Source of the DNA: Lacinutrix mariniflava
Lineage (GTDB): Bacteria; Bacteroidota; Bacteroidia; Flavobacteriales; Flavobacteriaceae
DNA: 64,000 nucleotides
Reading direction: 5' to 3'
Assembly (NCBI RefSeq): GCF_001418015.1
Contig: NZ_LIQG01000032.1
Location: forward strand, 124,001-188,000
The position numbers and the translations under genes are program-made. The notes beneath the pieces are model-generated. The model had not been told where the DNA came from. It was given only the letters and a program-made list of their open reading frames with translations, and did not search any database. Each line of letters opens with the position of its first letter. Position 1 is the first letter of the stretch. Shown here one piece after another: positions 1 through 64,000 of this stretch.

Positions 1-583
1 GACTTTGTTTTGGTCCAAATACATTAAAATAGCGTAAGCCTATTACATCTGTATTATAGGTTTTCCCAAAGACATCTGCATATAATTCGTTTACATATTT
101 AGTTACTGCGTAAGGTGATAAAGGCTTACCAATAGTATCTTCTACTTTCGGTAAGCTTTTGCTATCTCCATAAGTAGAACTCGATGCTGCGTAGACCATA
201 CGTTTTACTGTAGTACTTTCTTTTAATGCAACCAACATGTTTAAAAAGCCAGATACATTAACGGCGTTAGTAGTAGCAGGGTCATTTATAGATCTTGGTA
301 CAGAACCTAAAGCTGCTTGATGACTAACATAATCCATATCCTGCATAGCTTGCTTACAGGTATCAAGATCTCGAATATCACCTTCTATAAATTCGAAGTT
401 AGGTAACGCTAAGAACTCTCTAATATTAGCTTTATAGCCATTAGATAAATTATCTAAAACGCGTACATGCTTCGCATTATGCCTTAGCAAATACTCGACA
501 ATATTAGAACCAATAAAACCCGCTCCTCCTGTTATTAAAAATTTTAATTGGGATAAATCTGTATCGTGATAAATATTCGTCAT
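1..583 (-). CDS. UDP-sugar epimerase (extended SDR, WbpP/TviC/Gne-like), 3' part beyond window
   Basis: Reading the minus strand from the ATG at 581-583 gives an open frame that runs off the window edge (about 194 residues seen). It has the SDR nucleotide-binding motif GGAGFIGSN near residues 19-27, a Ser-rich [10 protein letters not shown] segment and the catalytic SPYAVTK (YxxxK). The pattern '[13 protein letters not shown]' is typical of UDP-N-acetylglucosamine 4-epimerases of the WbpP/TviC type, which supply sugar nucleotides for surface polysaccharide. Its ATG overlaps the TAA of the upstream Wzc-like gene by one base (TAATG), which suggests translational coupling in a capsule operon. 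The exact sugar substrate cannot be read from sequence. Confidence 0.85.
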
Positions 584-3030
584 TATAATTTAACTATGTT
601 CTTAATACGTTCTAAAATAGTTTTCTTTTTCGCATCATTTTCATGATAACCATTACTATAAGCTCCATAGCCATAACCGTAACCATAGCCATACCCATAA
701 CCTCCCGTTTGGTTATAGCCATTATAAATAAAACTTAGATTTTTAACCTCTCTCTTTCTATGCTTCTCGTTAATAATGTTTAGCATATCTTTTTTAGTAT
801 AATCTTGCCTTACAACATATAAAGAAGCATCTGCGTACTCTAACAACTCTAAAGCATCTGCTACCAAACCAACTGGAGGTGTATCGAGAATAATATAATC
901 GTACGTTTCTTTTAACTCCTTTATTAAGGAGTCCATTTTATCACCTATAAGAAGTTCTGATGGGTTTGGAGGTATAGGTCCAGAGGTTATAATATCTAGA
1001 TTATCTACTTCTGTTTTTTGTATTACACCTTCTAAATCTTTTTGTCCAATAAGATAATTAACTGCTCCAATGTCATTTTTTATATTAAAATCTCCGAAAA
1101 TTTTCGGCTTTCTTAAGTCCAATCCTACTAACACTGTTTTTTTACCACTTAAAGCAAAAACAGTGGCTATGTTGATAGAACAATAGGTTTTACCTTCTCC
1201 ACTAACTGATGAAGTAACCATAACTATTTTTGCGCCTTCCAATTCATGCTTTTTATACATGTACTGTAAACTAGTTCTTATGCCTCTAAAAGATTCTGCT
1301 ATTGTAGATTTTGGTTTTCTATGGACTACCAAGTTATTGTCTAAAGTATTAACACCAACAACTCCTAATACTGGAATATTAGACTGCGATTCTAAGTCTT
1401 TTGGATTATGTAATTTATTATCAAAAAAAGTGATTAAAAAAGCAAGTAATAATGGTGGTATTATACCTCCAAAAATAGCAAGCATGTAACGCGAACTCAA
1501 TTTTAAGTCGTTAGGTGCTTTACCAGTATCTTTTGCAGGATCAATAACTAAAACATCGCTTACACTCGCGGATTTAATAATATCTGCCTCACCGCGTTTT
1601 GCTAAAAACACATTATAGGTTTGTTCGCTTAACGCATATTGTCTCTGGATACCTAAAAGGTTTTGTTGTGCTTTTGGGAGTTTTCTAATTTTAGAGGTTG
1701 CAATTGCTACTCTATTATTTACTTCGTTTAATTCTCGTCGTAATCCATTTGTTGCTGAGCTTATATTTTCCAAAAGCACACGTTTTAGGGATTCGATACG
1801 TTGGTTTAAATCTGAAAAAATAGAAGCATCACTTCTTACTGATTTCTCGTAATTCGCTTTTTGTACTGATAACCCATTAATTTTAGAAATATTAGATAAT
1901 ATATTACCATCGTCTACTCCAGCAATTGAAGGTGCTGGTAGTTCTGTAAAACTATTACTTGTTTCCAAATATTTTTTTAAGCCTGCGTAGTACGCTAATT
2001 TTCTATTAATACCATCTTTTTCTATTTCTAAAACAGACAACTTAGAGTTAATTGATGTACTTTCTTCATCAAGGTTATAAATTTTATTTTTACTTCTATA
2101 GTCATTTATAGAATCTGAATTGGATGTTAATTCCGCCTTAACCCTATTAAGTTGGCTGTCTATAAAATTAATAGTATTAGTAACAAATAGGTTTTTTCTA
2201 GCTAGTTGATCTGCACTTAATACCTCTACAATTTCATTTAAATAATCAACAATTTTACCTTTATTAAAATCGGTCATACTTAAATTAAGTATCGCAGATC
2301 CTTTTGGATTATTTACAGCAATTCTCCCTTTGTAACTTGCTACAACAGTATTAAAATTACTAAACTGAATAAAATATTCTTTTGCATCTGTAATAGTGCG
2401 TTCTGCGTCTATAACAAGAACACCATTTAAATAGGGTAGATTAATTGGTTCACCTACTTTAAATCGTTTTGTAAAAACGCCTATATTAACATCTAAAGGC
2501 TTTGTTTTTTTATTTGTATAATTCTGAGTAGAGATAACATTTGTTACAAAATCACAACTAATTTCAAAAGTTTCGTTATCGATAAAAGTCACTTTTATGG
2601 GTACATTTAAAACCTGGTAGTTGTTAGGTGTTAGTTGAAAACTAAAAGGCGCAGCTTTATAAATATCATCTTTTCTAAAACGAGATTGTTTTAGGTAATT
2701 CATATAAAACTGTAAACTATCTACAACTTTCTCATGAATAGATCGCGATTTTAAGGACGTTTTAATAGTATTTACTTTTCCTGAAACACCTCCCCAATTA
2801 AAGGTTAAACTAGTGTTTGAAGTAAATAAAGGATTAGTCTCGTCTTCAACAGAGATTTGAGTCCCTAAAGTGTAAGAATATTGCTTTCTAATATTTTGCT
2901 GATGGATGATAAATAAGCCTACACAAATGCATAATACAAACAACCACCAATAACGTAAAGCTCTAAACAAAAATGCCTTAATATCGAAGGCAGGTTGTTG
3001 CGACTCTAAAACATCAAATTCGTCATTCAT
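583..3030 (-). CDS. Wzc-like polysaccharide co-polymerase / tyrosine autokinase
   Basis: The 815-residue inner-membrane protein has a Wzz-type N-terminal region with membrane segments near residues 28-46 and 510-532, and a long periplasmic coiled-coil region between them. The C-terminal cytoplasmic BY-kinase domain has Walker [10 protein letters not shown] (about residue 608), Walker A' [10 protein letters not shown] and Walker [11 protein letters not shown] (about 717). The tail carries an alternating Gly-Tyr run ([13 protein letters not shown], about 775-790), the expected autophosphorylation cluster. Wzc proteins control chain length and export of capsule or exopolysaccharide with the Wza outer-membrane channel. 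It lies 14 bp downstream of the Wza-like gene and is coupled to the epimerase. Confidence 0.93.
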
Positions 3031-3044
3031 ATTCTTTAATTGTT

Positions 3045-3845
3045 TTAGAGGTTTTTAGCCAAGAAATAAGTAGAGACCAATACCGAAAATATAGAAGCAA
3101 TAGTAGTTAATGTCTGCGTTGCCGTCTCTCCACCACCCAAAGCCTTTCTTTTTAATGGTTTTACTAAAATAATATCATTAGACTGAATATAATAGTAAGG
3201 CGATTGCATAGCAACAATATCTGTTAAATCAATACTGTGTATTTTCTGTCCTCCAGGATATTGCCTAATAATTTTCACATCTGTTCGGTCTCCTGTATTT
3301 TTTATATCACCAGCATTGGCTAGAGCTTCAATAATATTTACACGATCTTGAAATAAGGTATACACTCCACTTCCTCCAGTCTCACCTGTTATTGTATAGC
3401 GTAAACCTGCCATTTTAATCGTTATAAATATTTGAGAAACGTCTTTAAGGTATTTATCTAACAAGGCTTGTTTTACTTTACTATTGATCTCGTCTGTAGT
3501 ATAACCCAAAACATTTATTTTTCCTAAAATAGGAAACTCTATATTACCATGTAAATCGACTGTAAAACCACTAAAATAAAGTGCTTCTTGTCCTCCTCCT
3601 GAACCTTGTTGTTCAACAGGTTGAAAAATGGCTAACAATTCTGTAATTTCACTGTTAGTCGATTTTATATTTATGCTTAATATATCGTTAATTTGAAGTC
3701 GATAGGGCTTACCCATTTCTTTTAACAATAATGAATCATTAACAACCGTACCTTTATCCTGAAGATAAACCACATCTTTGTTAGTAATACAAGAAGAGCA
3801 TAATACACTGAATAGTATAGCAATAGCTACTATAAATTTATTCAT
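3045..3845 (-). CDS. Wza-like polysaccharide export lipoprotein
   Basis: I chose the ATG at 3845. It begins MNKFIVAIAILFSVLCSSC, a lipoprotein signal with lipobox LCSSC, and it lies just downstream of a good promoter; an upstream in-frame ATG at 3896 would lie at or before that promoter. The mature part has the polysaccharide export (Poly_export) domain (LQINDILSINIKSTNSE) and following SLBB-like segments (GETGGSGVYTLFQDRVNIIEALANAG). A hydrophobic stretch sits at the C-terminus, as in Bacteroidota homologues. Together with the Wzc-like kinase encoded next it should form the trans-envelope export machine for capsule or exopolysaccharide. It is the first gene of the minus-strand operon. Confidence 0.9.
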   Translation of the reverse strand: MNKFIVAIAILFSVLCSSCITNKDVVYLQDKGTVVNDSLLLKEMGKPYRLQINDILSINIKSTNSEITELLAIFQPVEQQGSGGGQEALYFSGFTVDLHGNIEFPILGKINVLGYTTDEINSKVKQALLDKYLKDVSQIFITIKMAGLRYTITGETGGSGVYTLFQDRVNIIEALANAGDIKNTGDRTDVKIIRQYPGGQKIHSIDLTDIVAMQSPYYYIQSNDIILVKPLKRKALGGGETATQTLTTIASIFSVLVSTYFLAKNL

Positions 3846-3867
3846 TTTTAGGTGCTTTGATTTATCA

Positions 3868-3898
3868 CAAATATAGCCTTTCGTCGTGAATAACAAAA
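3868..3898 (-). promoter_or_regulatory. Bacteroidota-type promoter of the wza-wzc-epimerase operon
   Basis: On the minus strand TTTTG (3894-3898) is followed after 18 bp by TATATTTG (3868-3875), which matches the TTG ... TAnnTTTG consensus exactly. The predicted transcript start lies about 20 nt before the ATG at 3845, which supports that start codon. Confidence 0.7.
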
Positions 3899-4057
3899 CT
3901 TTTGTCGGATTTTATGGTTTTTTATCCGTTATTTCAAAAATGACCGATAGTTTTGAATACAATCCGTTCAAATTTTGATTTCTTTTTTTAAGAATGAAGA
4001 GCCAAACTTATACAAGCTCTTTTAGTTTTTTGTCCGTTATTTGTAAAAAAACAACCA

Positions 4058-5923
4058 TTGACTTATTTAACTGTTGAAAGTATATCGAAATCTTATGGAG
4101 AGTTAACACTCTTTGAAGACATCTCTTTTAGTATCCATAAAGGCCAAAAGGTCGCATTTGTTGCCAAAAATGGCACAGGAAAAACATCTATTTTAAATAT
4201 TCTTGAAAAAACTGACGAGCCAGATTCTGGAAATGTTATTTTTAGAAAAGATATTAAAGTCTCTTTTTTACCTCAAGAACCTTACTTAAATAGTGAACTT
4301 TCTGTAGAAGACACTATTTTTAATAGTGACAATCCTATTCTTGATGTTATAAAAAACTACGAGAAAGCACTTTTAAATCCTGAAGATGCAGATGCTTATC
4401 AAATAGCATTCGAGCAAATGGACATACAAAATGCTTGGGATTTTGAAACACAATACAAGCAAATTCTTTTTAAACTGAAGTTGGAAGACTTACAACAAAA
4501 AGTAAGTAGCATGTCTGGAGGCCAAAGAAAACGTCTCTCTTTAGCTAATGCCTTAATTAATAAACCAGACCTTTTAATTCTTGATGAGCCTACAAACCAT
4601 TTAGATTTAGAAATGATAGAATGGCTAGAAGAGTTTTTTGCAAAAGAAAACATGACCTTGTTTATGGTAACGCACGATCGTTACTTTTTAGAGCGTGTAT
4701 GTAATGAAATTATAGAACTTGATCAAGGCGAATTATTCTCTTATAAAGGAAACTACTCTTATTATTTAGAGAAAAAAGAAGCTAGAATAGAACAAGAAAG
4801 TGTTGAAGTTGGCAAGGCCAAACAACTTTTTAAAAAGGAATTAACCTGGATGCGTCGCCAACCAAAAGCACGTACTACAAAGTCGAAATCAAGAATAAGC
4901 GATTTTACAGAGATTAAGCATAAAGCTAGCCAACGTAGAAACGACCATGAAATTCAACTAGAATTAAACATGGAACGCTTAGGTAGTAAAATTGTAGAGC
5001 TTAAAAAAGTATCTAAATCTTATAAAGACAAAGTAATACTAGACGGCTTTAACTACATGTTCCAAAAAGGTGAACGTGCAGGAATTATTGGAAAAAACGG
5101 AACGGGAAAGTCGACATTTTTAAATATTTTAACGGAAAGTGCACAACCAGATTCTGGAAAGATAGTTATTGGAGAAACGGTAAAGTTTGGTTACTATACG
5201 CAAGGTGGTATTACTCCAAAACCCAACCAAAAGGTTATAGATATTGTTCGTGAGTTTGGTGACCATATTCCTTTAAAAAAAGGAAAACAAATTAGTGCAC
5301 AACAATTACTAGAGCGTTTTCTTTTTGATAGAAAAAAGCAATATGATTTTGTCGAAAAACTAAGCGGTGGAGAGCGTAAGCGTTTATATTTATGTACTGT
5401 TTTAATACAAAATCCCAACTTTCTAATTCTCGATGAGCCAACAAACGATTTAGATATTGTAACCTTAAACGTATTAGAAGCTTTCTTATTAGATTTCCCT
5501 GGTTGCCTTTTAGTAGTCTCCCATGATCGATATTTTATGGATAAAATTGTAGATCACCTCTTTATATTTAGAGGAGAAGGCGTTGTAGAAGATTTCCCTG
5601 GAAATTATAGTGACTTTAGAGCTTACGAAGACAGTAAACCTGTAATATCCGATGTTTCTGAAGAAGAGAAAAAAGAAAAGAAAAACTGGAAAAAGAACAA
5701 CAACGTAAAGCTATCGTATAACGAACAGAAGGAATACAAAAACTTAGAAAGCAAAATAAAAACGTTAGAATTTGACAAAGTTGAATTAGAAAAAAAATTC
5801 TTAAACCCAGAGCTTTCTACTGAAGAGATAAATAAACTTTCGAGTAAACTACAGTCCATTATTGATGGTATTGAAGAAAAAGAAATGCGTTGGTTAGAAT
5901 TAACAGAGAAACTGGAAGGTTAA
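4058..5923 (+). CDS. ABC-F family ATP-binding protein (Uup-like)
   Basis: A soluble protein of 621 residues with two ABC ATPase domains and no membrane segments. First domain: KNGTGKTS (about 37-44), MSGGQRKRLSLA, LLILDEPTNHLDLE. Second domain: GKNGTGKSTFLN (about 345), LSGGERKRLYLC, FLILDEPTNDLDIV. A charged linker separates them, and residues 540-621 are a predicted coiled coil as in Uup (ABC_tran_CTD). ABC-F proteins act on the ribosome or in DNA-related processes rather than in transport. The start is TTG at 4058, giving MTYLTVESISKSYGE, which aligns with the usual start of the family. A TAGTTTTG at 3948-3955 could be its -7 element. Confidence 0.92.
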   Translation: MTYLTVESISKSYGELTLFEDISFSIHKGQKVAFVAKNGTGKTSILNILEKTDEPDSGNVIFRKDIKVSFLPQEPYLNSELSVEDTIFNSDNPILDVIKNYEKALLNPEDADAYQIAFEQMDIQNAWDFETQYKQILFKLKLEDLQQKVSSMSGGQRKRLSLANALINKPDLLILDEPTNHLDLEMIEWLEEFFAKENMTLFMVTHDRYFLERVCNEIIELDQGELFSYKGNYSYYLEKKEARIEQESVEVGKAKQLFKKELTWMRRQPKARTTKSKSRISDFTEIKHKASQRRNDHEIQLELNMERLGSKIVELKKVSKSYKDKVILDGFNYMFQKGERAGIIGKNGTGKSTFLNILTESAQPDSGKIVIGETVKFGYYTQGGITPKPNQKVIDIVREFGDHIPLKKGKQISAQQLLERFLFDRKKQYDFVEKLSGGERKRLYLCTVLIQNPNFLILDEPTNDLDIVTLNVLEAFLLDFPGCLLVVSHDRYFMDKIVDHLFIFRGEGVVEDFPGNYSDFRAYEDSKPVISDVSEEEKKEKKNWKKNNNVKLSYNEQKEYKNLESKIKTLEFDKVELEKKFLNPELSTEEINKLSSKLQSIIDGIEEKEMRWLELTEKLEG

Positions 5924-6221
5924 AATAAGTTTTCAGTGCTCAGTAGGCAGTAAACAGTCACTTACTCTTGCTTAACATTCTTTACAGTCTTCAGTAGCCG
6001 TTTATAGCTACTTACTCACAAGTAATAACTTAATGTTAGATATTTAATTGAAAATAAAAACTTTAATAACAGAATATTAATCATTCCCGATTAAGTGCTC
6101 TCCTCTTATTTTAAGAGGAGAATGAATTCAAATTTCCACAAGAAATTTCAAGAAAGAGGAGTTAAAACATAAAGATTACCGCTGGAGTTTATCTTGAGCG
6201 CAGTCGAAAGACGAAATAAAA
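5924..6221. other. Intergenic region with palindrome and dispersed repeat
   Basis: No gene seen. It contains repeated 'cagt'-rich phrases (5935-6015), an inverted repeat with arms CTCCTCTTA / TAAGAGGAG at 6101-6121 without a clear T-tract, and the dispersed 45-bp repeat at 6172-6216 directly before the next start codon. Confidence 0.6.
6172..6216 (+). repeat. 45-bp dispersed repeat, copy 1 (5' leader of methyltransferase)
   Basis: The 45-bp segment with core TTGAGCGCAGTCGAAAG recurs at 54509-54553 on the opposite strand with 3 differences. In both places it ends a few bases before a start codon and has the same orientation relative to the gene. Confidence 0.8.
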
Positions 6222-6995
6222 ATGCTAAACCAAATAATAGCCTACATAAAATTCTTACTGCGTTCTACCAATCAACATGGCGTACACTCTCCATTTGTGT
6301 ACAACCTGATTACTAAATGTTTTTACGACAAATCTAAATACCCACAGTATAAAGAATTAGCATTCTACAAGAAGGTTCTAAATAAAAGTAAACAAAATAT
6401 TGATGTTACAGACTTAGGTTCTGGTAGTCGCGTTTTTAAATCCAATCAGCGGTTAGTTTCTAAAATAGCACAGAAAGCAGGCGCTTCAAAAAAAGAATCA
6501 AAACTTCTGTTTCGCTTAGTAAATTACCTTCAAATTAATACTATTTTAGAATTAGGTACTTCTTTAGGTATTGCAACGCATGCTATGAAATTGGGTAATC
6601 CAGAAGCTAAAATTACAACTATAGAAGGTTGTCCTAGTATTTCTGCTTTTACTAAAGATACATTTGGGCAATTCGACTTAAAAAAAATTGAGATACTTAC
6701 TGGTGATTTTAGCGACGTTATTAAACCTTTGATATCAAATACATATCAATTAATTTATTTTGACGGCAACCATAAAAAAGAAGCAACTTTAAATTATTTT
6801 GAAACTTTACTTCCTACAGCAACTAATGATACTGTTTTTATTTTTGATGATATTTACTGGTCTAAAGACATGACCGAGGCTTGGGAAATCATTAAAAAGC
6901 ACCCACAAGTAACCGTTACAATAGACACCTTTTTCTGTGGCTTAGTCTTTTTCAGAAAAGAACAGAAAAAAGAACATTTTAAAATAAGAGTTTAA
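6222..6995 (+). CDS. Class I SAM-dependent methyltransferase
   Basis: A cytoplasmic protein of 257 residues. The SAM-binding motif I ILELGTSLGIATHAM is near residues 107-121, an acidic motif (TTIEGCPS) follows, and QLIYFDGNHKKEATLNYFE looks like the O-methyltransferase-type motif with a downstream DDIYWS. The N-terminal part, FLLRSTNQHGVHSPFVYNL, is a signature shared by Bacteroidota homologues. The substrate is unknown. The gene starts 5 bp after a dispersed repeat, and a 42-residue membrane peptide gene follows 2 bp after its stop. Confidence 0.8.
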   Translation: MLNQIIAYIKFLLRSTNQHGVHSPFVYNLITKCFYDKSKYPQYKELAFYKKVLNKSKQNIDVTDLGSGSRVFKSNQRLVSKIAQKAGASKKESKLLFRLVNYLQINTILELGTSLGIATHAMKLGNPEAKITTIEGCPSISAFTKDTFGQFDLKKIEILTGDFSDVIKPLISNTYQLIYFDGNHKKEATLNYFETLLPTATNDTVFIFDDIYWSKDMTEAWEIIKKHPQVTVTIDTFFCGLVFFRKEQKKEHFKIRV

Positions 6996-6997
6996 TT

Positions 6998-7126
6998 ATG
7001 TTAATACCTATTCTCGCATTATTTGGATTATTGCTATTAGCTAAAGCATTTGTTTCTGTTATTAATCGCAAACGAAAATTTAGAAACAATAAAACTAAAT
7101 TTAGAAAAAAAATGAACCGTAAGTAG
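6998..7126 (+). CDS. Small membrane peptide (42 aa)
   Basis: An ATG two bases after the methyltransferase stop opens a 42-codon frame beginning MLIPILALFGLLLLAKAF. One hydrophobic segment (residues 2-22) is followed by a strongly basic tail (NRKRKFRNNKTKFRKKMNRK). The tight spacing suggests cotranscription. The hydrophobic-then-basic layout argues for a real single-pass, N-out/C-in peptide, but I do not recognise a family. Confidence 0.5.
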   Translation: MLIPILALFGLLLLAKAFVSVINRKRKFRNNKTKFRKKMNRK

Positions 7127-7371
7127 TCTCATTTATTTTAATCAAACTCATTAACATCCCTTGACTTCTTATTATAATTATAATTGGTTTGATATTGTTT
7201 TACTTTTATAACAAAAAGTTTAAATAATTTCTGCTCAAAACTTTTAACTTTTCAACTTATAACTTTTAACTTCGTAGATATGAACCTTCCGATCTAAAAT
7301 CTTTGAAATTTAACAAAATGATCAAAAGGAAGTAACATGTGACCAATCGTAAATAAAAAAAATAAAAACAC

Positions 7372-7944
7372 ATGAAAGTATATACAAAAACAGGAGATAA
7401 AGGCACCACTGCCCTATTTGGTGGTACTCGTGTTCCAAAACATCATATTCGAATAGATAGCTATGGTACTGTAGACGAACTTAATTCACATATTGGGCTT
7501 ATTCGTGATCAAGATATCAATCAGCAATACAAAAACATTTTAATTACTGTTCAAAACAAACTATTTACTGTAGGTGCTATTTTAGCAACAGATCCAGAGA
7601 AATTAGTTTTAAAAAACGGAAAAGAGCGTTTAAACATCAATAAAATCTCAGCTGAAGATATTACCCTATTAGAACACGAAATGGATGCTATGAATGAAGC
7701 ACTTCCACAAATGACGCATTTTGTATTACCTGGCGGACATCAAACAGTGTCATTCTGTCACATAGCACGCTGCGTCTGTAGAAGAGCAGAACGTTTAGCA
7801 AGTGCATTAAACGAATTAGAGCCGTTTTTACCAGAAGCTCTAATGTATTTAAACCGTCTATCTGACTACCTTTTTGTATTGGCACGAAAGTTGTCTCATG
7901 ACTTGCAAGCAGACGAAGTAAAATGGGTTCCTGAAAAGCATTAG
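7372..7944 (+). CDS. Cob(I)alamin adenosyltransferase (PduO type)
   Basis: The protein of 190 residues starts MKVYTKTGDKGTTALFGGTRV, the ATP-binding N-terminus of PduO-type ATP:corrinoid adenosyltransferases. It also has YGTVDELNSHIG and the C-terminal helix motif RCVCRRAERLASALNE plus YLNRLSDYLFVLAR. It makes adenosylcobalamin from cob(I)alamin and ATP. The MeaB gene at 21510, a chaperone of methylmalonyl-CoA mutase, is a plausible functional partner. The region 7127-7371 before it is AT-rich with short direct repeats (aacttttaac) and no gene. Confidence 0.93.
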   Translation: MKVYTKTGDKGTTALFGGTRVPKHHIRIDSYGTVDELNSHIGLIRDQDINQQYKNILITVQNKLFTVGAILATDPEKLVLKNGKERLNINKISAEDITLLEHEMDAMNEALPQMTHFVLPGGHQTVSFCHIARCVCRRAERLASALNELEPFLPEALMYLNRLSDYLFVLARKLSHDLQADEVKWVPEKH

Positions 7945-8066
7945 AGCTATACAGCAGCACAATCTTGAGTACTGTGATTAAATAACACTGCAAGATATTT
8001 AGTATCAAATAGTTTCAGTGAGAAATGACGTTCTTTTTTATTACTGAAAAATAATTCACTTTTTTC

Positions 8067-8096
8067 TTGCCTATCAAAACTAAAAATTTATTTTTG
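8067..8096 (+). promoter_or_regulatory. Promoter of the DUF2795 gene
   Basis: TTG at 8067-8069, a 19-bp spacer and TATTTTTG at 8089-8096 match the Bacteroidota promoter. The predicted start lies about 15 nt before the ATG at 8119. Confidence 0.65.
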
Positions 8097-8118
8097 CAAA
8101 AAATAAACCTATTAAGAA

Positions 8119-8340
8119 ATGTATTGGACATTAGAATTAGCATCTCATTTAAGTGATGCACCTTGGCCTGCTACTAAAGACGAACTTATCGATTACGCGA
8201 TTAGAACTGGAGCACCTTTAGAAGTTACTGAAAATTTACAAGCAATTGAAGACGAAGGAGATTCGTACGACTCGATTGAAGAAATCTGGCCAGATTACCC
8301 TACAGATGAAGACTACCTCTGGAACGAGGATGAATACTAA
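8119..8340 (+). CDS. DUF2795 family protein
   Basis: A small acidic protein of 73 residues (MYWTLELASHLSDAPWPATKDELIDYAIRTG...). The PWPATKDELIDYA and GAPLEV segments are those of DUF2795, and the C-terminus is very acidic (YPTDEDYLWNEDEY). Its position before secA is one I recognise in Flavobacteriaceae. Function is unknown. It has its own promoter and a hairpin terminator after it, so it is probably a monocistronic unit. Confidence 0.85.
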   Translation: MYWTLELASHLSDAPWPATKDELIDYAIRTGAPLEVTENLQAIEDEGDSYDSIEEIWPDYPTDEDYLWNEDEY

Positions 8341-8410
8341 ACACGTTGTAACACAACCAACTAGTATTTATTAAGACGAAGCACGACTTTGTCTCTACAT
8401 AAGAAAAGAA

Positions 8411-8438
8411 AAAAAGTCTCAATTTGAGACTTTTTTTG
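8411..8438 (+). terminator. Rho-independent terminator after DUF2795 gene
   Basis: Arms AAAAAGTCTCAA and TTGAGACTTTTT form a perfect stem, followed by a T-run. Confidence 0.85.
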
Positions 8439-8521
8439 TGCTTTAAAATTTAGCCAACCACAGCTAAAAACGTATATTTAAGCCCTTAATATTTAGATGT
8501 AAATAACATTTAAAAACGAAG

Positions 8522-8599
8522 GCACTTCGACTGCGCTCAGTGAGACAGTTGGCAACATAATTAAAATAACAAATGTCATGTTGAGCGCAAGCGAAGCAC
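8522..8599. repeat. Inverted repeat upstream of secA (REP-like)
   Basis: Left arm GCACTTCGACTGCGCTCA (8522-8539) and right arm TGAGCGCAAGCGAAGCAC (8582-8599) are imperfect complements separated by 42 bp. The core GACTGCGCTCA is shared with the 45-bp dispersed repeat at 6172 and 54509. The rest of the 8341-8678 gap holds only the terminator. Confidence 0.7.
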
Positions 8600-8678
8600 T
8601 TATGACAAACAAATACAAAACTAAGTTTTACCTAGACTAACAATCGACAGGTAATATTTAACCAAATAAAATAAAACT

Positions 8679-11600
8679 ATGAGTTTTTTAGATTCCGTAC
8701 TAAAGCTATTTGTTGGAGACAAATCCAAACAAGATGTGCAAGCCATATCACCTTTAGTAGATAAAATTAAATCCTTTGAAGCTGCTTTAGAAGCATTATC
8801 TCACGATGAGTTAAGGGCAAAAACAGCAGAATTTAAAGCTATTATTGCTGAAACACGCAAACCTTTTAACGCCCGTAAAGATAAATTAAAAGTCGAAGCA
8901 GCTGCTACAGAAGATATAGACAGACGTGAAGACATCTATCAAGAAATTGATAAAATCGAAGACGAGTCTTACGAAGCTGTTGAAGAAACTTTAAATACTA
9001 TTTTACCTGAAGCTTTTGCCGTAGTAAAAGAAACAGCTAAACGTTTTACAAATAATACTCAAATTACAGTTACTGCTAGTGCATTTGACAGAGAGATTTC
9101 TGGAACTGGAGACTATGTAACTTTAGATGGAGACCAAGCAACTTGGGCTAACTCTTGGGATGCCGTTGGGAAACCAATTACTTGGGACATGATCCATTAC
9201 GACGTGCAACTTATTGGTGGTATTGCCATGCACCAAGGTAAAATTGCAGAAATGCAAACTGGTGAAGGTAAAACCTTAGTAGCAACCTTACCTGTTTACT
9301 TAAATGCTTTAGCCGAAAAAGGTGTGCATTTAGTAACAGTAAACGACTACTTGGCAAAACGAGATATGGCTTGGATGGCTCCAATTTTCCAATTCCATGG
9401 TATGACAATTGATTGTATCGATTACCACAAACCAAATAGTGACGGCCGTAGAAAAGCATATAATTCAGACATTACTTACGGTACAAATAACGAATTTGGT
9501 TTCGATTATCTACGTGATAATATGGCAAATTCTCCAGACGATTTAGTACAACGTCCACACCACTACGCCATTGTAGATGAGGTAGATTCTGTATTAGTAG
9601 ATGATGCTAGAACACCATTAATTATTTCGGGTCCAATACCAAAAGGTAACGAGCATGAGTTCGATGCTTTAAAACCAAAAGTTGAAGACATTGTTTCTGT
9701 ACAACGTAAACAATTAACACAAACTTTAGTTGAGGCTAAAAAGTTAATTGCAGATGGTGATACTAAAGAAGGTGGTTTTCAATTATTAAGAGTTTATAGA
9801 GGTATCCCTAAAAACAAAGCATTAATTAAGTTTTTAAGTGAAGAAGGCGTAAAACAAATTCTTCAAAAAACGGAAAACCAATACATGGCAGACAACAATC
9901 GTGAGATGCCAAAGGTTGATGAAGCTTTGTATTATGTAATTGAAGAAAAAAACAATCAGATAGAGTTAACAGATAAAGGTGTAGAATACATCTCTGGAAA
10001 AGACAATCCAGATTTCTTCGTGATGCCAGAAATTGGTATTGAAGTTTCTAAAATTGAAGCTAAAGGCCTTTCTTCTGAAGACGAGGCGAACCTAAAAGAA
10101 GATTTATTTAGAGAGTTTGGTATAAAATCTGAACGTATTCACACATTAAATCAGCTATTAAAAGCATACGCTTTATTCGAAAAAGACAACCAATATGTTG
10201 TTATGGAGAATAAAGTAATGATTGTAGATGAGCAAACTGGTCGTATTATGGATGGTCGTCGTTATAGCGATGGATTACACCAAGCGATTGAAGCAAAAGA
10301 AAATGTAACAATTGAAGATGCAACACAAACTTTTGCCACTGTAACACTTCAAAATTTCTTTAGAATGTACCGCAAACTGTCTGGTATGACAGGTACTGCT
10401 GTAACAGAAGCTGGCGAGTTATGGGAGATCTATAAATTAGATGTTGTAGAAATTCCTACAAACAGACCAATTGCAAGAAAAGATAAAGAGGATTTAGTTT
10501 ATAAAACTAAGCGCGAAAAATACAATGCAGTTATAGACGAAGTAACACGATTATCTCAAGCAGGTCGTCCTGTTTTAATTGGTACAACTAACGTTGAGAT
10601 TTCAGAGTTATTAGGAAAAATGTTAAGCATTCGTAAAATAGACCACAATGTCTTAAACGCAAAGCAACATAAAAAAGAAGCAGATATTGTAGCACAAGCT
10701 GGTAATGCAGGACAAGTAACTATTGCTACAAACATGGCAGGTCGTGGTACAGATATTAAATTAAGTGAAGAAGTAAAAGCCGCTGGTGGACTAGCCATTG
10801 TTGGTACAGAGCGTCACGATTCTCGTCGTGTCGATAGACAGTTAAGAGGTCGTGCTGGTCGTCAAGGAGATCCAGGAAGCTCTCAGTTCTATGTTTCTTT
10901 AGAAGATAATTTAATGCGATTATTTGGTAGCGAACGTATTGCCAAAATGATGGATAAAATGGGATTACAGGAAGGTGAAGTGATTCAGCATTCTATGATT
11001 TCTAAATCTATTGAACGCGCACAGAAAAAAGTAGAAGAAAATAACTTTGGTGTTCGTAAACGTTTATTAGAATATGATGATGTTATGAATGCGCAACGTG
11101 AGGTTGTTTATAAACGTCGTTTCAATGCCTTAAATGGAGAACGTCTACGTGTAGATTTAGCAAACATGATTTTCGATACGTCGGAAGGCATAGCTGAAAC
11201 TAATAAAGGAGCAAGTGATTTCAAGAATTTCGAATTCGAATTAATTCGTTACTTCTCAATGCCTTCTCCTATTACTGAAGCTGAGTTTGGAAAATTATCT
11301 GCTACAGAATTAGCAAAACGTGTTTACACTGCTGCTTTCGATCATTACAAAGCAAAAATGGAACGTAATGCAGAAGTTGCTTTTCCAGTAATTAAAGATG
11401 TTTACGAAAACCAAAGAGACAAGTACAAGCGTATTGTAGTTCCTTTTACAGATGGTGTAAAAACATTACAAGTTGTTACAGATTTAGAAAAAGCATACGA
11501 ATCTCAAGGTAAAGAACTAGTTAACGATTTTGAAAAAAATATTACACTTGCCATTATTGATGATGCTTGGAAAACGCATTTACGTAAAATGGATGAGTTA

Positions 11601-12035
11601 AAACAATCTGTTCAATTAGCTGTACACGAACAAAAAGATCCTTTATTAATTTATAAATTTGAAGCTTTTGAATTGTTCAAAACAATGATTGACCAAGTTA
11701 ATAAAGATGTTATTTCTTTCTTATTTAAAGGTGAATTGCCAAGTGAAAACCAAAGTGCAATTAGCGAAGCTAGAGAAGTAAAGAAAAAAGATAATTTACA
11801 AACTCAAAAAGACGAGATTCCTAATCTCGATGAGCGTTCTGCACAAAACAGACAAGCAGGGAATACACAACAACAAAGACAAGTTGTAGAAACTATTGTT
11901 CGCGACCAACCAAAAATTGGACGTAACGATAAAGTAACTATTAAACATGTAATGAGCGGTGAAAACAAAACCGTAAAATACAAACAAGCCGAACCTTTAG
12001 TGGCTAAAGGAGAATGGGTTATTGTTAATGAGTAA
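8679..12035 (+). CDS. secA: SecA preprotein translocase ATPase
   Basis: A protein of 1118 residues, long for SecA but normal for Bacteroidota because of insertions in the first half. It has Walker A MQTGEGKTLVA (about residue 192), VDEVDSVLVDDARTPLIISG (DEAD-like Walker B), ERIHTLNQLLKAY, and the motor motifs SGMTGTA, TNMAGRGTDI and QLRGRAGRQGD. The helical scaffold region is near residues 780-1020. The extreme C-terminus ends with a basic segment (KVTIKHVMSGENKTVKYK) and no Cys-rich zinc domain. It drives Sec-dependent export at the inner membrane. A terminator follows. Confidence 0.98.
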   Translation: MSFLDSVLKLFVGDKSKQDVQAISPLVDKIKSFEAALEALSHDELRAKTAEFKAIIAETRKPFNARKDKLKVEAAATEDIDRREDIYQEIDKIEDESYEAVEETLNTILPEAFAVVKETAKRFTNNTQITVTASAFDREISGTGDYVTLDGDQATWANSWDAVGKPITWDMIHYDVQLIGGIAMHQGKIAEMQTGEGKTLVATLPVYLNALAEKGVHLVTVNDYLAKRDMAWMAPIFQFHGMTIDCIDYHKPNSDGRRKAYNSDITYGTNNEFGFDYLRDNMANSPDDLVQRPHHYAIVDEVDSVLVDDARTPLIISGPIPKGNEHEFDALKPKVEDIVSVQRKQLTQTLVEAKKLIADGDTKEGGFQLLRVYRGIPKNKALIKFLSEEGVKQILQKTENQYMADNNREMPKVDEALYYVIEEKNNQIELTDKGVEYISGKDNPDFFVMPEIGIEVSKIEAKGLSSEDEANLKEDLFREFGIKSERIHTLNQLLKAYALFEKDNQYVVMENKVMIVDEQTGRIMDGRRYSDGLHQAIEAKENVTIEDATQTFATVTLQNFFRMYRKLSGMTGTAVTEAGELWEIYKLDVVEIPTNRPIARKDKEDLVYKTKREKYNAVIDEVTRLSQAGRPVLIGTTNVEISELLGKMLSIRKIDHNVLNAKQHKKEADIVAQAGNAGQVTIATNMAGRGTDIKLSEEVKAAGGLAIVGTERHDSRRVDRQLRGRAGRQGDPGSSQFYVSLEDNLMRLFGSERIAKMMDKMGLQEGEVIQHSMISKSIERAQKKVEENNFGVRKRLLEYDDVMNAQREVVYKRRFNALNGERLRVDLANMIFDTSEGIAETNKGASDFKNFEFELIRYFSMPSPITEAEFGKLSATELAKRVYTAAFDHYKAKMERNAEVAFPVIKDVYENQRDKYKRIVVPFTDGVKTLQVVTDLEKAYESQGKELVNDFEKNITLAIIDDAWKTHLRKMDELKQSVQLAVHEQKDPLLIYKFEAFELFKTMIDQVNKDVISFLFKGELPSENQSAISEAREVKKKDNLQTQKDEIPNLDERSAQNRQAGNTQQQRQVVETIVRDQPKIGRNDKVTIKHVMSGENKTVKYKQAEPLVAKGEWVIVNE

Positions 12036-12069
12036 CACAACTCCTGCAAAGGCAGAAATTTTAAAATTA

Positions 12070-12102
12070 AAAACCCGAAACATAAATGTTTCGGTTTTTT
12101 TG
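12070..12102 (+). terminator. Rho-independent terminator after secA
   Basis: Arms CCGAAACAT and ATGTTTCGG enclose a 2-base loop and are followed by TTTTTTT. Confidence 0.9.
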
Positions 12103-12122
12103 ATTTTAATAAGTTAGTGAAA

Positions 12123-12149
12123 TTGTCAATTATTTTATTACTAACTTTG
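12123..12149 (+). promoter_or_regulatory. Promoter of the T9SS cargo gene
   Basis: TTG at 12123-12125 and TAACTTTG at 12142-12149 (16-bp spacer, a little short) precede the ATG at 12174 and place transcription start downstream of an alternative start at 12117. Confidence 0.5.
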
Positions 12150-12173
12150 TTTTCCCAAATCAATAAACCTATT

Positions 12174-13067
12174 ATGAAAAAACATTACTTTTTTACAATT
12201 GCTTTTAGTGTGCTATTGTTAGTATCACAATTTACAAATGCACAAGGCACAGAAACCTTTGACAATGAAAATGCTGGCTCTAGCTCCTTTTCTGAAAACG
12301 GTGGATTAACATTCAATATTACTAGTTCCACAGGAGAGGATTATGATGTTTTTGAAGATGGCTTCGCTAATAGTGACACTTCTCCTGGATCATCAGACCA
12401 ATGCTCTAATTGCGGTTGGAACGGAACAGCTTCTGATCAAAAATTTGTTGATCTAACTGGTACCAACAATAATAATGGAGATGGAAATGGAAGTAGTTTT
12501 ACAATAAGTTCTGCAGACGGAACAGACGTAACAATTAAATCTCTTTATTTATTTTGCTCTACTAATGCCATAGGTGTGCACTCTGGAGACTTAACAATCA
12601 CTGGAAAAAAAGATGGAAATCCTACTCCTGTTTACGAATTCGTCTTTTCTGGAACTTATGCAAACCCAACTACTTTTACTCCTAACAATGGTTTTACATT
12701 TATAGATATGGCTTCAACAGATAGCGTAGACCATAGTAATACAAATGTAGATGAAATTACATTTACGTCTTCTGGGAATTTAGACTATATGGCATTAGAC
12801 ACTTTTACTTGGGGAGCATCAACTCTTTCTAATAATGACTTTAAAATAGCTAATAAACCTAGTCTTTTTCCTAACCCAGCTAAAGAAACAATAACAATCT
12901 CTAATTTAGAAACTCCTACTAGCTACTCAATAATTAATATTTTAGGTAAAACCATATCTACTGGTAACATAAACAATAACGGTACTATTAATATATCAAA
13001 ACTATCAAATGGTGTTTATTTTATAAAATTAAAAACAAACGAAGTGATTCGTTTTATAAAACAATAA
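12174..13067 (+). CDS. Secreted protein with T9SS type A sorting domain
   Basis: The start at 12174 gives a clean Sec signal peptide, MKKHYFFTIAFSVLLLVSQF, cleaved near NAQG. The middle of the 297-residue protein is a Gly/Ser/Asn-rich beta-type domain with CSNCGWNG (two Cys) and no family I recognise. The C-terminus (LFPNPAKETITISN ... NGVYFIKLKTNEVIRFIKQ) is a classic Por secretion-system sorting domain. The protein should be exported through Sec and then T9SS to the cell surface or medium. It lies between two terminators, so it is monocistronic. Confidence 0.85.
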   Translation: MKKHYFFTIAFSVLLLVSQFTNAQGTETFDNENAGSSSFSENGGLTFNITSSTGEDYDVFEDGFANSDTSPGSSDQCSNCGWNGTASDQKFVDLTGTNNNNGDGNGSSFTISSADGTDVTIKSLYLFCSTNAIGVHSGDLTITGKKDGNPTPVYEFVFSGTYANPTTFTPNNGFTFIDMASTDSVDHSNTNVDEITFTSSGNLDYMALDTFTWGASTLSNNDFKIANKPSLFPNPAKETITISNLETPTSYSIINILGKTISTGNINNNGTINISKLSNGVYFIKLKTNEVIRFIKQ

Positions 13068-13089
13068 ATAATTTTATTTTTAAAAATAA

Positions 13090-13123
13090 AAAATCTCAAT
13101 TAAATAAATTGAGATTTTTTTTT
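13090..13123 (+). terminator. Terminator after the T9SS cargo gene
   Basis: Arms AAATCTCAATT and AATTGAGATTT with a 5-base loop (AAATA) and a long T-run. Confidence 0.9.
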
Positions 13124-13223
13124 AACATTCCGTTAAAAAGTTGATGCACAAATAGCTCCTCTCCTATTTATGAAGTATTCATTTTTATTTCGTAATTTTA
13201 TTAAATCAACTAACTAAAAAAAC

Positions 13224-13631
13224 ATGATTAGAAACATACTCGCAACTATAGTTGGCTTTATAACTGCAGGAATAGTAGTCTATATATTTGAAACCTTAAT
13301 TGGCCACAGTCTATTCCCATTGCCAGATGGTGCAAAACCTGAAGATATGGAATGGATTAAAAACAATATGACCAAATTACCAACAGGAGCAAAAATATGT
13401 GTTGTAGTTGGGCACTTTATGGGTATTATTAGTGGTATGTTTATAGCTGGATTTATTTCTAAAACAAGTATGATTCCTGCTTACATTGTAGCTGTTATTA
13501 TGATCTTAGCTACTGCATTTGTAACCTTTCTATTACCAAAAGAAACATGGTTTATTATTGCTGAAGTTATTGGTGTAATTACTAGTTTTTATTTTGGAAA
13601 AACATTGGCACAACGTAATGTTTTTAATTAA
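13224..13631 (+). CDS. Small four-helix membrane protein, unknown function
   Basis: A protein of 135 residues with hydrophobic segments near 4-27, 57-80, 84-105 and 107-127. The loop between the first two (FPLPDGAKPEDMEWIKNNMTKLPTGAK) is polar and probably periplasmic. I do not recognise a named family, although proteins with this layout are common in Bacteroidota. The next gene, an MFS transporter, starts 57 bp later and may be cotranscribed. Confidence 0.65.
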   Translation: MIRNILATIVGFITAGIVVYIFETLIGHSLFPLPDGAKPEDMEWIKNNMTKLPTGAKICVVVGHFMGIISGMFIAGFISKTSMIPAYIVAVIMILATAFVTFLLPKETWFIIAEVIGVITSFYFGKTLAQRNVFN

Positions 13632-13688
13632 TGTTAGACAAAAATATATAGTTATAAATATAGTATCTAATTGCGTAGCAACTTATAA

Positions 13689-14876
13689 TTGAAACATTCT
13701 AAATTAATATTACCCATAATTGTAATCTCTCAGTTTTGTTGTACATCACTCTGGTTTGCCGGAAACGGAGTAATAAACGATCTCATAGTAAACTTCAATC
13801 TTAAAGCGACAGCTTTAGGACATTTAACTTCTGCTGTACAATTTGGTTTTATTATTGGTACACTCCTATTTGCTATATTAACCATTGCAGATCGCTTTTC
13901 ACCTTCCAAAGTCTTCTTTATAAGTGCGCTACTTGGTTCTTTATTTAATTTAGGTGTAATATATGAAGGCAACACATTAACAAGCTTACTTATACTGCGC
14001 TTTCTAACTGGTTTTTTTCTAGCAGGCATTTATCCTGTAGGTATGAAGATAGCTGCCGATTATTACGAAAAAGGACTTGGCAAATCGCTCAGTTTTTTAG
14101 TTGGCGCCTTGGTTTTAGGCACAGCTTTACCACATTTATTAAAAGAAATAACAAATACATATCCTTGGGAATCTGTATTAATTACAACATCTACACTTGC
14201 TTTACTTGGCGGTTTATTAATGATAGCCCGAGTTCCAAATGGTCCATATCGTAAAGTGAGCCAGAAAACAGACTTATTAGCCTTTTTTAGCATTTTTAAA
14301 AACAGAACATTTAGAGCTTCAGCCTTTGGTTATTTTGGGCACATGTGGGAACTGTATACTTTTTGGGCATTTGTTCCTTTTATGTTAAAAAAATATAGCG
14401 AATTTAATACTTCAGTAGTATTTAATATTCCCATGCTATCATTTGTTATAATTGGAATAGGAGGATTAGCTTGCGTAATAAGTGGTTTTATCTCTATAAG
14501 AATAGGCGTAAAAAAAACAGCGTTTATAGCTTTACTTTTATCAGGTATATGCTGCTTAGTATCTCCCATAGTTTTTACAACACAATATGAAACCCTATTT
14601 ATTGCTTTTCTTATTTTTTGGGGCATGGTTGTTATTGCAGATTCTCCACTATTATCTACATTAGTAGTAAAAAATGTGCCAGCAGAAATAAAAGGCACAG
14701 CACTTACTATTGTAAATTGTTTAGGGTTTTTAATTACAATAATAAGTATTCAATTTATTACTGTACTCACCGAATTTACAGACTCCAATAGTATTTTTTT
14801 AATTTTAGCAATAGGACCACTTTTCGCTTTGGTTTCATTGAGAAAAAAAAGCAAAACCGTCTTTTCACAATCTTAA
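13689..14876 (+). CDS. MFS transporter
   Basis: A protein of 395 residues with about twelve hydrophobic segments. The first is LILPIIVISQFCCTSLWFAG and the RFSPSKVF loop lies between helices 2 and 3, with a second-half counterpart near ISIRIGVKKT. It belongs to the major facilitator superfamily; the substrate is not predictable, though the layout resembles small-solute or drug exporters. The start is TTG at 13689, and I see no ATG nearby that keeps helix 1 intact. Confidence 0.85.
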   Translation: MKHSKLILPIIVISQFCCTSLWFAGNGVINDLIVNFNLKATALGHLTSAVQFGFIIGTLLFAILTIADRFSPSKVFFISALLGSLFNLGVIYEGNTLTSLLILRFLTGFFLAGIYPVGMKIAADYYEKGLGKSLSFLVGALVLGTALPHLLKEITNTYPWESVLITTSTLALLGGLLMIARVPNGPYRKVSQKTDLLAFFSIFKNRTFRASAFGYFGHMWELYTFWAFVPFMLKKYSEFNTSVVFNIPMLSFVIIGIGGLACVISGFISIRIGVKKTAFIALLLSGICCLVSPIVFTTQYETLFIAFLIFWGMVVIADSPLLSTLVVKNVPAEIKGTALTIVNCLGFLITIISIQFITVLTEFTDSNSIFLILAIGPLFALVSLRKKSKTVFSQS

Positions 14877-14972
14877 CAATGGGTAATATTAGTTTAAAAA
14901 AATTAACTTAGCACATAATAGTACTCATAATAAGTCTTTTAAAAGTAAGTACATTTAATTAATCTAACCCTA

Positions 14973-16838
14973 ATGGACAAGAGATTAAACCCTCAAACTA
15001 CTGCTATAATAGCAATAAATAGTGATGAGATTATATACCAATTTAACGCAGGAGCAGAAACCCTATTAGGCTACTCTGCTTCTGATATGATTGGCTTAAA
15101 GAAAACTAATTTCTTTTTAGTTGAAGAAGAGTATCAAAATTTCAAAAAAGATATTGCTTCTCGATATAGTATTAAAGATTCAAATTTTGATCCTTATCAA
15201 GTTTTAGCTAAAAATAATGATTATGATTCTCGTGAATGGACTGTTGAAAGAAAAGATGGCTCTACATTTATTGCACACTCTACATTAATACCCTTAAAAA
15301 CGGATAGTGGAGAATCCGTTGGATTTATGCGAATATTAAAAAACGTAACTGATCAAAAGCAAATTGAATCGGAGCTATTGCGAAAAAATCAAGTTTTAAA
15401 TACCGCTGAAAAAATAACCATGACAGGTAATTGGCAATGGGATACTGTGATTAATAAAGTAGAATGGTCCAGTAACCTATTTAATATTTTTGAAGTAGAC
15501 CCAAATGAAAGTTTAAACTTTGAGACTTATTTTAGTTTTGTTCACCCGGAGGACAAAGAAATTGTTAGCATATCTTTTGAAAAATCTATAAACGATAAGA
15601 AATTTTACGATCTGTTGCATCGTATTAAATCTACAAGTGGTAAAACAAAAACAATTCAACTTCTTGGAGAGGTTATTACAGATAACAAAGGCCATGTTAT
15701 TGAAATTATAGGAACCTGTCAAGACGTAACTGAGCAGCGTATGGCAGAAATTAAGTTTAAAGGACTTTTAGAATCTGCTCCAGATGCTATGGTAATAGTT
15801 AATGATAAAGGTAAAATACAGTTAATTAATAAGCAGGCGGAGAAATTGTTTGGCTACCAATCTGAAGAATTAATAAATAAACCAGTAGAATTACTAATTC
15901 CAAAAAGATATAAAGATAAACACACCTCCCATCGTGATCTATTTTTCAACATACCAAAAACAAGAAAAATGGGACAAGGAAGAGAACTTTATGGTATTAA
16001 TAAACAAGGTCTAGAAATACCTATTCAAATAAGCTTAAGCCCTCTTAAAACAGAAGAAGGTTTACTTGTTTCTGCAGCAATAAGAGATATCACATTTCAA
16101 AAAAAAGCAGAAAAGAAAATATTAGAAGCCAATGACAGCTTAGAAGTATTGGCAAAAAAACTTACTACGCAAAACATACAATTAGCCGATTTTGCACACA
16201 TAACTTCACATAATTTACGTGCTCCTGTTAGTAATCTAAATTCTTTATTAGATTTTTATAAAACAGCAGAATCAGAAGGTGAAAGAACTATTTTATTCGA
16301 AAAATTTGAAATTGTTATAAATCACCTTACAGAAACTTTAAACACATTAATTGAAGCATTAAAGACAAAAGACGACAGTGATATCGAAATAGAAATGCTT
16401 ACATTTAATGAAGTCTTAAATAAAACAAAAGAAATTCTTTCTGGTCAAATTTTAAAAACTGACACAAAAATAACTAGTGATTTTACAACAAATCCAAATA
16501 TTAAATATAATAGAGTTTATTTAGAAAGTATTTTTCTTAATTTAGTAGGCAACGCTATTAAATATAAATCTGAAGATAGGTCACCAGAAATTTTTATTTC
16601 TTCTGCGTTAGAAGATGGTATTCAAAATCTCAAGTTTAAAGATAATGGTCTAGGCATTAACCTAGAAAGGCATGGACATAAAATCTTTGGATTAAACAAA
16701 GTGTTTCATAGACACCCAGACGCCAAAGGCGTAGGTTTATTTATGACAAAAGTACAAGTCGAATCTATGGGAGGAAAAATATCTGTAGAAAGCGACGTTA
16801 ATGTAGGTTCAACTTTTAAAATTAATTTCAATGAATAA
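14973..16838 (+). CDS. PAS-domain sensor histidine kinase
   Basis: A protein of 621 residues without clear membrane segments, so probably a cytosolic sensor. Three PAS regions are visible: about 8-125 (ending FMRILKNVTDQKQIE), 140-250 (ending IIGTCQDVTEQRMAE) and 260-385 (SAPDAMVIVNDKGKIQLIN). The dimerisation H-box is FAHITSHNLRAPVSNL (about 407-422). The ATPase domain has NLVGNAIKYKSED (N box, about 525), FKDNGLGIN (G1) and GVGLFMTK (G2). Its reading frame overlaps the response-regulator gene, so the two should form a two-component pair. Confidence 0.95.
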   Translation: MDKRLNPQTTAIIAINSDEIIYQFNAGAETLLGYSASDMIGLKKTNFFLVEEEYQNFKKDIASRYSIKDSNFDPYQVLAKNNDYDSREWTVERKDGSTFIAHSTLIPLKTDSGESVGFMRILKNVTDQKQIESELLRKNQVLNTAEKITMTGNWQWDTVINKVEWSSNLFNIFEVDPNESLNFETYFSFVHPEDKEIVSISFEKSINDKKFYDLLHRIKSTSGKTKTIQLLGEVITDNKGHVIEIIGTCQDVTEQRMAEIKFKGLLESAPDAMVIVNDKGKIQLINKQAEKLFGYQSEELINKPVELLIPKRYKDKHTSHRDLFFNIPKTRKMGQGRELYGINKQGLEIPIQISLSPLKTEEGLLVSAAIRDITFQKKAEKKILEANDSLEVLAKKLTTQNIQLADFAHITSHNLRAPVSNLNSLLDFYKTAESEGERTILFEKFEIVINHLTETLNTLIEALKTKDDSDIEIEMLTFNEVLNKTKEILSGQILKTDTKITSDFTTNPNIKYNRVYLESIFLNLVGNAIKYKSEDRSPEIFISSALEDGIQNLKFKDNGLGINLERHGHKIFGLNKVFHRHPDAKGVGLFMTKVQVESMGGKISVESDVNVGSTFKINFNE

Positions 16839-17250
16839 AGTAATGACTAAAAATTTTAATTTTTGTATTGTTGATGATGATGATATTTATCAATTCACTA
16901 TGAAAAAAACTATAGAATCTCTTAATCTAGCAAAAAGCATCATTGCTTTTTCAGATGGTGAAGAGGCTTTAAATTTCATGATTGAAAATCTTAATAAAGA
17001 TGACGAACTTCCTGATATTATTTTGCTTGATATAAACATGCCTATAATGGATGGGTTTCAGTTTATGGAAGAGTATATTAAGATTAAACCCAACTTAGGA
17101 AAAAAAATAACGATATATATGGTGTCGTCTTCTGTTGATATAGCAGATATTGAAAGAGCAAAAAGAATAAGTGATATTTCAGATTATATCATTAAACCTA
17201 TTAAAAAAGGGAAATTACAATCTATTATTTCAAAATTACTTAGTGAGTAA
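16831..17250 (+). CDS. Single-domain response regulator
   Basis: A receiver domain of 139 residues with no output domain. The acidic pocket is VDDDD (15-18), the phospho-acceptor Asp is in LLDINMPIMDG (D67), and the conserved Lys is in DYIIKPIKKG. The ATG at 16831 overlaps the kinase stop by 8 bases; ATG 16843, just after the stop, is an alternative that removes four residues. It receives phosphate from the kinase encoded upstream and must act through protein contacts. Confidence 0.93.
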   Translation: MNKVMTKNFNFCIVDDDDIYQFTMKKTIESLNLAKSIIAFSDGEEALNFMIENLNKDDELPDIILLDINMPIMDGFQFMEEYIKIKPNLGKKITIYMVSSSVDIADIERAKRISDISDYIIKPIKKGKLQSIISKLLSE

Positions 17251-17306
17251 AAGATAACAACTATTAAGCAATACAACTTACCAATAATTAGAAACGTAAA
17301 TAAAGT

Positions 17307-18023
17307 TTACAATCCCAAAATAACTTCAGGATTAACAGTGTTTTTCTTATAAAATTCTAAATCTGTTATAGAACACACTCCTGGATAGTCACCAAAATTA
17401 TCTTGCAAGTCTTCAATAATTTGAAAATGTAAATGTGGTGCATAATCACCGTTTACCTCAGCTGCACCTAAATAAGCAATTGTTTCGCCTTGCTTTACCT
17501 TATCTCCCAATTTTAAGCGCTTCAAAGATTCGCGAGACAAATGTCCGTAAAGTGTATAAAACACAAAACTATCTAGCTCATGTTTTAAGATTACTGTTGG
17601 TCCATAATCGCCATAATTAGTATTATCCTTAAAACTATGTATTTCGCCATTAAAAGCTGCTAAAACCGATGTTCCTGCTGCTATCCATAAATCTAAACCA
17701 ATATGAATGTTACGTTCGGTTTCAGGATTTGGGTTATTAAAATAATCGCTACGATTATAAATACCACGTTTTTCAAGGTAACCACCAAAAGCTACTTTTT
17801 TGTTTCTTTTATTAAGGTAATTGGTAATATAGGTGTCCCAATCTTTAGAAGATGAAATATCGAAGTTTTGTAAGTCTGTATTAGCTTCAGATAAATCGAT
17901 TGGTGTGTAGTCACTTTTAGAAATAGAAGCATCGATTACACATATATTTTGTGTACCGAAAGCTGTCAAGCGTGTTTTAAAATCTTTTGAATTCATATTT
18001 AATACGTAAAAACGATCATTCAT
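17307..18023 (-). CDS. M23-family (LytM-like) metallopeptidase
   Basis: A protein of 238 residues. The zinc-binding pattern is visible as HIGLDLWIAAGT (H...D), LYGHLSRES and PHLHFQI (HxH), typical of M23 endopeptidases that cut peptidoglycan cross-links. No signal peptide is evident at the chosen start, so it may be cytosolic or use another start. It begins 20 bp after the adhesin-like gene stop and is probably the last gene of the sigma-factor operon. Confidence 0.88.
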   Translation of the reverse strand: MNDRFYVLNMNSKDFKTRLTAFGTQNICVIDASISKSDYTPIDLSEANTDLQNFDISSSKDWDTYITNYLNKRNKKVAFGGYLEKRGIYNRSDYFNNPNPETERNIHIGLDLWIAAGTSVLAAFNGEIHSFKDNTNYGDYGPTVILKHELDSFVFYTLYGHLSRESLKRLKLGDKVKQGETIAYLGAAEVNGDYAPHLHFQIIEDLQDNFGDYPGVCSITDLEFYKKNTVNPEVILGL

Positions 18024-18043
18024 ATTGAACTCAAAAATAAAAT

Positions 18044-19513
18044 TTATTCAGCAATAACGTTGCTATACTTTGCATTAATTACAATGGTTTTATTAGAATC
18101 TCCAGTGTTTGGGTTATGCTTAATTGTTTTATTGTTTGTTTTCTCCTTATTAAATTTTGATTGATTACCTTTAAAATACAGGTTATAATTTATTGATTTT
18201 GGTAAGTTTAAAAGCGCATCGCTATTTTCTAAAACAATATTAAGGTTATTAAAATCTTCTGTAATATTCTGTACATACAAATCTCCAAAACTACCATCTA
18301 TAACCGAGTTTCCGCTTAAATTCTCAATATCGATATTAGAAGATACCGCATTAAGCATTAAATCTTTAGCAGACTTAATAATGGTTTTAGAAGCATAATT
18401 CAACTTTAAAGCACCTGCATTCCAAGATTGAATAGAAGCATTAGAGTAAGAAATATTGATGGAAGCGTCGCTTCCATCAATACTATTAGCTAAAAATTTA
18501 CCGTGAGAAATAGTAATGTCTGGATTACTAATTACTGAAGCCATTTTAAGTTCTCCATGCCTAACATTAAGCTTTAATTTTGCTTTTTTAGGCATTTTAA
18601 TCTTTATTATTTTTTTAAAATCTTGAGTTTTTTTCGAGTCATCAAAAAGGTTTTTAGATTTTGAATCTCCAAACGCAGCTTCCATCTTTTCCTCGAAAGC
18701 CTTACCAAACTCCTCTCCCCATTTTTCCATTGCCGGCGCTAATTTTTCTTCAAACTGCTTACCAAAGTCTTCTCCCCATTTCTCCATTTTCTTTTCAAAA
18801 TCTTTACCAAAACCTTCCTCAAAAGCTTTTTCAAAATCTTTACCAAAGTTCTCTCCCCAATCCTCCATTTCCTTTTCGAACTTATCCAAATCAGATTGCT
18901 TGATGCTTTTAGCCCATTGGCGCATTTCATTTTCATAATCTTCACCATATTCTTTTCTGTACTTTTTACTCCAAGAGTTTAAATATGGCTCACCTTCTTC
19001 TTGGTATTTATCAAAATCGAAATCCATATTATAGTTACCATCTGGAGATTTTGGAATACGCAATACTTTTAAAGCTTCTGGTAAATCTTTTAAAGATTCT
19101 AAACCACTTAAACCTTCTAATAAAGGACCTAAATTCAAGTTAAAATCCATATTTGATAAAGCCTCAATAGACTCTTCATCTAGAATATTAATACTCATGT
19201 CGTCCGTCCACAATCCTTGAGAACCTTTAGAGTTAATTGTTATTTTATTTCCGTTTCCATCGATATCTAAATCCCAAGCTTTCAACGCTAATTTAAGATC
19301 TTCTTTACTCAATTTGTTACTTTCAATATAAGCTTCAATCTCAACGTAGTCTTTATTCCAAGTATCTACCTCGATATTGGTGTGGCTAGCATCTAAATAG
19401 ATTGTAGATTGATTACTTGCTTTTAATGTTTCCTTTGTTTTAGTCAATCTGTTTTGCGCTAAGGCACTACAGGTTACAAATAAACAAAGCATGCTGATAT
19501 ATATATGTTTCAT
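18044..19513 (-). CDS. Secreted DUF4097-like beta-helix/adhesin-type protein with charged repeats
   Basis: The ATG at 19513 gives the signal peptide MKHIYISMLCLFVTCSALAQ; a TTG at 19549 would add an unneeded polar extension. The 489-residue protein has a charged middle (about 200-285) of near-repeats such as MEKWGEDFGKQFEEK and MEKWGEEFGKAFEEK, predicted helical. This is followed by a C-terminal beta-rich part (LKLNVRHGELKMASVISN ... IENLSGNSVIDGSFGDLYV) resembling DUF4097 putative adhesins. It is encoded after an ECF sigma factor and a membrane protein, so it may be an envelope-stress effector. The assignment to DUF4097 is by appearance only. Confidence 0.7.
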   Translation of the reverse strand: MKHIYISMLCLFVTCSALAQNRLTKTKETLKASNQSTIYLDASHTNIEVDTWNKDYVEIEAYIESNKLSKEDLKLALKAWDLDIDGNGNKITINSKGSQGLWTDDMSINILDEESIEALSNMDFNLNLGPLLEGLSGLESLKDLPEALKVLRIPKSPDGNYNMDFDFDKYQEEGEPYLNSWSKKYRKEYGEDYENEMRQWAKSIKQSDLDKFEKEMEDWGENFGKDFEKAFEEGFGKDFEKKMEKWGEDFGKQFEEKLAPAMEKWGEEFGKAFEEKMEAAFGDSKSKNLFDDSKKTQDFKKIIKIKMPKKAKLKLNVRHGELKMASVISNPDITISHGKFLANSIDGSDASINISYSNASIQSWNAGALKLNYASKTIIKSAKDLMLNAVSSNIDIENLSGNSVIDGSFGDLYVQNITEDFNNLNIVLENSDALLNLPKSINYNLYFKGNQSKFNKEKTNNKTIKHNPNTGDSNKTIVINAKYSNVIAE

Positions 19514-19551
19514 GTTTTTATTTTTTTGATTTGTTGAAAAAAATTTCAACT

Positions 19552-20112
19552 TTAAAATTGATTAGCATTTACCGTATTCAAGTCTTTTAATTGTTCTTTT
19601 AAACGATACATTAAGTTTAATCTTAATTTTAAATTACTAATAAGTGCATCTACAGTTAACTCGTCTGGACCTTCGTTTGTAAGCTCTATATTTAGACGTT
19701 TGTATTCTGATTTAAGCTCGTCTAATCGTTTTACATAACCATCAAACAGTTCTTTGTTTTCTGGTGTTAGTTTTACTTTAGACAGTTCTATATTAATATT
19801 AGCGAGATAATAATCTTCAACCTTTTTTAAGTCTGGAGAAATATCCCCAATTGTTTTTGTTTCAATAGGTGCTACATCTGTAACGGTAATACCTTGGGTA
19901 TTTTCGGCATTAAAAAACTGAAAACCTCCAAAACATAAACCTAAAAACACGACAACACTTGCTGCGATAGACAGCCAATTAAATTTCTGTTTTTTCTTTT
20001 CTGGCAAAGCCGTTTCTAGTTTGTTTAGAAAACGTACTTCGTGACCAGATGGCATGCGCTCTGTAGACTGTTTGTTGTCTGCTTCAAAAAGGTCTCTAAT
20101 ATCTTTCGCCAT
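19552..20112 (-). CDS. Single-pass membrane protein, putative anti-sigma factor
   Basis: A protein of 186 residues with a cytosolic N-terminus (MAKDIRDLFEADNKQ...), one membrane segment (WLSIAASVVVFLGLCFGGFQFF, about 45-66) and an extracytoplasmic part with a predicted coiled coil (IELSKVKLTPENKELFDGYVKRLDELKSEYKRL). It overlaps the ECF sigma gene by 17 bases. This position and topology are those of Bacteroidota anti-sigma factors, though I see no zinc-binding ASD motif. Confidence 0.65.
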   Translation of the reverse strand: MAKDIRDLFEADNKQSTERMPSGHEVRFLNKLETALPEKKKQKFNWLSIAASVVVFLGLCFGGFQFFNAENTQGITVTDVAPIETKTIGDISPDLKKVEDYYLANINIELSKVKLTPENKELFDGYVKRLDELKSEYKRLNIELTNEGPDELTVDALISNLKLRLNLMYRLKEQLKDLNTVNANQF

Positions 20113-20653
20113 AACTCTTATGTTTTAGTAATTCTTTTAATTTCACTTTTCCTCTAGACAATTGTGTTCGTGATGCGACTTGTGTTATGTTTAATATTTC
20201 GGAAATCTCCTCATGGTCGTAACCTTCTACTAAAAACAACATTAACACATACTTGTACTTGTCTGGCAGATTCTTAATTGCTGCCTTAATTTCGTCTAGA
20301 GTTGTTGTATCTTCTACTGTCCAATCGTTATTATCAATAGCATCAATTACTTTTAAATGAACGTCTTCTAAGGCAACCACACGCTGCTTTTTTAGTTTGA
20401 GATAATCGATACTTTTATTAATAACAATTCGTTTTAACCAAGCTCCAAAAGTAACGTCGCCTTTAAATTGATGCAGTTTCGAAAATGCTTTTATAAAAGA
20501 TTCTTGTACTACATCTTCTGCCTCTGCGGTGTGGTTTACAAAACGTTTCGCAATACAATACATACCATCACAATACTGGTTATATAGTTGCAATTGTGCC
20601 TTGCGATTGTTTTGTTTACACAATTCAATAATATTTAATTGAACGACTTTCAC
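20096..20653 (-). CDS. RNA polymerase ECF sigma factor
   Basis: A protein of 185 residues with region 2 (NQYCDGMYCIAKRFVNHTAEAEDVVQESFIKAFSKL, split by the usual DxVQ motif) and region 4 (LPDKYKYVLMLFLVEGYDHEEISEILNI, then SRTQLSRGKVKLKELL). The start is GTG at 20653. It is the first gene of a minus-strand operon and probably directs RNA polymerase to its own operon under envelope stress; the partner is the membrane protein it overlaps. Confidence 0.92.
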   Translation of the reverse strand: MKVVQLNIIELCKQNNRKAQLQLYNQYCDGMYCIAKRFVNHTAEAEDVVQESFIKAFSKLHQFKGDVTFGAWLKRIVINKSIDYLKLKKQRVVALEDVHLKVIDAIDNNDWTVEDTTTLDEIKAAIKNLPDKYKYVLMLFLVEGYDHEEISEILNITQVASRTQLSRGKVKLKELLKHKSYGERY

Positions 20654-20841
20654 TTAATGGTTTTTGGTTAGTTTATTTTCGAACTCACACTAAAGACGAG
20701 TCAAAACTTAAGATGTTGCAAAAAACTTATATTATTTTTTAAAGATAGCAACAAAAAATATTAAAATCGCGTTAAGGTATTGACCATCCTTAGCATTTAA
20801 AGTATCTTTACCACCTTGAATTAATCCTAATAAATTTCCCT

Positions 20842-21387
20842 ATGAAACGGTTTATCGTTTTTTTACTTGTTATTATTTTCGCTATTGTTGGTTATTTCTA
20901 TTTTACTAAAACTGGTATTTTTGAAGAACGAAAGAGTCCTAAAGACACCGTTGCTTTTAATTTGAACGATTTAAAATTAAGAATCTTTTATAATAGACCA
21001 TCTAAACGTAATCGTGAAGTTTTTGGCGCATTAGTCCCTTTTAACGAGGTTTGGAGAACTGGAGCAAATGAGGCTACTACTTTTGAAACGAATAAAGCTT
21101 TAAAAATTGGTAACGATTCGCTTCCGGCAGGAAAATACACCTTATGGAGTATCCCAAACGATACCTCGTGGAATGTAATGTTTAATGCTAAACAATATAA
21201 ATGGGGCGTTGACGAGACTATGAAACCTATGCGTATTCCAGAATTTGATGTTGCTAGCCTATCTGTACCGGTTCAAAAATTAGATAAACCTGTAGAGCAA
21301 TTTACTATCGCTTTCGATAATTCTACAGATAACTTATCTTTAACCATGGCTTGGGATGTCGCAAAGGTTGTTGTGCCACTTAAATAA
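20842..21387 (+). CDS. DUF2911 domain protein
   Basis: A protein of 181 residues with one N-terminal hydrophobic anchor or signal (FIVFLLVIIFAIVGYFYF). The DUF2911 signatures follow: YNRPSKRNREVFGALVPF, EVWRTGANEATTFETNK and LPAGKYTLWSIPN. The family is widespread in Bacteroidota, is usually exported or membrane-anchored, and has no established biochemical role. It is divergently oriented from the sigma-factor operon. Confidence 0.88.
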   Translation: MKRFIVFLLVIIFAIVGYFYFTKTGIFEERKSPKDTVAFNLNDLKLRIFYNRPSKRNREVFGALVPFNEVWRTGANEATTFETNKALKIGNDSLPAGKYTLWSIPNDTSWNVMFNAKQYKWGVDETMKPMRIPEFDVASLSVPVQKLDKPVEQFTIAFDNSTDNLSLTMAWDVAKVVVPLK

Positions 21388-21509
21388 CCACAGTTTTTAG
21401 ATTTCCTCAAATTCTCGAATGTCAATTATAGCGCAATCGAAATCATAATAAAACAAAAAATATAAAATATAAAATAATAAGTTTTTCGCTTTCGCGGAAG
21501 TAATAAGAA

Positions 21510-22583
21510 ATGGCTAATAAAAAATCAGCATTAAAAGAAAACGATGGTATTCCTACTCCAGAAATAACCAGCGATAATGCTATTTCGAAAATTAAAGAAA
21601 GCCGGAGACAGAAAAAATCGACTAACGATTTAGTAACAGCCATATTAAAAGGAAACATTACAGCATTAAGCCAATCTATTACTTTAGTAGAAAGTAAAAA
21701 CACCAAACATTTAGAACAAGCCAATGCTATTATAAAAGCATGTTTACCGCATGCTAACAAATCTATACGTATTGGAATTACAGGCGTTCCTGGTGTTGGA
21801 AAGAGTACTTTTATTGAAGCTTTTGGTTCTTATTTAACTAGCATTGGCAAAAAGGTTGCCGTCTTAGCAGTAGATCCAAGTAGTTCGATTACTAAAGGGA
21901 GTATTCTTGGAGATAAAACTAGAATGGAAGATTTAGTAAAAGACAAAAATGCTTTTATTAGACCAAGTGCTTCTGGCACATCGCTTGGTGGTGTTGCTAG
22001 AAAAACACGCGAATCTATTATTTTATGTGAAGCCGCAGGATTCGATACTATTATTATTGAAACCGTTGGTGTTGGGCAAAGTGAAACTGCTGTGCATAGT
22101 ATGGTGGATTTCTTCTTGCTATTAAAACTCGCAGGTGCTGGAGACGAATTACAAGGCATAAAACGCGGTATTATAGAAATGGCAGATGCTATTGCTATTA
22201 ATAAAGCCGATGGCGATAATGCTAAACGTGCCAAACTAGCGAAAGTTGAGTTTAATCGTGCATTGCATTTATATCCAATAAAAGCCTCTAAATGGCAACC
22301 AAAAGTGATAACATGTAGTGCTATAGAAAATCAAGGTATTAAAGATATTTATAGTATGATTTCGGATTACTTAAAACTAACAACCGACAACAACTACTTC
22401 TATTCTAAACGAAACGAACAGAATAAATTCTGGTTAATACAAACTATTGAAGACCAACTTAAAAGTGATTTCTTTAATAATACTGAAATTAAAAAAGAAC
22501 TTAAAAAACAATTAGAGCTTATTGAGGCTCATGAAACGACACCTTTTGTGGCAGCTGAGTATTTATTAGGATTAGGAAAATAA
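21510..22583 (+). CDS. meaB: Methylmalonyl-CoA mutase-associated GTPase MeaB
   Basis: A G3E-family GTPase of 357 residues. The P-loop is GVPGVGKST (92-100), followed by VLAVDPSSS, GSILGDKTRM, ETVGVGQSE, AINKADGDN (specificity NKAD) and a C-terminal dimerisation helix. It loads and protects adenosylcobalamin-dependent methylmalonyl-CoA mutase, whose genes are not in this window. The PduO-type adenosyltransferase at 7372 belongs to the same cofactor pathway. The leader just before the ATG contains the small palindromic phrase CGCTTTCGCGGAAG (21486-21499). Confidence 0.93.
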   Translation: MANKKSALKENDGIPTPEITSDNAISKIKESRRQKKSTNDLVTAILKGNITALSQSITLVESKNTKHLEQANAIIKACLPHANKSIRIGITGVPGVGKSTFIEAFGSYLTSIGKKVAVLAVDPSSSITKGSILGDKTRMEDLVKDKNAFIRPSASGTSLGGVARKTRESIILCEAAGFDTIIIETVGVGQSETAVHSMVDFFLLLKLAGAGDELQGIKRGIIEMADAIAINKADGDNAKRAKLAKVEFNRALHLYPIKASKWQPKVITCSAIENQGIKDIYSMISDYLKLTTDNNYFYSKRNEQNKFWLIQTIEDQLKSDFFNNTEIKKELKKQLELIEAHETTPFVAAEYLLGLGK

Positions 22584-22591
22584 TAACCGAA

Positions 22592-24031
22592 GTGGATAAG
22601 GCTGAAAACAAAATAGCACACTGGACCACTTGCCAAGAATGCAATGGACAAGGCAAAAAAAGCAGAAAACTAAGTAAAAAAGTAAGACGCCTTCACCAGA
22701 TTGTTCTTAATGATTTTAAAAAATCAAAAACCACAAAACAAGTACCTACTCTACCCAAACGTACACTATACACTTGTTTAAACTGTTCTGGTTCTGGATT
22801 AATTTCATCTATTAACCCAACTAATGTAGACACAGAAAACTATCCACATGTTGCTATTATTGGTGCCGGAATTGGTGGAACTGCTTTAGCGGTTGCTTGC
22901 CTGCATCGTGGTATTCCTTTTACACTTTTCGAACGCGATAATAGTTTTAATTCTCGATCTCAAGGTTATGGCCTGACTTTGCAACAAGCCAGTAAAGCAA
23001 TGAAAGGATTTGGTATTTCAAAACTAAAAGAAGGTGTCGTTTCTACAAAACACATAGTCCATACTACAGATGGAAAAGTAATTGGTGAATGGGGAATGCG
23101 AAAGTGGATGCCAACAGATACCAAAACAACCTCAAAATCTACAAACATACATATCGCAAGACAATCTCTACGTTTAGCCTTACTAGAGCAACTTGGAGGA
23201 GAAAAAGCAGTACAATGGCAACACCAATTAATAGATTTTGAAACACCAAAAGACGAAGGTGTTTCATTAAATTTCAAGGTTAACGGAAAACTAAAAAATA
23301 TAAAAGCAGACCTTGTAGTTGGTGCAGATGGTATTAGAAGTACTATGCGAAAATTATTAATTGGTGAAGACAAAACACCTTTGCGCTACTTAAATTGTAT
23401 TGTAATATTAGGCATTTGTCCATTAGAAGGCATTGAAGATAGAGATAATGCCTTATTAGATTCGGCTACGGTATTTCAAACGGCCAATGGTAACGAGCGT
23501 ATTTATATGATGCCTTACACGACAAATTCAATAATGTGGCAACTTAGTTTCCCTATGCTTGAAAAAGATGCTAAAATATTAAGCGCCAAAGGACCTCAAG
23601 CATTAAAAGAAGAAGCTTACCGAAGAGCACAATGGCATAAACCTATTCCTCAAATTCTAGAAGCTACAGAAAGCATTCATATTTCTGGATATCCTGTTTA
23701 CGATCGTGCATTATTAAAACCAAAACACTTAGAAAAAGAAAAACAAATAACACTTATTGGTGATGCCGCTCACCCAATGAGTCCGTTTAAAGGTCAAGGT
23801 GCAAACCAAGCATTGTTAGATGCACTTGCACTTGCTAGAGGCATCTCTAGAGGATGCAGACCGTTATCGCAATGGAGAACAGCTGGAATACGAGAAAGTG
23901 TATTAACAGACTTTGAAGCAGAGATGCTAGAACGCAGTGCTTCTAAAGTAAAAGATTCTGCTGAAGCTGCAAAGTTTTTACATTCAGATACTGTACTTGA
24001 TAAAAGTGATAAACCTAGAGGCCGAGATTAG
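22592..24031 (+). CDS. FAD-dependent monooxygenase with N-terminal DnaJ-like zinc ribbon
   Basis: A protein of 479 residues starting with GTG, 8 bp after meaB. The N-terminus has two CxxCxGxG-type pairs (CQECNGQG at 14-21, CLNCSGSG at 62-69), as in DnaJ zinc centres. The main body is a flavin monooxygenase of the UbiH/PHBH type: VAIIGAGIGGTALAVA (about 87-102), DLVVGADGIRS, and LIGDAAHPMSPFKGQGANQALLDA. It should hydroxylate an aromatic or related substrate with NAD(P)H and O2; the substrate is unknown. The zinc ribbon is an unusual addition that could bind a partner. Confidence 0.85.
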   Translation: MDKAENKIAHWTTCQECNGQGKKSRKLSKKVRRLHQIVLNDFKKSKTTKQVPTLPKRTLYTCLNCSGSGLISSINPTNVDTENYPHVAIIGAGIGGTALAVACLHRGIPFTLFERDNSFNSRSQGYGLTLQQASKAMKGFGISKLKEGVVSTKHIVHTTDGKVIGEWGMRKWMPTDTKTTSKSTNIHIARQSLRLALLEQLGGEKAVQWQHQLIDFETPKDEGVSLNFKVNGKLKNIKADLVVGADGIRSTMRKLLIGEDKTPLRYLNCIVILGICPLEGIEDRDNALLDSATVFQTANGNERIYMMPYTTNSIMWQLSFPMLEKDAKILSAKGPQALKEEAYRRAQWHKPIPQILEATESIHISGYPVYDRALLKPKHLEKEKQITLIGDAAHPMSPFKGQGANQALLDALALARGISRGCRPLSQWRTAGIRESVLTDFEAEMLERSASKVKDSAEAAKFLHSDTVLDKSDKPRGRD

Positions 24032-24142
24032 AAAAAACAAGCCTAATTAATAGATTACAATAACATAAACCTTCGCTAAAAACATAGTAAATATTTACTA
24101 TTTACTAAAAACTTCCGCATCTTTGTTTAAAAATAAATACCT

Positions 24143-24814
24143 GTGGATTTTACAAGTAAAAAACTAATTATATTCGATTTCGACGGCACACTTATTAACA
24201 GCATTCCCGATTTAACTTTGGCTGTAAATAAAATGTTATTACATTATAATGCATCACCATTAACAGTACAAGAAGTTACACCATTTATTGGTAATGGCGC
24301 AATGCCACTTGTAAAACGTGCTTTAAAAAAAGCACTACCAAAACAAGAACTTACAGATGTCTTTTTAAAAGAAGCATTTACTATTTATTTTTCGGCATAT
24401 ACAGCAGTCACTTGCGATAAGACTTTTATGTATCCTGGTGTTTTAGAGACGTTAACCAAACTTGATAAAAAAGGTTATAAAATGGTAATTTGTACAAATA
24501 AACCATTTAGTTTTATTGCTCCTATTTTAGAAAAATTAGAGATAAAACACTTTTTTAAATCTTGGATTGGAGAAGACTCTTTATCTACAAAAAAACCAGA
24601 TGCAGCTCCGCTTTTGCACTTAGCCAAAACACAAGAAATAGCTATTAAAAACTGCATTATGGTTGGTGACTCTAAAAATGATATTCTTGCAGCCCAAAAC
24701 GCAAATATGGAAAGTATTGGAGTAAGTTATGGTTACAATTACAACGAAAACATTGCCGATTATAATCCAACAGTGGTAGTTGATTGTTTTTCGGACTTAG
24801 AAGCCCTTTTTTAG
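24143..24814 (+). CDS. HAD hydrolase, phosphoglycolate phosphatase-like
   Basis: A protein of 223 residues starting with GTG at 24143. HAD motif I is IIFDFDGTLINS, the helical cap domain is inserted after it, motif II lies in MVICTNKP, motif III is the KKPDAAPLL Lys, and motif IV is VGDSKNDILAAQNA. The match is best to Gph-type phosphatases that remove 2-phosphoglycolate, but HAD specificity cannot be fixed from sequence. It is followed after one base by the FAD oxidoreductase start, so the two are cotranscribed. Confidence 0.85.
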   Translation: MDFTSKKLIIFDFDGTLINSIPDLTLAVNKMLLHYNASPLTVQEVTPFIGNGAMPLVKRALKKALPKQELTDVFLKEAFTIYFSAYTAVTCDKTFMYPGVLETLTKLDKKGYKMVICTNKPFSFIAPILEKLEIKHFFKSWIGEDSLSTKKPDAAPLLHLAKTQEIAIKNCIMVGDSKNDILAAQNANMESIGVSYGYNYNENIADYNPTVVVDCFSDLEALF

Positions 24815-24815
24815 T

Positions 24816-26243
24816 ATGACTATTAAACATGATGTAGGTATTATAGGAGGTGGTGTTTCTGGCGTTGTAATCGCACTACAGCTATCTGAATATGGTATAG
24901 ATAACATTTTATTCGAACAAGAAGAAAGCGTGGTAAATGGTCCGCCATTTTGCCATTTGCATGCTGGTGGGAATTTGTATCCAGATATCTCCGACGAGCA
25001 ATGTAGAATCCTCTTAAAACAATCGATAGAAATGGCGCGACTATTCCCGCAGTCTATTGATGAAAGACCTACATTTATAAGTATTCCTAAAACTGAAAAA
25101 TACGCCGTTTCTCAAATTGAAAACCGACTAGATATGTTGGTGGATTATTATAAAACATTAATTGCTGACGATCCAGAAAATGAAATTCTTGGTGCTCCAG
25201 AAAATTATTATAAACTTTATAATAAAGAAGATTTACAAATTTTAGCAGAGCAACCTACAACAGCTGTCCCAAATACGGCAGATGAATGGATGTGTAACGC
25301 TATTAAATTAATAGATTATAAAAAATTAAAAACGCCTGTAATTTTAGTACAAGAATACGGATGGAATTTTTTTAGACTGGGAGCGCAAGCGCAATTAGCT
25401 TTAAGCAGCTCTAAGAAATGTACTTTAAAAACAAATACCGCTGTTACCGATATTAAAGATTTTAGAGATAAAAATCTAAATCATAATTGGGAAATACACA
25501 CTAAAGACAACGTCTACGAGGTTAAATACTTAGTTAATGCTTCTGGCTTTAAAACGGGAGAAATTGATAATGCATTACATTTAAAATCCGAACGTTTAAT
25601 TGAGTTTAAAGCTGCTTATGTTTCAAAATGGCAGCCTATTCCTGGATTAATTCCAGAATTAATTTTTCATGGAGAACGCGGTACACCAAATGGTATGGCA
25701 CAACTTACGCCCTACCGTGATGATTATTACCAAATTCATGGTATGACTAACAATATCACCTTATTTAATGAGGGTATGGTACAGTCTAAAACCGATGATG
25801 CTCAGCCTGAGTTTAATTCTGAAATCGAACAAAAACTGTCTCGTGACTGGAGTCAAGAAGATATAAATACAAGAACGAATAATGCTATTGCTTTTGTGGG
25901 TAAATTTGTACCTTCATTTACAAGTGCAACTGTTGGAGGACCTCCTTTATATGGGGCACAACAAATTTTTGGTGACGATCCAAATTTAAGAGTTGGAGAA
26001 GTTCATTTTCCAAGTAAATTTTATGCGCGTAGCGAAATTATTAAGGCCTCTTCTGCCTTAACTGTTGCAAATCAAATTATAGAAAAAATTGTAGAGGAAG
26101 GCATTGCTAAGAAACGAACAAAGGAGTTACCAACTACTTTATTAAAAAGTATCTCGAAAACAGACATTGATGTTTTAGCAACAAAATTTGCCGTAGATAG
26201 AGGTTATCCTGAAGCACTATCGAAATTGGTTATTGATAAATAG
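24816..26243 (+). CDS. FAD-dependent oxidoreductase (DAO-like)
   Basis: A protein of 475 residues. The Rossmann FAD motif DVGIIGGGVSGVVIALQLSE is at 6-25, followed by an acidic end at FEQEES. A second FAD-contact segment is YLVNASGFKTGEID, and a C-terminal FVGKFVPSFTSATVGGPPLYG precedes the end. The N-terminal NGPPFCHLHAGGNLYPD segment is distinctive. The substrate is unknown. Translationally close to the HAD phosphatase (1 bp). It is the last core gene before the repeat-flanked array. Confidence 0.8.
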   Translation: MTIKHDVGIIGGGVSGVVIALQLSEYGIDNILFEQEESVVNGPPFCHLHAGGNLYPDISDEQCRILLKQSIEMARLFPQSIDERPTFISIPKTEKYAVSQIENRLDMLVDYYKTLIADDPENEILGAPENYYKLYNKEDLQILAEQPTTAVPNTADEWMCNAIKLIDYKKLKTPVILVQEYGWNFFRLGAQAQLALSSSKKCTLKTNTAVTDIKDFRDKNLNHNWEIHTKDNVYEVKYLVNASGFKTGEIDNALHLKSERLIEFKAAYVSKWQPIPGLIPELIFHGERGTPNGMAQLTPYRDDYYQIHGMTNNITLFNEGMVQSKTDDAQPEFNSEIEQKLSRDWSQEDINTRTNNAIAFVGKFVPSFTSATVGGPPLYGAQQIFGDDPNLRVGEVHFPSKFYARSEIIKASSALTVANQIIEKIVEEGIAKKRTKELPTTLLKSISKTDIDVLATKFAVDRGYPEALSKLVIDK

Positions 26244-26312
26244 TAACGGTTTTTGTTATAGATAGGTTTTAATTAAGGTTAAATTGTTTGCTTTGCTAGG
26301 CTTTTGTTTTAC

Positions 26313-26383
26313 TTGACTTTGTCAGAAAAAACAACTAACTTCGTTTAACATCTGATATAAAACATTGAAACGCTTTTATATCA
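26313..26383 (+). promoter_or_regulatory. Upstream module 1: promoter plus hairpin
   Basis: TTG (26313-26315), 20-bp spacer, TAACTTCG (26336-26343), CGTTTAAC, then a hairpin with arms TGATATAAAA (26353-26362) and TTTTATATCA (26374-26383). The stem is a compensated variant of the TGATAAAAAA/TTTTTTATCA form seen in other copies. Confidence 0.8.
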
Positions 26384-26412
26384 ATGGAATATTGTATGCA
26401 ATTTGACAACCA

Positions 26413-26814
26413 ATGAACAAAGGATTAAAATATGGACTTCTGATTTTCGGAATTGTAATAATTACAGTTGTCGGATTTATTGGATTTGGACTTTACTCAA
26501 TGGAAATTGAAGACCATTATGGCGACCTAAAAGAATTATATTATGATTCAAAAAGTGGAGATATAATACTGAATAAATCTACTTCTGAATTTGGAATAAT
26601 CGAAAAAAACTGGAAACGTTTAAATATCCGAACTCATAAAAAAGATTCTACGGATTTATATAATTGGGTTTATCAAAACGGAATTGAAACCAAGGCGGAA
26701 ATTTACAGACCGATAATTGAAACGGAAAACATAAATAGTTTGAATTATTCAGAGGTTGTTGACAAAATAAATGCTTCTGAAATGACTTTTATAAATGGAA
26801 ATAAAAAAGAATAA
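26413..26814 (+). CDS. Unknown membrane-anchored protein (cassette unit 1)
   Basis: A protein of 133 residues with one N-terminal membrane segment (YGLLIFGIVIITVVGFIGFGLY, residues 7-28) and a polar domain rich in Lys, Asp and Asn. I recognise no family. It sits 30 bp after the hairpin of an upstream module and ends just before the attC-like downstream module 1, so it is the sole passenger of the unit. Confidence that it is a real gene rests on length, signal-anchor structure and context. Confidence 0.6.
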   Translation: MNKGLKYGLLIFGIVIITVVGFIGFGLYSMEIEDHYGDLKELYYDSKSGDIILNKSTSEFGIIEKNWKRLNIRTHKKDSTDLYNWVYQNGIETKAEIYRPIIETENINSLNYSEVVDKINASEMTFINGNKKE

Positions 26815-26820
26815 AAACTG

Positions 26821-26958
26821 CATACAACACCGTATAAAAATAATTGCGGCTTAGTGCTTAATCAAAGGTCGTTGCGTGTTTGTAACGTCTGATTTTCCTT
26901 CGGAAAATCCTCGCATACAAACCCGCAACTATTCTTATACATAAACGTTAAACGAACC
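26821..26958 (+). repeat. attC-like downstream module 1
   Basis: Long imperfect palindrome. Outer arms ACCGTATAAAAATAATTGCGG and its partner near 26923-26941, inner arms around GTTGCGTGTTTGTAACG, central hairpin GATTTTCC-TTC-GGAAAATC (26891-26909), right end GTTAAACGAACC (26947-26958). Nearly identical to module 8 at 38181, differing at 3-4 positions. Confidence 0.8.
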
Positions 26959-26972
26959 TTTCCAAAATCCAT

Positions 26973-27003
26973 AAAAAAGCACAGTCTCAAAACTGTGCTT
27001 TTC
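26973..27003. terminator. Bidirectional terminator hairpin in spacer 1
   Basis: Arms AAAAGCACAGT and ACTGTGCTTTT with loop CTCAAA. Recurs at 37343-37375 and 38337-38371. Confidence 0.8.
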
Positions 27004-27066
27004 ACTTTTCTATTTTTACACTTAAGAGCTATTAATAAAATTCTTGTTACCTCTTGTACATTTTAG

Positions 27067-27130
27067 TCAACCATAAAAAACGGCCTCATACTAATTCTTT
27101 TGAGCTCTCATATCTTTTAATACAGTTGTT
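27067..27130 (-). pseudogene. Decayed copy of the epimerase 3' end
   Basis: On the minus strand this encodes TTVLKDMRAQKN-stop-YEAVFYG-stop, clearly related to the last 19 residues of the epimerase at 38438 (TTLLEGVKAQVEWYKANFL). The Trp codon has become TAG. The whole 26815-27323 gap is made of downstream module, terminator, this remnant and the next upstream module. Confidence 0.6.
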
Positions 27131-27207
27131 TATATACTGAAGCAAAACGAGTATTAGTAGGCTACAATTAAAGTACAATCACCTTCTTTTCTATGCTTTC
27201 GTTTTGC

Positions 27208-27277
27208 TTGACTTTATCAGAAAAACAACTAACTTCGTTTAACATCTGATAAGCAATATTGAAACGCTTTTTTATCA
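27208..27277 (+). promoter_or_regulatory. Upstream module 2 (hairpin partly decayed)
   Basis: TTG (27208-27210), 19-bp spacer, TAACTTCG (27230-27237), CGTTTAAC. The left arm TGATAAGCAA no longer pairs fully with TTTTTTATCA (27268-27277); about 6 bp remain. Confidence 0.7.
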
Positions 27278-27323
27278 ATGGAACTTTTCACTTAATGTCT
27301 AAGCATAGCCGAAAAAATAATAA

Positions 27324-27785
27324 ATGAATATAATTGACTCTCTTTTTGGAAAAAAAAAGACTTTTAATCATCCTGTAATTGGGATTTTAAAAAGCCAAAG
27401 AATTAAAGGTAATAACTCTACTAAAAGTTACACTTGGCATGGAAATATAAAATTAAGTAACAAATTACTTGTAACAACTATTATCCTAGAAGGAAATAAT
27501 TCAAGTCCTTTTGCTAATCACTTAAATTTTATAAGTCAGTTAATTCAGAATTGGGAAAGTGCGTATTTACCGAAAATTGAAAATGAAATTAACAAAATCG
27601 GGATTAATAAAATTGAAAAATATTCTAATTGGAAAAATGATTTTTACTTATCTGCAATCTATCCGATGAATGATAAAAGTAATGAATTTGAATTAACATT
27701 GGAACCGATAAATACAGATATTACAAACTCCATAAGCATCGAAATTAAAAATAATATTATTACAAAAGTTGAAAAATACGAGTAA
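27324..27785 (+). CDS. Unknown protein (cassette unit 2)
   Basis: A soluble, Asn/Lys/Ile-rich protein of 153 residues (MNIIDSLFGKKKTFNHPVIG...). It contains SYTWHGNIKL and LIQNWESAYLPKIENEI, and alternating hydrophobic residues suggest a mixed alpha/beta fold. No family recognised. It is the only gene between upstream module 2 and downstream module 2. Confidence 0.55.
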   Translation: MNIIDSLFGKKKTFNHPVIGILKSQRIKGNNSTKSYTWHGNIKLSNKLLVTTIILEGNNSSPFANHLNFISQLIQNWESAYLPKIENEINKIGINKIEKYSNWKNDFYLSAIYPMNDKSNEFELTLEPINTDITNSISIEIKNNIITKVEKYE

Positions 27786-27796
27786 TAAAAAACGTA

Positions 27797-27934
27797 AGCA
27801 CAACACTGTATATTAAAAATTACTATTTTATGCTGAACACTGTCAGTTGCTGTACTTGCTAGCTTCCAATTTTCCTATGAAAAACCTTAGCACACAAACA
27901 CACAACTTTTTATATACATAAACGTTAAACAAAC
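27797..27934 (+). repeat. attC-like downstream module 2 (divergent)
   Basis: Starts CACAACACTGTATATT and ends CATAAACGTTAAACAAAC. Outer arms pair as GTATATTAAAAATT with AACTTTTTATATAC, a different sequence from module 1 but the same pairing plan. The last segment has one change (GTTAAACAAAC). Confidence 0.65.
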
Positions 27935-28032
27935 TTTCCTAAAACCCACAAAATAAGAATACTAAGAAGCAAAATGAATAACAACAGACTGTCAATAAGG
28001 TTAAATTGTACGCTTTGCTCTTCTTTTTTTTC

Positions 28033-28126
28033 TTGACTTTGCCACAAAAATCAATTAACTTCGTTTAACATCTTATAAAAAACACTTGAGCTTAAATTGG
28101 TTTAGTATTTAAACAATTTTTAATCA
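28033..28126 (+). promoter_or_regulatory. Upstream module 3 (long type, diverged)
   Basis: TTG (28033-28035), 20-bp spacer, TAACTTCG (28056-28063), CGTTTAAC, then a decayed long-type hairpin ending TTTTTAATCA (28117-28126). Gap 27786-28158 has only downstream module 2, a spacer and this module. Confidence 0.6.
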
Positions 28127-28158
28127 ATAAAATAGTGTGTTTCATAAACAAAACAAAT

Positions 28159-29265
28159 ATGAAAAAACTGATATTTATATTCTTTTCTTTGATTTATTTA
28201 ACAACTTTTGCTAATGACGGCGCTTATTACGCCTCTGGAAATCAATTAATTCCAATTTCGGAAAATGACGTTTCAATAACAAAGGAAATATTAACTCTTG
28301 AAAGAAGGATAGTTAACGACATTGAATATGTGTATGTAACCGTAAATTATACTTTTTACAATCCTAACTCTGAGAAAACAATATTGGTAGGTTTTGAAGC
28401 TCCATCTCCTGCTGGTGATGTTAATGGATTCCCTAAAAATGGAGCACATCCATATATGTCCAATTTTAAAGCAATTATGAATGGAGAGGTCTTAAAATTT
28501 GAAACCTCAATGGTAAATACAGAAAACTATTATATAGATAATCGCATCGATGCTAAAACTGAAAAGGAAGTTATTGGTGACGATTTTAATGCAAACGAAC
28601 CTGATTTCTATTATGTTTATCATTTTAACGCGACATTTAAACCTGGTGAAAACAAAGTCATTCATACCTATAGATTTGAAATGTCTGGGTCAATTTCAGA
28701 AAATTACAGCTTTGATTATATTTTAACAGCGGCAAATAGATGGGCAAACAATCAGATTGACGATTTTACATTGAATATTGATATGGGACCTAATCAAGGT
28801 TTTGAAATAAGAAATACTTTTTTTAAAAACGAGAATGAATGGCTCCTTAATAATGGAAGAGCTTTAAGTACAAATAATAATTCTCTTAAATTCATTACAA
28901 ACAAAAATGGAATCACTTTTAAAAAGAAAAACTTTCATCCAGAAGGTGAATTGTTTATAAAATCAATAAATGGTCCTATGAAGGAACACTATACCTCTTT
29001 TGATTCAAATTCTCATAATTTACCAAAAAAAATAAATTTAAAAAATACAGGCACAAATTCTATTAATGAAAAGTCCTTTAAGATTTTAAAAAATCTTCCT
29101 TTCGCTATTAGAGGTTACGTATTTAAGACTGAACTAATTCAAGATTATTATTTATCGCAAAGTTGGTATCAACCAAAAGTTGAATACAAAGCTAATTTGC
29201 AATCATTATTGTCTGAAGAAAAAGAATGGTTGAAAATAGTTAAATCGAAAGAATGGGATAAATAA
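28159..29265 (+). CDS. Secreted protein with C-terminal YARHG-like domain (cassette unit 3)
   Basis: The ATG at 28159 gives a signal peptide, MKKLIFIFFSLIYLTTFA; the GTG/TTG-type start 24 bp earlier is not needed. The 368-residue protein has a beta-rich body with VYVTVNYTFYNPNSEKTILVGF and FKPGENKVIHTYRFEM, resembling DUF4424-type surface proteins. The C-terminus (IRGYVFKTELIQDYY ... SWYQPKVEY ... LLSEEKEWL) matches the YARHG domain pattern of extracellular Bacteroidota and Firmicutes proteins. Function unknown. Sole passenger of its unit. Confidence 0.7.
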   Translation: MKKLIFIFFSLIYLTTFANDGAYYASGNQLIPISENDVSITKEILTLERRIVNDIEYVYVTVNYTFYNPNSEKTILVGFEAPSPAGDVNGFPKNGAHPYMSNFKAIMNGEVLKFETSMVNTENYYIDNRIDAKTEKEVIGDDFNANEPDFYYVYHFNATFKPGENKVIHTYRFEMSGSISENYSFDYILTAANRWANNQIDDFTLNIDMGPNQGFEIRNTFFKNENEWLLNNGRALSTNNNSLKFITNKNGITFKKKNFHPEGELFIKSINGPMKEHYTSFDSNSHNLPKKINLKNTGTNSINEKSFKILKNLPFAIRGYVFKTELIQDYYLSQSWYQPKVEYKANLQSLLSEEKEWLKIVKSKEWDK

Positions 29266-29270
29266 AGAAA

Positions 29271-29428
29271 ACACAACAGTGTATAAAGTAATCACGGTTT
29301 AAGACTAACTCCAAAACTCTATATTTACTTACTAAGTTTTGTAAAATAAAATGTGACATTTAAGGTTAAATCAAAATGCAGTGTTTATCTCTTACCCTTC
29401 GTTTCTTACACTAAACATTAAACGAACC
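29271..29428 (+). repeat. attC-like downstream module 3 (divergent, longest)
   Basis: Begins ACACAACAGTGTATAAAG and ends AACATTAAACGAACC. AGTGTA at the left pairs with TACACT near the right end. The internal sequence is unlike module 1. Confidence 0.55.
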
Positions 29429-29540
29429 TTTCCAAAATCCATAAAAAAAGCACCTAAGCTCAAAATATTCAGAAGTAAAACGAGTAATAATAGTCTGTAA
29501 TTAAAGCTCGATTGTCTGCTTTGCTATGCTCTCGTTTTGC

Positions 29541-29611
29541 TTGACTTTATCAGAAAAAACAACTAACTTCGTTTAACATCTGATAAAAAACATTGAAACG
29601 CTTTTTTATCA
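29541..29611 (+). promoter_or_regulatory. Upstream module 4
   Basis: TTG (29541-29543), 20-bp spacer, TAACTTCG (29564-29571), CGTTTAAC, perfect hairpin arms TGATAAAAAA (29581-29590) and TTTTTTATCA (29602-29611), loop CATTGAAACGC. The gap 29266-29656 consists of downstream module 3, a spacer and this module. Confidence 0.8.
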
Positions 29612-29656
29612 ATGGAATAGTTGTGCATAATTTGACCAAACCAAAATCTGAACTGA

Positions 29657-30153
29657 TTGAAAAGAGTATTAATTGTTTTTGGAATTATAATAATTAGTTT
29701 AGAAATAGCTCTATATTTTTATTGGTACAAAGAATTAAAATTTATGGAATTCTTTGTTACACTAGGACTTTGTCATTTAGCTAATACAGCCATTTTTTTC
29801 GGATTTCTGACTGAAATACTAGCAAAAGAGAAAAGGGAATTGATAAAAAAACTATCAATAATTTTAGGCTTATCTTTTTTTTAATCCTTTATTTTAATGG
29901 TTCTCGAGTTCAAAACCGGATTGACAATGATGGAATCTTAACAAATGGAATTGTAATCGAAAAAAAGTATGGTGCGAAAACATCACCTTACTTGATAACT
30001 GAATTTAGCCATAATGACTTAAAATATGAATCACAATTAACAATACCTGATTCGCGAGAATTTGAAAAAATAAAATTAGGAGATTCTGTCTTAATTAAAT
30101 TTGTCAAAGAATATCCAAAGATGATGAACAGAACAGAAAAACTATTGAAATAA
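29657..30153 (+). pseudogene. Frameshifted small membrane protein gene (cassette unit 4)
   Basis: The frame from TTG 29657 encodes two membrane segments (VLIVFGIIIISLEIALYFYW; FFVTLGLCHLANTAIFFGF) and stops after 75 residues at 29882, directly behind a run of eight T (29875-29882). Re-reading one base (or adding a ninth T) continues the frame without interruption for about 90 residues (LILYFNGSRVQNRIDNDGIL ... FVKEYPKMMNRTEKLLK) to the TAA at 30151. The intact product would be about 165 residues. It may be a decayed gene, a slippage-controlled gene, or a sequence error. No family recognised. Confidence 0.6.
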
Positions 30154-30160
30154 TAAAAAC

Positions 30161-30300
30161 TATGCACAACACAGTATAAAAATAATGCTTAGTTTAGTTC
30201 TTAATCAAGAGTTCGTGAGCTTTTGTTACGTCTGATTTTCCTGCGGAAAATCCTCGCATACAAAACCACACTATTCTTATACGTAACCGTTAAACGAACC
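30161..30300 (+). repeat. attC-like downstream module 4
   Basis: Begins TATGCACAACACAGTATAA and ends CGTTAAACGAACC. Central hairpin GATTTTCC-TGC-GGAAAATC as in module 1. Outer arms GTATAAAAATAATG pair with CACTATTCTTATAC, so the stem base differs from module 1 in a compensated way. Confidence 0.75.
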
Positions 30301-30412
30301 TTTACTAAATCCATAAAAAAAGCACCTAAGCTCAAAATATTCAGAAGTAAAACGAGTAATAATAGTCTGTAATTAAAGTTACACGGTCTGCTTTGCTATG
30401 CTCTCGTTTTGC

Positions 30413-30506
30413 TTGACTTTATCAGAAAAAACAACTAACTTCGTTTAACATCTGATAAAAAACACCTGTGCTGAACTTGATTCAGTATTGAAATGATTTT
30501 TTATCA
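30413..30506 (+). promoter_or_regulatory. Upstream module 5 (long type)
   Basis: TTG (30413-30415), 20-bp spacer, TAACTTCG (30436-30443). Outer arms TGATAAAAAA (30453-30462) and TTTTTTATCA (30497-30506) enclose a second small hairpin CTGAA-CTTGA-TTCAG (30471-30485). The 30154-30529 gap holds downstream module 4, a spacer and this module. Confidence 0.8.
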
Positions 30507-30529
30507 ATGGAATATTGTAAACAAGCAAA

Positions 30530-31108
30530 ATGAACATTGAGCTAAAAGAAATATCAACCTTTTTTGAAACTGAATATCCATTAAATAAAGATGGGTTACG
30601 GAAACTACTTTCATCGTTCAAAATGGAAAATTTTAAGAAAGGAACGCATATTCTAAAGGCTGGAACGGAAGAAAAACATTTACGATTCCTAAATAAAGGC
30701 GCTATCCGAGAATATTATGCAACTTCTGATAAAGAGACAAATATTAACTTTTATACCAAACCTCAATTTATTACAGATTTATCTTCTTTTAACGCAGATT
30801 CCAAAACTAAAAAGCATCAAGAAACTTTAAGCCAAACCCAACTACTATCAATCGATAAAAGTGCCTTTCGTGAATTGCTGAATGAATATGATTGCGGAAA
30901 ATCATTCATAGATTTATCATTTCAACAATTATTAAAGCAAAAAGAACTTTTTGAATATAACAGAATAACCAAAACTGCGGAGGAGCTTTATAATGAACTT
31001 TTTATTTATAGACCAAATTGGCTTGAGAAAATTCCACAATATCATATTGCGTCTTACTTAAATATTACACCAGAAACTTTAAGTCGAATTCGTAAACGTA
31101 TTTCTTGA
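30530..31108 (+). CDS. Crp/Fnr-family transcription regulator (cassette unit 5)
   Basis: A protein of 192 residues. The cyclic-nucleotide-binding-like beta barrel is at about 25-120 (FKKGTHILKAGTEEKHLRFL), and the C-terminal HTH is short (IPQYHIASYLNITPETLSRIRKRIS). This is the Bacteroidota type of Crp/Fnr protein without visible Fe-S cysteines. It starts 24 bp after the module-5 hairpin and is followed 57 bp later by a metallo-hydrolase gene, which it may control. Confidence 0.85.
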   Translation: MNIELKEISTFFETEYPLNKDGLRKLLSSFKMENFKKGTHILKAGTEEKHLRFLNKGAIREYYATSDKETNINFYTKPQFITDLSSFNADSKTKKHQETLSQTQLLSIDKSAFRELLNEYDCGKSFIDLSFQQLLKQKELFEYNRITKTAEELYNELFIYRPNWLEKIPQYHIASYLNITPETLSRIRKRIS

Positions 31109-31165
31109 TTCAAATCAATGAAAAATAAGCTGTAGTATTCTAATTTTACTTCTTAAAGCAAAATT

Positions 31166-31936
31166 ATGAAAATACATCACTTACGAAATGCCACAATGGT
31201 CATAGAAACTAAAAATGAATTTATTTTGGTTGACCCAATGCTAGGAAAAAAAGCAACTGCTGGACCACCTTTTACTCTTTTTAGATTTAACCCCAAAAGA
31301 AATCCAATTCTCGATTTACCGTCTAATGCAAAGGAAATAGTAAATAAAACAACGCATTGCCTTATTACTCATTTACATCCTGACCATTTAGATAAAGAAG
31401 CAGAGACATTTTTAAAGTTAAATAACACACCGATTACTTGTAGTATTAAAGACGAAAAAACACTAAAAAAACGAGGTTTAAATATTGTTAACACAGTAAA
31501 TTACTGGGAAGAATCCAAATTTTTTGATGGAACTATTAGAGGTATTCCTGCAAAACACGGTTACGGCTTTGTATCTAAACCAATGGGCAATGTAATGGGA
31601 TTTTATATTCAACTTCCAAATGAAAAAACTATTTATTTAAGTGCTGACACCATTTACACAGATGACGTAGCTAAAGTCCTAAAACAATACAAACCAGACA
31701 TTAATGTTGTTGCTTGCGGAACTGCACAGTTAGATATTTTTAAGCCATTATTAATGACAATGGATGATATTATTAAATTTACCAAAAATGCAACAGGAAC
31801 TGTTATTGCAAATCATTTAGAAGCTGTTAATCACTGTCCGACAACTAGAGAACAATTAAGTAAAGAATTGAAAAAACATGGACTTATGGAAAAAACAAAA
31901 ATTCCGAATGATGGAGAAACTATTGATATCGAATAA
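31166..31936 (+). CDS. MBL-fold metallo-hydrolase (UlaG-like, cassette unit 5)
   Basis: A cytosolic protein of 256 residues with an N-terminal MKIHHLRNATMVIETKNEFI strand pair, the metal motif THLHPDHLD (HxHxDH, about 69-77), LSADTIY (metal Asp) and ANHLEAVNHC (metal His). It belongs to the UlaG/RNase Z-like branch of the metallo-beta-lactamase fold. The substrate is unknown; TetR/Crp-linked copies are often in detoxification contexts. Second passenger of unit 5. Confidence 0.8.
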   Translation: MKIHHLRNATMVIETKNEFILVDPMLGKKATAGPPFTLFRFNPKRNPILDLPSNAKEIVNKTTHCLITHLHPDHLDKEAETFLKLNNTPITCSIKDEKTLKKRGLNIVNTVNYWEESKFFDGTIRGIPAKHGYGFVSKPMGNVMGFYIQLPNEKTIYLSADTIYTDDVAKVLKQYKPDINVVACGTAQLDIFKPLLMTMDDIIKFTKNATGTVIANHLEAVNHCPTTREQLSKELKKHGLMEKTKIPNDGETIDIE

Positions 31937-31952
31937 AGCAAGTTGCCAAAAC

Positions 31953-31965
31953 CGTTAAACGAACC
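31953..31965 (+). repeat. Truncated downstream module 5 (right end only)
   Basis: Only CGTTAAACGAACC and the following spacer sequence remain 16 bp after the metallo-hydrolase stop; the palindromic body is missing. Confidence 0.6.
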
Positions 31966-32069
31966 TTTCCAAAATCCATAAAAAAGCACCCAAGGCTCAA
32001 AATATTACGAAGTAAAACGAGTACTAATGGTCTGTATTTAGAGTTGCACTGTCTGCTTTGCTAAGCTCT

Positions 32070-32120
32070 AGTTTTGTTTAATTTGTTTTAGAAAAACCAT
32101 TAACCTTATTTAACATCTAA
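32070..32120 (+). promoter_or_regulatory. Degenerate upstream module 6
   Basis: The spacer and module remain recognisable (gttttgtttaatttgttt ... ttaaccttatttaacatcta), but TTGAC, TAACTTCG and the hairpin are all mutated. Transcription of the next gene appears to use a separate promoter. Confidence 0.45.
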
Positions 32121-32150
32121 TTAAAAACAGACAGACTTGTCTGTTTTTAA
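32121..32150. promoter_or_regulatory. TetR operator 1 (autoregulatory)
   Basis: A 30-bp palindrome with perfect 13-bp arms TTAAAAACAGACA and TGTCTGTTTTTAA around GACT. It overlaps the TTG -33 element (32137-32139) of the TetR gene, whose -7 is TATATTTG at 32161-32168. It shares GACAGACYTGTCTGT with operator 2. Confidence 0.75.
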
Positions 32151-32168
32151 TATTTTTTTATATATTTG
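32137..32168 (+). promoter_or_regulatory. TetR gene promoter
   Basis: TTG (32137-32139), 21-bp spacer and TATATTTG (32161-32168). The predicted transcript start nearly coincides with the ATG at 32173, so the mRNA may be leaderless or almost so. Confidence 0.6.
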
Positions 32169-32172
32169 CAGT

Positions 32173-32736
32173 ATGAAACATAGTGAAGTAAAAAATAGAA
32201 TTACTGAAACAGCCTCATTTTTATTTTATAAGAATGGGTATAATTCTACAGGTATAAACCAGATTATTGCAGAAGCTGGTATTGCTAAGGCCACGCTTTA
32301 CAATCATTTTAAATCTAAAGAAGAGATTTGTTTGGCTTATCTTCAATTTAAGAATATCAATTTTATTGAAGATTTTGAAAAGTTTACAACATCAAAACCA
32401 AAAGGAAAAGATCAGGTACTGGCTATATTCGATTTCCTTCGATTATTTTATCAAGATAAAGATTTCAATGGATGTTGGTGTATAAAAACGGTTTCAGAAA
32501 TACCAAAAGACAATGAAATTATTAGGAATGAAATTCAGTCTCAAAAAAACGAATTTATTGCGCTTATAACAAGACTGATTACTAACAACCTTGAAGACGT
32601 AAAAAGCGAACAAGTGAATTCACTCGCAAGACAAATCTATTTACTGTACGAAAGCGCGGTAGGAGAAAGCCACTTACATCAAGAAGATTGGCCTATTATA
32701 GAGTCTAAAAATTTATGTGAAAAAATAATAGCTTAA
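32173..32736 (+). CDS. TetR/AcrR-family repressor
   Basis: A protein of 187 residues with the TetR HTH at the N-terminus (ASFLFYKNGYNSTGINQIIAEAG, then KATLYNHFKSKEEIC). I chose ATG 32173 because the promoter -7 element lies just before it and MKHSEVKNRITETA is a normal TetR start; a start at 32137 lies upstream of that element. Operators in its own promoter and before the cupin gene indicate autoregulation and control of the downstream genes. The C-terminal ligand domain is not diagnostic. Confidence 0.9.
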   Translation: MKHSEVKNRITETASFLFYKNGYNSTGINQIIAEAGIAKATLYNHFKSKEEICLAYLQFKNINFIEDFEKFTTSKPKGKDQVLAIFDFLRLFYQDKDFNGCWCIKTVSEIPKDNEIIRNEIQSQKNEFIALITRLITNNLEDVKSEQVNSLARQIYLLYESAVGESHLHQEDWPIIESKNLCEKIIA

Positions 32737-32752
32737 AAAAATTTAAACAAAC

Positions 32753-32774
32753 AAAGACAGACCTGTCTGTCTTT
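32753..32774. promoter_or_regulatory. TetR operator 2 (before the cupin-SDR genes)
   Basis: Perfect 10-bp arms AAAGACAGAC and GTCTGTCTTT around CT, 16 bp before the cupin ATG. Confidence 0.75.
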
Positions 32775-32789
32775 AAACAACAATTGATT

Positions 32790-33233
32790 ATGAAAGAAAA
32801 CAAAACATCAAGCGATTACTCAAAACTAGAATTAGGTGAATTCTCAAATTTGACTGAAAACGTTTTTCAACCAAGTCCAGATTTTAAACTAGAAGGCAAA
32901 AGGTTTGTAAAAGACGAATTAGGATTAACCAGCTCCGAAATCTCATTTAATACCATGGAAGCGCATACGGCCATTCCTCTCCTTCACAAACACAAAGAGA
33001 ACGAAGAAATATATATTGGTGTTAAAGGGAAAGGACAATTACTTCTCAATGATAATTATGTAGATATAAAAGAAGGAACGATTGTAAGAGTCGCGACAGA
33101 TACCGAAAGAGCTATCAGAAATAATTCGGACGCACTTTTCTCTTTTATAGTAATACAGGCCAAAGAAAATTCATTAGAAGGAAGTACTGTTTCTGACGGA
33201 TACTTAATTGAGAAAAAACCAAATTGGAATTAA
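32790..33233 (+). CDS. Cupin-domain protein
   Basis: A single-domain cupin of 147 residues with [28 protein letters not shown] (motif 1, HxH...E, G) and [19 protein letters not shown] (motif 2, in which the usual His is replaced, so metal binding may be altered). I use ATG 32790 rather than the TTG 6 bp earlier. It follows operator 2 and precedes the SDR gene by 23 bp, so both should be repressed by the TetR protein. The role may be in quinone or reactive-carbonyl response, as inferred from context only. Confidence 0.8.
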
Positions 33234-33256
33234 TTAATATAAAAATAATAAATAAA

Positions 33257-34003
33257 ATGAAAGAATTTGCAAACAAAGTAGCCTTAGTCATTGGCGGAAC
33301 AAGTGGTATTGGTAATGCAACAACACATGCATTATTAGAAGGTGGTGCAACGGTACATGTTGTAGGAAGAAACACGGATAAAATTGCCGATGCAACAAAC
33401 TTAATTAAACACACAGCAAACATCTCTAACACAACAGAGGTTGAAGCGCTAATAGCTAAAATTGATGGTCTAGATAACTTAGATTATTTAGTAAATGCTT
33501 CAGGAATTTTTGGTCCTAAACCATTTTTAGATCATACATTGGAAGATTATAATTCCTACCAAGATTTAAACAGAGGCTTCTTTTTTATCACACAAAGTGT
33601 TGCTAAAAAAATGAAAGCAACTCAAGGAGGATCGATTGTAAACGTAGGCTCTATGTGGGCAAAACAAGCTGTAAAAGCAACACCTTCTTCTGCATATTCT
33701 ATGCAAAAAGCAGGTTTACATTCATTAACTCAACATTTGGCTATGGAATTAGCAGACGATAACATTCGTGTAAATGCGGTCTCTCCTGCCCTAGTAAACA
33801 CGCCTGTTTATCATGGTGTTTTTGGTGGAGAACAAGCTGCTAAAGAAGCATTGGTTGGTTTTAACGGTTTTCATCCAATAGGTCGTTTTGGTGAATCGGA
33901 AGATATTGCTAACAGTATTGTCTTCTTATTATCAGACAAAGCTGCTTGGGTAACTGGTGCTATTTGGGATACCGATGGTGGTGTTATGGCTGGTAGAAAT
34001 TAA
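33257..34003 (+). CDS. SDR-family oxidoreductase
   Basis: A classical SDR of 248 residues: [18 protein letters not shown] (cofactor motif), NASG, the catalytic Ser in [10 protein letters not shown] and YSMQK (YxxxK), and VSPALVNTP. It should reduce or oxidise a small carbonyl/alcohol with NAD(P)(H). I chose ATG 33257 ([14 protein letters not shown]); an upstream in-frame start overlaps the cupin gene. It is the last gene before a terminator. Confidence 0.88.
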
Positions 34004-34013
34004 AAACACAACA

Positions 34014-34061
34014 AAAAAATAAGTCATAATCTACATCTTTATAGGTTATGACTTATTTATT
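34014..34061 (+). terminator. Terminator after SDR gene
   Basis: Arms AAATAAGTCATAA and TTATGACTTATTT with a 17-base loop. Confidence 0.75.
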
Positions 34062-34101
34062 CACATCTCACAAAAACTAATTTGAGACTAAAATTAAAAT
34101 T

Positions 34102-35082
34102 ATGAAAAACCTAGTCCTAGCCTTAAGTATTGTTTTCCTTTTCAGCTCGTGTAAAGAACAGGTATCATTAGACACCAAAAGCACTTCTATTACGACACAA
34201 TCTAGTATTGAAAATCAAAAATCAACATTAAGATATAAAACATTAGAGGTTAATGGCATTAATATCGCCTATAGAGAAGCTGGTAATGTTAACAACCCAA
34301 CCATTGTTTTACTGCATGGTTTTCCTGCATCATCCTATCAATATAGAAAAGTATTAGCGCAATTATCTAACGAGTTTCACTTAATTGCTCCGGACTATCC
34401 TGGTTTTGGTAACAGTGATTTTCCAGATGCTGAAACGTTTAAGTATACCTTTGATAATATTGCAACCGTTGTAGATTCCTTTTTAGAACAAAAGAAAATT
34501 GATTCTTACGCTATAATGATTCAAGATTATGGTGCACCTATTGGTTTTAGATTAGCCACAGCACATCCAGAAAGAATTACCGCAATAATAAACCAAAACG
34601 GAAATGCTTATGAAGAAGGTTTAGGTGAAGCTTGGTCTGGAATAAGAGCACTTTGGAAAAATAGAACAAAACAGGCAGAAGATGCTTTGTTACCTGCTTT
34701 TTCTTTAGAAGGTTTAAAATGGCAATACACACATGGTGTTAGAGATACTGAAACTGTAGATCCGGATACTTACAATTTAGATTTCTTAAGATTGTCGAGA
34801 CCAAACGCACATGCCGTAAATTTAGATTTGTTTTATGATTATCAGAATAATATAAAACTATATCCAAAATGGCAACAGTATTTAAGAGACAATCAACCAC
34901 CATTATTAATCGTTTGGGGTAAAAATGATGCTTTTTTTCCTGAAAGTGGTGCAGAAGCTTTTAAAAAAGACGTAAAAAACATAGATTACAACATTTACGA
35001 TACAGGTCATTTTGCCTTAGAGGAATACGGTGATGCCATTATTGAAAACATTAGGGTTTTCATGAGAAATCAGAATAAATAG
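34102..35082 (+). CDS. Lipoprotein alpha/beta hydrolase (epoxide hydrolase-like) A
   Basis: A protein of 326 residues with a lipoprotein signal (MKNLVLALSIVFLFSSC). The oxyanion region is VLLHGFPASSYQYR, the nucleophile elbow IQDYGAPIGFR places Asp as the nucleophile, and GKNDAFFP and DTGHFALEEYG supply acid and His. An Asp nucleophile with HGxP is the epoxide hydrolase/haloalkane dehalogenase pattern. Anchoring in the envelope is unusual for that group. It is adjacent to a paralogue 9 bp downstream, so a tandem duplication is likely. Confidence 0.82.
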   Translation: MKNLVLALSIVFLFSSCKEQVSLDTKSTSITTQSSIENQKSTLRYKTLEVNGINIAYREAGNVNNPTIVLLHGFPASSYQYRKVLAQLSNEFHLIAPDYPGFGNSDFPDAETFKYTFDNIATVVDSFLEQKKIDSYAIMIQDYGAPIGFRLATAHPERITAIINQNGNAYEEGLGEAWSGIRALWKNRTKQAEDALLPAFSLEGLKWQYTHGVRDTETVDPDTYNLDFLRLSRPNAHAVNLDLFYDYQNNIKLYPKWQQYLRDNQPPLLIVWGKNDAFFPESGAEAFKKDVKNIDYNIYDTGHFALEEYGDAIIENIRVFMRNQNK

Positions 35083-35091
35083 AAATACAAT

Positions 35092-36060
35092 ATGAAACAA
35101 TTTGCGTTAATTTTAGTGATTACAGCCTCTTTATTTGGGTGTCAAAACGCACCAAAAGAACATGAAAAAGAATTCTTTTTACCGCCAGCTACAACGTATA
35201 ATTATGCAGAAATTGATAGTGTAAAACTGTTTTATAGAGAAGCAGGAGATAAAACCAATCCAACCATTGTGTTGCTACATGGTTACCCGTCGTCTTCACA
35301 TTCGTATAGAAACCTAATTCCTATGTTGGCAACGCATTATCATGTTATTGCACCAGATAATTTAGGTTCGGGTTACAGTACGCATTTAGATCCAGGGACT
35401 ACAACCTATACTTTTGATGTATTGGCAGATTATACAGAAAGGCTTATCGATACGCTTAAAATTAAAAATTATGTGATGTACATGCAAGATTTTGGAGCGC
35501 CTGTAGGTTACCGAATGGTGATGAAAAACCCAAAACGGATAGAAGCTTTAATTATTCAAAATGCAAATGCTTATTTGGAAGGATTAACGCCTAAGCGACA
35601 AGATTTTTTTAGAACGGCACAAACAGATACGTCGCAAGCAAAGCACGATTTTTTATATAGCTTAACAAGTAAAGAAGCTATAATAAACAAGCAGTATTTA
35701 TTTGATTTAGACAGCACAAATATCAATATTCAAAGTCCAGATGCTTGGACACACGATTTGGCATTTTTGAGTTCTAAAAAAGACAGAGAAATTCAGGTGC
35801 AGCTATTTAAAGATTACAATACTAATTTGATTAGATACCCTAAATGGCAAAAAATGTTGAGAGAAAATCAACCAAAAACGTTAATTACTTGGGGAAAAAA
35901 GGATTTAAAATTTAATGCCAATGGAGCAAAGGCATATTTAAAAGATTTACCTAACGCTGAGTTACATTTATTGGATGCAGGTCATTTTGCTGCTGAGGAA
36001 AAAACGAGAGAGATAGCTAAACTGATTTTAGAATTTTTATCTAAAAACGACATAGAATAA
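35092..36060 (+). CDS. Lipoprotein alpha/beta hydrolase (epoxide hydrolase-like) B
   Basis: Paralogue of the previous gene, 322 residues, with a lipobox at LFGC (MKQFALILVITASLFGC). The same motifs are seen: LLHGYPSSSHSYRN, MQDFGAPVGYR (Asp nucleophile), GKKDLKFNANGA and DAGHFAAEEKT. Probably cotranscribed with copy A. After this gene there is no downstream module; the 36061-36425 gap holds an epimerase remnant, a spacer and upstream module 7. Confidence 0.82.
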   Translation: MKQFALILVITASLFGCQNAPKEHEKEFFLPPATTYNYAEIDSVKLFYREAGDKTNPTIVLLHGYPSSSHSYRNLIPMLATHYHVIAPDNLGSGYSTHLDPGTTTYTFDVLADYTERLIDTLKIKNYVMYMQDFGAPVGYRMVMKNPKRIEALIIQNANAYLEGLTPKRQDFFRTAQTDTSQAKHDFLYSLTSKEAIINKQYLFDLDSTNINIQSPDAWTHDLAFLSSKKDREIQVQLFKDYNTNLIRYPKWQKMLRENQPKTLITWGKKDLKFNANGAKAYLKDLPNAELHLLDAGHFAAEEKTREIAKLILEFLSKNDIE

Positions 36061-36132
36061 TTAGCAACAGAACCTTAAATCGTTTATTGATAACTCTAGC
36101 CTACTTTCCAAAACTCTGATAAGTTTTTCAAT

Positions 36133-36194
36133 TATAAAAAATTAGCCTTATACCATTCCACTTGAGCTTTCACGCCTTCTAATAAAGTTGTTTG
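36133..36194 (-). pseudogene. Copy of the epimerase 3' end (last 19-20 codons)
   Basis: On the minus strand it encodes the epimerase C-terminus ending EWYKANFL (stop TAA instead of TAG) and breaks off after the bases corresponding to QTTL at the same point as the copy at 37441. Flanking sequence to 36348 also matches 37503-37656. Confidence 0.8.
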
Positions 36195-36308
36195 CGGCAT
36201 CTTTATTCAAAAAAAATGAAACTAAACATCAAATATTAAAAGGATAAAAGAGTAACAGTAGTGTTTAATTAAGATGAAATTATTCGCTTTGCTATGCTTT
36301 CGTTTTAC

Positions 36309-36402
36309 TTGACTTTCTATGAAAAAACAACTAACTTCGTTTAACATTTGATAAAAAATACCTGTGCTGAACTTGATTCAGTATTGAAACGATTTTTTAT
36401 CA
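36309..36402 (+). promoter_or_regulatory. Upstream module 7 (long type)
   Basis: TTG (36309-36311), 20-bp spacer, TAACTTCG (36332-36339), outer arms TGATAAAAAA (36349-36358) and TTTTTTATCA (36393-36402), inner hairpin CTGAA/TTCAG (36367-36381). Nearly the same as module 5. Confidence 0.8.
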
Positions 36403-36425
36403 ATGGAATATTGCCATTAATTTGA

Positions 36426-37181
36426 ATGAACTACACAAACGAGAAAATAATTGAACAATTTGAATCAGGCGAAAACCTGAAATTCCTACTATTTTCGGGA
36501 CATACGAAATCTGAAATAATAACTAAATCTTGTTTCAGTCAATGGTACGAATCCAAATTTGAAGTTAACGGAATTGAATTTCAAACTGCCGAACATTTCA
36601 TGATGGCAGAAAAGGCTTTGTTGTTTAATGACAAAGTTATTTACGAACAAATAATTAAGAGTTCTAAAGCTGGAAAAGTAAAAGAACTTGGTAGACAAGT
36701 TAAGAACTTCAACCAACGGGTTTGGGAAGAAAATAGATTTGAAATAGTTGTAAGAGGTAATTTTCACAAGTTCAGTCAAAACCCAAAGTTATCGGAATTT
36801 TTACGAAACACGAATGACAGAATTTTAGTTGAGGCAAGTCCTGTTGACAATATTTGGGGAATTGGACTCGCACAAAATAATGAAGATGCTGAAAACCCTT
36901 ATTTTTGGAATGGACTGAATTTACTCGGTTACGCTTTAATGGAAACAAGAGACATTCTCAATAAAATTGGAGAATTTAAAACTCTAAAAAATCCGATTTT
37001 ACCACCTTGGTTAGCTTATCCCGAAATAGAAAAATATAGCATTGGTTGGAGAATGGGTTATGGAGAAACTCATATTATGGAGTTAAGTAAATATTTGGAC
37101 AGTTTAAGCGAATCGGAAAAGAGAATTTACGAACTGACTTATCCAGCAACTGGAGAATGGAAAAGTTGGTATGAAGAATAA
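36426..37181 (+). CDS. NADAR-domain protein (YbiA-like) with C-terminal extension
   Basis: A protein of 251 residues. Residues about 20-165 match the NADAR/DUF1768 fold: FSQWYESKFEVNGIEFQTAEHF, MMAEKALLF, VWEENRFEIVVRGNFHKFSQN, LVEASPVDNIWGIGL, NLLGYALMETRD. YbiA-type members hydrolyse riboflavin-pathway intermediates, and other NADAR proteins remove ADP-ribose from guanine and act as antitoxins to DarT-type toxins. The extra C-terminal part (about 175-251, SIGWRMGYGETHIMEL) is not part of the minimal domain. No DarT-like gene lies beside it. Sole passenger of unit 7. Confidence 0.82.
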   Translation: MNYTNEKIIEQFESGENLKFLLFSGHTKSEIITKSCFSQWYESKFEVNGIEFQTAEHFMMAEKALLFNDKVIYEQIIKSSKAGKVKELGRQVKNFNQRVWEENRFEIVVRGNFHKFSQNPKLSEFLRNTNDRILVEASPVDNIWGIGLAQNNEDAENPYFWNGLNLLGYALMETRDILNKIGEFKTLKNPILPPWLAYPEIEKYSIGWRMGYGETHIMELSKYLDSLSESEKRIYELTYPATGEWKSWYEE

Positions 37182-37186
37182 AAAAC

Positions 37187-37328
37187 TAACGGTAACACCG
37201 TGTGTAATTAATTGCTTGGTCACTGCCGACTTACGAACATTCCTGCGGAATATTCTATCTGTGATTTATTTGCTAAATTACGTGCTTAACCATGCAACTA
37301 ACCATACACAATCACGTTAAACGAACCT
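37187..37328 (+). repeat. attC-like downstream module 7 (divergent)
   Basis: Begins CGGTAACACCGTGTG, contains central hairpin GAACATTCC-TGC-GGAATATTC (one mismatch), outer arms GTGTGTAATTAATTGC pairing with GCAACTAACCATACAC, and ends CGTTAAACGAACC. Confidence 0.75.
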
Positions 37329-37342
37329 TTCCGAAATCAATA

Positions 37343-37375
37343 AAAAAAGCACAGTCTTAAAACTGTGCTTTTTAC
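37343..37375. terminator. Bidirectional terminator hairpin in spacer 7
   Basis: Arms AAAAGCACAGT and ACTGTGCTTTT with loop CTTAAA, T-run on the plus strand and A-run before it. Confidence 0.8.
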
Positions 37376-37440
37376 TTTTCTATTCTTAATACTCAAGAGC
37401 TATTAATAAAACTCTTATTACCTCTTGTATATAACGCTAA

Positions 37441-37502
37441 CTACAAAAAATTAGCCTTATACCATTCCACTTGAGCTTTCACGCCTTCTAATAAGGTTGT
37501 TT
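37441..37502 (-). pseudogene. Second copy of the epimerase 3' end
   Basis: Identical to the real gene end at 38438-38500 and breaks off at the same base (after GTTGTTTG on the plus strand). The block 37316-37502 repeats 38310-38500 with only indels in the A-run and one other base. Gap 37182-37706 is filled by modules, terminator and this remnant. Confidence 0.85.
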
Positions 37503-37616
37503 GCGGCATCTTTATTAAAAAAAATGAAACTAAACATCAAATCTTAAAAGGATAAAAGAGTAACAATAGTATTTAATTAAGATGAAATTGTTCGCTTTGC
37601 TATGCTTTTGTTTTAC

Positions 37617-37687
37617 TTGACTTTCTAAGAAAAAACAACTAACTTCGTTTAACATCTGATAAAAAACATTGAAACGATTTTTTATCA
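37617..37687 (+). promoter_or_regulatory. Upstream module 8
   Basis: TTG (37617-37619), 20-bp spacer, TAACTTCG (37640-37647), perfect arms TGATAAAAAA (37657-37666) and TTTTTTATCA (37678-37687). Confidence 0.8.
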
Positions 37688-37706
37688 ATGGAATATTGTA
37701 AAACAT

Positions 37707-38177
37707 TTGACCAATCTGAGACCAATAGAAAAAATAATATTAGATGTTATCATTAAGTTCGACTCAAAAGCGAATGAATTGATAAATATTCTTGGAAATG
37801 AATTTGACCTTGACTTATCAAAAGAACATCCTTTTGGAAAATTAATAACTCGACAAAATGATTTATGGAAAGGTTCTTTACCTGATAACTGGAATTACCA
37901 CTTTCACGGAAATCATTGCAAATTTGAGAATGAGATTACTAACCAAATTTTAGATGTAACAATAAATCGTGGAAAGAATTACGGAATTTTTCAGGACTCA
38001 AGTTTATATTGGTTCATCGAAATTACTATTGACCTAAAGCATATTTATGAAAAAATTAAAACACGTGAAATTCTAACTGATTGCTTAAACACGTTAGAGA
38101 AGGAAAAATATATAGTTGATATTGGAGAATTCGGATACAAAGCACTAATTCTGAATAAGGAAAGAAATAATGCATAA
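37707..38177 (+). CDS. Unknown protein, possibly DUF6896-like (cassette unit 8)
   Basis: A soluble protein of 156 residues starting with TTG 37707 within the conserved leader phrase ATTTGACCA. The central stretch WNYHFHGNHCKFENEITNQ followed by DVTI and WFIEITI is striking; I associate this pattern with the DUF6896 group, but without a search that is weak. Sole passenger of unit 8, whose downstream module starts at once. Confidence 0.55.
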   Translation: MTNLRPIEKIILDVIIKFDSKANELINILGNEFDLDLSKEHPFGKLITRQNDLWKGSLPDNWNYHFHGNHCKFENEITNQILDVTINRGKNYGIFQDSSLYWFIEITIDLKHIYEKIKTREILTDCLNTLEKEKYIVDIGEFGYKALILNKERNNA

Positions 38178-38180
38178 AAA

Positions 38181-38322
38181 ACGTTTTACAACACCGTATA
38201 AAAATAATTGCGGTTTAGTGCTTAATCAAAGGTCGTTGCGTGTTTGTAACGTCTGATTTTCCTGCGGAAAATCCTCGCATACAAACCCGCAACTATTCTT
38301 ATACAACAACGTTAAACGAACC
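38181..38322 (+). repeat. attC-like downstream module 8
   Basis: Same sequence as module 1 with 3-4 substitutions; the central loop is TGC instead of TTC; ends CGTTAAACGAACC. It lies 120 bp downstream of the epimerase 3' end (convergent). Confidence 0.85.
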
Positions 38323-38336
38323 TTTCCGAAATCAAT

Positions 38337-38371
38337 AAAAAAAAAGCACAGTCTTAAAACTGTGCTTTTTA
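38337..38371. terminator. Bidirectional terminator between unit 8 and the epimerase gene
   Basis: Arms AAAAGCACAGT and ACTGTGCTTTT with loop CTTAAA; suitable for the convergent transcripts from both sides. Confidence 0.85.
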
Positions 38372-38437
38372 CTTTTCTATTCTTAATACTCAAGAGCTAT
38401 TAATAAAACTCTTATTACCTCTTGTATATAACGCTAA

Positions 38438-39379
38438 CTACAAAAAATTAGCCTTATACCATTCCACTTGAGCTTTCACGCCTTCTAATAAGGTTGTTTG
38501 GGGATTGTAATCTAGCAACTCCTTAGCTTTATCAATATTCGCTTTAGTACGTAATTGATCTCCTGCTCTTGCAGATACATGATTTATTTTAATAGACTTA
38601 CCAATAACTGCCTCTACAGCCTCAATACCATCTTGTGTTGTATGTTCTACTTCTGTTCCAAGATTAATAATTTCACCATTAACTTTAGCTTCATTACCAA
38701 CAACACTTACAATACCATCTACAATATCGCCAACGTAAGTAAAACTCCTTAAATGCGTCGCGCTACCGTCGTATAACGGAAACTCAGTATTATTATAAGC
38801 ACAAGCAATTAACTTGGTGTACATTTTTTCTGGACGTTCTCTTGGTCCTATTACAGAATATAATCGCAAAGAACACGATTGAAATAATTTCTCTCTACTC
38901 TTTTGAAGCACTAATTGCTCGGCTGCTAACTTTGTAACTCCGTAATGAGATGCAGGTTTTGGTGCAACACTCTCTGGAAAAGTGGCTTCTAAACCATAAA
39001 TAGACGATGTTCCTATATTAACCAAAAGGTTTAAATTGGGAAGCGTTGAAGCGTAATCAATTAAATTTTTGGTTCCTAAAATATTATTCGTAAAATAATC
39101 TTCGAAAGTTGATGAAGCCGAAATTCCTGGCTGTGCTGCAAAATGAAAGATATAATTAATATCTTTTGGCAGCGCATCAGTTAAATCCTCTGCTCTTAAA
39201 TCATGCTTAATAATGGTAACACCAATAGCATTTAGGGCTTTTTCATTTAAATGTTTAAGCTCCAAACTATAATAATCATTAAAATTATCTAAACCTACCA
39301 CATCATGCCCTAAACGCTTTAAACGTTCGCATGTGTGAGAGCCAATAAATCCTGCTGCTCCTGTTACTAATATCTTCAT
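38438..39379 (-). CDS. NAD-dependent sugar-nucleotide epimerase/dehydratase (intact array anchor)
   Basis: An extended SDR of 313 residues with GAAGFIGSHTCERL (residues 7-20), FHFAAQPG, the active-site segment NIGTSSIYG and YGVTK (YxxxK), and the substrate-domain motif RLYSVIGPRERPEKM. It resembles UDP-glucuronate/glucose 4-epimerase types that act in surface polysaccharide synthesis. Its last 20 codons are duplicated at 36133 and 37441 and, in decayed form, at 27067, on the array side of its stop codon. It is divergent from the glycosyltransferase cluster that follows. Confidence 0.88.
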   Translation of the reverse strand: MKILVTGAAGFIGSHTCERLKRLGHDVVGLDNFNDYYSLELKHLNEKALNAIGVTIIKHDLRAEDLTDALPKDINYIFHFAAQPGISASSTFEDYFTNNILGTKNLIDYASTLPNLNLLVNIGTSSIYGLEATFPESVAPKPASHYGVTKLAAEQLVLQKSREKLFQSCSLRLYSVIGPRERPEKMYTKLIACAYNNTEFPLYDGSATHLRSFTYVGDIVDGIVSVVGNEAKVNGEIINLGTEVEHTTQDGIEAVEAVIGKSIKINHVSARAGDQLRTKANIDKAKELLDYNPQTTLLEGVKAQVEWYKANFL

Positions 39380-39447
39380 ATTTAATATTTATTATTACAA
39401 AGAAACATATTTTATTTGATACTCATTTTCAATTCTTAAAAAAACAA

Positions 39448-39455
39448 TACATTTG
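39448..39455 (+). promoter_or_regulatory. -7 element of the GT2-LAB_N-GT39 operon
   Basis: TACATTTG matches TAnnTTTG; 21 bp before the ATG at 39476. No clear TTG at the expected distance. Confidence 0.5.
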
Positions 39456-39475
39456 CAGTAATATTAATACTATTT

Positions 39476-40189
39476 ATGACTTATCAATTTACCATCGTTG
39501 TTCCTGTTTATAACGAAGAAGACAATCTTTTACGTGTAGAATCAGAACTTTTAGCATACGCTAAAATGGCAACAAAAGTTACCAAAATATTATTTGTTAA
39601 CGATGGCTCTAAGGATAAAAGTCAGCAAATTATTGAGGATATTTGTAAAAGAAATCCTGAGTTCTCATTTATTACTTTTAAAGAGAACCGCGGCTTAAGC
39701 GCTGCTATTAAAGCAGGTTTCGATTATACGGAAACAGAATTGGTTGGTTATATAGACAGCGATTTACAAACTGCTCCAAGCGATTTTAATTTACTATTAG
39801 AACATATTGGTGAGAACGATTTAGTAACTGGCGTTCGTGCGAATAGAAAGGATAGTTTTGTAAAAAACATGTCGTCTAAAATTGCAAATGGTATTCGTAG
39901 AAGTTTTACACACGATGGTATGGACGATACTGGTTGCCCTTTAAAAGTTATTAAAACAGATTTTGCAAAACGTATTCCAATGTTTAAAGGTTTACACCGC
40001 TTTTTACCTGCTATGATTTTGTTGCAAAACGGAACTATTAAACAAATTCCTGTGCAGCATTTTCCTAGACTTGCTGGTGAAGCAAAATTTGGAGTTTGGA
40101 ATAGACTCGTTGGACCTTTAATGGATTGTTTTGCTTATTTATGGATGAAGAAAAAGTATATTAATTACGAGGTAGCAAAACAAAATTAA
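39476..40189 (+). CDS. Family 2 glycosyltransferase (dolichyl-phosphate-sugar synthase-like)
   Basis: A protein of 237 residues with the GT-A fold: FTIVVPVYNEEDNL at the N-terminus, ILFVNDGSKDKS, ENRGLSAAIKAGFDY and GYIDSDLQTAPSD (DxD region). No C-terminal membrane helices are evident. It likely transfers a sugar from a nucleotide donor to a polyprenyl phosphate for use by the GT39 enzyme encoded two genes on. Its TAA overlaps the next ATG by one base. Confidence 0.9.
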   Translation: MTYQFTIVVPVYNEEDNLLRVESELLAYAKMATKVTKILFVNDGSKDKSQQIIEDICKRNPEFSFITFKENRGLSAAIKAGFDYTETELVGYIDSDLQTAPSDFNLLLEHIGENDLVTGVRANRKDSFVKNMSSKIANGIRRSFTHDGMDDTGCPLKVIKTDFAKRIPMFKGLHRFLPAMILLQNGTIKQIPVQHFPRLAGEAKFGVWNRLVGPLMDCFAYLWMKKKYINYEVAKQN

Positions 40190-40821
40190 TGAGCGATTGG
40201 ATTATATATAGCGTTGGGTTTTTAGCTCAAATTTTATTTTCCTCGCGTCTTATTATACAGTGGATTTCAAGCGAAAAAACAAAACGCGTAGTTACTCCTA
40301 CTTTATTTTGGACCCTAAGTTTAATAGCATCATTTCTACTTTTTATTTACGGTTATTTACGTGATGATTTTGCTATAATGATGGGACAAGCGCTCACCTA
40401 TTTTATTTACATTAGAAATTTACAGTTACAAAACCAGTGGAAAAAAATTCCAGTAATTCTAAGATATATATTACTCTTTATGCCACTTTTTATTGGTGTA
40501 TTTTATTTTAACAACAATAGAATAGACATTAACATATTCTTTAAAAATGAAGACATTCCCTTCTGGTTACTATGGTTAGGTATTGTCTCTCAAATTATTT
40601 TCACTTTACGTTTTGTTTATCAATGGTTATATTCCGAAAAACAAAAAGACTCCTCTTTACCTTTTGGCTTCTGGGCTTTAAGTTTAATTGGCTCGCTGCT
40701 AATCTTAGTATATGCTATTTTTAGAAAAGATCCTGTGCTGTTTGTTGGGCATATTTTAGGAACTATAATTTACGTTAGAAATTTAATTATTCTAAAAAAT
40801 CAAGATGCCAAAACTGTTTAA
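40189..40821 (+). CDS. Membrane protein with two LAB_N (lipid-A-disaccharide synthase N-terminal-like) domains
   Basis: A protein of 210 residues with about six membrane segments. It is a tandem of two similar halves: FLAQILFSSRLIIQWISSEK ... LFWTLSLIASFLLFIYGYLR ... YFIYIRNL in the first and IVSQIIFTLRFVYQWLYSEK ... FWALSLIGSLLILVYAIFRK ... TIIYVRNL in the second. LAB_N domains are found with glycan-modifying GT2/GT39 pairs. It overlaps both neighbours (1 and 17 bases), so it is in one operon with them, probably as a flippase-like or accessory factor. Confidence 0.85.
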   Translation: MSDWIIYSVGFLAQILFSSRLIIQWISSEKTKRVVTPTLFWTLSLIASFLLFIYGYLRDDFAIMMGQALTYFIYIRNLQLQNQWKKIPVILRYILLFMPLFIGVFYFNNNRIDINIFFKNEDIPFWLLWLGIVSQIIFTLRFVYQWLYSEKQKDSSLPFGFWALSLIGSLLILVYAIFRKDPVLFVGHILGTIIYVRNLIILKNQDAKTV

Positions 40822-42439
40822 AAACTATCCTATACTTGCCATTTGTTTATTTATAGCCATTATGCTATTGCCTAATTTAGAAACTTTACAAGTCTCTATA
40901 ATGGAAGCGAGAAACTTTATTACTGCTCGCGAAATGCTTAACAACGACCATTGGTTTTTAACAACAATGAACAACGTTGCACGTTACCAAAAACCTCCTT
41001 TACCGGCTTGGCTCTCTGCTTTAAGTGGTATTATTTTTGGGACAAATAGTCTTTTTGCAATGCGTTTACCTGCTGTTTTTATGGTAATGCTTGCTGGTAG
41101 CTTTATGTATTTTTTATCAAGTACTATTTTAAAAGGAAGAACACATAGCATGATAAATGCATTGGTTTTAATTACTTCTTTTTACGTTATTGGAATTACT
41201 TTTGAAGCACCTTCAGATATTTTTACACATGCCTTTATGCTGGTGTCTATTTACTTTTTATTCAAACTTTTTAAAACTGAAGAGAAAAAACTAAAGCACA
41301 CCGTTTGTGCCGGAATTTTCTTAGGGCTTTCCATATTAGCAAAAGGTCCTATTTCTATTTACGCTTTATTATTACCGTTTTTAATTGCTTATGGCTTTGC
41401 ATTTAAATACAAAAACATAAAGCAAAAATTACCGCTTATTTTAAGTGCAATAGTGTTAGGTTTACTTATTGGTGGCTCTTGGTATTTGTATGTTAAATTA
41501 CAAGACCCACAAACATTGGATGCCATTGCAAATAGAGAGACTAGTACTTGGACAGGTTATAATACAAGACCAATTTATTACTATTGGAGTTTCTTTACAC
41601 AAAGTGGCATCTGGACTATTCCTGCTTTTATATCCTTACTATATCCTTACTTAAAAAAACGTGTAAGTCATTATAAAGCATATAAATTTAGTTTTATATG
41701 GACTATTACGGCCGTTATATTATTGTCTCTAATACCAATGAAAAAATCGCGCTATTTAATGCCTGTATTAATTCCTTTAGCTTTTAATATTGGTTTTTAT
41801 ATTGAGTATTTAATTCGGAAATTTAGAATTTTAAAAGACAAGCGAGAAACACTACCTGTCTATTTTAATTTTGGGCTAATTGGGCTTATAGGCATTGCTT
41901 TTCCAATTATAATGTTTGTGCTTTTTAAGACTGAATTACAGAACCATTTATTTCAATTTGTACTTGCCTCGATTGTATTATTTACTATTGGTGTGTTCAT
42001 TTTCCTTCAGCTGAAAGCTAAAGCTATAAAAAACGTATTTCTACTTACTGTATTATTTTTTGCTTCGGTATTTGTATTTGTACTGCCACTTTCTGAAGCT
42101 TTTAAAAATGAAACTTACAATGGGCTTTCTAATTTAAATGAAGAAAACCAACAGCGTGATATAAGACTTTACGCAATTAATTATATCGCTCCAGAAACGA
42201 TATGGGAATATGGAGACATTATACCTGAAGTTAAAAGAGAGTCTAAACGCTATGTGTTTCCTAAGGACAATAAATTTGGAATATTGGTAAACGCTATGAG
42301 TCCAGAAAATGAAGCAGAAATACGTTCTAATTACAACGTAAATAAAATAGCTACGTACGATCTTAATCACTTTGGAAGCGATTCTAACCAAAACAATCCA
42401 CGATTAAAAAGTGTTTTTTATATTCTCGAAAAGAAGTAA
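40805..42439 (+). CDS. Family 39 glycosyltransferase (ArnT-like)
   Basis: An integral membrane protein of 544 residues with about 12 hydrophobic segments. The first periplasmic loop carries the conserved acidic motif EARNFITAREM (ExR type) and PPLPAWLSAL, both typical of PMT_2/ArnT enzymes. The C-terminal periplasmic domain is about 100 residues. It should move a sugar from a polyprenyl-phosphate carrier to an envelope acceptor (lipid A or glycan), the donor being made by the GT2 enzyme. Confidence 0.88.
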   Translation: MPKLFKNYPILAICLFIAIMLLPNLETLQVSIMEARNFITAREMLNNDHWFLTTMNNVARYQKPPLPAWLSALSGIIFGTNSLFAMRLPAVFMVMLAGSFMYFLSSTILKGRTHSMINALVLITSFYVIGITFEAPSDIFTHAFMLVSIYFLFKLFKTEEKKLKHTVCAGIFLGLSILAKGPISIYALLLPFLIAYGFAFKYKNIKQKLPLILSAIVLGLLIGGSWYLYVKLQDPQTLDAIANRETSTWTGYNTRPIYYYWSFFTQSGIWTIPAFISLLYPYLKKRVSHYKAYKFSFIWTITAVILLSLIPMKKSRYLMPVLIPLAFNIGFYIEYLIRKFRILKDKRETLPVYFNFGLIGLIGIAFPIIMFVLFKTELQNHLFQFVLASIVLFTIGVFIFLQLKAKAIKNVFLLTVLFFASVFVFVLPLSEAFKNETYNGLSNLNEENQQRDIRLYAINYIAPETIWEYGDIIPEVKRESKRYVFPKDNKFGILVNAMSPENEAEIRSNYNVNKIATYDLNHFGSDSNQNNPRLKSVFYILEKK

Positions 42440-42446
42440 AAAAAAA

Positions 42447-43028
42447 TTAGTCTTCTTTATTATATACAAATCGTTTTTGAAGGTATTTATCCAATCTATA
42501 AAAACCGAAACCAGATAAAGCACCAAAGGTAAAACCACTTAAAACATCTAATGGAAAATGCACTCCAATATATATGCGACTATAGCCCATTAAAGCTGCC
42601 CAAAAAATAAGTATAAAGATTAGATATTTATAACGATCTCTTAGCGTTAACCCTGTAAATATAGCAACTGCCATAGAGTTACTTGCATGCCCAGAAAAGT
42701 AACCAAATTGTCCACCGCACCAGGATTTAACTAAACGCATGTGGTCTGCTAAATTTGGATTATGGCAAGGTCTTAAGCGCTCAACACCATGTTTAAATAA
42801 ATTAGTTACTTGATCTGTAAATGTTATCATAAAAACAATAACAATTAACGTAAGAATAAACATTTTACTGCTTAATCGTTTATACATAAAGAAAGCTAAT
42901 AGCGCATAGAAAGGAATCCAGTGCTTTTTATCTGTATAAAATAGCCAAAAACCATCCCAGATTTCGCTACCTAAACCGTTTAAGTACAAGAATAATTCGT
43001 GATCTAATTCTACTAATTGTTCTAACAT
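42447..43028 (-). CDS. PAP2-superfamily membrane phosphatase
   Basis: A protein of 193 residues with five to six membrane segments. The three PAP2 signatures are clear: KHGVERLRPC (KxxxxxxRP), SGHASNSMA (SGH) and SRIYIGVHFPLDVLSG (SRxxxGxHxxxD). It probably dephosphorylates undecaprenyl pyrophosphate or a lipid phosphate. It is convergent with the GT39 gene (7-bp gap), so it may act on the same polyprenyl carrier pool. Confidence 0.93.
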   Translation of the reverse strand: MLEQLVELDHELFLYLNGLGSEIWDGFWLFYTDKKHWIPFYALLAFFMYKRLSSKMFILTLIVIVFMITFTDQVTNLFKHGVERLRPCHNPNLADHMRLVKSWCGGQFGYFSGHASNSMAVAIFTGLTLRDRYKYLIFILIFWAALMGYSRIYIGVHFPLDVLSGFTFGALSGFGFYRLDKYLQKRFVYNKED

Positions 43029-43094
43029 ATATTATTTTTGGCTTATTCTAGTTATTGTTAAGTCGTAAAAAACAACCTCACAATTAAATATTAT

Positions 43095-43322
43095 TTAATC
43101 GTCGTAGCGTGCCACTTCTCTATCGTAAAAAGCGGTTGCCTCTGCTATCATATTCTCAGTTTCCATTTCTAATTCCTTTTGATCGTGTTGATCGAAATCT
43201 TCTAACCATTCTACCTCATCATCTTCCAGGTTTATAATAAACATTGGAAATTCTGTATGGATTACAAAAATAGCATTTGGTAGATCGGTATTATCACCTA
43301 ATATAAATTTTGGAAGTGTCAT
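43095..43322 (-). CDS. Small acidic conserved protein
   Basis: A protein of 75 residues, very acidic (EDDEVEWLEDFDQHDQKELEMETENM), beginning MTLPKFILGDNTDLPNAIFVIHTEFPMFI. I recognise it as a recurring small flavobacterial protein without a named function. No signal peptide or membrane segment. Confidence 0.7.
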   Translation of the reverse strand: MTLPKFILGDNTDLPNAIFVIHTEFPMFIINLEDDEVEWLEDFDQHDQKELEMETENMIAEATAFYDREVARYDD

Positions 43323-43423
43323 TTGTAATATCTCTTTAATTGTTTGTTGTTGCGTCGTTAAACAAAATTAACTTTTTTTGTCATTACTATGCAGACAGGA
43401 ATGTGTTTTATATTTATTTTGTA

Positions 43424-43443
43424 ATTCCTACGAAGGCAGGAAT
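43424..43443. repeat. Short dispersed palindrome ATTCCTACGAAGGCAGGAAT
   Basis: Imperfect palindrome; a sister copy lies at 55516-55535 (ATTCCTACCTGCGTAGGAAT). Both are intergenic. Confidence 0.6.
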
Positions 43444-43463
43444 CTAATTTCATGACTATTCTT

Positions 43464-44846
43464 TTAATTATTGTTTTCAGATGCTATCAACTTTTTTGTA
43501 AGATAGTTAAACCTAATAAATAATAAAATTGAAGCACTAGTTAAACCAGTTAATAAACCTAACCAAATACCATAACTACCATAAGCATCCTCTTTACCAA
43601 GAAACCAACTTATTGGAAAACCTATTAACCAATAGGCTATAAAAGTAATTATAGTTGGTATTGTAACATCTTGCAAACCACGTAAAGCGCCTAAAACAAC
43701 CACTTGAATACTATCACTAATTTGAAATATTGCTGCTGCCAGTAATAACTGAGAGGCTATTGAAACTACTTCCATGTTATCGTCGAAATTTACAACATCA
43801 TCAAAATCGACATAAATGCGTGGTAAGTAGTCATGAAATACTGCAAATAATATGGCAAAACCAATAGCAAAAATGATTCCTAAAAGGAATAATGAAAAGG
43901 CAATACGGCGTAACTCGAAATATTGTTTTAATCCTTTTTGGTTACCTACTCTAATCATAGAAGCTACACTTAATCCCATAGCTACCATAAACGTCATAGA
44001 GCTTAGGTTTAAGGCTATTTGGTTTGCCGCTTGAGGATTTTTACCTAATAAACCACTTAACCAAATAGCGGCTGTAAAAATGGCAACTTCAAAAAACATT
44101 TGCATAGCACTTGGTGCTCCTAAGCTTGTTATTTTTCTTAGCATTAATTTATCTAAAACAAATAACTTTATATTGGTTACAAAGGCTTTCGATTTTTCTT
44201 TTTTCTTCAATAAATACCATAAGTACCATAACATAACAAAACGTGAAACTAAAGTTCCATAAGCTGCTCCAACCATTCCCATTTCTGGGAAACCAAATTT
44301 TCCAAAAATTAATAAATAGTTTAGTATTACATTTATTACGTTACCTATAATGGTAGCATACATTGGATATTTTGTCATAGACAAACCATCGCTAAATTGC
44401 TTAAACGCTTGAAAAATAATTAACGGAATTAAAGAGAATGCAACTAAGTTTAAATAAGGAATAGCTAGCTCTACAACAGCAATAGGCTGTTTCATTAAAT
44501 ACATTAATGGTTTAGCAAAAAGAACAAGTAAAAATAATAAAACGCTTAAAACAGAACATAAAAAAAGACCATGTTTTAATACCGATTTTCCTCCCGAAAA
44601 ATCCTTAGCAGCATCTGCTTCTGCTACCAAAGGTGTTATAGCTGTACTAAAGCCAATACCTATAGACATAGCAATAAACATAAAACTATTACCAAGTGAT
44701 ACTGCTGCCAATTCTGCAGTACCTAATTGGCCAACCATAATGTTATCTACAAAACTTACAAAAGTATGACCAAGCATACCTAACATAACAGGTGCTGCTA
44801 GTTTCCAGTTGTATTTAAATTCTTTGGTGTAGTTGCTTAAAACCAT
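43464..44846 (-). CDS. MATE-family efflux transporter
   Basis: A protein of 460 residues with about twelve membrane helices arranged as two MATE halves. The first half starts KEFKYNWKLAAPVMLGMLGHTFVSFVDNIMVGQLG, typical of NorM/DinF-type exporters; the second half begins near MLRKITSLGAPSAMQMFFEVA. It should export cationic or hydrophobic compounds using an ion gradient. Its 5' end plus leader is duplicated at 48318-48590 as a truncated pseudogene. Confidence 0.92.
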   Translation of the reverse strand: MVLSNYTKEFKYNWKLAAPVMLGMLGHTFVSFVDNIMVGQLGTAELAAVSLGNSFMFIAMSIGIGFSTAITPLVAEADAAKDFSGGKSVLKHGLFLCSVLSVLLFLLVLFAKPLMYLMKQPIAVVELAIPYLNLVAFSLIPLIIFQAFKQFSDGLSMTKYPMYATIIGNVINVILNYLLIFGKFGFPEMGMVGAAYGTLVSRFVMLWYLWYLLKKKEKSKAFVTNIKLFVLDKLMLRKITSLGAPSAMQMFFEVAIFTAAIWLSGLLGKNPQAANQIALNLSSMTFMVAMGLSVASMIRVGNQKGLKQYFELRRIAFSLFLLGIIFAIGFAILFAVFHDYLPRIYVDFDDVVNFDDNMEVVSIASQLLLAAAIFQISDSIQVVVLGALRGLQDVTIPTIITFIAYWLIGFPISWFLGKEDAYGSYGIWLGLLTGLTSASILLFIRFNYLTKKLIASENNN

Positions 44847-45039
44847 TTAGCAAAAGTAATACTTAGCTTTTGGTTTGTGAATTTTATTTTTGGAGAATTT
44901 TACAACAACTGTTTGGAGTAATTAAGAATCCTTTTAGAAGCAATAGCATATTCAATAAAAGGCAGATATTTCTTTTAAAGTCATTAAATTAAATTTAATT
45001 CATAATATTTTTAAAAAGGCATAAACTAATTATGAATTA

Positions 45040-46953
45040 TTAAAAATTTAGAATAAAATTATCTAAGTCTTGCTCTTGAGTTAAATTAAGCTTTTTTCTA
45101 AGTCTATATCTTGATGTTCTAACAGAAGCGGGACTTATATTTTGTAAAATAGCAATTTGTTTTGTTTCTAATTTCATCCTAATTAAAGAACACATTCTTA
45201 AATCTGTTTTCGATAGATTAGATATTTGTTCATTCAATTTATTATAAAAACTACTACTTAAAACATCTACCTGATCATGAAAATCGCTTACTTCTACATC
45301 AACCAGCATTTTGCTTTTAATTTCATTACCAAATTCAATTAATTCAGTATCTCTTTCCTGTCCTTGTAACTTTGCTAAATTTTTAAATTTTTGAAATAAA
45401 ACATTAGCCCATTCTTGATTTTGCGTAATTTCTATTGCTAAATTAACTAAGTCTTTCTTTTTGTATTCTATTTCTTTATTTAATAAATGATTTTCGAGTT
45501 TGGTTGCTTTTATTTTATGTTGATCTAAAGTTTGTTTGTTTTTATTTATCTCAGCTTTTTGCTTGCTCTTAGTTTGTACTAAATACAACGCTATTAAAAT
45601 AATTAGTATTGATAATGCTAATAATAATATCCACTGGTATTGAACTTTAGACTTTTCGTCTAATAGCTCTATTTCTGATTTTTGACTGGTTATTTCTGCA
45701 TCTCTCTTTTCAGTCTCATAAAGTGTTTGGTAATATGATAAACCATTTACTTTAAGCACACTATTTATAGAATCATTAATACGGGTATGTTCTTTAAAGT
45801 ACGAAAATGCAATAGAATCATTTCCTAAAATAGCATTGGCTTGATACAAAATATTAAGAGTGGACAAAATATTTTCATAGTTTAATGCCTTCCTTTGCAT
45901 CTTTAATAATTTCTCTCCGTTTACAATAGCTTGAACATAGTCTTTTTTAGCAAAAAGAAGATGACTTTTTGCTTCCAAAAAATAAGACTCAAGTTGCTTG
46001 TCTGGATTATTAATTAATTTCTTTTCCATTTTTTTTACAACTAGACTAGCCGCCTTTAAACTATCTAATTTTGAGTAAGATTTTACAAGAAACGTGTAAT
46101 CATGCGAAGAATTATAAGAAAAAAAAGGTAGTTTTTCTGATAACTTAATATTCTTTTTTAAAACTTTAATGGATTGATCATACTGTTCAGAATTATAATA
46201 GTTGACGGCAATATTAGACATGGCAATGCTAAACAATGGAGAGTTCTTTAATGCCAAAGCCATATCTCTTACCTTAAATAATTCCTCAAAAGATTCTTTA
46301 TAAAATTCATTCTTACCATAAACAACAGATAATCCAATTCGGGTATTTAGGGCATTTATTGTATCGTTATGTTTTTCAAAAAAAGACAGTGATTCTTGAT
46401 ACCCTTGAGAAGCTTCTGTAAAAAATCCCATTTCAAGAAGTGTAAATGCTTTATAATTATTAGCAACAGCAAATCTTGAAGAGTCATTAGCCATTAATGC
46501 CATTTTCATGGATTGGGTATAATTGTTTTCAGCCTCTTTCATTTGTCCCGATCCGAAGAAGCTATTTCCTCCTTTTAAATATAAATCTGACATTAACAAA
46601 GTGTCTGTTACCTTTATATCACTATTTAAAAATTCTATAAATAATTCTAAGCCCTTTTCGGAATGTTCAGAAATATTGGTATGAAAATTTATTAAGTCTA
46701 CAGTGTGTTTTGCTGCGATATTAGAGAAACCTAATTCAGCAGCTAAATCTATAGTTTCTTTAGCCAATTCCTTATAACCAAAACCATATCTGGTACTTAA
46801 AACTAACGAGTCTAAAGTATAAAGCTCTAAGGTGCGACTAGACAATTTTACTTTCGCTTTTAAATCCTCTGTTATAACTCTATCAGCACTTTGTTGAGAA
46901 AAACTTATAGAAACATAAAATACAAAAACACAATATATAAGGAGAGTTTTCAT
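45040..46953 (-). CDS. TPR-sensor protein with membrane segment and LuxR-like HTH
   Basis: A protein of 637 residues. Signal peptide MKTLLIYCVFVFYVSISFS, then a periplasmic TPR-type helical repeat region (about 50-400), a membrane segment (WILLLALSILIILIALYLV, about 440), a coiled coil, and a C-terminal HTH (ISNLSKTDLRMCSLIRMKLETKQIAILQNISPASVRTSRYRLRKKL). This layout is a common Bacteroidota one-component regulator with a periplasmic sensor and cytosolic DNA-binding end. Its target may be the T9SS gene divergent at 47085. Confidence 0.85.
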   Translation of the reverse strand: MKTLLIYCVFVFYVSISFSQQSADRVITEDLKAKVKLSSRTLELYTLDSLVLSTRYGFGYKELAKETIDLAAELGFSNIAAKHTVDLINFHTNISEHSEKGLELFIEFLNSDIKVTDTLLMSDLYLKGGNSFFGSGQMKEAENNYTQSMKMALMANDSSRFAVANNYKAFTLLEMGFFTEASQGYQESLSFFEKHNDTINALNTRIGLSVVYGKNEFYKESFEELFKVRDMALALKNSPLFSIAMSNIAVNYYNSEQYDQSIKVLKKNIKLSEKLPFFSYNSSHDYTFLVKSYSKLDSLKAASLVVKKMEKKLINNPDKQLESYFLEAKSHLLFAKKDYVQAIVNGEKLLKMQRKALNYENILSTLNILYQANAILGNDSIAFSYFKEHTRINDSINSVLKVNGLSYYQTLYETEKRDAEITSQKSEIELLDEKSKVQYQWILLLALSILIILIALYLVQTKSKQKAEINKNKQTLDQHKIKATKLENHLLNKEIEYKKKDLVNLAIEITQNQEWANVLFQKFKNLAKLQGQERDTELIEFGNEIKSKMLVDVEVSDFHDQVDVLSSSFYNKLNEQISNLSKTDLRMCSLIRMKLETKQIAILQNISPASVRTSRYRLRKKLNLTQEQDLDNFILNF

Positions 46954-47049
46954 TTAAAAAAAAATAATTAAACACATGTAAATCAACACTTTAAAGACCT
47001 GTCTATACTTTGTCTATGGCTAAAATAAGAACTCTTTGATTCATTATCA

Positions 47050-47057
47050 TAGATTTG
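47050..47057 (+). promoter_or_regulatory. -7 element of the beta-propeller gene
   Basis: TAGATTTG matches TAnnTTTG and lies 28 bp before the ATG at 47085; no TTG at the usual distance. Confidence 0.4.
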
Positions 47058-47084
47058 ACTATAAATTTTTAAAAAAAATCAATC

Positions 47085-48167
47085 ATGAAACTATTATTAC
47101 AATTCTTGACCCTTTGTATACTACTAAACACTACTTATACTAAAGCACAAGTTGATGTCTCAACAAATATAGGAAGCCCTGTTCAATTAAAATTAAATGG
47201 GAACGACTTATATATAGTTGAATTTGGTGGCGAAAAAATAAGTAAAGTGGATATTACAGCATCCCTTCCTACAACGGCTACTACAATAATTGGGAACCTA
47301 CAAGGCCCCGTTGGAATGGCAATAAAAGGTAACTTCTTATACTACTCTCTTCCTTTTCTTCATACAATTGCGAAAATTGATTTAACCTTAGCAAACCCAA
47401 CTCAAATTGTTGTTTTAGCTAATGAAGGTTTAAGCATTCCTTATTGCTTAGATTTTCATGGGAATGATTTATATATAGCAAACTATTTAAATAATGAAGT
47501 ATTAAAAATTGATGTAACAGCTGCAACTCCAACTGCCACTACAGTAGTTAGTAACATCACCAGCCCTTATGGACTAAAAATTGATGGTAACGATTTATAT
47601 GTTAGTTCTGTTGAAGATGAGAAAATCTATAAAGTAGATCTTACAGCTACCACTCTTACCGCTACTGAATACGCAACAAGTTCAGGCTATACTACACAAA
47701 TTGATGTTTCAGGTAATAAAATATATTTAGCACAATATTTTGACGAAACTGTTTCAACTATAGACATGACAGACACTACTCATACGGTTAGTACATTATT
47801 AAGTTATGACACAGATAACGCTACAGACCCTTTAGAAGGAGGTCCTTATGGCGTTGCTATAAATGGTAACGATATGTATGTTGCAGAGCTTGTTAATGGT
47901 AAAATATCTAAACACAGCACTACATTATCCATAAACGAGTTTACTTATAACTCAAACACTAGCCTTTACCCAAATCCTTCAAGAGAAGAAATCAAAATTA
48001 AAGGTTTAACAACAACAGAAAAATACAATATATATAATACTATAGGTCAAGTTATCATGTCTGGTAACATTACAAATAACAAATCTATTAATGTTCGTAA
48101 TTTAAAATCTGGAGTATATTTCTTAAAAATAGAAAATAAGAATACTTTAAAATTTATTAAAGAATAA
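47085..48167 (+). CDS. Secreted beta-propeller protein with T9SS type A sorting domain
   Basis: A protein of 360 residues. Signal peptide MKLLLQFLTLCILLNTTYTKAQ; then about six repeats with strand phrases such as GNDLYIVEF, GNFLYYS, GNDLYIANY, GNDLYVSSV, GNKIYLAQY and GNDMYVAEL, each followed by a K(V/I)D(I/L)T segment, pointing to an NHL/SMP-30-like propeller. The C-terminus (LYPNPSREEIKIKGL ... SGVYFLKIENKNTLKFIKE) is a T9SS sorting domain. Likely a surface or secreted binding or lactonase-like protein; divergent from the TPR regulator. Confidence 0.85.
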   Translation: MKLLLQFLTLCILLNTTYTKAQVDVSTNIGSPVQLKLNGNDLYIVEFGGEKISKVDITASLPTTATTIIGNLQGPVGMAIKGNFLYYSLPFLHTIAKIDLTLANPTQIVVLANEGLSIPYCLDFHGNDLYIANYLNNEVLKIDVTAATPTATTVVSNITSPYGLKIDGNDLYVSSVEDEKIYKVDLTATTLTATEYATSSGYTTQIDVSGNKIYLAQYFDETVSTIDMTDTTHTVSTLLSYDTDNATDPLEGGPYGVAINGNDMYVAELVNGKISKHSTTLSINEFTYNSNTSLYPNPSREEIKIKGLTTTEKYNIYNTIGQVIMSGNITNNKSINVRNLKSGVYFLKIENKNTLKFIKE

Positions 48168-48317
48168 AACACTTTTTATTATTACTTAGACCTAACTCTA
48201 AAAAGAGATTTTCTATGTATTATGTATAAAAAAAGCCTCTCAACAATTAGTTGCAGAGGCTTAAAACTTTATAGTAACAAATTGTTAAGAGACGTTAAGT
48301 ATCATCTTTAGCTTAAA

Positions 48318-48560
48318 AAAAGCCTTAGCAGCATCTGCTTCTGTTACCAAAGGCGTTATAGCTGTACAAAAACCTATAGACATAGCAATAAACATAAAAC
48401 TATTACCAAGCGATACTGCAGCTAATTCTGCTGTACCTAATTGCCCAACCATAATGTTGTCTACAAAACTAACAAAAGTGTGCCCAAGCATACCTAACAT
48501 TACAGGTGCTGCTAGTTGCCAGTTGTATTTAAACTCTTTAGTGTAATTACTCAATATCAT
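48318..48560 (-). pseudogene. Truncated copy of the MATE gene 5' end
   Basis: Encodes MILSNYTKEFKYNWQLAAPV ... SIGFCTAITPLVTEADAAKAF, matching residues 1-88 of the MATE protein at 43464, with a two-codon deletion, then runs into unrelated sequence and stops at 48285. The upstream 30 bp also match. It is a partial duplication; it cannot form a transporter. Confidence 0.85.
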
Positions 48561-48771
48561 TTGGCAAAAGTAATGCTTAGTTTTGGTTTGCATATTTTAT
48601 TTTTCAGAATTTTACATCTAAAAATTATAGCAACACAAAAGCTCTTTTCTAATCAAAGAAACAAACATTTTAGGCCTATTTACATTGCTATAAAAGATTA
48701 TATAACAATAATGGTGGTAATTTACCTTTCAGTAAAATACCACCATTAAATGTGTTTAAATATTTATAGTC

Positions 48772-50616
48772 TTAAATGCTTTCTACAAACTTTAAAAAGA
48801 CCTTTTTATGAAGCTCTAAATCCATATTAGCAGATAATGCAACTCTTGCTATATAATCTTTATCGCCTTCTTTGGTTGTACCTTGAGTAGACGTTGCCGG
48901 AATTGTCCAGTAACAACCTTTTAACTGTCCGTAACTAACACAGTATTTACTCTCGTTAGGAATTTCGGTAATCATTAAGTTGATTAACTTTAAATTCAAT
49001 GCTCTTTTGTAAGTCTCTCTTTCTTCGTCTGTATTTCCTTTTGTAGGAAGGTCTAATGAAAATACCGAAGGTGTAAAGCCTTGTGCTGCTAGCGCTTCTG
49101 AAACAAAATTAATTTTTGCACCAGGAAGCGATTCGTGAATAAAGTTTACAAATTCGCGAGTGTTTTTATAAGCATCATTAATTCTTTGATTCATAGACGG
49201 CAATTGCTTCGCTAGAATTTGATATTGAAAAACGGTTGCTTCATTATCGCAAAGATCAAGATGCTTTTCTATTTTCTCCATCAATGTAGTAGTACTTTTA
49301 TTTCCTACGCAATATCCAGCAGTACATTTTCCACCACTAGGAAACTTAGAGCCACTTGCAAATGAAATGGTTCTTACTGTTGATAGTATATCGTCTTCAC
49401 CTAAAAAGTGCACATTAGGGCAAAATGTTTGATCTAAAATAAATACTGGATCAATAGCAATGCTACCTGAAGGTGTTTTACGTTCTTGACTTAAAATCGC
49501 TTTTAACTGTATTAAATCTGGCACCTCAACTCTTGGGTTTGTTGGAATTTCAGCAATAATATATGGTATAGCATCTTCGTTAGCAATTTTAGCTAAAACG
49601 GTATCAATACTTTGTACCATATCGTTGTCTCCATCTACTAATAAATCTACAATCTCAACATTATCAACACAAGCAGCAACACGTCTGGCTTGGTCATTTG
49701 TACCTCCATAACAATTTGGTGGCACCACAATTTTAATAGCTTTCCCTTTATGTTTTTCTAAGGCGTCATCAATTAAACCCATTAAAATAGCGTACTGTAT
49801 AGATAATCCGCTTGATGCTACAAGTGGTGTTATGCTCGTATTTGTAACGGTTTTAATAGCCTCTAAAACCGATGCTTTATTTGCTTCTTTGTTATGGTCT
49901 TCGGTTTTAATTGAAGCATCTTCTGTTAAAGCCTTCAAAGCAACAAGTGCATTATCTGGTGTTGTGGCAACAGTTTCTCTTCGTCTTACATGTTGAATAT
50001 CTGAAATATAACTTTCATTTTCTTCTCCATTTACTATTAAAACACTTCCTAATTGACCATAAAGATTAATATAGAAGTCCACGTTTGAATGAAGATTGGT
50101 TGCTTGAATTTTATCGTCTTCAGAAATAAAAATTGTACTACCACTAAACTTAGCAATATCTTCTACTTTTTCAACTTTATTAAGTTCGAATTTATAACCG
50201 TAAACCGTTTTTAAAACTTCAGTATCAAAACGTTTTGGCAAGTTTCCTGTGTAAACAATTTGCGTGTTTTTATTCGCTAACAAATTCTTTCTTAAAATAG
50301 ATAAAACAGGAATGGTTTGAGAATCGAAACCAATAACATTATTAGATTCTACATTATTTAAATTAGCTATTGCCCATTCTAATACACAAGATAATGGATG
50401 GCCTAATCTAATATAATCGTAAGCTGTTGGTAAATTATTTAGTGCAGCAGTCTCAAAATTATTAGCCTTATACAAAGCTTCAAACTGGTTTAAAAATTGA
50501 ACTTTTGCCAAAGACTCATCGTAAATATCTAATCGGTGAGTTGTTAGATTTAGCCAATCGGTTGGCATATTCGTTAATACATTTTCAATATAACTTAGCA
50601 TTTTATTCTCTTTCAT
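48772..50616 (-). CDS. Large PLP-dependent Cys/Met-metabolism-type enzyme
   Basis: A protein of 614 residues, longer than the usual 380-400 of the family. A PLP-enzyme core is visible from about 255: SSGLSIQYAILMGL, VVPPNCYGGTND, SIAIDPVFILDQTFCPN and TISFASGSKFPSGGKCTAG (Schiff-base Lys candidate in SKFPSGG). The first 230 residues form an added domain with ADNAL-type helices of unknown role. It is probably a cystathionine gamma-synthase/lyase-like trans-sulfuration enzyme; reaction unproven. Last gene of a minus-strand cluster. Confidence 0.75.
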   Translation of the reverse strand: MKENKMLSYIENVLTNMPTDWLNLTTHRLDIYDESLAKVQFLNQFEALYKANNFETAALNNLPTAYDYIRLGHPLSCVLEWAIANLNNVESNNVIGFDSQTIPVLSILRKNLLANKNTQIVYTGNLPKRFDTEVLKTVYGYKFELNKVEKVEDIAKFSGSTIFISEDDKIQATNLHSNVDFYINLYGQLGSVLIVNGEENESYISDIQHVRRRETVATTPDNALVALKALTEDASIKTEDHNKEANKASVLEAIKTVTNTSITPLVASSGLSIQYAILMGLIDDALEKHKGKAIKIVVPPNCYGGTNDQARRVAACVDNVEIVDLLVDGDNDMVQSIDTVLAKIANEDAIPYIIAEIPTNPRVEVPDLIQLKAILSQERKTPSGSIAIDPVFILDQTFCPNVHFLGEDDILSTVRTISFASGSKFPSGGKCTAGYCVGNKSTTTLMEKIEKHLDLCDNEATVFQYQILAKQLPSMNQRINDAYKNTREFVNFIHESLPGAKINFVSEALAAQGFTPSVFSLDLPTKGNTDEERETYKRALNLKLINLMITEIPNESKYCVSYGQLKGCYWTIPATSTQGTTKEGDKDYIARVALSANMDLELHKKVFLKFVESI

Positions 50617-50691
50617 AATTTTCGTCCTTTAATTAGGAAGTTTTATAGTAATGTGATTACTCAGTAAAATAGTCTCTACAAAATTAATAGC

Positions 50692-51654
50692 TTACAAATT
50701 AACAGCATTAACCTTAGCTGCCTCAAATTCTAAAACCATCTCTTCTACTATATCCGCAACTGGTTTTATATCGTGTATTAATCCTGCTATTTGTCCGATT
50801 TCTAATTCGCCATCTTCCAAATCACCTTCAAACATACCGCGTTTTGCTCTTGCTCTACCTAATAACTCTTTAAGTTGCTCAGGTGTTGGTGCGGTTTTAT
50901 ATAATTCTTGTAACTCGTTAAAAAACTTGTTTTTAACTAAACGCACAGGCGCTAATTCTTTTAAAGTTAACTGTGTATCGCCTTCTTTAGCATCTACAAC
51001 CACTTGTTTAAACGCTTGGTGAGCGCTAGACTCTGTACTTGCTACAAAACGGCTTCCAACTTGTACACCATCTGCGCCAAGAACCATACAGGCTAACATG
51101 GCTTTTCCGGTTGCAATGCCTCCTGCTGCAATTAATGGTATTTGCAATTGTTCTTTTACCATTGGTATTAAGGTAAGCGTTGTGGTTTCATCTCTACCAT
51201 TATGTCCTCCAGCTTCAAAACCTTCGGCTACAATAGCATCTACTCCTGCTGCTTGTGCTTTTAATGCAAACTTTACACTACTTACCACATGTACAACTGT
51301 TATACCTTTATCTTGTAACCATTTGGTCCATGTTTTAGGATTTCCTGCGGAAGTAAATACAATGGTGACACCTTCTTCTACAATAATATCCATAATCTCG
51401 GCTACGTTAGGATATAACATAGGTACGTTTACACCAAAAGGTTTATCTGTTGCTTTTTTGCATTTTTGAATGTGTTCTCTTAACACGTCTGGATACATAC
51501 TTCCTGCTCCAATAAGACCAAGAATACCTGCATTACTTGCTGCAGATGCTAGTTTCCATCCACTATTCCATATCATTCCTGCTTGGATTATTGGGTGTTT
51601 TATGTTGAAGAGTTTTGTTATTTTATTTTGGGTATTACTTTTTATTTCTTTCAT
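50692..51654 (-). CDS. Nitronate monooxygenase-like flavoprotein
   Basis: A TIM-barrel FMN protein of 320 residues: HPIIQAGMIWNSGWKLASAA at the N-terminus, GFEAGGHNGRDETTTLTLIP (the GGH signature) and PLIAAGGIATGKAM ... ADGVQVGSRF. It belongs to the NMO/2-nitropropane dioxygenase family, which oxidises nitronates or, in the FabK branch, reduces enoyl-ACP. Part of a likely operon with the S8 protease (25-bp gap) and the PLP enzyme. Confidence 0.88.
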   Translation of the reverse strand: MKEIKSNTQNKITKLFNIKHPIIQAGMIWNSGWKLASAASNAGILGLIGAGSMYPDVLREHIQKCKKATDKPFGVNVPMLYPNVAEIMDIIVEEGVTIVFTSAGNPKTWTKWLQDKGITVVHVVSSVKFALKAQAAGVDAIVAEGFEAGGHNGRDETTTLTLIPMVKEQLQIPLIAAGGIATGKAMLACMVLGADGVQVGSRFVASTESSAHQAFKQVVVDAKEGDTQLTLKELAPVRLVKNKFFNELQELYKTAPTPEQLKELLGRARAKRGMFEGDLEDGELEIGQIAGLIHDIKPVADIVEEMVLEFEAAKVNAVNL

Positions 51655-51679
51655 TTAAAAAATCGTGAATTTTAACAGA

Positions 51680-53290
51680 CTAATTAATTATAAGTTTTAA
51701 TGTTTTTAAGAAACCATCGGCTTCTACCTTAAGTAAATACACACCTTTTGAAAAATGACTAACATTCACTTTTCGGTTGGCTTGAGACACTTGGCTTTCT
51801 AGTACTTTTTTCCCAAGAATATTATATAAAGTAATATTACCTACTTCATATGTTGATGGTAAATGCACATTTAATTCATTATTTACCGGATTAGGAAATA
51901 CAATTAAATTAGTGTCTATAGCTGTAAAATTTTCTACAGACAAGCCTTGGTTTAATGCTAGAGACAAATCTGGAATACCATAACCTAATAAATAATCTGG
52001 ATTATTAAACTGAGAGGCAGATTCCCTAACCAATTGCATTATTTCTGCATTATTTAGATTAGGTAATGCTTGCCATAAACAAACTATACCTCCAGCCATA
52101 ATTGGTGAACTAAAAGAAGTACCATTAGCTGTAGAAATATTATTATTTTGTGAAATAACATAACTTGCTTGTCCTTGTGCTGCTACATCTGGTTTTTGAG
52201 TAAGCTGTATATTACTACCTTGCGAGCTAAAACTAGCATAATTACTATTTGCATTTACAGCCGCAATAGTAAAACTTCCTGGTGCATCTCCTGGCGCTGC
52301 AATACCACTAGCTCCTGAATTTCCTGCCGATGTTACCATAAGCATTCCTTTTTCGAAAGCAATATTTGCACCTTTAGAAATATAAGTTGTTAATCCATCT
52401 AAATCGGCATCACTATGAGAATAGTTAGCATTGTCATAACTCTTATAACCTAATGATGTATTAACAACATCCACACCTAAACTATCCGCACGTTCAACCG
52501 CTTCAACCCAATAGCTTTCTTCTACTGGATTTTCGTTTGGTGCATCTTCAGTAATAAATAAATAATATTCTGCGTCTGGTGCTGTACCTACAAAGTTGTC
52601 TTGTACAAACCCAGCCATATCACTTAAAACTAAAGTCCCATGATTACTGGTTGTGTTTGTATAAACATCAACATCTCTAGCAACAAAATCGTAAGTTCCT
52701 AGAATATTTCCAGCATCTCTAACATGCGAAAAACCTGCTATATTATCTACTCCCGGAAAACCGGCATCAATAACTGCAACTGTCATACCAGCGCCTGTGT
52801 AATTGGCAATATGTAAATCGTCACCATTAAACATCTGTATTTGGTTTAAGGCATTCCCATAATTATAAGTTGTTCTAGCACTTTCGAATTTAAAATCGGA
52901 TTTAGGTTTACTTATTACTGTTTTAGAGTTTAAATTATTATCTGCATATATAATTTCATTTACAAAAGATAAGTTAATTAAAGCCGAAATATCTACTTGC
53001 AAACCACGAACATGTATAGCATTAAACCATTTAGATTTAGCTAAAACCGTTATTCCTGTTTGTGCTTTTAGTTGTATTATATAGTTTTCGTTTACAGGTA
53101 CATCTCTCTCATCTATAGAAACACTATGCATGCTTTTTCTATCGATTGCTTTTTGAGTGAGTATTGTAATAGGATTCGCTATTGAGGCCTGTACATTCTC
53201 TTTATCTACTAAATAAACCCACGCATCTTCTTGAGCGATAGCATTAAAATGAAAGCATAAAATGACGAGTAATCCTATTTTTTTAATCAT
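51680..53290 (-). CDS. Secreted S8 (subtilisin-like) protease with T9SS sorting domain
   Basis: A protein of 536 residues. Signal peptide MIKKIGLLVILCFHFNAIAQ, an inhibitor-like prodomain (about 21-140), and the catalytic triad in MTVAVIDAGFPG (Asp, about 175), TSNHGTLVLSD (His, about 214) and NGTSFSSPIMAGG (Ser, about 391). The C-terminal VFPNPVNNELNVHLP ... KGVYLLKVEADGFLKTLKLI is a T9SS sorting domain. It should be a secreted endopeptidase. It begins 21 bp after mnmA, an odd pairing seen as simple gene packing. Confidence 0.92.
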   Translation of the reverse strand: MIKKIGLLVILCFHFNAIAQEDAWVYLVDKENVQASIANPITILTQKAIDRKSMHSVSIDERDVPVNENYIIQLKAQTGITVLAKSKWFNAIHVRGLQVDISALINLSFVNEIIYADNNLNSKTVISKPKSDFKFESARTTYNYGNALNQIQMFNGDDLHIANYTGAGMTVAVIDAGFPGVDNIAGFSHVRDAGNILGTYDFVARDVDVYTNTTSNHGTLVLSDMAGFVQDNFVGTAPDAEYYLFITEDAPNENPVEESYWVEAVERADSLGVDVVNTSLGYKSYDNANYSHSDADLDGLTTYISKGANIAFEKGMLMVTSAGNSGASGIAAPGDAPGSFTIAAVNANSNYASFSSQGSNIQLTQKPDVAAQGQASYVISQNNNISTANGTSFSSPIMAGGIVCLWQALPNLNNAEIMQLVRESASQFNNPDYLLGYGIPDLSLALNQGLSVENFTAIDTNLIVFPNPVNNELNVHLPSTYEVGNITLYNILGKKVLESQVSQANRKVNVSHFSKGVYLLKVEADGFLKTLKLIIN

Positions 53291-53311
53291 ATAAACTGTT
53301 TTTATTCCAAG

Positions 53312-54502
53312 TTACGAAATTACACCAGAACCAACCAATTCGTCTTCTAAATACCAAGCTACAAATTGACCTTCGGTAATTGCGGATTGTAAGTTTTCGA
53401 ACTCTACATATAATCCAGATTCTACTTTATGTAACGTTGCGTTATCTAAAGGTTGTCTGTATCTAATTCTAGCTAAAACGCTTAAAGTTTCACCTGTTTT
53501 TAAAGCTAAATCTGGTCTTATCCAATGCAATTCTTCATTAGAAACAAACAATGCTTTTTTATACAATCCTGGATGTGCTTTACCTTGACCTGTGTAAATT
53601 ACATTCTCTTTTACATCGGTATCAATTACAAATAAAGGTTCTACTTTACCTCCTACAGATAAGCCTTTTCGCTGACCTTTTGTAAAGTAATGAGCACCTT
53701 GATGCTTACCAACTACTTCACCATCTTCTACTTTATAATTTGCCTTTCTAGACAAATACTCTAATTCTTCTGTTTTTGTATTGAAAGACTTTGGTCCTGC
53801 TTTATAATGCTCGTTATCCTTAGGTATTTCAACTATAACACCTTCTTTAGGTTTAAGCTGTTGCTGAAGGAAATCTGGCAAACGTACTTTACCAATAAAA
53901 CATAAACCTTGGGAATCTTTCTTATCTGCCGTAATTAAATCTGCTTTTGCAGCAATTTCACGTACTTCAGGTTTTTGAAGCTCCCCAATAGGAAATAATG
54001 CTTTTGCTAATTGTTCTTGAGAGAGTTGACATAAAAAATAAGACTGATCCTTATTATTATCTTTTCCTGCTAATAACTGAAACGTTTCTTCTCCGTCTTT
54101 CTCTACAATTCCTTTTCTGCAATAATGACCTGTTGCTACATAATCTGCACCAAGATCTAATGCAATTTTCATGAAGACATCAAATTTTATTTCTCTGTTA
54201 CAAAGGACATCCGGATTTGGTGTTCTTCCTTTTTCGTATTCATTAAACATATAGTCTACAATACGTTCTTTGTATTGCTCGCTTAAATCTACCGTTTGAA
54301 ACGGAATGCCTAATTTTTCAGCAACCAACATGGCATCGTTACTATCGTCTAACCATGGACATTCGTCTGAAATGGTTACGGTATCGTCATGCCAGTTTTT
54401 CATAAAAAGACCAATAACTTCGTAGCCTTGCTCTTTTAACAAATAAGCTGCAACGCTAGAATCTACGCCTCCTGAAAGTCCTACTATTACTCTTTTTTTC
54501 AT
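53312..54502 (-). CDS. mnmA: tRNA 2-thiouridine(34) synthase MnmA
   Basis: A protein of 396 residues with the PP-loop [16 protein letters not shown] (residues 5-20), [14 protein letters not shown] (catalytic Cys), QGLCFIGKV (second catalytic Cys) and [15 protein letters not shown]. It thiolates U34 of Lys, Glu and Gln tRNAs using a persulfide donor. Its leader contains the 45-bp dispersed repeat copy 2 directly before the ATG. Confidence 0.97.
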
Positions 54503-54508
54503 CTTTGG

Positions 54509-54553
54509 TTTCGCCTTTCGACTGCGCTCAAGGTAAACTTCAGCGGTAATCTT
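54509..54553 (-). repeat. 45-bp dispersed repeat, copy 2 (5' leader of mnmA)
   Basis: Same as copy 1 at 6172-6216 with 3 of 45 positions changed; ends 6 bp before the mnmA ATG and is oriented like copy 1 with respect to the gene. Confidence 0.8.
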
Positions 54554-54791
54554 AATGTATTACAATATCATTTTTTTAGATGATAAAGATAAATGTTTTT
54601 AATATTATTTCCTTGAGGTTCTCTGAGGTTAACAGAGCATCACAGAGGATTTTTTTGTAGCTGAAATATTTAAAATGCAAATTGTGTTTTAGACACGGAA
54701 TACACAAATTTTCACGGATTAGTATCGTTCTAAATACTCAAACTGTATACTAATCAACTTCTATTTCTTTCTCCCTTTTGCCTTCTAAATA

Positions 54792-55496
54792 TTAGTTTTT
54801 ATTCTTATAAGGATTCTTACTTCGTCTAGTAAAATCTTGTTCTTTTATAAGTTTTCCAGCAGTATAGAATTTCCAAATACCATGACGTCTATCCTTTTGA
54901 TAAACACCTTCTTGTTCAATCCTACCTTTTGTATCATAGATTTTAGCTTGCCCATGCAGTTCACCATTTTGGTAATGAAAAACTTTAATAAGAATTCCAG
55001 ATTCTGAAAACCATCTCGATTCTCCGTCTACAATTCCTGAACTATAATTTTCTTGTTGTGCTAATTGTCCACTTAAGTAAAAAGTTTTCTTTAAACCTTC
55101 TAGCTTACCTTTATTGTCGTAAAATTCTTCAGTCATTACAACTTTAGATTTATTATGATAATATAACCACTTACCAATATAGGTTTTACCTCTCATTTTA
55201 CCTTCGCTAATTAAATTTTTAGTTGAAGAAAAAAACTTCACCTCTGCTAAATCACTAGTTTCACTAAAGGTTCTTGTCGCTGTAAGTACAGACTGGCCAT
55301 CTATGTTTTTGTAAAACTTAAAGGTTCCTATTTCGCTTCCGTGGTTAAATGCTCCTTCGTAGCGTAATACTTTAGTGCCTTCAAAGTTTTTACTCCATTT
55401 ACCATGACGGTTTCCATCGGCATCGTTTTGATTAATATCCTGCGCAAAAGTTATACTTGATACTAAGGCTAAAACTATAATTAATAATTTGTTCAT
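54792..55496 (-). CDS. Secreted YwqK/MORN-like repeat protein
   Basis: A protein of 234 residues with signal peptide MNKLLIIVLALVSSITFAQ. The rest is built of short beta-hairpin repeats such as DGNRHGKWSKNFEGTKVLRYEGAF, SGQLAQQENYSSGIVDGESRWF and NGELHGQAKIYDTKGRIEQEG, the YwqK-type pattern (related to MORN repeats). The database name 'antitoxin' for this group comes from YwqK of Bacillus and does not imply a toxin here. Periplasmic or outer-membrane role unknown. Confidence 0.8.
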   Translation of the reverse strand: MNKLLIIVLALVSSITFAQDINQNDADGNRHGKWSKNFEGTKVLRYEGAFNHGSEIGTFKFYKNIDGQSVLTATRTFSETSDLAEVKFFSSTKNLISEGKMRGKTYIGKWLYYHNKSKVVMTEEFYDNKGKLEGLKKTFYLSGQLAQQENYSSGIVDGESRWFSESGILIKVFHYQNGELHGQAKIYDTKGRIEQEGVYQKDRRHGIWKFYTAGKLIKEQDFTRRSKNPYKNKN

Positions 55497-55515
55497 ATTT
55501 TGAATTTTGTTTTGG

Positions 55516-55535
55516 ATTCCTACCTGCGTAGGAAT
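55516..55535. repeat. Short dispersed palindrome ATTCCTACCTGCGTAGGAAT
   Basis: Perfect 8-bp arms ATTCCTAC/GTAGGAAT around CTGC, 20 bp upstream of the YwqK-like gene; related to the copy at 43424. Confidence 0.65.
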
Positions 55536-55620
55536 GACAAATAAGAGTTTAATAAACGATTTTTACACTACGAAATTGTACTAATACTATTACTGACGTT
55601 TTATAGAAATAGTACAAACA

Positions 55621-55656
55621 AAAAAGCTGCCAAACTCAATATTGAGTGGCAGCTTT
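55621..55656. terminator. Terminator after yidC
   Basis: Arms AAAAGCTGCCA and TGGCAGCTTTT with an inner CTCAAT/ATTGAG pairing; A- and T-tracts on both sides make it work in either direction. Confidence 0.9.
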
Positions 55657-55674
55657 TCTGAAAATTAAAATATT

Positions 55675-57570
55675 TTATTTTTTATTTTTCTTTTGTTGCT
55701 CTGCCTGCTCCATCATATCTTTCATTTTCTTCTGAAATTTACTTTCCTTCTTAGGCTTCGCTTTCTGTACTTGTATTTTAGCATGAATTTTATCTTCATC
55801 TAAAATATAATTTTTGATGACTAATAAAATACCAATACTAATTAAGTTAGAAATAAAGTAATATAAACTCAATCCAGAGGCATATTTATTAAAGAACACC
55901 ATCATCATAATTGGTGCAAAATAAATCATGTATTTCATCATTTTAGCCATATCTGGCATACCTTCTTGTTGTGGTGCAGACATTTGTTGTTGCCCAGTAG
56001 TCATTTTCATATAAAAGAAAATTGCAATTGCCGCTAATATTGGGAACAAACTAATATGATCTCCATAGATAGGAATATCTATTGGTAATTTTGCTATAAT
56101 ATCGTAAGACGATAAATCGTCTGCCCAAAGAAACTTTTTCTGTCTTAAAGCGAAAGCTGTTGGAAAAAACATAAATAAAGCATAGAATACTGGCATTTGA
56201 ATTAATGCTGGTAAACAACCTGCTAACGGGCTCGCGCCTGCTTTATTCTGCAAGGCCATAGTTTCCTGCTGCGCTTTCATTTTATTGTCTTTATACTTCT
56301 CTTTAATAGCTTCCAATTCTGGTTTCAGAATTTTCATTTTCATTTGAGATAAATACTGCTTGTATTGTACAAAAGACATGGCCAATTTAATAAGCACTGT
56401 CATTACTATAATTGCGATACCAAATGGTAAATACGAGCTTAAGAAACCAAATAACGGTATAAATAAAAATTCATTTATCCAACCAAAAAGTCCCCAACCA
56501 AGTGGAATACTTTCTTCTAAGTTTTTATCGTAGCTACTTAAAATACCACTTTCTGTAGGACCATAAAATAATCCGTAGTTTTCATTTAACTCATTTCCGC
56601 TTAACGCTAAAACCGTTTTAGCTCCATATGTTTTAGTGAATAAAGTGTCTATTTTTTCGTCTTCTACTAAATCTTTAGATGTTAGTACTACCGATTTTAA
56701 AGGTTTATCATTAGCTACTAATATAGAACTAAAGAAATGTTGTCTAAAAGAGAACCAATCTACATCTTCAACCATTTCGTCATCCTCACCAGCTTGAGAG
56801 AGCTTATCTATATTACCACCATCGTGTTGGTATGTTAGACGCGTATAACGGTTTTCGTAACTAATACTTTGATCGTGACGTTTACTGGTTTGAGACCAGT
56901 CTAATTTTATTTCTTGAGAACCATTGATAACATCACTTAAACCTTGAGATTTAATAGTAAAATCTATCATGTAATCGTTGGGCTTGATAACATATAAGTA
57001 TTCTAAGAACTTAGTTTCTGAAACTTTAAGCTTCATAGAAACTAGAGTGTTTTCTCCGTTTTTAGTTACTTTAGATTGAAATGGTAGCGTTTTAGTATTA
57101 AAAACACGATTATCTGATGTTCCTAAATTAATATTAAAACTCGCATTATTATCTTTTACCAAATAAATTGGAATAGAATCGAAATCTACAAATTGACTAA
57201 GTTTTACTTCAGATAAATGACCACCAATTTTAGAGAATGTTAATTCTAACACACCATTATCTACTACTGCATCTTTAGAAGAAGCATTTGCTGAATATGC
57301 AAATGGGCCCAATTTATTATTAAGTGCTATTTGTTGTAAAGAATCTCCAGGCACAATATTAGAGTAATCTTCTGGTGTTGTTACTTTAGTATCTTCTTGA
57401 GCAACACTAGTGTCTTTAGCTTTATTGTCTGCTGCTATTTGCTCTTGTTTAGCTTTATCTGCGGCAACCTCTTCTGGAGAAGGTTGGTTTTGCCACATCA
57501 TGAATAATAAAATCCCAAATATAAGTACGAAACCTATTATCGATTTTACGTCTAATTTCTTTTCTTCCAT
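55675..57570 (-). CDS. yidC: Membrane protein insertase YidC
   Basis: A protein of 631 residues. N-terminal membrane anchor (IIGFVLIFGILLFMMW), a large periplasmic beta-supersandwich domain (about 60-360), then the 60KD_IMP core with GWGLFGWINEFLFIPLFGFL, ASPLAGCLPALIQMPVFYALF and the last helices (SLYYFISNLISIGILL), and a basic tail. It inserts inner-membrane proteins alone or with SecYEG. It lies 151 bp downstream of pyrG, a conserved flavobacterial arrangement. Confidence 0.97.
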   Translation of the reverse strand: MEEKKLDVKSIIGFVLIFGILLFMMWQNQPSPEEVAADKAKQEQIAADNKAKDTSVAQEDTKVTTPEDYSNIVPGDSLQQIALNNKLGPFAYSANASSKDAVVDNGVLELTFSKIGGHLSEVKLSQFVDFDSIPIYLVKDNNASFNINLGTSDNRVFNTKTLPFQSKVTKNGENTLVSMKLKVSETKFLEYLYVIKPNDYMIDFTIKSQGLSDVINGSQEIKLDWSQTSKRHDQSISYENRYTRLTYQHDGGNIDKLSQAGEDDEMVEDVDWFSFRQHFFSSILVANDKPLKSVVLTSKDLVEDEKIDTLFTKTYGAKTVLALSGNELNENYGLFYGPTESGILSSYDKNLEESIPLGWGLFGWINEFLFIPLFGFLSSYLPFGIAIIVMTVLIKLAMSFVQYKQYLSQMKMKILKPELEAIKEKYKDNKMKAQQETMALQNKAGASPLAGCLPALIQMPVFYALFMFFPTAFALRQKKFLWADDLSSYDIIAKLPIDIPIYGDHISLFPILAAIAIFFYMKMTTGQQQMSAPQQEGMPDMAKMMKYMIYFAPIMMMVFFNKYASGLSLYYFISNLISIGILLVIKNYILDEDKIHAKIQVQKAKPKKESKFQKKMKDMMEQAEQQKKNKK

Positions 57571-57622
57571 ATTATTTATGCTATCTCGAAGTTTCGAGAG
57601 GTAATCTAGTTAGTATTCTCAT

Positions 57623-57659
57623 ATAAAAACCTGAATGTTAAAAAACAAACAGGTTTTAT
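57623..57659. terminator. Hairpin between pyrG and yidC
   Basis: Arms AAAACCTG and CAGGTTTT with a 15-base A-rich loop; may attenuate read-through from pyrG to yidC. Confidence 0.5.
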
Positions 57660-57721
57660 GTTTTAGAAAAATTACTCTTCAAAAAGTAATCCGTTATCTT
57701 TTTTTATGCCAAACTGACATC

Positions 57722-59347
<1,626 letters not shown>

Positions 59348-59358
59348 TTAAACGCGAG

Positions 59359-59366
59359 CAAATTTA
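59359..59366 (-). promoter_or_regulatory. -7 element of pyrG
   Basis: TAAATTTG on the minus strand matches TAnnTTTG; about 20 nt before the ATG at 59338. The gap 59339-59677 shows nothing else I can name. Confidence 0.5.
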
Positions 59367-59677
59367 CGATATTTTATGGAAGTTATAAGCGTTTGAAGTT
59401 TTATTTTTTTTAGATTGATTTAAACAAAAAAAACAAAATGCCTCCATTTATTTTTTTGCATATTAAACAGCGCTTAACGCGCTTACAAAATACTTAATAA
59501 AACATAAAGCAAACCATGTAAGATATCACTAAAAAGAAACATTAAGCGTAAGTAGAAAAGCGACTGAATTTACACACGTGCTTTTACCAAAGATGACACT
59601 ACTCTATAGCGATAAAAATATACTTGCTTTTAGATTAATTTAAGGCTTGTGTTTAATGACTTAGGGATTTTAGACAC

Positions 59678-59748
59678 TTGACTTTGTCGTTTTTTTAGGC
59701 TAACTTCGTTTAACGTATGATATAAAACATTGAAACGATTTTATATCA
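59678..59748 (+). promoter_or_regulatory. Upstream module 9 (isolated unit)
   Basis: TTG (59678-59680), 20-bp spacer of different sequence, TAACTTCG (59701-59708), CGTTTAAC, hairpin arms TGATATAAAA (59718-59727) and TTTTATATCA (59739-59748), loop CATTGAAACGA. Same compensated stem as module 1, 33 kb away. Confidence 0.8.
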
Positions 59749-59780
59749 ATGAGACATTGGCAACAAGCTGAAGAAACAGA

Positions 59781-60581
59781 ATGAATAAACTAAAAACAGG
59801 AGAGTTTTACGGAACACATTTCCAAAAATCAGCTTTTGAAAATCTAATAATTACAGATACAGAATATACACATAGTAAAGTTGATTGGCATTATCACGAA
59901 AATCCATATTTCACTTATCTACTTCAAGGAAAACTATTTGAATCTAACAAAAATGAATCTTACTATTTAGAACCTGGAAATCTATTATTTCATAATTGGC
60001 AAGATGCACATTACAATATCAAACCACCTGAATTTACAAGAGGTTTTCACATTGAATTAAATGATAAATGGTTTTCAACTTTTGATATTCAAATAACAGA
60101 TTTTGAAGGAAGTATCAATTTAAAGAATCCAATAATAAAAAACTTGATGAACCATATATTTGTCGAAACTAAAATTAACGACCAATATTCAAATTTAAGC
60201 ATTGAGAGCAACTTGATTGATATATTTAACACGATAAACGAATCAAAAAGAGAAAATTCAAAAAAACCAATTTGGGTAAAGCACTTAAAAGAGTTATTGT
60301 TTGAGGAAAAAACAGACTATTCTTTAAAAAGCTTGAGTTCAAAATTAGAAATCCATCCCATTCATTTATCTAGAGAGTTTAACCGGTATTTTGGAACAAG
60401 CCTTGGCAACTATATTCGATTGATGAAACTGAATAAAGCGTTTTACTTACTTACATCAAACAAATTTTCAATGACGGAAATTTGTTATCAGTGTGGCTTC
60501 TACGACCAAAGTCATTTCATTTCAAACTTCAAACGAATATATCACACAACACCAACTAAATTATTGAGAAAAATTGTCTAA
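59781..60581 (+). CDS. AraC-family transcription regulator (unit 9)
   Basis: A protein of 266 residues. N-terminal cupin-like sensor (VDWHYHENPYFTYLLQGKLFE ... YYLEPGNLLFHNW) and a C-terminal double HTH (SLKSLSSKLEIHPIHLSREFNRYFGTSLGNYIR; FSMTEICYQCGFYDQSHFISNFKRIYHTTPTKL). It starts 32 bp after the module-9 hairpin and lies 70 bp before a serine hydrolase gene, its likely target. Confidence 0.9.
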   Translation: MNKLKTGEFYGTHFQKSAFENLIITDTEYTHSKVDWHYHENPYFTYLLQGKLFESNKNESYYLEPGNLLFHNWQDAHYNIKPPEFTRGFHIELNDKWFSTFDIQITDFEGSINLKNPIIKNLMNHIFVETKINDQYSNLSIESNLIDIFNTINESKRENSKKPIWVKHLKELLFEEKTDYSLKSLSSKLEIHPIHLSREFNRYFGTSLGNYIRLMKLNKAFYLLTSNKFSMTEICYQCGFYDQSHFISNFKRIYHTTPTKLLRKIV

Positions 60582-60651
60582 TGTTAATATAATACAATTT
60601 CAAAATGGTTAGAGATCTTATTTTTACAGCTTATTTAAAATCAATCAAAAA

Positions 60652-62322
60652 ATGAGAATTAAAAACCTGTTGATGTTACTTATTGTTCTTTTGTCATTTT
60701 CGACCTATGCCCAAGATATGAAAGATTACACAAGCAATTGGGAAGGCAAAATTGAAAGTTCAAGAACATTCAATATAAAAGTTGAAATAGAAAATCTAGG
60801 ACTTGAAAAAGCTAGATTCAAAATTTCGAATAATAAAAGTATTATTGACTATCCATTTGATTCAAAAAGCACTTCAATATTAAAAATACCATTTGCAGAA
60901 AATCATTCTTTTGAAGGTGTACTTTCTGAAAATGAAAAAGAGATTAACGGCTTTATTAAATCGGGTTTATTACTCTATCATTTGAAATTGACACTATCAA
61001 ACCGCAATTCGTTTGTAGGTGTTTGGAATATATTAATGGTAGATAAATTAAAGTCTGAAAAATTCTACTTAAGTCTAGAAAATGGATCAGGAAACAACTA
61101 TGAGGCTTATCCTTTTTTTGGCGATAATACATTTACAGGAACTTGGTGTACTAATTTTCAAAAAGAAAATGATAGTTTATTTTTTGAAGATTTTAAAACA
61201 GGATTAAAGTTTAAAGGAAAATTACTTCCTCAAAAAATTAATTTAGGAATTTATATAGGCGATGGTTTAGTTTCTCAAATTGATTTAAAAAAATCTAACA
61301 CAGATTGGGAGATAGGCTTATTTGATACCATTAAAATTGATAAAATTACTGGTAACCTTCAATTTGAAGAAATGGAAAAGCTTATCGCAAAAGACAGCTT
61401 TCCAAATACACATTCAGTTTTAATTTCAAGAAAAGGCGAACTTATATACGAAAACTATTTTGATGGTTATAACTCAAATATTCCTCATCAGATGAAATCT
61501 GCTTCAAAAAGCATATCATCTGCAATTGTGGGAATTGCAAAAGATAAGTCATTATTTATAAATGTTGAGCAATCAATTTTTGATTTTTTACCTAAAAAAT
61601 ATCAAACTTATAAAGACAGTTTAAAGTCGAAAATAAATCTAGAAAGCCTTTTAACAATGAGTTCTGGAATAGATGCTGTTGACTATGGTATTAACGCAAA
61701 TGCAGAATCACCTGCTGTAGAAGATAATTTTCAAATGACAAAAGACTGGACAGAAACAATATTAAATTCTAAAATGATTAATCGTCCAAACACGAAAGCC
61801 AATTATGGTTCTGCAAATCCTTATCTTCTTGGTGTGGCTATTGACTCAATAGTTTCAGAATCTTTAGCATTATTTATTGACAAAAATTTATTTCAACCAC
61901 TTAAAATTTCAAATTATGTAATTCAATCAGATTTAAAAGGAAAGCCATACTTTGGCGGTGGAATGTATCTAACGCCAAAAGATATGCTGAAATTTGGGGA
62001 ATTATATCTTGGAAAAGGGAAATGGGAATCAAAACGAATTCTATCAAAAAAATGGATTAAAAATTCATTTAAAAATTATAGAAATTTAGAAAACGTGCAA
62101 GAAAAAAATGGCTATGGTTATTTATGGTGGCACAACACATACGAAACTAAAAGAAAACGCATAAAATCTATTGAAGCTAGAGGTAATGGAGGTCAGTATA
62201 TTTTTGTTCTTCCTTCTTTAAAAACGGTTGTTGTTATAACTGCTGGAAATTACAGAAATGGAAAAACACAACAACCTGAAATGGTTTTTGAAAAATATAT
62301 TTTACCTTACCTTGAAAATTAA
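60652..62322 (+). CDS. Secreted serine hydrolase, class C beta-lactamase fold (unit 9)
   Basis: A protein of 556 residues with signal peptide MRIKNLLMLLIVLLSFSTYAQ. An N-terminal beta-rich region (about 22-230) precedes the serine-hydrolase domain: HQMKSASKSISSAIVGIAK (SxxK), LESLLTMSSGID, NYGSANPYLLGVAID (YxN-like), and a late GNGGQYIFVLP segment in the place of the KTG box. It is related to AmpC-like peptidases and esterases; the exact substrate is unknown. Second passenger of the isolated unit. Confidence 0.85.
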   Translation: MRIKNLLMLLIVLLSFSTYAQDMKDYTSNWEGKIESSRTFNIKVEIENLGLEKARFKISNNKSIIDYPFDSKSTSILKIPFAENHSFEGVLSENEKEINGFIKSGLLLYHLKLTLSNRNSFVGVWNILMVDKLKSEKFYLSLENGSGNNYEAYPFFGDNTFTGTWCTNFQKENDSLFFEDFKTGLKFKGKLLPQKINLGIYIGDGLVSQIDLKKSNTDWEIGLFDTIKIDKITGNLQFEEMEKLIAKDSFPNTHSVLISRKGELIYENYFDGYNSNIPHQMKSASKSISSAIVGIAKDKSLFINVEQSIFDFLPKKYQTYKDSLKSKINLESLLTMSSGIDAVDYGINANAESPAVEDNFQMTKDWTETILNSKMINRPNTKANYGSANPYLLGVAIDSIVSESLALFIDKNLFQPLKISNYVIQSDLKGKPYFGGGMYLTPKDMLKFGELYLGKGKWESKRILSKKWIKNSFKNYRNLENVQEKNGYGYLWWHNTYETKRKRIKSIEARGNGGQYIFVLPSLKTVVVITAGNYRNGKTQQPEMVFEKYILPYLEN

Positions 62323-62324
62323 AT

Positions 62325-62458
62325 ATAGCTAGTAAGCTCCTTATCAAAGATTTGTGTTTATTTATGAAGTCCGCCAAATCGCAGATTTGACTAAGTTATA
62401 ATCCGAAACTTCGTGCATATTTATACGTTACATATACTAGCAAACATTAAACGAACCT
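62325..62458 (+). repeat. attC-like downstream module 9 (isolated unit)
   Basis: Arms GCTAGTAA near 62328 and TACTAGC near 62436, central hairpin CAAATC-GCA-GATTTG (about 62375-62389), and the same right end AACATTAAACGAACC. Body sequence unrelated to the array copies. Confidence 0.65.
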
Positions 62459-62468
62459 CATAAAAAAG

Positions 62469-62705
62469 CTAAATCTTATCGAAGTTCTTCTGTATATTCT
62501 TTATTAGTCCTTCTAGACCATTTAATTTTAGCATATACACAGTTTCTAGCATTTCGCCTAGTTTTCCTTTTGGAAAACCTTTGTTATGATACCAAACCAC
62601 ATAGTATTCTGGCAAGTCTATTAAAAACCTACCTTCGTATTTACCAAAAGGCATTTTAGTATGTGCTAATTTAATTAGAAAGGTTTTATCTGGTTGCAAT
62701 TCCAT
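62469..62705 (-). CDS. DUF3820 family protein
   Basis: A protein of 78 residues with the DUF3820 signature KMPFGKYEGRFLIDLPEYYVVWY and GFPKGKLGEMLE. Function unknown. Its ATG overlaps nothing, but the stop of the upstream DUF922 gene shares TAATG with it, so the two are translationally coupled. Confidence 0.9.
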   Translation of the reverse strand: MELQPDKTFLIKLAHTKMPFGKYEGRFLIDLPEYYVVWYHNKGFPKGKLGEMLETVYMLKLNGLEGLIKNIQKNFDKI

Positions 62706-63244
62706 TATTTAGATTTATATTCTTCTAATTGTTTTAATTCTTTATTTACAAAAGCAATCCATCTTGCCTGTTCTTCTTTATTAATAGAATAATTACTTTC
62801 GGCATCGTAAAGCTTTTGCATTTTTTGCAAATCTGTATTCGCTCGATCCTTTAATGCGTTAAGTTGCATCCCTATTTTAGAAGACGGTTTTAATTTAGAA
62901 ATGTTTTGTCGTAAATACCTAACATGTAATTCTGTTATATTAAAATGAAACTGCTCGTGCTTGAGAATGTGATTATTAACGACTTCTTTTTTATGCCAAG
63001 AATGCTCTGGATAAAAATGAGCAAATACTTTGGCATTAAAACCTGTAACGCCATGAACACTGCTTTTCTCTATAGAATAACTAAAAGTAATCCCAGACGC
63101 CGTAACTGCAGCCGCACTAGAATCCATGTCTGGTTTACCCTTAAAATCTAACCACTCCAACTGATCGTTTTCATGCCATGGAAATTCTTTAGTATCACCT
63201 TGAAAAACCAACAAGAAGCTAACAATTACCAAAAACTTATTCAT
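62705..63244 (-). CDS. DUF922 protein, putative secreted metalloprotease-like
   Basis: A protein of 179 residues with N-terminal signal MNKFLVIVSFLLVFQG. WLDFKGKPDMDSSAAAVTAS and NHILKHEQFHFNITELHVRYLR are DUF922 features; the HEQFHF stretch resembles a gluzincin-type metal site. No experimentally known role. It is coupled to the DUF3820 gene. Confidence 0.85.
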   Translation of the reverse strand: MNKFLVIVSFLLVFQGDTKEFPWHENDQLEWLDFKGKPDMDSSAAAVTASGITFSYSIEKSSVHGVTGFNAKVFAHFYPEHSWHKKEVVNNHILKHEQFHFNITELHVRYLRQNISKLKPSSKIGMQLNALKDRANTDLQKMQKLYDAESNYSINKEEQARWIAFVNKELKQLEEYKSK

Positions 63245-63287
63245 AGTATACCATTAATTCTTATTGAAAACGAACCAGCTGCCTTCC

Positions 63288-64000
63288 TTATTGCTTTACT
63301 TCTTCAATAGTTAAGTCGTTATACTGCACCAAGTAAACACTTTCGTTATAATAACCACCAAACAATTTCTTTTTATAAGCAAACTTATTCTCTATGTAAG
63401 ACGTCATTGGACTATCGCTAGTAGACTGATATAAGTCTGGAGAGGTTGCTAAACGTAACACCACATCCATTGTTAAATCGAAACCACGAATAGCATATTC
63501 ATTTGGTGAAATATTGTATTGTTGCTTGTATTGTTTTACAAATGAATTACTCGTTTCCGAATTCAACATTTTAGAAATTGAAGGATAAGTAAAATGAAGA
63601 TTAGATAAATGGTAATTATCTACTTCCTCATTTTCAAATGCTTTATTTTGGTTTGTTGTTGTTAACGTAATTTTAGTTCCTTCTTTCTGTAAACCGTTAA
63701 GAAGACTTGACACATTAGACACAAATCCTGCATTATTGGTTTCTAAAAACACAACATTATTTCCAGGCTTGAGCGCATTAATTAAATCACTATCTAAAAC
63801 ATAATAGGCATCTTTTTTAGTTTTCTTATCTAAACGAGAACTAACTAATTTTGCATTAGCAAATTTATTCTTAAGCATTGTACTTGTCGCTTTTCGCTTA
63901 ACATCTGAAATTATGATAATTTGCGCTGTAGAATCTGCTTTAAAATAGTTTATAATTTTATTCTTTAAATTACCATCATTTGGCCTAGATTGAAATACGT
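63288..64000 (-). CDS. PBP1-like periplasmic protein (probable LysM-PBP1 gene), 5' end beyond window
   Basis: The frame is open to the window edge (about 237 residues). The visible part has the periplasmic-binding-protein type-1 fold: INYFKADSTAQIIIISDV, FLETNNAGFVSNVSSLLNGL, YAIRGFDLTMDVVLRLA and a C-terminal LVQYNDLTIEEVK. In Flavobacteriaceae such domains are usually joined to LysM repeats in the N-terminal part, which would lie outside this window. The ATG at 63878 is internal and not the real start. Confidence 0.75.
   Translation of the reverse strand, partial: VFQSRPNDGNLKNKIINYFKADSTAQIIIISDVKRKATSTMLKNKFANAKLVSSRLDKKTKKDAYYVLDSDLINALKPGNNVVFLETNNAGFVSNVSSLLNGLQKEGTKITLTTTNQNKAFENEEVDNYHLSNLHFTYPSISKMLNSETSNSFVKQYKQQYNISPNEYAIRGFDLTMDVVLRLATSPDLYQSTSDSPMTSYIENKFAYKKKLFGGYYNESVYLVQYNDLTIEEVKQ

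Follow-up and report, generated by a model that had tools for sequence, protein, structure and literature searches.

The usual description of an integron is a single platform with a single promoter and an array that is mostly silent. Insertions at attG sites are broadly distributed across many loci, as stated in a passage of PMC12444791 that cites Loot et al. 2024, and an excerpt of PMC11014356 describes gene-less promoter cassettes in Vibrio superintegrons and local promoters that help cassette expression. The XerA-type model NF040815 has the NCBI description site-specific tyrosine recombinase/integron integrase. For the Bacteroidetes, a passage of PMC9024848 reports that its authors' earlier study had found only In0 elements and adds a single complete integron, from Salinibacter, and excerpts of PMC9668308 and PMC8618304 name Bacteroidota, with no detail, among the phyla with detected integrons. 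No words beginning with Bacteroid- or Flavobact- were found in PMC8352920 and PMC10963911, and no Flavobacteriaceae integron was found among the top matches in the open-licence literature. Integrons in the phylum are thus already known; this family, the recombinase type and the docks described below were not found in print among these top matches.

The window is a stretch of 64,000 nucleotides from Lacinutrix mariniflava. It contains a gene pair between pyrG and DUF3820 which very probably represents an integron-type cassette, placed in one of many dispersed, fixed docks through a single crossover at A/G^TT and drawn from the same pool as an array beside a 278-aa recombinase.

The unit between pyrG and DUF3820

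An AraC regulator and a hydrolase lie between pyrG and DUF3820, with an upstream module on the left and the right end ATTAAACGAACC at 62446-62457. The unit is real as the original prediction described it. Its upstream module (module 9) has TAACTTCG at 59701-59708 and the stem GATATAAAA/TTTTATATC at 59719-59727/59739-59747, identical in kind to those of module 1. The match to the module-family model at 59678-59755 (78.6 bits, E 3.4e-23) has the top score among the window copies, this module being one of the 22 sequences used to build the model. The downstream body is unlike that of the other downstream modules, with which it has the right end ATTAAACGAACC in common; both the common end and the different body had been predicted. 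The terminator and epimerase fragment of the spacer at 26-38 kb had been predicted to be missing here, and neither was listed at the unit among direct repeats of length 30 or more (20 of 21 families covered). The features of the unit are as follows.

59678-59708, plus strand: promoter-like part of the dock, with TTG at 59678-59680, 20 nt, and TAACTTCG at 59701-59708
59705-59756, plus strand: left arm and hairpin of the dock, with R''-like TTCGTTTAAC, stem GATATAAAA/TTTTATATC and a spacer up to A59756; from the sequence and from the fold and pair counts of empty docks
59757-62446, plus strand: inserted cassette of 2690 nt, TTGGCAACAAGC ... GCAAACA; borders from empty docks and from the same cassette at another slot (L164/L187)
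59781-60581, plus strand: AraC-family regulator, 266 aa; PF12833 (6.5e-19) and PF00165; 87% identity to the G011/G001 copy
60652-62322, plus strand: beta-lactamase-fold serine hydrolase, 556 aa; PF00144 (1.4e-17); 74% identity to the G011/G001 copy
62323-62446, plus strand: decayed cassette recombination site (attC remnant), by partial likeness, judged by eye, to the attC bodies of other cassettes
62447-62457, plus strand: right arm of the dock, TTAAACGAACC; the same arm type ends empty docks and covaries with the left arm in three units elsewhere

Judged from these borders, the mobile segment runs from the TT after the module through the base before TTAAACGAACC, and the upstream module stays in place as the left half of a docking site. 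To this site, and not to the cassette, also belong the final 11 bases of ATTAAACGAACC.

The 3' region of the unit (62323-62452) folds no better than its shuffled versions on either strand (z about -0.1), compared with z -3.4 to -3.7 for the healthy site of a dock cassette at 26813-26950. The copy of the cassette in the relative G011 has a proper R'', GTTGCCAA, which is absent from the attC region of the window's unit. Because its own attC is decayed, the unit is probably an old, locked-in insertion that is no longer mobile. An Rfam search gave no matches, and a plasmid collection searched with the unit gave none either.

Docks and their passengers in the genus

A dock combines the promoter-like TTG-N20-KAACTTCG with a palindrome resembling attC. 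With at most one mismatch allowed, the pattern TAACTTCGTTTAAC is found at 35 places in the 3.97-Mb genome and its reversed control at 2, so that the repetition is not due to chance. A model built from 22 left halves gave 51 matches in the window genome and 2 to 51 per genome across 13 genomes of the genus (E 0.001 or better); these searches score sequence only, because RNAalifold gave no base pairs for the model. The genome has more than 30 docks in total, and 33 dock units were parsed in detail. The dock strand carries the longest ORF in 30 of 31 units; the remaining one yielded no ORF, an effect of the way its end was chosen. The species collection contains 18 stretches with exact copies of the dock core, from Lacinutrix (L. 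algicola AKS293 among them), Winogradskyella and a Flavobacteriaceae MAG. Further dock features in the window, the left halves being matches to the left-half model, are the following.

26313-26391, plus strand: dock left half 1
26392-26949, plus strand: cassette in the window's first dock, a 558-nt run identical to array positions C20:29359-29916
27208-27284, plus strand: dock left half 2
28033-28132, plus strand: dock left half 3, with loop insert
29541-29618, plus strand: dock left half 4
30413-30513, plus strand: dock left half 5, with loop insert
36309-36409, plus strand: dock left half 6, with loop insert
37617-37694, plus strand: dock left half 7

The tandem copies in the window carry duplicated spacer and epimerase ends, which point to local duplication there.

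Among 22 aligned docks TTGA and TTCG are invariant. The layout was compared with the usual spacing of the -33/-7 promoter motif. It resembles this motif, given as TTTG/TAnnTTTG in an excerpt of PMC2483708, except that TTCG stands for TTTG; in 11 of the 22 docks the sequence is GAACTTCG, with GA for TA, departing from TAnnTTTG. The dock TTG-N20-KAACTTCG may accordingly be read as a candidate start of transcription into the passenger.

The dock regions of three relatives (G007, G011 and G001) were compared with 18 slots of the window genome. A partner on both flanks was found for 14 slots and none for 4, giving 30 comparisons, of which 27 contained ORFs and three lacked any ORF of at least 60 aa. 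In none of the 27 was an ORF of the relative homologous to the window genome's own passenger (E 1e-5). In 18 of the 27 no more than 250 nt separated the left flank from the relative's first recognised dock, and in nine the distance was greater, so that in the latter the ORFs ahead of the dock need not be dock passengers; two of the nine (G011 L168 and G007 L149) end in an empty dock. Some intervals differ by more than the cassette because the right anchor is further out, by up to 1670 bp. Clean empty docks were found at three orthologous slots, the array slot and C15:212k in G001 and C32:263k in G011, with the order promoter-like part, hairpin, ACATTAAACGAA or ATATTAAACGAA, flank. Alignment with the empty docks places the start of a cassette at the TT after the dock's A and its end just before TTAAACG. 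As far as these genome comparisons show, the docks keep their position across the relatives and the passengers turn over.

The pyrG slot itself was compared in 12 relatives, as had been suggested with the original prediction. They were picked via the neighbour DUF3820 and searched with tblastn at 1e-5 in stretches of up to 6.4 kb, in G008 of only 1.8 kb where the stretch stops at the contig edge; none had the AraC or hydrolase gene in the fetched stretch. G001 and G011 have a degenerate module and no gene in an interval of about 324 bp, and G007 a degenerate module with a different gene of 194 aa; the three modules have weak model scores (E 0.0012, 0.0031 and 0.075). The pyrG-DUF3820 interval is only 74 bp in G005 and G003, 495 bp in G006 and 2.4 to 4.9 kb in G004, G009 and G010. 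In G002 and G012 there was no pyrG within the 6.4 kb stretch, and G012 has two docks beside DUF3820.

The AraC-hydrolase pair is nevertheless present in G001 and G011, at a different slot. There it occupies the position orthologous to C27:73k of the window genome, and the cassette starts with TTGGCAACAAGC in G001 and TTGGCAACACGC in G011. In the window genome this slot holds a 446-aa gene, with a GH19 chitinase match exactly at the Pfam cut-off, and a 190-aa gene. A second passenger pair (277 and 220 aa, with 75% and 68% identity) was also found at different slots in two species. The original prediction that the insertion is independent of the local array agrees with this distribution, that is, genes at DUF3820 in none of the 12 relatives and the same pair at another slot in two of them. 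The further prediction that upstream and downstream modules travel with the passenger genes has to be given up, since orthologous slots retain the module though the passenger differs or is missing. Modules at this place without these two genes had been named beforehand as speaking against it, and they are what G001, G011 and G007 have.

The left and right parts of a dock can match each other. Twelve clean empty docks were collected, two further candidates being dropped as not clean. In these, 97.6% of cells are paired, against at most 50.8% in slid versions. Seven cells differ on both sides, a number that none of 500 shuffles attained (shuffled mean 2.4); counted as pairs changed on both sides the number is three (shuffled mean 1.7, reached by 65 of 500). 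The empty dock L080 forms a two-stem hairpin with a better fold on the bottom strand (z -2.0) than on the top strand (z -1.0). Both cores have the consensus sequence in 18 of 31 units. Five units have a variant left core, and in three of these (L091, L093 and L096) the left and right cores are complementary, the right cores being CGATTAA, CGTTTAT and CGCTTAA; the other two have no matching right core. For the cassettes in the genome's own docks a clear match of start and R'' is limited to some of the units: it reaches 10 of 11 positions or better in 5 of 23, compared with 6 of 506 swapped pairs, a count that leaves out 10 of the 33 units, three of them for want of a TT anchor.

The cassette array and the 278-aa recombinase

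A 57-kb array with 42 attC right ends extends from C20:22013 to 78887. All the right ends are on the plus strand of the 79.6 kb scanned, with none on the other strand and 0 to 3 in three shuffles. The array starts beside the gene of a 278-aa tyrosine recombinase (C20:20596-21432), which is on the minus strand and hence divergent. Of 40 array cassettes tested, 37 begin with variable bases that are reverse-complementary (5 or 6 of 6) to the cassette's own R''; of 1560 swapped combinations, 126 are. AAACG^TTATCTATAAG is found in the interval between recombinase and array and its complement ahead of the first attC; no empty attI was seen there. Similar arrays adjoin this recombinase type in G007 (two loci), G073 and G026, and shorter sets in G005, G129 and G111, in all of these with the attC ends downstream on the recombinase's own strand. 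No convincing attC set was found near the recombinase in G044, and no array was recognised by patterns in the 9 kb fetched around a relative of the recombinase on a Persicobacter plasmid.

Of the genome's 31 dock cassettes compared, a single one has an identical counterpart in the array, namely the 558-nt cassette at 26392-26949 in the window's first dock. Several dock attC bodies are 71-92% identical to array attCs over about 150-220 nt. The identical cassette is a direct link between docks and array, and dock cassettes very probably come from the same pool as the array cassettes.

Alternatively, passengers might be exchanged by ordinary homologous recombination between docks and attC repeats, with no site-specific enzyme. 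The docks have about 80 nt in common on the left, the attC bodies just mentioned offer a second homologous stretch, and the duplicated spacer and epimerase ends of the tandem copies point to local duplication in the window. This reading is very improbable. On its left the 558-nt cassette adjoins a dock in the window and an attC in the array, the two flanks sharing 0 nt, and the identity stops at the TT cores on both sides. Junctions lie at TT, and start and R'' are paired in nearly all array cassettes.

The dispersal of the units and their inverted ends (CGTTTAAC/GTTAAACG), which covary in three units, would also suit a non-autonomous transposon, mobilised in trans, whose terminal inverted repeats would be the two modules, moving together with the passenger. 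This is extremely improbable, as the left module remains at slots that have no passenger or another one, and as the segment common to array and dock excludes the module and ends at TT.

The window genome has five genes above the Pfam cut-off for tyrosine recombinases, and the 278-aa enzyme is referred to as the third. In the phylogenetic tree it is placed apart from XerC and XerD (support 100/99); with long branches and a single IntI-like row, the tree does not settle its placement relative to IntI. A 376-aa relative could be aligned with IntI4 only at residues 14-178 and 247-317, the region between being omitted, and the 278-aa protein matches IntI4 in two stretches as well. A gap also appears in the 278-aa protein and its relatives when they are aligned with an IntI-like protein of Pseudoalteromonas, named as such from its sequence alone. 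According to the alignments, the catalytic-domain insertion specific to IntI is absent from the recombinase. The C-terminus is SPLDFL, which can be compared with the SPL end of IntI4 and of the Pseudoalteromonas protein.

The score of the 278-aa protein with the NCBI IntI model TIGR02249 is 180.7, against a cut-off of 265. This cut-off was reached in none of the 13 genomes of the genus and by none of three proteins scanned. Matches below the cut-off occur in all 13 genomes and likewise in 14 control genomes, and therefore carry no meaning alone. The best NCBIfam model is NF040815, where the protein scores 206.8, below the cut-off of 220, and its relatives of 375-376 aa in G007 and G001 are above it (225 and 230.5). 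Since the IntI insertion was looked for and is lacking, and the score stays below the model cut-off, the system, which by its sequence features works like an integron, is not placed as a canonical IntI integron.

The recombinase or a relative was found in 83 of 120 genomes of the family (E 1e-38), and docks in 20 of 120 in a search with a strict limit and the motif of one genus. It is present in 17 of the 20 dock-positive genomes, including all 14 of high completeness, and in 66 of the 100 dock-negative ones. The co-occurrence is weak support, because the recombinase is also frequent in genomes that have no docks.

The pdif modules of Acinetobacter plasmids are a Xer-driven module system, and a similar system acting via the host XerC/XerD is scarcely credible here: XerC- and XerD-like proteins are encoded in the genome and the dock core TTCGTTTAA presumably resembles a XerC arm, but there is one crossover point and not paired sites, the cassette sites are long and palindromic, and the array adjoins the third recombinase, with a XerC-like gene about 9 kb from the latter on the side away from the array.

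Proposed mechanism and relation to known systems

The integron-type reading of the pyrG-DUF3820 unit would proceed as follows. The AraC-hydrolase cassette would enter the dock by a single crossover at A/G^TT, so that the gene would be preceded by the left half of the dock and followed by the final 11 bases of the dock. The circular cassettes would be moved between array and docks as folded single strands, and the 278-aa recombinase is the candidate for doing so. The promoter-like sequence of the dock would then express the passenger. A broader description is offered with moderate confidence, namely a distributed integron in which a recombinase lacking the IntI-specific domain would maintain an extensive store of cassettes and load single ones into dozens of fixed attC-like ports with promoters across the chromosome, each port serving for expression and its gene being exchanged from species to species.

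The presence of single cassettes in numerous separate ports of promoter-like character would offer an answer to the question how the genes of an array are expressed. The system would place large integron-like arrays in Flavobacteriaceae, and it raises the question how folded attC sites could be processed by a recombinase that has no IntI insertion. A ready natural experiment is also provided by the slots, as position and port are constant and the gene is different in each species.

The XerA-type family NF040815 is the closest by protein model, being the best NCBIfam match with relatives of 375-376 aa above its cut-off; the window genome's protein falls below this cut-off, and the association with an attC array was found in the present analysis. 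The Vibrio promoter cassettes resemble the docks in that a local promoter, here predicted, serves the cassettes, but the promoter-like sequence belongs to the receiving site and not to a moving cassette. A CALIN, defined by at least two attC sites with no integrase in the vicinity, likewise has its cassettes away from the recombinase gene. The docks, however, mostly hold single cassettes, and the genome carries elsewhere a candidate recombinase, of non-IntI type, with an array of its own.

Integration at attG is similar in that single cassettes are found at genomic sites outside the array. A dock is, in contrast, a repeated palindrome that is conserved, includes a promoter-like part and has a fixed orthologous position. 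The reading of the docks as attG, a site that is neither attC nor attI, was considered and rejected, the empty docks being attC-like paired hairpins.

The sedentary chromosomal integron is comparable in most respects. It also has a one-strand array beside a recombinase gene, a single crossover at G^TT, attC sites with R''/R' pairing and mostly one gene per cassette. The present system differs in that the recombinase has no IntI insertion and is below the NCBI IntI cut-off, in that the relatives examined with another version of the recombinase have the array downstream on the same strand, and in that the cassettes also fill dozens of dispersed docks.

Cassettes and copies among the docks

One cassette is common to a dock (a fixed, dispersed attC-like site that receives passengers) and to the 57-kb cassette array of the same genome, as a 558-nt identical run with boundaries exactly at TT (window 26392-26949; contig C20:29359-29916). 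The hairpin loop of some docks is enlarged by about 22 nt of GTGCTGAACTTGATTCAGTATT type (window 30413-30513 and 36309-36409; fetched stretches L084 and L088), an insert that resembles a known Bacteroidota repeat. The epimerase 3' end and terminator are present in three copies in the window:

36130-36215, epimerase 3' end and terminator
37439-37524, epimerase 3' end and terminator
38436-38521, epimerase 3' end and terminator

These copies point to local tandem duplication of dock and spacer in the dock array of the window. One strand is common to all the TAACTTCGTTTAAC-type matches listed on contig C32 of this genome. The window also contains an inverted repeat of 59 nt, 88% complementary, at 6163-6221 and 54504-54562, 48 kb apart.

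Recombinase relatives and their arrays

In seven stretches from relatives (L207 to L213) the cassette sites are located downstream of the recombinase and on its strand, and genome G007 has two loci of this arrangement. G003, a genome 84% complete, has the fewest dock matches within the genus (n=2) and a match to the IntI model (integron integrase profile) broken by two stops (C1:834586-835101); this match may be what G003 has of the third recombinase. Outside Bacteroidota, when a longer relative of the third recombinase (376 aa) served as query, a recombinase on a plasmid of Acinetobacter pittii (NZ_CP054138.1) matched 61% of its length at 55% identity.

Cassette arrays also contain transposase genes, assigned to the IS110 family with two of the three scanned with Pfam:

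L233:14211-15203, IS110-family transposase gene
L208:11906-12898, IS110-family transposase gene
L208:15314-16306, IS110-family transposase gene

In L208 one copy of a repeat starts directly at an attC end.

A passenger with condensin-type genes

One dock of the window's genome carries a four-gene passenger:

L081:5009-11395 (contig C32:222.9k), about 6.8 kb, including MksE and DUF3584 (MukB-like) genes

This condensin-type set resembles the Wadjet/MksBEF defence.
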